A DNA stretch of 10,245 nt, from positions 1 through 10,245 of the forward strand of contig MELI01000086.1 of the NCBI GenBank assembly GCA_001767575.1. Reading direction: 5' to 3'. The notes below the pieces were generated by a model, which saw nothing but the letters and a program-made list of their open reading frames with translations, was not told where the DNA came from and ran no database searches. The translations under genes and the position numbers were made by a program. Shown piece after piece: positions 1 through 10,245 of the stretch. Positions within the stretch are counted from its first letter, which is position 1. Each line of letters starts with the position of its first letter. The DNA is from Candidatus Aquicultor primus (GTDB lineage: Bacteria > Actinomycetota > Aquicultoria > Aquicultorales > Aquicultoraceae).

Positions 1-492
<492 letters not shown>

Positions 493-573
493 TTAATCAT
501 AGGTTTTAAGAAGGAGGCTATCATTGGACGGCGGGACAAAGTATTTTAGGCGTGGGTTATACAGGGGGATAAA

Positions 574-618
574 TCAGGGCATCCATGGGGGCCGGAATGT
601 CCCGCATGGATGCCCTGA
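574..618. repeat. Perfect 14-bp inverted repeat (stem-loop)
   Basis: The arms TCAGGGCATCCATG (574-587) and CATGGATGCCCTGA (605-618) are exact reverse complements around a 17-nt centre, whose GGG (588-590) and CCC (601-603) could extend pairing. Neither strand has a U-run after the stem, so this is not a canonical intrinsic terminator. The right arm is also the first codons of the GGDEF remnant, so the left arm may be an inverted copy of that coding sequence made by template switching. A role as a processing or attenuation hairpin between the cyclase gene and nifH is also possible. Confidence 0.8.
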
Positions 619-709
619 CGGCATTGAAAATCGCAGGTCGCTCGAGAGCGTACTCGATGATGAACTGAAGCGCGCCGCGCAACAGGGTTCGCCGGTGTCG
701 CTGCTCGCA
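597..709 (+). pseudogene. Frameshifted, truncated GGDEF (diguanylate cyclase) domain remnant
   Basis: Reading from the ATG at 597, frame one gives MSRMDALTALK (to 629). A one-base shift then gives NRRSLESVLDDELKRAAQQ and GSPVSLLA (629-709). Joined, these match the start of GGDEF domains, which normally read D-x-LTGLxNRR-x-LE, then L-x-x-E-x-x-RA-x-x-x-G-x-P-x-SLL-x-x-DID. One base appears deleted at 627-628, between the Leu codon and the Asn codon. Similarity stops at 709, before the DID metal site and the GG(D/E)EF signature, so no cyclase activity can remain. A plausible ribosome binding site (511-517) and TTG start (524) lie upstream in the frame of the second half, perhaps the original 5' end after an internal deletion. 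It is the only plus-strand gene trace in the window and points away from nifH. The assignment rests on pattern recognition of a short segment. Confidence 0.6.
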
Positions 710-723
710 ACATCCCCGCTCTC

Positions 724-1350
724 TTACTGTCTAAGCACAACCCTTGCGGGGGCGCCATCGGCGCCGATAACCTTTAGCGGCAAGCATACTATCTCATATG
801 GGCCCTGGCTCACGCTCGATAGATCCAAGCCCTCGATAACCACAATTCCGCTCTCTAGGAACGCATGGTGAACGTCGACCCCATCTTCATACGACCCAAC
901 GGATAAGTAATCGATACCCACAAGTTTGACGCCCTTTCTTACCAAAAACTCAGCCGCCTCGATCTCGAAGGATACGTAGTCCGGCGTAAACTCCTCTTTC
1001 GACCAGAGCATCGAGTTTCTCGTCTTGAATAGTATCCTCTTGCGGCCGCGCAGATCGAGCACCTCTAAATCGGCGAGGGATATGCTGCTCTGCACCTGAA
1101 GTTCAAAGACAAACGCTTCACCGATTAGTATATCAAGCGGCAGTGTATCGACGGACGGAGCGCCTTTTATGAAGTGGGCCGGCGCATCGACGTGCGTGCC
1201 GACATGGCTTCCCAGTTTCATGACGGATACATTGGCGTCTGCGCCCTCTTCGAGCGTTTGATAGGGTGATATCTCGAATCCTGGGTTGTCCGGCCACACC
1301 GGCATCGATGGTTGCAACCCGACCGAGACGTCATACATCTTCTGTTGCAT
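724..1350 (-). CDS. Cyclase-family / kynurenine-formamidase-like metal hydrolase
   Basis: This 208-residue protein has the usual length of the cyclase family (Pfam PF04199), whose members include bacterial arylformamidase KynB, polyketide cyclases and isatin hydrolase. The metal-site signature HVGTHVDAPAHF spans residues 49-60, giving ligands His49, His53 and Asp55, with His59 nearby. A later His161 and Glu173 fit the remaining conserved metal/catalytic positions, so the site looks complete. There is no signal peptide, so it should be cytoplasmic. The ATG at 1350 has AAGGAG (1360-1365) 9 nt upstream. It lies 34 bp after the Cys-rich small gene and is probably co-transcribed with it. No tryptophan-degradation gene is present, so the substrate cannot be named; another cyclic amide or ester is as likely as N-formylkynurenine. 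Confidence 0.88.
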   Translation of the reverse strand: MQQKMYDVSVGLQPSMPVWPDNPGFEISPYQTLEEGADANVSVMKLGSHVGTHVDAPAHFIKGAPSVDTLPLDILIGEAFVFELQVQSSISLADLEVLDLRGRKRILFKTRNSMLWSKEEFTPDYVSFEIEAAEFLVRKGVKLVGIDYLSVGSYEDGVDVHHAFLESGIVVIEGLDLSSVSQGPYEIVCLPLKVIGADGAPARVVLRQ

Positions 1351-1384
1351 CGCAGATAACTCCTTTAACCAACTACTCTGCGTT

Positions 1385-1708
1385 CTAACCGTTTTGCTCG
1401 GCGCTACCTTCCCGGCAATAACGGTATGATTTTAAGTTGTGCTCCTGGTGAACAAGGCAGGTGTCGCATATACACCCCTGCGCGAAATCCAAATCATCAC
1501 ATGAAGCCTTGCCCACCGCTTCGGCGCAGTAAAGCCCCGGCATCATCCGCGGCTCCGGCATCCCGCCCCCATCCATGGATTGCATCTGCTCTTTCATCTG
1601 CATCATCTTTTGGATTTTCTCCTGGGCGCAAGCGCTATCCGCTTGCACGGGACATTTGGCGCATTGGCACTTGCCCGCATTATCCATATTGTAATCGACT
1701 ATTGGCAT
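1385..1708 (-). CDS. Small Cys- and Met-rich protein resembling DUF2769
   Basis: This 107-residue cytoplasmic protein has ten cysteines arranged as two similar blocks: C-x-C-x-x-C-P (14-20, with Cys27) and C-x-C-x-x-C (79-84, with Cys98 in YRYCREGSAE). Cys61 and Cys70 lie between. The C-terminal block, ending in a Y-C-x-x-G-x-A pattern, resembles the uncharacterised DUF2769 family, which I recall from methanogens and other anaerobes. Between the blocks is a methionine-rich, probably helical linker (residues 35-56, eight Met). The spacing suits binding of a metal or Fe-S cluster, but nothing here proves it. The ATG at 1708 has AAGGAGG at 1716-1722, 7 nt upstream. A candidate promoter lies just before it, and the cyclase-family gene follows after 34 bp. 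The function is unknown. Confidence 0.8.
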   Translation of the reverse strand: MPIVDYNMDNAGKCQCAKCPVQADSACAQEKIQKMMQMKEQMQSMDGGGMPEPRMMPGLYCAEAVGKASCDDLDFAQGCICDTCLVHQEHNLKSYRYCREGSAEQNG

Positions 1709-1742
1709 ATCAGGTCCTCCTTAATATCTCATTTAAGGTAGA

Positions 1743-1770
1743 ATTATGCCCAAATCTGTCCACCGGTAAA
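1743..1770 (-). promoter_or_regulatory. Candidate housekeeping promoter for the DUF2769-like and cyclase genes
   Basis: On the minus strand, TTTACC (1765-1770) and CATAAT (1743-1748) are separated by 16 bp and lie about 35 bp before the start codon at 1708. The -10 matches TATAAT at five of six positions and the -35 matches TTGACA at four. This is motif evidence only. If real, it separates the two-gene unit from the upstream STAS operon. Confidence 0.35.
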
Positions 1771-1798
1771 AGCTAACGGCTGTGGTGCCGGTAGGATT

Positions 1799-2167
1799 TT
1801 ACTTACATCTGTCAGCTTTTATCGCTGCTTCAGCCTCTCCAACAGAGCTAAATACTTTAATGCCCACACAATCAAAGATGCCAAAACGCTTAAGCTTGTT
1901 CATGAGCCCGGATTCGGGCTTAACTATCGCTGCCATATATATACCGATTCTTGTAAGCTCTTGGAGGTAATAGATAAGCGTCTCAATCCCGGCTTCATCC
2001 ATGTAAGTGACACCCGTAAGATCAACTATGACGCCATTGCAGCTTTCTGTGAGTATTTCTGGAAGAAGGCCTTGTGCCCGATCTTGATCGGAGAGGTCAA
2101 ACTCTCCGGAGAGGGTAAGCATATTTACGTTGGGAACACCGACCTTCTTAAGCTTAATATCGATCAC
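1799..2167 (-). CDS. STAS-domain protein (anti-sigma factor antagonist-like) lacking the phospho-Ser
   Basis: This is a single STAS domain, the fold of SpoIIAA/RsbV anti-anti-sigma factors, which bind an anti-sigma kinase when unphosphorylated. Seen here are the opening strand and turn MLTLSGEFDLS, the central strand GVIVDLTGVTYMDEAG, and the following helix and strands to the C-terminus. Classical members read D-S-S/T/A-G after the central strand, with Ser phosphorylated by the kinase; this one reads Asp-Glu-Ala-Gly and has no hydroxyl residue there. I chose the GTG at 2165-2167 (122 residues) because AGGTGA lies 5 bp upstream and the STAS fold begins right after it. The reading frame is open to an ATG at 2239 (146 residues), but that start has no ribosome binding site and would overlap the phosphatase gene by 86 bp. 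The chosen start overlaps it by 14 bp, implying translational coupling. Confidence 0.87.
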   Translation of the reverse strand: MIDIKLKKVGVPNVNMLTLSGEFDLSDQDRAQGLLPEILTESCNGVIVDLTGVTYMDEAGIETLIYYLQELTRIGIYMAAIVKPESGLMNKLKRFGIFDCVGIKVFSSVGEAEAAIKADRCK

Positions 2168-4598
2168 GCGGTTCACCTGCCAGTGAAATAGCGAGAATAG
2201 CAATGTCATCCAAGAGTTTGCCGCCAGAGTAGGCCACAATATCGTTATATATCGCCTGGGGTATTTCTTTGACCGGTATTTCTTGCGCTTGCGTCAGAAA
2301 ATCGATCAGCCTCTCTTCTCCATAGAATTCCTCATCACGGCGGGCCTCGGTGACGCCATCGGTATAAAGTACTAAGCTATCGCCTTTTTGCAGATAGGTC
2401 TCTTCTTCTGTGTAGCTCATGTCCGCAAATGCTCCGATGATTGGCGAGTGTTCCCTGAGGAGTTCTACACCGGCTGCTTGGTGCAGTATAGCCGGGGGAT
2501 GTCCGGCTGAACAGTAGGTGAGTTTGCCCGTAGCCGTATCGAGCAGGCCGAAGAACACTGTGACAAAGGAGGCCGGACCCGATGCCAGCCTCACCGCCTC
2601 GTTGGCCTTTGCTATGATCTTTGACGGGCAATGGCCATCCAAAGCGTACGCTCGAATTGTGCTTCTAACCACTGATGTTAATGTTGCCGCCTGTAGCCCT
2701 TTTCCTGAGACATCCCCGAGGGTGATGCCCACTCTGCCGCCTCCCAGCTCAAAGAGATCGTAAAAATCACCACCGACTTTTGCGCCTTCAGTTGCAGAGC
2801 GGTACATGTATCCATATCCAAGCCCATTCATACCCTCGGGCACAGTAAGAAGCGCCTCTTGCAGGGTATCTGCGATACGTCGCTCCGCCTCATATAGGCG
2901 GGCATTTTCAATTGCAACTGCTGCTTGAGCGGCAATACCTTCAACGAGCTCGATATCACGCTCTGTAACGTTTTGTCGTTCACCCGGATTATCAAGAGCC
3001 AGAATGCCCAGTACATCTCCCTTATAAATCAGCGGCACCGATAGCGCTACCTTAATATTTAGCGACTCGGCACGCTGCCTATTTTCTTCTGCGACATCGG
3101 CTGACTCGTAGTCGATGACTCTTGACTGCTTATCGTATACAACACTTTGGAATTGCGGTGCCAATTGCTTAAAATTAAACTTCGAGCCAACCGGTAAGAT
3201 GGACTCACCCCGTGCGGCTCCGGCTTCCAGCTCATAGGTCTTCTTATTTAATAAATAGATGCCGATGCGGCGGCTTCCGGTAACATCAAGAACGATATCG
3301 GCAAGGGACTCGAGCACCCCATTTAAATCAATCGGCTCCGCAAGGGTATCGGCTGCCCTTAGAAGCAAGTTCGAAATCTCAAGCTCGTCTTCAACTTGCC
3401 GGTGAAGCCGCTCGCGTTCGTTCTCAAGTTGCTTCTGCTCGGTCACATCGCGAAAGACGAGCACGACGCCGATAATGGCTCCGTCAAGCGCCCGGATAGG
3501 AGCACAGCTGTCGGCGATGCTCCTCTCAGTGCCGTCTTTTGCGATAAGCGCGGTATGATTGGCAAGCCCAACGACCACACCGGTTTTAAGCGCTTTGTCG
3601 ACGGGGTTCTCGGCCGGCTCTCTCGTTGTTTCGTTTATGATGTCAAATACCTCCAGAAGAGGCTTGCCCTCCGCTTCTTCCTGCGTCCAGCCGGTGAGCT
3701 CTTCCGCAACACCATTGAGAATGACAACATTCGCATTGACGTCGGTCGCTATGACCCCGTCGCCGATGCTTCCTAGAGTTACGGAGAGGCGCTCTTGCTC
3801 TGCATGGAGCGCCTGCTGGGCGGCCTCGCGCTCGGCAATCTCCACCTCCAGCTCCGATTTGGAAGCCGTGACGCCTTTCAAATCGGCTGTCATCTGGTTG
3901 AAGGCATGCGACAATTCACCGATTTCGTCGTCGCGCTTAACTTCAAGCGCAAAATCAAGGTTACCGGAACCAATAACTTTTGTTCCGGCCTGGAGGTCCG
4001 CTATTGAACTAAGCAAACGACGCTGGACAATCAGATAATTGGTAATGAAATAAGCGCTAAATGCACCTAGCAGGATAAACATGAGTTGATTGTTCGTATG
4101 CCTCACTTGATCTTTTCGGTCGCGTATGATCTGAGACAGCTGCAGGGCATCAAAGGCTATTCCCTGGTTTTGCACTGCCATCCGGCTCCATGAGACCTGA
4201 GTAAACGACTGTACGGACTCAGCAGCCGGGGTCCGCGTTGTGTCATGAGAAGCCGATGCCACGTTATCGAAGACCGCTTTCAAGCGCAGATGATTAGCCT
4301 TGATGTTGTCGGCTATGATCTGCTGCTCGGGACTACTGGGTTTCAGTTGTGCCAGATCACGGGAGATTGAAGACCATTTTGTTTCCCACCGTGTGCGTTG
4401 TTGATCTTCGCGGAAGAGAAGATAATCGTTAGATAAATAACTAAGCTCACTAGCCCCCCGCTCGATGCTAATGGCAATCTCTTCCTGCATATTAAGGCGC
4501 CCTATCTGCTGAATTGTCCATAAGACCGAAACTGCGACAATCAGCAGGACTAGGCCGGACATGATCATGGCTACGATAAACTGGGTCCTGATTCTCAT
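2154..4598 (-). CDS. Membrane sensor serine phosphatase: TM-sensor-TM-HAMP-PAS-GAF-PP2C (SpoIIE/RsbU type)
   Basis: This 814-residue protein should act as a membrane-bound switch phosphatase for a STAS partner. In order: TM1 (7-29), an extracytoplasmic, probably helical sensor segment (about 32-170), TM2 (172-191), HAMP (192-245), a coiled coil (about 245-275), PAS (271-391), a linker helix (391-410), GAF (405-567) and a SpoIIE-type PP2C domain (585-807). The metal-binding motifs are intact: VGGDFYD (608-614), GDVSGKG (628-634), YTDGVTEA (745-752) and DDIA (797-800), so it should be active. There is no kinase domain. The ATG at 4598 lies 6 bp after the stop of the upstream binding-protein gene, with a weak AGGGA overlapping that stop, and its 3' end overlaps the STAS gene. 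The position suggests the external segment senses something delivered by the two lipoproteins encoded just upstream; that link is inference. Confidence 0.95.
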   Translation of the reverse strand: MRIRTQFIVAMIMSGLVLLIVAVSVLWTIQQIGRLNMQEEIAISIERGASELSYLSNDYLLFREDQQRTRWETKWSSISRDLAQLKPSSPEQQIIADNIKANHLRLKAVFDNVASASHDTTRTPAAESVQSFTQVSWSRMAVQNQGIAFDALQLSQIIRDRKDQVRHTNNQLMFILLGAFSAYFITNYLIVQRRLLSSIADLQAGTKVIGSGNLDFALEVKRDDEIGELSHAFNQMTADLKGVTASKSELEVEIAEREAAQQALHAEQERLSVTLGSIGDGVIATDVNANVVILNGVAEELTGWTQEEAEGKPLLEVFDIINETTREPAENPVDKALKTGVVVGLANHTALIAKDGTERSIADSCAPIRALDGAIIGVVLVFRDVTEQKQLENERERLHRQVEDELEISNLLLRAADTLAEPIDLNGVLESLADIVLDVTGSRRIGIYLLNKKTYELEAGAARGESILPVGSKFNFKQLAPQFQSVVYDKQSRVIDYESADVAEENRQRAESLNIKVALSVPLIYKGDVLGILALDNPGERQNVTERDIELVEGIAAQAAVAIENARLYEAERRIADTLQEALLTVPEGMNGLGYGYMYRSATEGAKVGGDFYDLFELGGGRVGITLGDVSGKGLQAATLTSVVRSTIRAYALDGHCPSKIIAKANEAVRLASGPASFVTVFFGLLDTATGKLTYCSAGHPPAILHQAAGVELLREHSPIIGAFADMSYTEEETYLQKGDSLVLYTDGVTEARRDEEFYGEERLIDFLTQAQEIPVKEIPQAIYNDIVAYSGGKLLDDIAILAISLAGEPRDRY

Positions 4599-4604
4599 AC
4601 TTCC

Positions 4605-5645
4605 CTATCTTGCTCGAATGATATTGACCGATTTGGGCTTTACCGCCATGACAGCGTCTTCGTAAATATAATCCAGGAAATCGGGGACGGACTTTTCAGC
4701 GGTAAGGTTGTTGGCTATCATCCAGCGCGCCTGGTCTTCCATCGCGAGGATAAAAGACTGGTCGAGCCGGAGAGAAAACTCGTGTTCGGGCCAGATTGTT
4801 TTGATATACCCATCATCGTAATCCAAACGTTTTTGCACAATGGCTCTACCTTGGCCGGGATTCTGAATTACGTAATCCTCGGCCTGCTTGAGCGCGTTCA
4901 GGAATCGCTTTATCGCCTCAGGATTCTCTGTTGCCAGCTTGCCGGTAGTGACAACGGCGCAATACATCGGTTGTCCGCTTTGAACAGACCAAATATTCGC
5001 CTGGTCGCCCAATCGATCTTTGAGGGCCAGCACATTGGGCTGCCAGGCCACGACAGCGTCGACTTCTCCGTTTATCAGGGCGTCTACGGCTTGAGGAGCT
5101 TGGACATCGACGATACTTATTTCGTTCTTATCGAGGTCGTGCAAGTCGAGGAACCGGCCGAGTTGGAAGTCTGCCGCCGATTTCAACGGCACCCCGATCC
5201 TCTTTCCCTTAAGATCAGAGATATTCTCAATTCCCAGATCTTTTCGGCCAATCAGCTTCATATGCATAAACATGTCAATACTTCCAAGCGTTTGAATATC
5301 TTGCTGTACGAACGCTTGTCTAACAATGGCAAACTCAGCCGCAGTAGCAACGTCTACCTCACCTTTCAGCATGCCCTCGGCCGCGATTGCACCCGATGGG
5401 TAGTCGTCTTTAATGGTTACCTTAAGACCATTGGCCTCGAAATACTTCTGGCTCTCGGCGATATAGATAAGTGAATTGACCGAAGTGGCCTCCATTCCAA
5501 CGGTTATCGACTCGACCTTCCCGGGGTTGTTTTTGCGAGAATTCCGGGAATTCCCTGCACAACCAGAGGCCAGCGTAACGACTGCGACGATTGCGATAAA
5601 CACTATCGTCAACCGCTTAAGAGACTGCCTATTGATCGATTTCAT
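4605..5645 (-). CDS. NMT1/TauA-type periplasmic binding lipoprotein, second copy
   Basis: This is a type-2 periplasmic binding protein of the NitT/TauA (NMT1/THI5-like) group, whose relatives bind nitrate, sulfonates, bicarbonate or pyrimidine precursors. A lipoprotein signal is clear: basic start MKSINRQSLKRL, hydrophobic core, then L-A-S-G-C with lipidated Cys29. Family features include YPSGAIAAEGMLKGEVDVAT, KGKRIGVPLKSAADF, and the hinge-side DALINGEVDAVVAWQPN. I chose the ATG at 5643-5645 (346 residues) because AGGGGG lies just upstream; a TTG at 5660 would add five residues. It sits 21 bp after the paralogous gene and 6 bp before the phosphatase gene, so it is part of one operon. No cognate permease or ATPase is present. 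It shares with its paralogue an extended C-terminal region (L-D-Q-S, EDQARWM, then P-x-x-V near the end). The ligand is not known. Confidence 0.92.
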   Translation of the reverse strand: MKSINRQSLKRLTIVFIAIVAVVTLASGCAGNSRNSRKNNPGKVESITVGMEATSVNSLIYIAESQKYFEANGLKVTIKDDYPSGAIAAEGMLKGEVDVATAAEFAIVRQAFVQQDIQTLGSIDMFMHMKLIGRKDLGIENISDLKGKRIGVPLKSAADFQLGRFLDLHDLDKNEISIVDVQAPQAVDALINGEVDAVVAWQPNVLALKDRLGDQANIWSVQSGQPMYCAVVTTGKLATENPEAIKRFLNALKQAEDYVIQNPGQGRAIVQKRLDYDDGYIKTIWPEHEFSLRLDQSFILAMEDQARWMIANNLTAEKSVPDFLDYIYEDAVMAVKPKSVNIIRAR

Positions 5646-5666
5646 CTTATCCCCCTGCAATTTGTC

Positions 5667-6710
5667 CTATCTGCCGACCATCCTGACAGCCCCGGGGCGT
5701 ATTGCTTTCAAGCCGTCGGCATACACGTGATCCGCGAAATCATGCGTTCTTTGAGCGCTGTTGTCGTCCCCGCTGCTTACCATCCACCGTGCCTGATCTT
5801 CCAGATTTACTATTAGGCTCTGGTCTAACTCAGCAGTGAAATCGTAATTCTTCCATTCCTCCGCGTATAGCGGGCTATCCGTACCGATATATTTTGCTGA
5901 AATAGCGCGCGCCTCAGCGGGATCGTCTTTAATATAACTGTTCGCCCGGATAATAGCACGTAAAAACCTCTTGACGGTTTCGGGTCTCTTTTCGGTGAAT
6001 TCCTTTTTTGCCACAGCGTTCCAGGTCATCGTATAGAAATTCGGCTCTTCCAGGACAACCGCATTGCCGCCAAGCCTGTCACGGAGCTGAATCGTAAAAG
6101 GCGAACAGGTACTTACGGCGTCGACCCTTCCGTTGACTAGAGCCTCAACCACCTCATCCGGTTCAAGATCAACAACGTGAACGTCCTTCTGATCAATATA
6201 GGAAGTTGTTAGATAGATATGAAGGAAGAAATCGGCGCTAGTCCCTTTTACTCGGCCGACTCGCTTTCCTATGAAGTCGTCGGGCTTAGAGATATTTCTG
6301 TCGTTCCTCGCGATAATTAAGATCGCCCTGTCAATCTCGGATAACGTGGCGACAACCATGGCCGGTTTGCCATTGACGGCGGCACGGGCGATCGACGTAT
6401 CTCCGCATGTGGCGACATCAATCTTTCCGGTAAATAAGTCAGCAAGGCCAAGATGACCTGAGGGATACTCGCGAAGAGTCTCCTGCAATCCTTCATCCCT
6501 GAAGTATCCCTTCTCGTGAGCTACATAGACAGCGGCGGACGCAGGCCAGGGTGTCACGGCAATACTTATCTTTTCCGCCTCGTCGGCGGGTATGCGCGAA
6601 GTCGGCTTGGTGCAGGAGGTAAGCGTGACTATCAACACTAAGATCAGCAGGAGAGCCGACGTTTTTGGTTGGAGCCTAAGCGATGCCAATCTAGTGAGTC
6701 CGACCTTCAC
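5667..6710 (-). CDS. NMT1/TauA-type periplasmic binding lipoprotein, first copy
   Basis: This paralogue of the next gene has the same fold, length and C-terminal extension (AELDQSLIVNLEDQARWM). The GTG at 6708-6710 is preferred over the ATG at 6779: it has an AAGGAGG site 6 nt upstream, and it places the signal peptide normally (basic residues, hydrophobic core, L-T-S-C with lipidated Cys33), giving 347 residues against 346 for the paralogue. The ATG start lacks a ribosome binding site and would add 23 residues of non-signal sequence. Features include the hydrophobic pocket segment AVYVAHEKGYF, YPSGHLGLADLFTGKIDVAT, and DALV-type VEALVNGRVDAVSTCSPF. The last differs from the partner (VVAWQPN), as do several presumed ligand-contacting segments, so the two copies may bind different ligands. 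It is the first gene of the operon; the RAYT unit lies directly upstream. Confidence 0.92.
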   Translation of the reverse strand: MKVGLTRLASLRLQPKTSALLLILVLIVTLTSCTKPTSRIPADEAEKISIAVTPWPASAAVYVAHEKGYFRDEGLQETLREYPSGHLGLADLFTGKIDVATCGDTSIARAAVNGKPAMVVATLSEIDRAILIIARNDRNISKPDDFIGKRVGRVKGTSADFFLHIYLTTSYIDQKDVHVVDLEPDEVVEALVNGRVDAVSTCSPFTIQLRDRLGGNAVVLEEPNFYTMTWNAVAKKEFTEKRPETVKRFLRAIIRANSYIKDDPAEARAISAKYIGTDSPLYAEEWKNYDFTAELDQSLIVNLEDQARWMVSSGDDNSAQRTHDFADHVYADGLKAIRPGAVRMVGR

Positions 6711-6883
6711 TTGCCTCCTCCTTCTCGCTTTGAACTCGGTATGAGTGTTGGCAGCTACATCATTGTAATATTTTAACATAGACGAGAGAGAATAAAAGGA
6801 CCATAAAAGGGTAAAAAGAGGGAGAAAACGGAGAAAAGTAAAAAGGGACGCTGCTACGGCTGTTACGGATACTCTAGGTGCCT
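6711..6883. other. Leader of the binding-protein operon and left end of the RAYT unit
   Basis: The minus strand here must carry the promoter of the four-gene operon. A TACAAT (complement of 6762-6767) matches a -10 at five of six positions, but no good -35 lies at the right distance, so I do not call a promoter. The plus strand from 6781 to 6847 is strikingly purine-rich (about 59 of 67 bases) and abuts the left inverted repeat at 6845-6867. The RAYT gene stops at 6884. Confidence 0.5.
6845..6867 (+). repeat. Left inverted repeat of the RAYT unit
   Basis: The sequence begins GGGACGCTGCTACGG and includes two tandem 9-mers, CTGCTACGG and CTGTTACGG (6851-6868). Its reverse complement matches 7925-7947 with one mismatch. 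It lies 16 bp beyond the transposase stop codon, next to the purine-rich tract. Confidence 0.85.
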
Positions 6884-7852
6884 TTAATCTTGAAATAGCC
6901 CACCCTCACCTTTTTCCAGCCTTATTATGTCATAGATAGTTGATGGGGCAACACCCAGGACTTCAGAAAGAACCCTTGGTGGTGTGCCAAGCTTTTTAGT
7001 TGCATAAAATACAACTGTTGCTCTTGCTTCTGAGACGACTTTTCTTCTGGAGCCGGAATAAAGCTCTGGCAAGCTTAGATTATAGCAAATGGCCACTTTA
7101 TTAAGGAGTTCTTCAAGTGGGCCGTCTTCTTGCGCCCCTATTTCGCTCTTATCAATATCTTTTAGAATAGCCTCGACAAATAGTCCTGAGCCTAATATCC
7201 TCTCATCATATGCTTGAAGACCTCTTTTTGACTCTAGGTCAAGTTTTGTAAGGCTTCTTTTTAAGCCACCACCAATCAGATGAGCCTGTCGGCCTAAAGC
7301 GATGCCGTCGACCATGAACTCTTTCAAACCCTGCCGTGCTCCTTTAAGATTGCGCCCAAAGTTATAAAGGACGTCGTCTACATCCATGAATGAGTACTTT
7401 CTCCGCCCCATCAAGGCTGAATACCCAGTAAAGGGGTAGAGGGCAAGCCTATCTAAATTAGAGACAATGCCGGCTCTAACCGGATTTAGGTGTATATAGC
7501 GGACAAGCTCTAAAAAATACGTATCTTCCTCAACAGCAAAGGATTTATACCGGTTCTGAAATAGATGTCCCGCACGCCTGTGTTTGCGGTTAAAATAGAT
7601 AGCGTATCCAGTTAAAAGACGCCTCATAAAAGTAGGTAGCGGTGTCTTAAGAGGCCTAACGAGTAGGTGCACGTGGTTTGGCATTAAAGCAAAGCCATAG
7701 ACTTTTATGTCCTCTGTCCCGGCAAGGCTAGAGAGCCGACCCAAAAGTTCTTTGTAGTCAGCTTCGCCTCTGAATATCTGTTTTCTCTCTATCCCTCGAA
7801 ATATTACGTGATAGACCAGCCCCGGGATATCTAGCCTTGGTAGCCTTGGCAT
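6884..7852 (-). CDS. REP-associated tyrosine transposase (RAYT), Y1/HUH family
   Basis: This 322-residue protein begins MPRLPRLDIPGLVYHV, the typical start of the RAYT branch of the IS200/IS605 (Y1_Tnp) family: single-strand DNA endonucleases that cut at hairpins through a tyrosine. The metal-binding motif is M-P-N-H-V-H-L-L (His60, His62). RAGHLFQNRYKS (93-104) and EEDTYFLELVRYIHLNPVRAG (109-128) follow, with the catalytic Tyr probably Tyr112 or Tyr119. A C-terminal domain (about 265-312) has the helix-turn-helix LSEVLGVAPSTIYDIIR and resembles the DnaA C-terminal DNA-binding fold seen in many long RAYTs. The frame is intact and the active site complete, so it may be functional. The ATG at 7852 has no clear ribosome binding site but fits the family's start. 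Base composition is more AT-rich than its neighbours. Confidence 0.93.
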   Translation of the reverse strand: MPRLPRLDIPGLVYHVIFRGIERKQIFRGEADYKELLGRLSSLAGTEDIKVYGFALMPNHVHLLVRPLKTPLPTFMRRLLTGYAIYFNRKHRRAGHLFQNRYKSFAVEEDTYFLELVRYIHLNPVRAGIVSNLDRLALYPFTGYSALMGRRKYSFMDVDDVLYNFGRNLKGARQGLKEFMVDGIALGRQAHLIGGGLKRSLTKLDLESKRGLQAYDERILGSGLFVEAILKDIDKSEIGAQEDGPLEELLNKVAICYNLSLPELYSGSRRKVVSEARATVVFYATKKLGTPPRVLSEVLGVAPSTIYDIIRLEKGEGGLFQD

Positions 7853-7858
7853 AAGACA

Positions 7859-7887
7859 AGACTACCCTTAGGATAAAAAAGTGTCAA
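7859..7887 (-). promoter_or_regulatory. Candidate promoter of the RAYT gene
   Basis: On the minus strand a perfect -35 TTGACA (7882-7887) is followed after 17 bp by a weak -10, TAGTCT (7859-7864). The predicted transcript would start at or within a few bases of the ATG at 7852, which agrees with the lack of a ribosome binding site but would mean an almost leaderless mRNA. The -35 overlaps the edge of an imperfect palindrome (7886-7917), a possible operator. Confidence 0.35.
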
Positions 7888-7917
7888 CCATATGTGCTTA
7901 TGTGTAAGTGCATGGTT
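7886..7917. repeat. Imperfect palindrome upstream of the RAYT gene
   Basis: AACCAT (7886-7891) and ATGGTT (7912-7917) bracket ATGTGCTTA-TGTG-TAAGTGCAT. The inner 9-bp arms pair with two G-T wobbles, and the outer hexamers give an alternative register. It lies between the RAYT -35 and the right inverted repeat. It could be a binding site for the enzyme or a regulator, or simply a hairpin in the element's end. Confidence 0.5.
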
Positions 7918-7924
7918 TAGCTAA

Positions 7925-7947
7925 CGTAACAACCGTAGCAGCGTCCC
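7925..7947 (-). repeat. Right inverted repeat of the RAYT unit
   Basis: On the minus strand it begins GGGACGCTGCTACGG and continues TTGTTACG, where the left copy has CTGTTACG; this is the single difference over 23 bp. Outside it lie two GTAAAC units (minus strand GTAAACGTAAACG), and the left flank keeps only a degenerate version of these. Confidence 0.85.
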
Positions 7948-8002
7948 CGTTTACGTTTACCCGCTTATTAGAGCCTGGCATATACGCTTATAGCTAAAGC
8001 TG

Positions 8003-8668
8003 CTAGGCAATGATCGATCCGTCCTTAAGACGAACGGTACGTTTCGCGTGGCGGGCGATTTCTTCCTCATGGGTAACCATGATAATGGTCTTTCCCTGTG
8101 AATTCAGTTCGGCAAAGATCTCCATGATCTCTTCGCCCGTCCTGCTATCGAGGTTGCCTGTTGGCTCATCCGCCAGGACAATGCTCGGGTCGTTCACCAA
8201 CGCCCGAGCAATGGCCACCCGCTGGCGTTGACCGCCGCTTAGCTCCTGCGGCAGATGATGAAGACGATCGCTCATACCAACACGTTCCAATAGATCCCGT
8301 GCACGTTGGGGGCTGCTCTCGATTCCGCTATATAACAGCGGTAGTTCAACATTTTTTAAGACGTTGCTTCTCGGCAGCAGATTGAAGCTCTGAAATACAA
8401 AGCCGATCTCGCGATTGCGAATCATGGCGTGATCATCCTCACTGAGATCGGTAACATCTCGACCGTTAAGCGAATAGGTGCCATCGCTCGATTTATCCAG
8501 TAGGCCGATGATATTCATTAACGTCGTTTTTCCCGACCCCGAAGGGCCCATTAGTGAGATAAACTCACCCCGCGCTACAGTGAGGTTGATATCTTTAAGC
8601 ACCGGTATAGACTCAGAGCCGAGGCTATAGCTTTTACATATATTCTGGGTTTCGATTACCGGTTCCAT
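8003..8668 (-). CDS. MacB/LolD-type ABC transporter ATP-binding protein
   Basis: This stand-alone nucleotide-binding subunit (about 221 residues) belongs to the MacB/LolD/FtsE-like group, which drives FtsX-type permeases to export or extract substrates by a mechanical cycle. All motifs are present (numbering from the ATG): Walker A GPSGSGKT (41-48), Q-loop FVFQSFNLLP (Gln93), signature LSGGQRQR (143-150), Walker B IVLADEPTGNLD (163-174) and the H-loop His200. The family-typical N-L-D after Walker B is intact. The ATG at 8666-8668 overlaps the upstream stop as TGATG; a GTG at 8671 is the alternative and adds one residue. It is co-translated with the membrane fusion protein gene. The expected downstream permease is missing: the RAYT unit begins about 55 bp after its stop. 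Confidence 0.95.
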   Translation of the reverse strand: MEPVIETQNICKSYSLGSESIPVLKDINLTVARGEFISLMGPSGSGKTTLMNIIGLLDKSSDGTYSLNGRDVTDLSEDDHAMIRNREIGFVFQSFNLLPRSNVLKNVELPLLYSGIESSPQRARDLLERVGMSDRLHHLPQELSGGQRQRVAIARALVNDPSIVLADEPTGNLDSRTGEEIMEIFAELNSQGKTIIMVTHEEEIARHAKRTVRLKDGSIIA

Positions 8669-10245
8669 CACTCTTTCATCTCTTCCTCTTTAATGACAAC
8701 CTTTTCACCTAGGGACAGACCGTGCTTAACCTCAACGGACGATCCGTCTGTCATTCCTACCTCGATTTCCTTTACGACCGATTTGCCCGCGTCGCCGTGA
8801 ATGGTTACCGTTGGTTTACCGTTTGTCCTCGTAACGGCTTTGACCGGTATAGTAAGTACGTCTCTTGCTTCCTTGATAATAAAGTCTACATGAGCGGTCA
8901 TGCCGTCCTTGATTTTATTTGTCTTATTATCGACGACGACACGAACCTGATATGTGACCACCCCGTTCTGGTCGACCTTCGCTCGACCTTCGATACTCTC
9001 GACCGAGCCATAAAACTCTTCTCCTTCAAGGGCGTCAAACGCCGCCCTAATTTTTTGGCGGATAGAGATCTTGGCGATATCTATCTCCTCAACCTGGGCC
9101 TCAATCATCATACGGTTCACGTTGCCGATGACCATAAACGGCTCGGCTGTGCCGCCCGTACTCTGACCACCTGCGGTCTCTCCCTCTTTGCCATTGACGG
9201 CAAGCACAACACCGTCAACAGGAGATAAAAGTGTTGCTTCATCCAGTGCCGCTTCGGCACCCTGCACTACAGCGCCGGCCTGGTTTACAGAAGCACGTGC
9301 CGATGAGATCTCGCTGCTACTTACCGGCTCAAGAGTTATCTCTAATTGGGCCTCTGCCGTCCTTAATTGGGCCTTTGCGTTATTTAACTGCGTATCCTTG
9401 GCAGAGAGCTGTTCTCTGGAAAGCCGGCCGGCCTTGTATGCGTCATACGTGTAATCATACGCCGATTGCGCGTCGGTTAATGCTATCTTGGCATTGTTTA
9501 TGGCGACCTGCTTGCTGGTGATCTCCGCCGATGTAGCTCCTTCGAGCGCTATGCTTAGTTGAGCTTGCGCCGAATCAAGCTGGGCTTTTGCACTGTTAAG
9601 CTGGCTCTCCTTTAATAAAACCTTATCTATAAGAGCGCTGCTCGTACTGGTGCTGGCGTTAGATTCATCCAGCGCGTAATCATATGCTTTTTGGGCGTCA
9701 TCAACGGCAATCTGCGCGTTGGTAACCGCGGTCTGTTTACTAGAAACCGTGGCAGATGAAGGGCCTGCGCTTAATACGTTCAGCTGCGCCTCAGCCGAAT
9801 CGAGTTGCGCCTCCGCATTGTGAAGCTGTGCTTCCTTCGACATCAACTGTTCTTTTGATAACCGACCGGCTTTATATTCGTCCAGAGTATAGCTATAGTC
9901 TGCTTGCATATCGGCCAGTGCGATTTCGGCGTTCTCTACGACAGCACGCTTGCCGGCAACCTCAGCATCGGACGGGCGATCTTTTAGCGCACCGAGCTTA
10001 GCCAAGGCGCCGGAGTAGCCTGCTTTTGCTTGCGATAATTGAGCGGCTGACTTGCGCGAATCTAGCTTTGCGAGCTTTTGACCCTTCTTAACTGATTGCC
10101 CTTCTTCGACGTAGATTTCAGATACCGTACCGCCAGTTGCAAAACCAAGGTTTACAATCGAATCGGCAACGGCCCGTCCATCAGCGGTAGTGGCTATTTG
10201 GATGTCGGCCTTTACTACCGGTATCACCTTGCCCCCTTCTACGTC
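8668..10245 (-). CDS. MacA/HlyD-type membrane fusion protein, 5' end beyond window
   Basis: This periplasmic adaptor subunit works with the ABC ATPase gene that follows. The reading frame is open to the window edge (525 residues visible), and the N-terminal membrane anchor is expected outside; the GTG at 10227 is therefore probably internal. Numbered from that GTG: a first half-lipoyl segment (23-57, GGTVSEIYVEEGQSVKKGQKLAKLD), a long coiled-coil hairpin (58-330), the second lipoyl half (LLSPVDGVVLAVNGKEGE, 333-350), a beta-barrel domain (about 362-450), and a membrane-proximal domain with IPVKAVT (460-466) that ends in GEKVVIKEE. The hairpin is built of three tandem units of about 70 residues and is far longer than in typical MacA. 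The stop TGA overlaps the ATPase start. The substrate is unknown. Confidence 0.93.
   Translation of the reverse strand, partial: DVEGGKVIPVVKADIQIATTADGRAVADSIVNLGFATGGTVSEIYVEEGQSVKKGQKLAKLDSRKSAAQLSQAKAGYSGALAKLGALKDRPSDAEVAGKRAVVENAEIALADMQADYSYTLDEYKAGRLSKEQLMSKEAQLHNAEAQLDSAEAQLNVLSAGPSSATVSSKQTAVTNAQIAVDDAQKAYDYALDESNASTSTSSALIDKVLLKESQLNSAKAQLDSAQAQLSIALEGATSAEITSKQVAINNAKIALTDAQSAYDYTYDAYKAGRLSREQLSAKDTQLNNAKAQLRTAEAQLEITLEPVSSSEISSARASVNQAGAVVQGAEAALDEATLLSPVDGVVLAVNGKEGETAGGQSTGGTAEPFMVIGNVNRMMIEAQVEEIDIAKISIRQKIRAAFDALEGEEFYGSVESIEGRAKVDQNGVVTYQVRVVVDNKTNKIKDGMTAHVDFIIKEARDVLTIPVKAVTRTNGKPTVTIHGDAGKSVVKEIEVGMTDGSSVEVKHGLSLGEKVVIKEEEMKE
9310..9963 (-). repeat. Three tandem ~70-residue coiled-coil repeats in the membrane fusion protein
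   Basis: Units run about 9751-9963, 9526-9750 and 9310-9525 (residues 89-159, 160-234 and 235-306 counted from the GTG at 10227). Each has a Lys-containing start (for example SKQVAINNAKIAL), a YxYxxDxY-like turn with AGRLS(K/R)EQL in units 1 and 3, then a heptad run of the type LNSAKAQLDSAQAQL and a short G/P/S linker. The middle unit replaces the turn with a Ser/Thr-rich stretch and is about four residues longer. The pattern indicates internal duplication of an alpha-hairpin. Confidence 0.8.

Follow-up and report, generated by a model that had tools for sequence, protein, structure and literature searches.

Solute-binding proteins (SBPs) that act on a membrane receptor instead of a permease are known from XylFII-LytS and likewise from LuxP-LuxQ, TorT-TorS and ChvE-VirA. 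These systems have histidine kinases as outputs and rely on other SBP families. SBP docking and the bundle fold of LytS are what XylFII-LytS would share with the predicted outer segment at the locus analysed here. In contrast to all four systems, this locus combines NMT1 lipoproteins with a PP2C phosphatase.

NspS-MbaA of Vibrio cholerae and Sinorhizobium consists of a periplasmic binding protein and the membrane c-di-GMP enzyme that it controls, according to the available parts of the sources. It differs from our locus in its polyamine ligand and its c-di-GMP output. The targets that SBPs are reported to drive comprise chemoreceptors, sensor kinases, c-di-GMP enzymes and Ser/Thr kinases; a PP2C phosphatase is absent from this list in the accessible part of the source (PMC9602780). 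In many cases, the genes of an SBP-activated kinase and of its SBP are neighbours (PMC11113362). On the side of the phosphatases, SiaA from Pseudomonas aeruginosa carries two membrane-spanning regions and a HAMP domain before its PP2C_SIG domain; its target SiaC is similar to anti-sigma-factor antagonists and is phosphorylated on Thr68 (PMC7647112). The PP2C_SIG domain is common to SiaA, the RsbU/SpoIIE-type phosphatases and the phosphatase described below, but no SBP partner is mentioned for SiaA in the portion of PMC7647112 at hand. A search of the open literature (titles and beginnings of abstracts) yielded no SBP with a SpoIIE/PP2C receptor and nothing that combines NMT1 and GGDEF. A preliminary description of the locus, which stated that no system with this composition had been described, was thus too broad, as SBP-gated receptors are an established class (PMC9602780, available part); the PP2C output of such a receptor seems to be the new part.

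Organisation of the operon

The window, i.e. the whole stretch of 10,245 bases that was analysed, comprises bases 1-10245 of contig C86 (14,700 bases) from the fragmented source assembly G000 (1.79 Mb, 77.6% complete). Profile search and frame reading identified four genes on the minus strand in the order NMT1 lipoprotein 1, NMT1 lipoprotein 2, HAMP-PAS-GAF-PP2C membrane phosphatase and STAS protein (Table 1). The lipoprotein genes are 21 bp apart, the phosphatase gene starts 6 bp behind the second of them and overlaps the STAS gene by 14 bp. Coordinates and profiles confirmed the four genes, their spacing and the absence of a NitT/TauA permease as initially noted. With an SBP gene 6 bp from a membrane receptor gene, the window shows the gene adjacency of SBP-dependent transmembrane receptor systems. 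This pair was seen in its PP2C version once, in an actinobacterial metagenome assembly. Scans for an operon promoter and terminator gave values within approx. one standard deviation of shuffled sequences.

Table 1. Coordinates of the operon features in the window and of the plasmid pairs used for comparison.
Feature	Position	Strand	Basis
Lipoprotein 1, NMT1/SsuA-TauA-type solute-binding protein, 347 aa	5667..6710	minus	PF09084, E 2.1e-31
C-terminal segment LDQSLIVNLEDQARW of lipoprotein 1	5784..5828	minus	pattern match
Lipoprotein 2, NMT1/SsuA-TauA-type solute-binding protein, 346 aa	4605..5645	minus	PF09084, E 7.4e-31
C-terminal segment LDQSFILAMEDQARW of lipoprotein 2	4722..4766	minus	pattern match
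Membrane PP2C/SpoIIE phosphatase, 814 aa	2154..4598	minus	domain profiles, acidic motifs, PDB sequence matches
Extracytoplasmic receptor segment with predicted four-helix bundle, residues 31-172	4083..4508	minus	structure prediction
HAMP, residues 193-240	3879..4022	minus	PF00672
PAS, residues 270-389	3432..3791	minus	PF00989/PF08448
GAF, residues 424-563	2910..3329	minus	PF01590
PP2C/SpoIIE catalytic domain, residues 620-805	2184..2741	minus	PF07228, E 4.3e-51
STAS protein, 122 aa from GTG start overlapping the phosphatase by 14 bp	1799..2167	minus	PF01740, E 4.9e-13
Glu58-Ala59 (GAA GCC) at the usual Ser/Thr site, directly after the loop Asp	1991..1996	minus	STAS alignment
NMT1-GGDEF/diguanylate cyclase pairs, Vibrio and Pseudoalteromonas plasmids	L210 5905-8274; L299 3908-6219; L300 3926-6246		

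The phosphatase contains the acidic PP2C motifs GGDFYD, GDVSGKG, DGVTE and DDIA (residues 609, 628, 747 and 797), which we take to be the metal-site motifs. Its matches in the PDB include Rv1364c, with which the PP2C domain aligns, SpoIIE and others. It thus has both the domain and the motifs of RsbU/SpoIIE PP2C phosphatases. Two hydrophobic stretches at about residues 5-30 and 172-190 flank a segment of ~140 residues. For the predicted outer bundle, LytS was the best natural receptor match in a fold search in which bundles match widely, and the fold lists also included the sensor QseE in complex with the lipoprotein QseG. A PDB sequence search with residues 1-250 gave seven matches, namely six to HAMP regions and one without meaning. 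Among the best 30 of 31 plasmid records found with the same residues, most matched the second membrane helix and HAMP, while two were long matches with 24% identity (E 2e-2 and 4e-3).

Lipoprotein 1 starts with GTG behind AGGAGGAGG and has the lipobox LTSC; lipoprotein 2 starts with ATG behind AGGGGG and has the lipobox ASGC. The NMT1 profile is covered nearly end to end by both. Among the NCBIfam models, the SsuA/TauA type is nearest for both lipoproteins, yet they score under every listed cut-off. Lipoprotein 2 is 33% identical to lipoprotein 1 and 50% identical to a lipoprotein on contig C7 of the same assembly, and these two, lipoprotein 2 and the C7 lipoprotein, were the top non-self matches of lipoprotein 1 in its own genome and 60 related genomes. 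An AlphaFold2 prediction of lipoprotein 2 with lipoprotein 1 as the sole partner row reached a mean pLDDT of 36.6 and was set aside. As the QseE-QseG match may suggest, the lipoproteins could be clamps of the apo-state or reporters of envelope stress on the receptor, as in other lipoprotein-kinase pairs, and not present a ligand at all. We consider this very unlikely, since both match a solute-binding profile over nearly its full length and two copies that have diverged this far would suit two ligands better.

Downstream on the operon strand (window positions 1-1708) are genes for a DUF2769 protein and an arylformamidase-like cyclase as well as a nifH-like gene truncated at the contig end, and no terminator-like site was listed between the STAS and DUF2769 genes in the terminator scan. 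On the other side lies a gene similar to REP-associated tyrosine transposases (6884-7852, minus strand; 68.3 bits with a cut-off of 80). It lies between inverted copies of GTAACARCCGTAGCAGCGTCCC (6845-6866 and 7926-7947; element 6845-7947), one of which is found a short distance upstream of the operon. Contigs C86, C7 and C40 contain short masked stretches (N or X), while the window sequence is free of them.

Recurrence of the lipoprotein-receptor pair

Only four NMT1 genes were found in the source assembly, two in the window, one on C7 and one on C40. On C7 (L176, 7315-8537), the receptor starts 11 bp after the stop codon of the lipoprotein gene, at the contig end. Its first 58 residues are 57% identical to the window phosphatase (E 3.6e-13); there it is cut, and its continuation on another contig was not found with a receptor-segment search. 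Two loci with this receptor segment account for three of the four NMT1 genes, so that the pairing is more than chance.

Among 396 Actinomycetota genomes, the receptor segment matched outside the source assembly in only two genomes of one family. In one of them (G087), a lipoprotein gene on contig C7 is followed after 9 bp by a HAMP histidine kinase with the receptor segment (E 2.4e-7). On contig C11 of G087, the gap between a lipoprotein gene and the HAMP-GAF histidine kinase behind it is about 10-40 bp, according to which start codon is used. According to Pfam, these receptors are of the HAMP-HisKA and HAMP-GAF-HisKA type. Profiles and a search of 31 genomes from that family's class gave six clear places for the segment (two in G000, two in G087 and one each in G236 and G294), at four of which an NMT1 lipoprotein is encoded directly upstream. 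In G236 and G294 (L202 5367-6908, L207 1231-3701), the segment belongs to histidine kinases without an adjoining lipoprotein, with only 1.2 kb of upstream sequence readable in G294. G320 (E 4.8e-4; different protein layout) as well as G012 and G074 (E about 1e-4) were left out of the counts. The earlier proposal that lipoproteins and phosphatase sense together is strengthened in one respect, in that the pairing recurs at three other actinobacterial loci whose receptor segments are homologous (G000:C7, G087:C7 and G087:C11).

A similar gene order was observed on plasmids. Ten SBP places were opened, chosen by hand and not at random from 60 listed rows of two SBP searches with partly shared records, the second of which matched 362. 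An NMT1 protein was encoded directly before a membrane GGDEF cyclase at three of the ten, in Vibrio sp. THAF191d, Vibrio nigripulchritudo and Pseudoalteromonas xiamenensis (Pfam on Vibrio sp. THAF191d only), and the other seven were transporter-linked. Where annotated, the NMT1 proteins of these cyclase pairs are labelled as ABC transporter SBPs. Like the window, the G087 and the Vibrio/Pseudoalteromonas pairs have an NMT1 protein directly before a membrane receptor and no adjoining permease, but they differ in their kinase or cyclase output and in having one SBP instead of two. A profile comparison of the Vibrio receptor with the actinobacterial outer domain was not significant, and a plasmid search with the receptor segment of V. 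nigripulchritudo found only the two records of that species. With no link established between the outer domains of the Vibrio cyclase and the actinobacterial receptors, we regard this as a parallel arrangement and not as evidence for common descent of the receptor.

Judged by their sequences, the receptor-linked SBPs seem to form a separate group. A C-terminal pattern, L.[NQ][SC][LF].. ending in [EQ][AS][RT]W, is present in 8/8 receptor-linked SBPs, by construction as it was derived from these eight, and in 0/62 other SBP frames. With a profile built from six linked SBPs, the five actinobacterial linked SBPs reached 468-522 bits and the best other hit from the 396 genomes 177 bits, a gap that overstates the separation because the five sit inside the profile. 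In a quick tree of 69 rows, the eight linked SBPs fall on one side of a weakly supported branch (SH-aLRT 62). A transport ATPase or permease was located in the short flank of 18 of the 28 next-best SBP loci. The short flanks of these 28 gave no receptor, PP2C, histidine kinase or GGDEF reference matches, although neighbours may be missed as antisense frames over the SBP were kept at several loci.

The window contains an SBP of the NMT1/SsuA-TauA type twice (PF09084), but neither the permease nor the ATPase that a NitT/TauA ABC transporter operon would hold, and no NitT/TauA permease was found on the whole 14.7-kb contig. A role of the lipoproteins in a nearby ABC transporter was therefore rejected. 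The sole transport ATPase match on the contig (8003-8671) is of the MacB/LolD type, lies beyond the transposase gene and belongs with an HlyD-type protein. The region beyond the transposase gene (L175 8003-12159) appears as a separate exporter set with an HlyD-type fusion protein, the MacB/LolD-type ATPase and, by eye, a MacB-like permease. Permease and ATPase probes from C40, where the fourth NMT1 gene of the assembly is accompanied by its own ATPase and permease, detected the control loci (C40 and Allorhizobium). At seven pair loci, with C7 cut just behind the pair, they gave no permease match, and the ATPase matches were the MacB/LolD-type gene on the window contig and one gene 4.6 kb from the G087:C7 pair. 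Homologous operons with a NitT/TauA permease and ATPase, named in the preliminary description as evidence that would speak against it, were absent from the recurring pairs, so that the proposal withstands this objection.

The lipoproteins might still be normal transport SBPs working with a permease from another locus, with shared expression as the only meaning of the phosphatase adjacency. NMT1 is a transporter family, C40 carries one ATPase-permease set of this class and the assembly is incomplete. However, an SBP already accompanies the C40 set, and the pair is seen repeatedly with one receptor segment while its outputs vary. None of the four actinobacterial loci (one of them truncated, as noted) gave a permease match, and the C-terminal segment is missing from all 62 other SBP frames. 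On balance, this explanation is unlikely.

The phosphatase cassette and the STAS protein

Phosphatases related to that of the window occur in records named Candidatus Aquicultor. Among the twelve best matches outside the genome, the nearest relatives of the PAS-GAF-PP2C cassette belong to the same bacterial family (37-42% identity), and the PAS stretch reaches 65-67% in four. The outer receptor segment found no match in ten same-family genomes searched. Three sister phosphatases were scanned: those of G008 and G009 have a dCache-like outer domain (E 1e-10 and 9e-9, under the Pfam cut-off), and the N-terminus of that in G005 looks similar but has no Pfam match. Neither an NMT1 protein of the linked type nor the receptor segment was present at four sister loci (G004, G005, G008 and G009) or at 80 phosphatase loci of the collection, with profiles that proved able to detect known copies and the C40 SBP at control loci. 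The family relatives thus share the cytoplasmic cassette with the window phosphatase and differ in a dCache-like outer domain (two of three scanned) and in the lack of an NMT1 neighbour (four loci). Given this distribution of cassette and outer segment, the window looks like a sensor swap, in which the output cassette of the family was joined to an input module otherwise found on kinases of a distant family.

In a review of STAS proteins (PMC8256260, available part), a conserved serine in a loop is given as the site on which kinase and phosphatase act. In the window STAS protein, the site reads Asp-Glu-Ala-Gly (GAT GAA GCC GGG). Among 35 other distinct STAS rows from the source assembly and its class relatives, with orthologues counted apart, 34 have Ser/Thr and one has Val at the position of this Glu. 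The protein thus possesses the STAS domain of RsbV/SpoIIAA but lacks their phosphorylatable loop Ser/Thr, and it scored 36.0 bits with TIGR00377, under the cut-off of 53.45. As Asp-Glu-Ala stands where 34 of the 35 other rows keep Asp-Ser/Thr, the co-encoded STAS protein is not a canonical substrate, and it was rejected as such. The partner switch through the local STAS protein, as first proposed for the operon, was accordingly not borne out.

In a canonical partner switch, a ligand-loaded lipoprotein would control the phosphatase, which dephosphorylates the co-encoded STAS protein, and the latter would then capture an RsbW-type kinase. The overlap of the STAS and phosphatase genes fits such a switch, as does the closest STAS homologue found (G005:C28), which is also encoded directly behind a PP2C phosphatase and overlaps its end as in the window. 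RsbW-like proteins are present in the assembly, and non-canonical STAS control is known (PMC8256260, available part). Nevertheless, the G005 partner has kept its Ser and is among the 34 rows that set the window protein apart, so that we hold the canonical switch to be quite improbable.

No RsbW-type kinase is encoded beside the window STAS gene. The assembly gave eight SpoIIE, eight STAS and ten HATPase_c_2 matches (eight of these ten above the cut-off), and all ten HATPase_c_2 matches are located on other contigs. On contig C93, a HATPase_c_2 protein is encoded directly behind a STAS gene. The seven further STAS genes of the assembly are other substrate candidates. A 928-aa open frame on C72 (2595-3569) has both SpoIIE phosphatase and HATPase_c_2 kinase matches.

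Proposed signalling path and its meaning

We consider it probable that the locus encodes a PP2C phosphatase gated by solute-binding proteins, with its true STAS substrate encoded elsewhere and the co-encoded STAS protein as a fixed partner. As regards docking, ligand gating, direction of control and target, we infer the following path. The two lipoproteins, tethered outside the membrane, would bind small ligands and attach to the receptor segment with its predicted four-helix bundle. The signal would then pass through transmembrane helix 2 and HAMP to the PAS-GAF-PP2C cassette and set the phosphatase activity. The substrate would most likely be a phosphorylated STAS (RsbV-like) protein encoded elsewhere, which would feed into an RsbW-like kinase switch of the genome. 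The STAS protein of the operon, no substrate at the usual residue, would more likely act as a fixed partner, i.e. as a phospho-mimic, competitor or scaffold.

A more far-reaching version seems possible, but rather doubtful. The locus might encode a phosphatase receptor for two ligands with a built-in pseudo-substrate: the diverged lipoproteins would compete or add up on one bundle grafted onto a family-typical PAS-GAF-PP2C cassette, and the Glu-Ala STAS protein would permanently mimic the phosphorylated state and occupy or tune the phosphatase or a kinase, while the true STAS substrates are encoded elsewhere. If this were true, it would to our knowledge be the first protein phosphatase under SBP control, and sensor segment and SBP would have been transferred together, as a single module, between kinase and phosphatase outputs and perhaps also to cyclases.

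If SBPs drive a PP2C phosphatase, small-molecule sensing would feed straight into the partner-switch control of sigma factors or other targets. The recurrence of one SBP-receptor module with varied outputs also provides a testable rule for finding SBPs that sit on a receptor but currently carry transporter annotations. The marks to look for are an NMT1 protein that bears the C-terminal segment, an adjoining membrane receptor and the lack of a permease.
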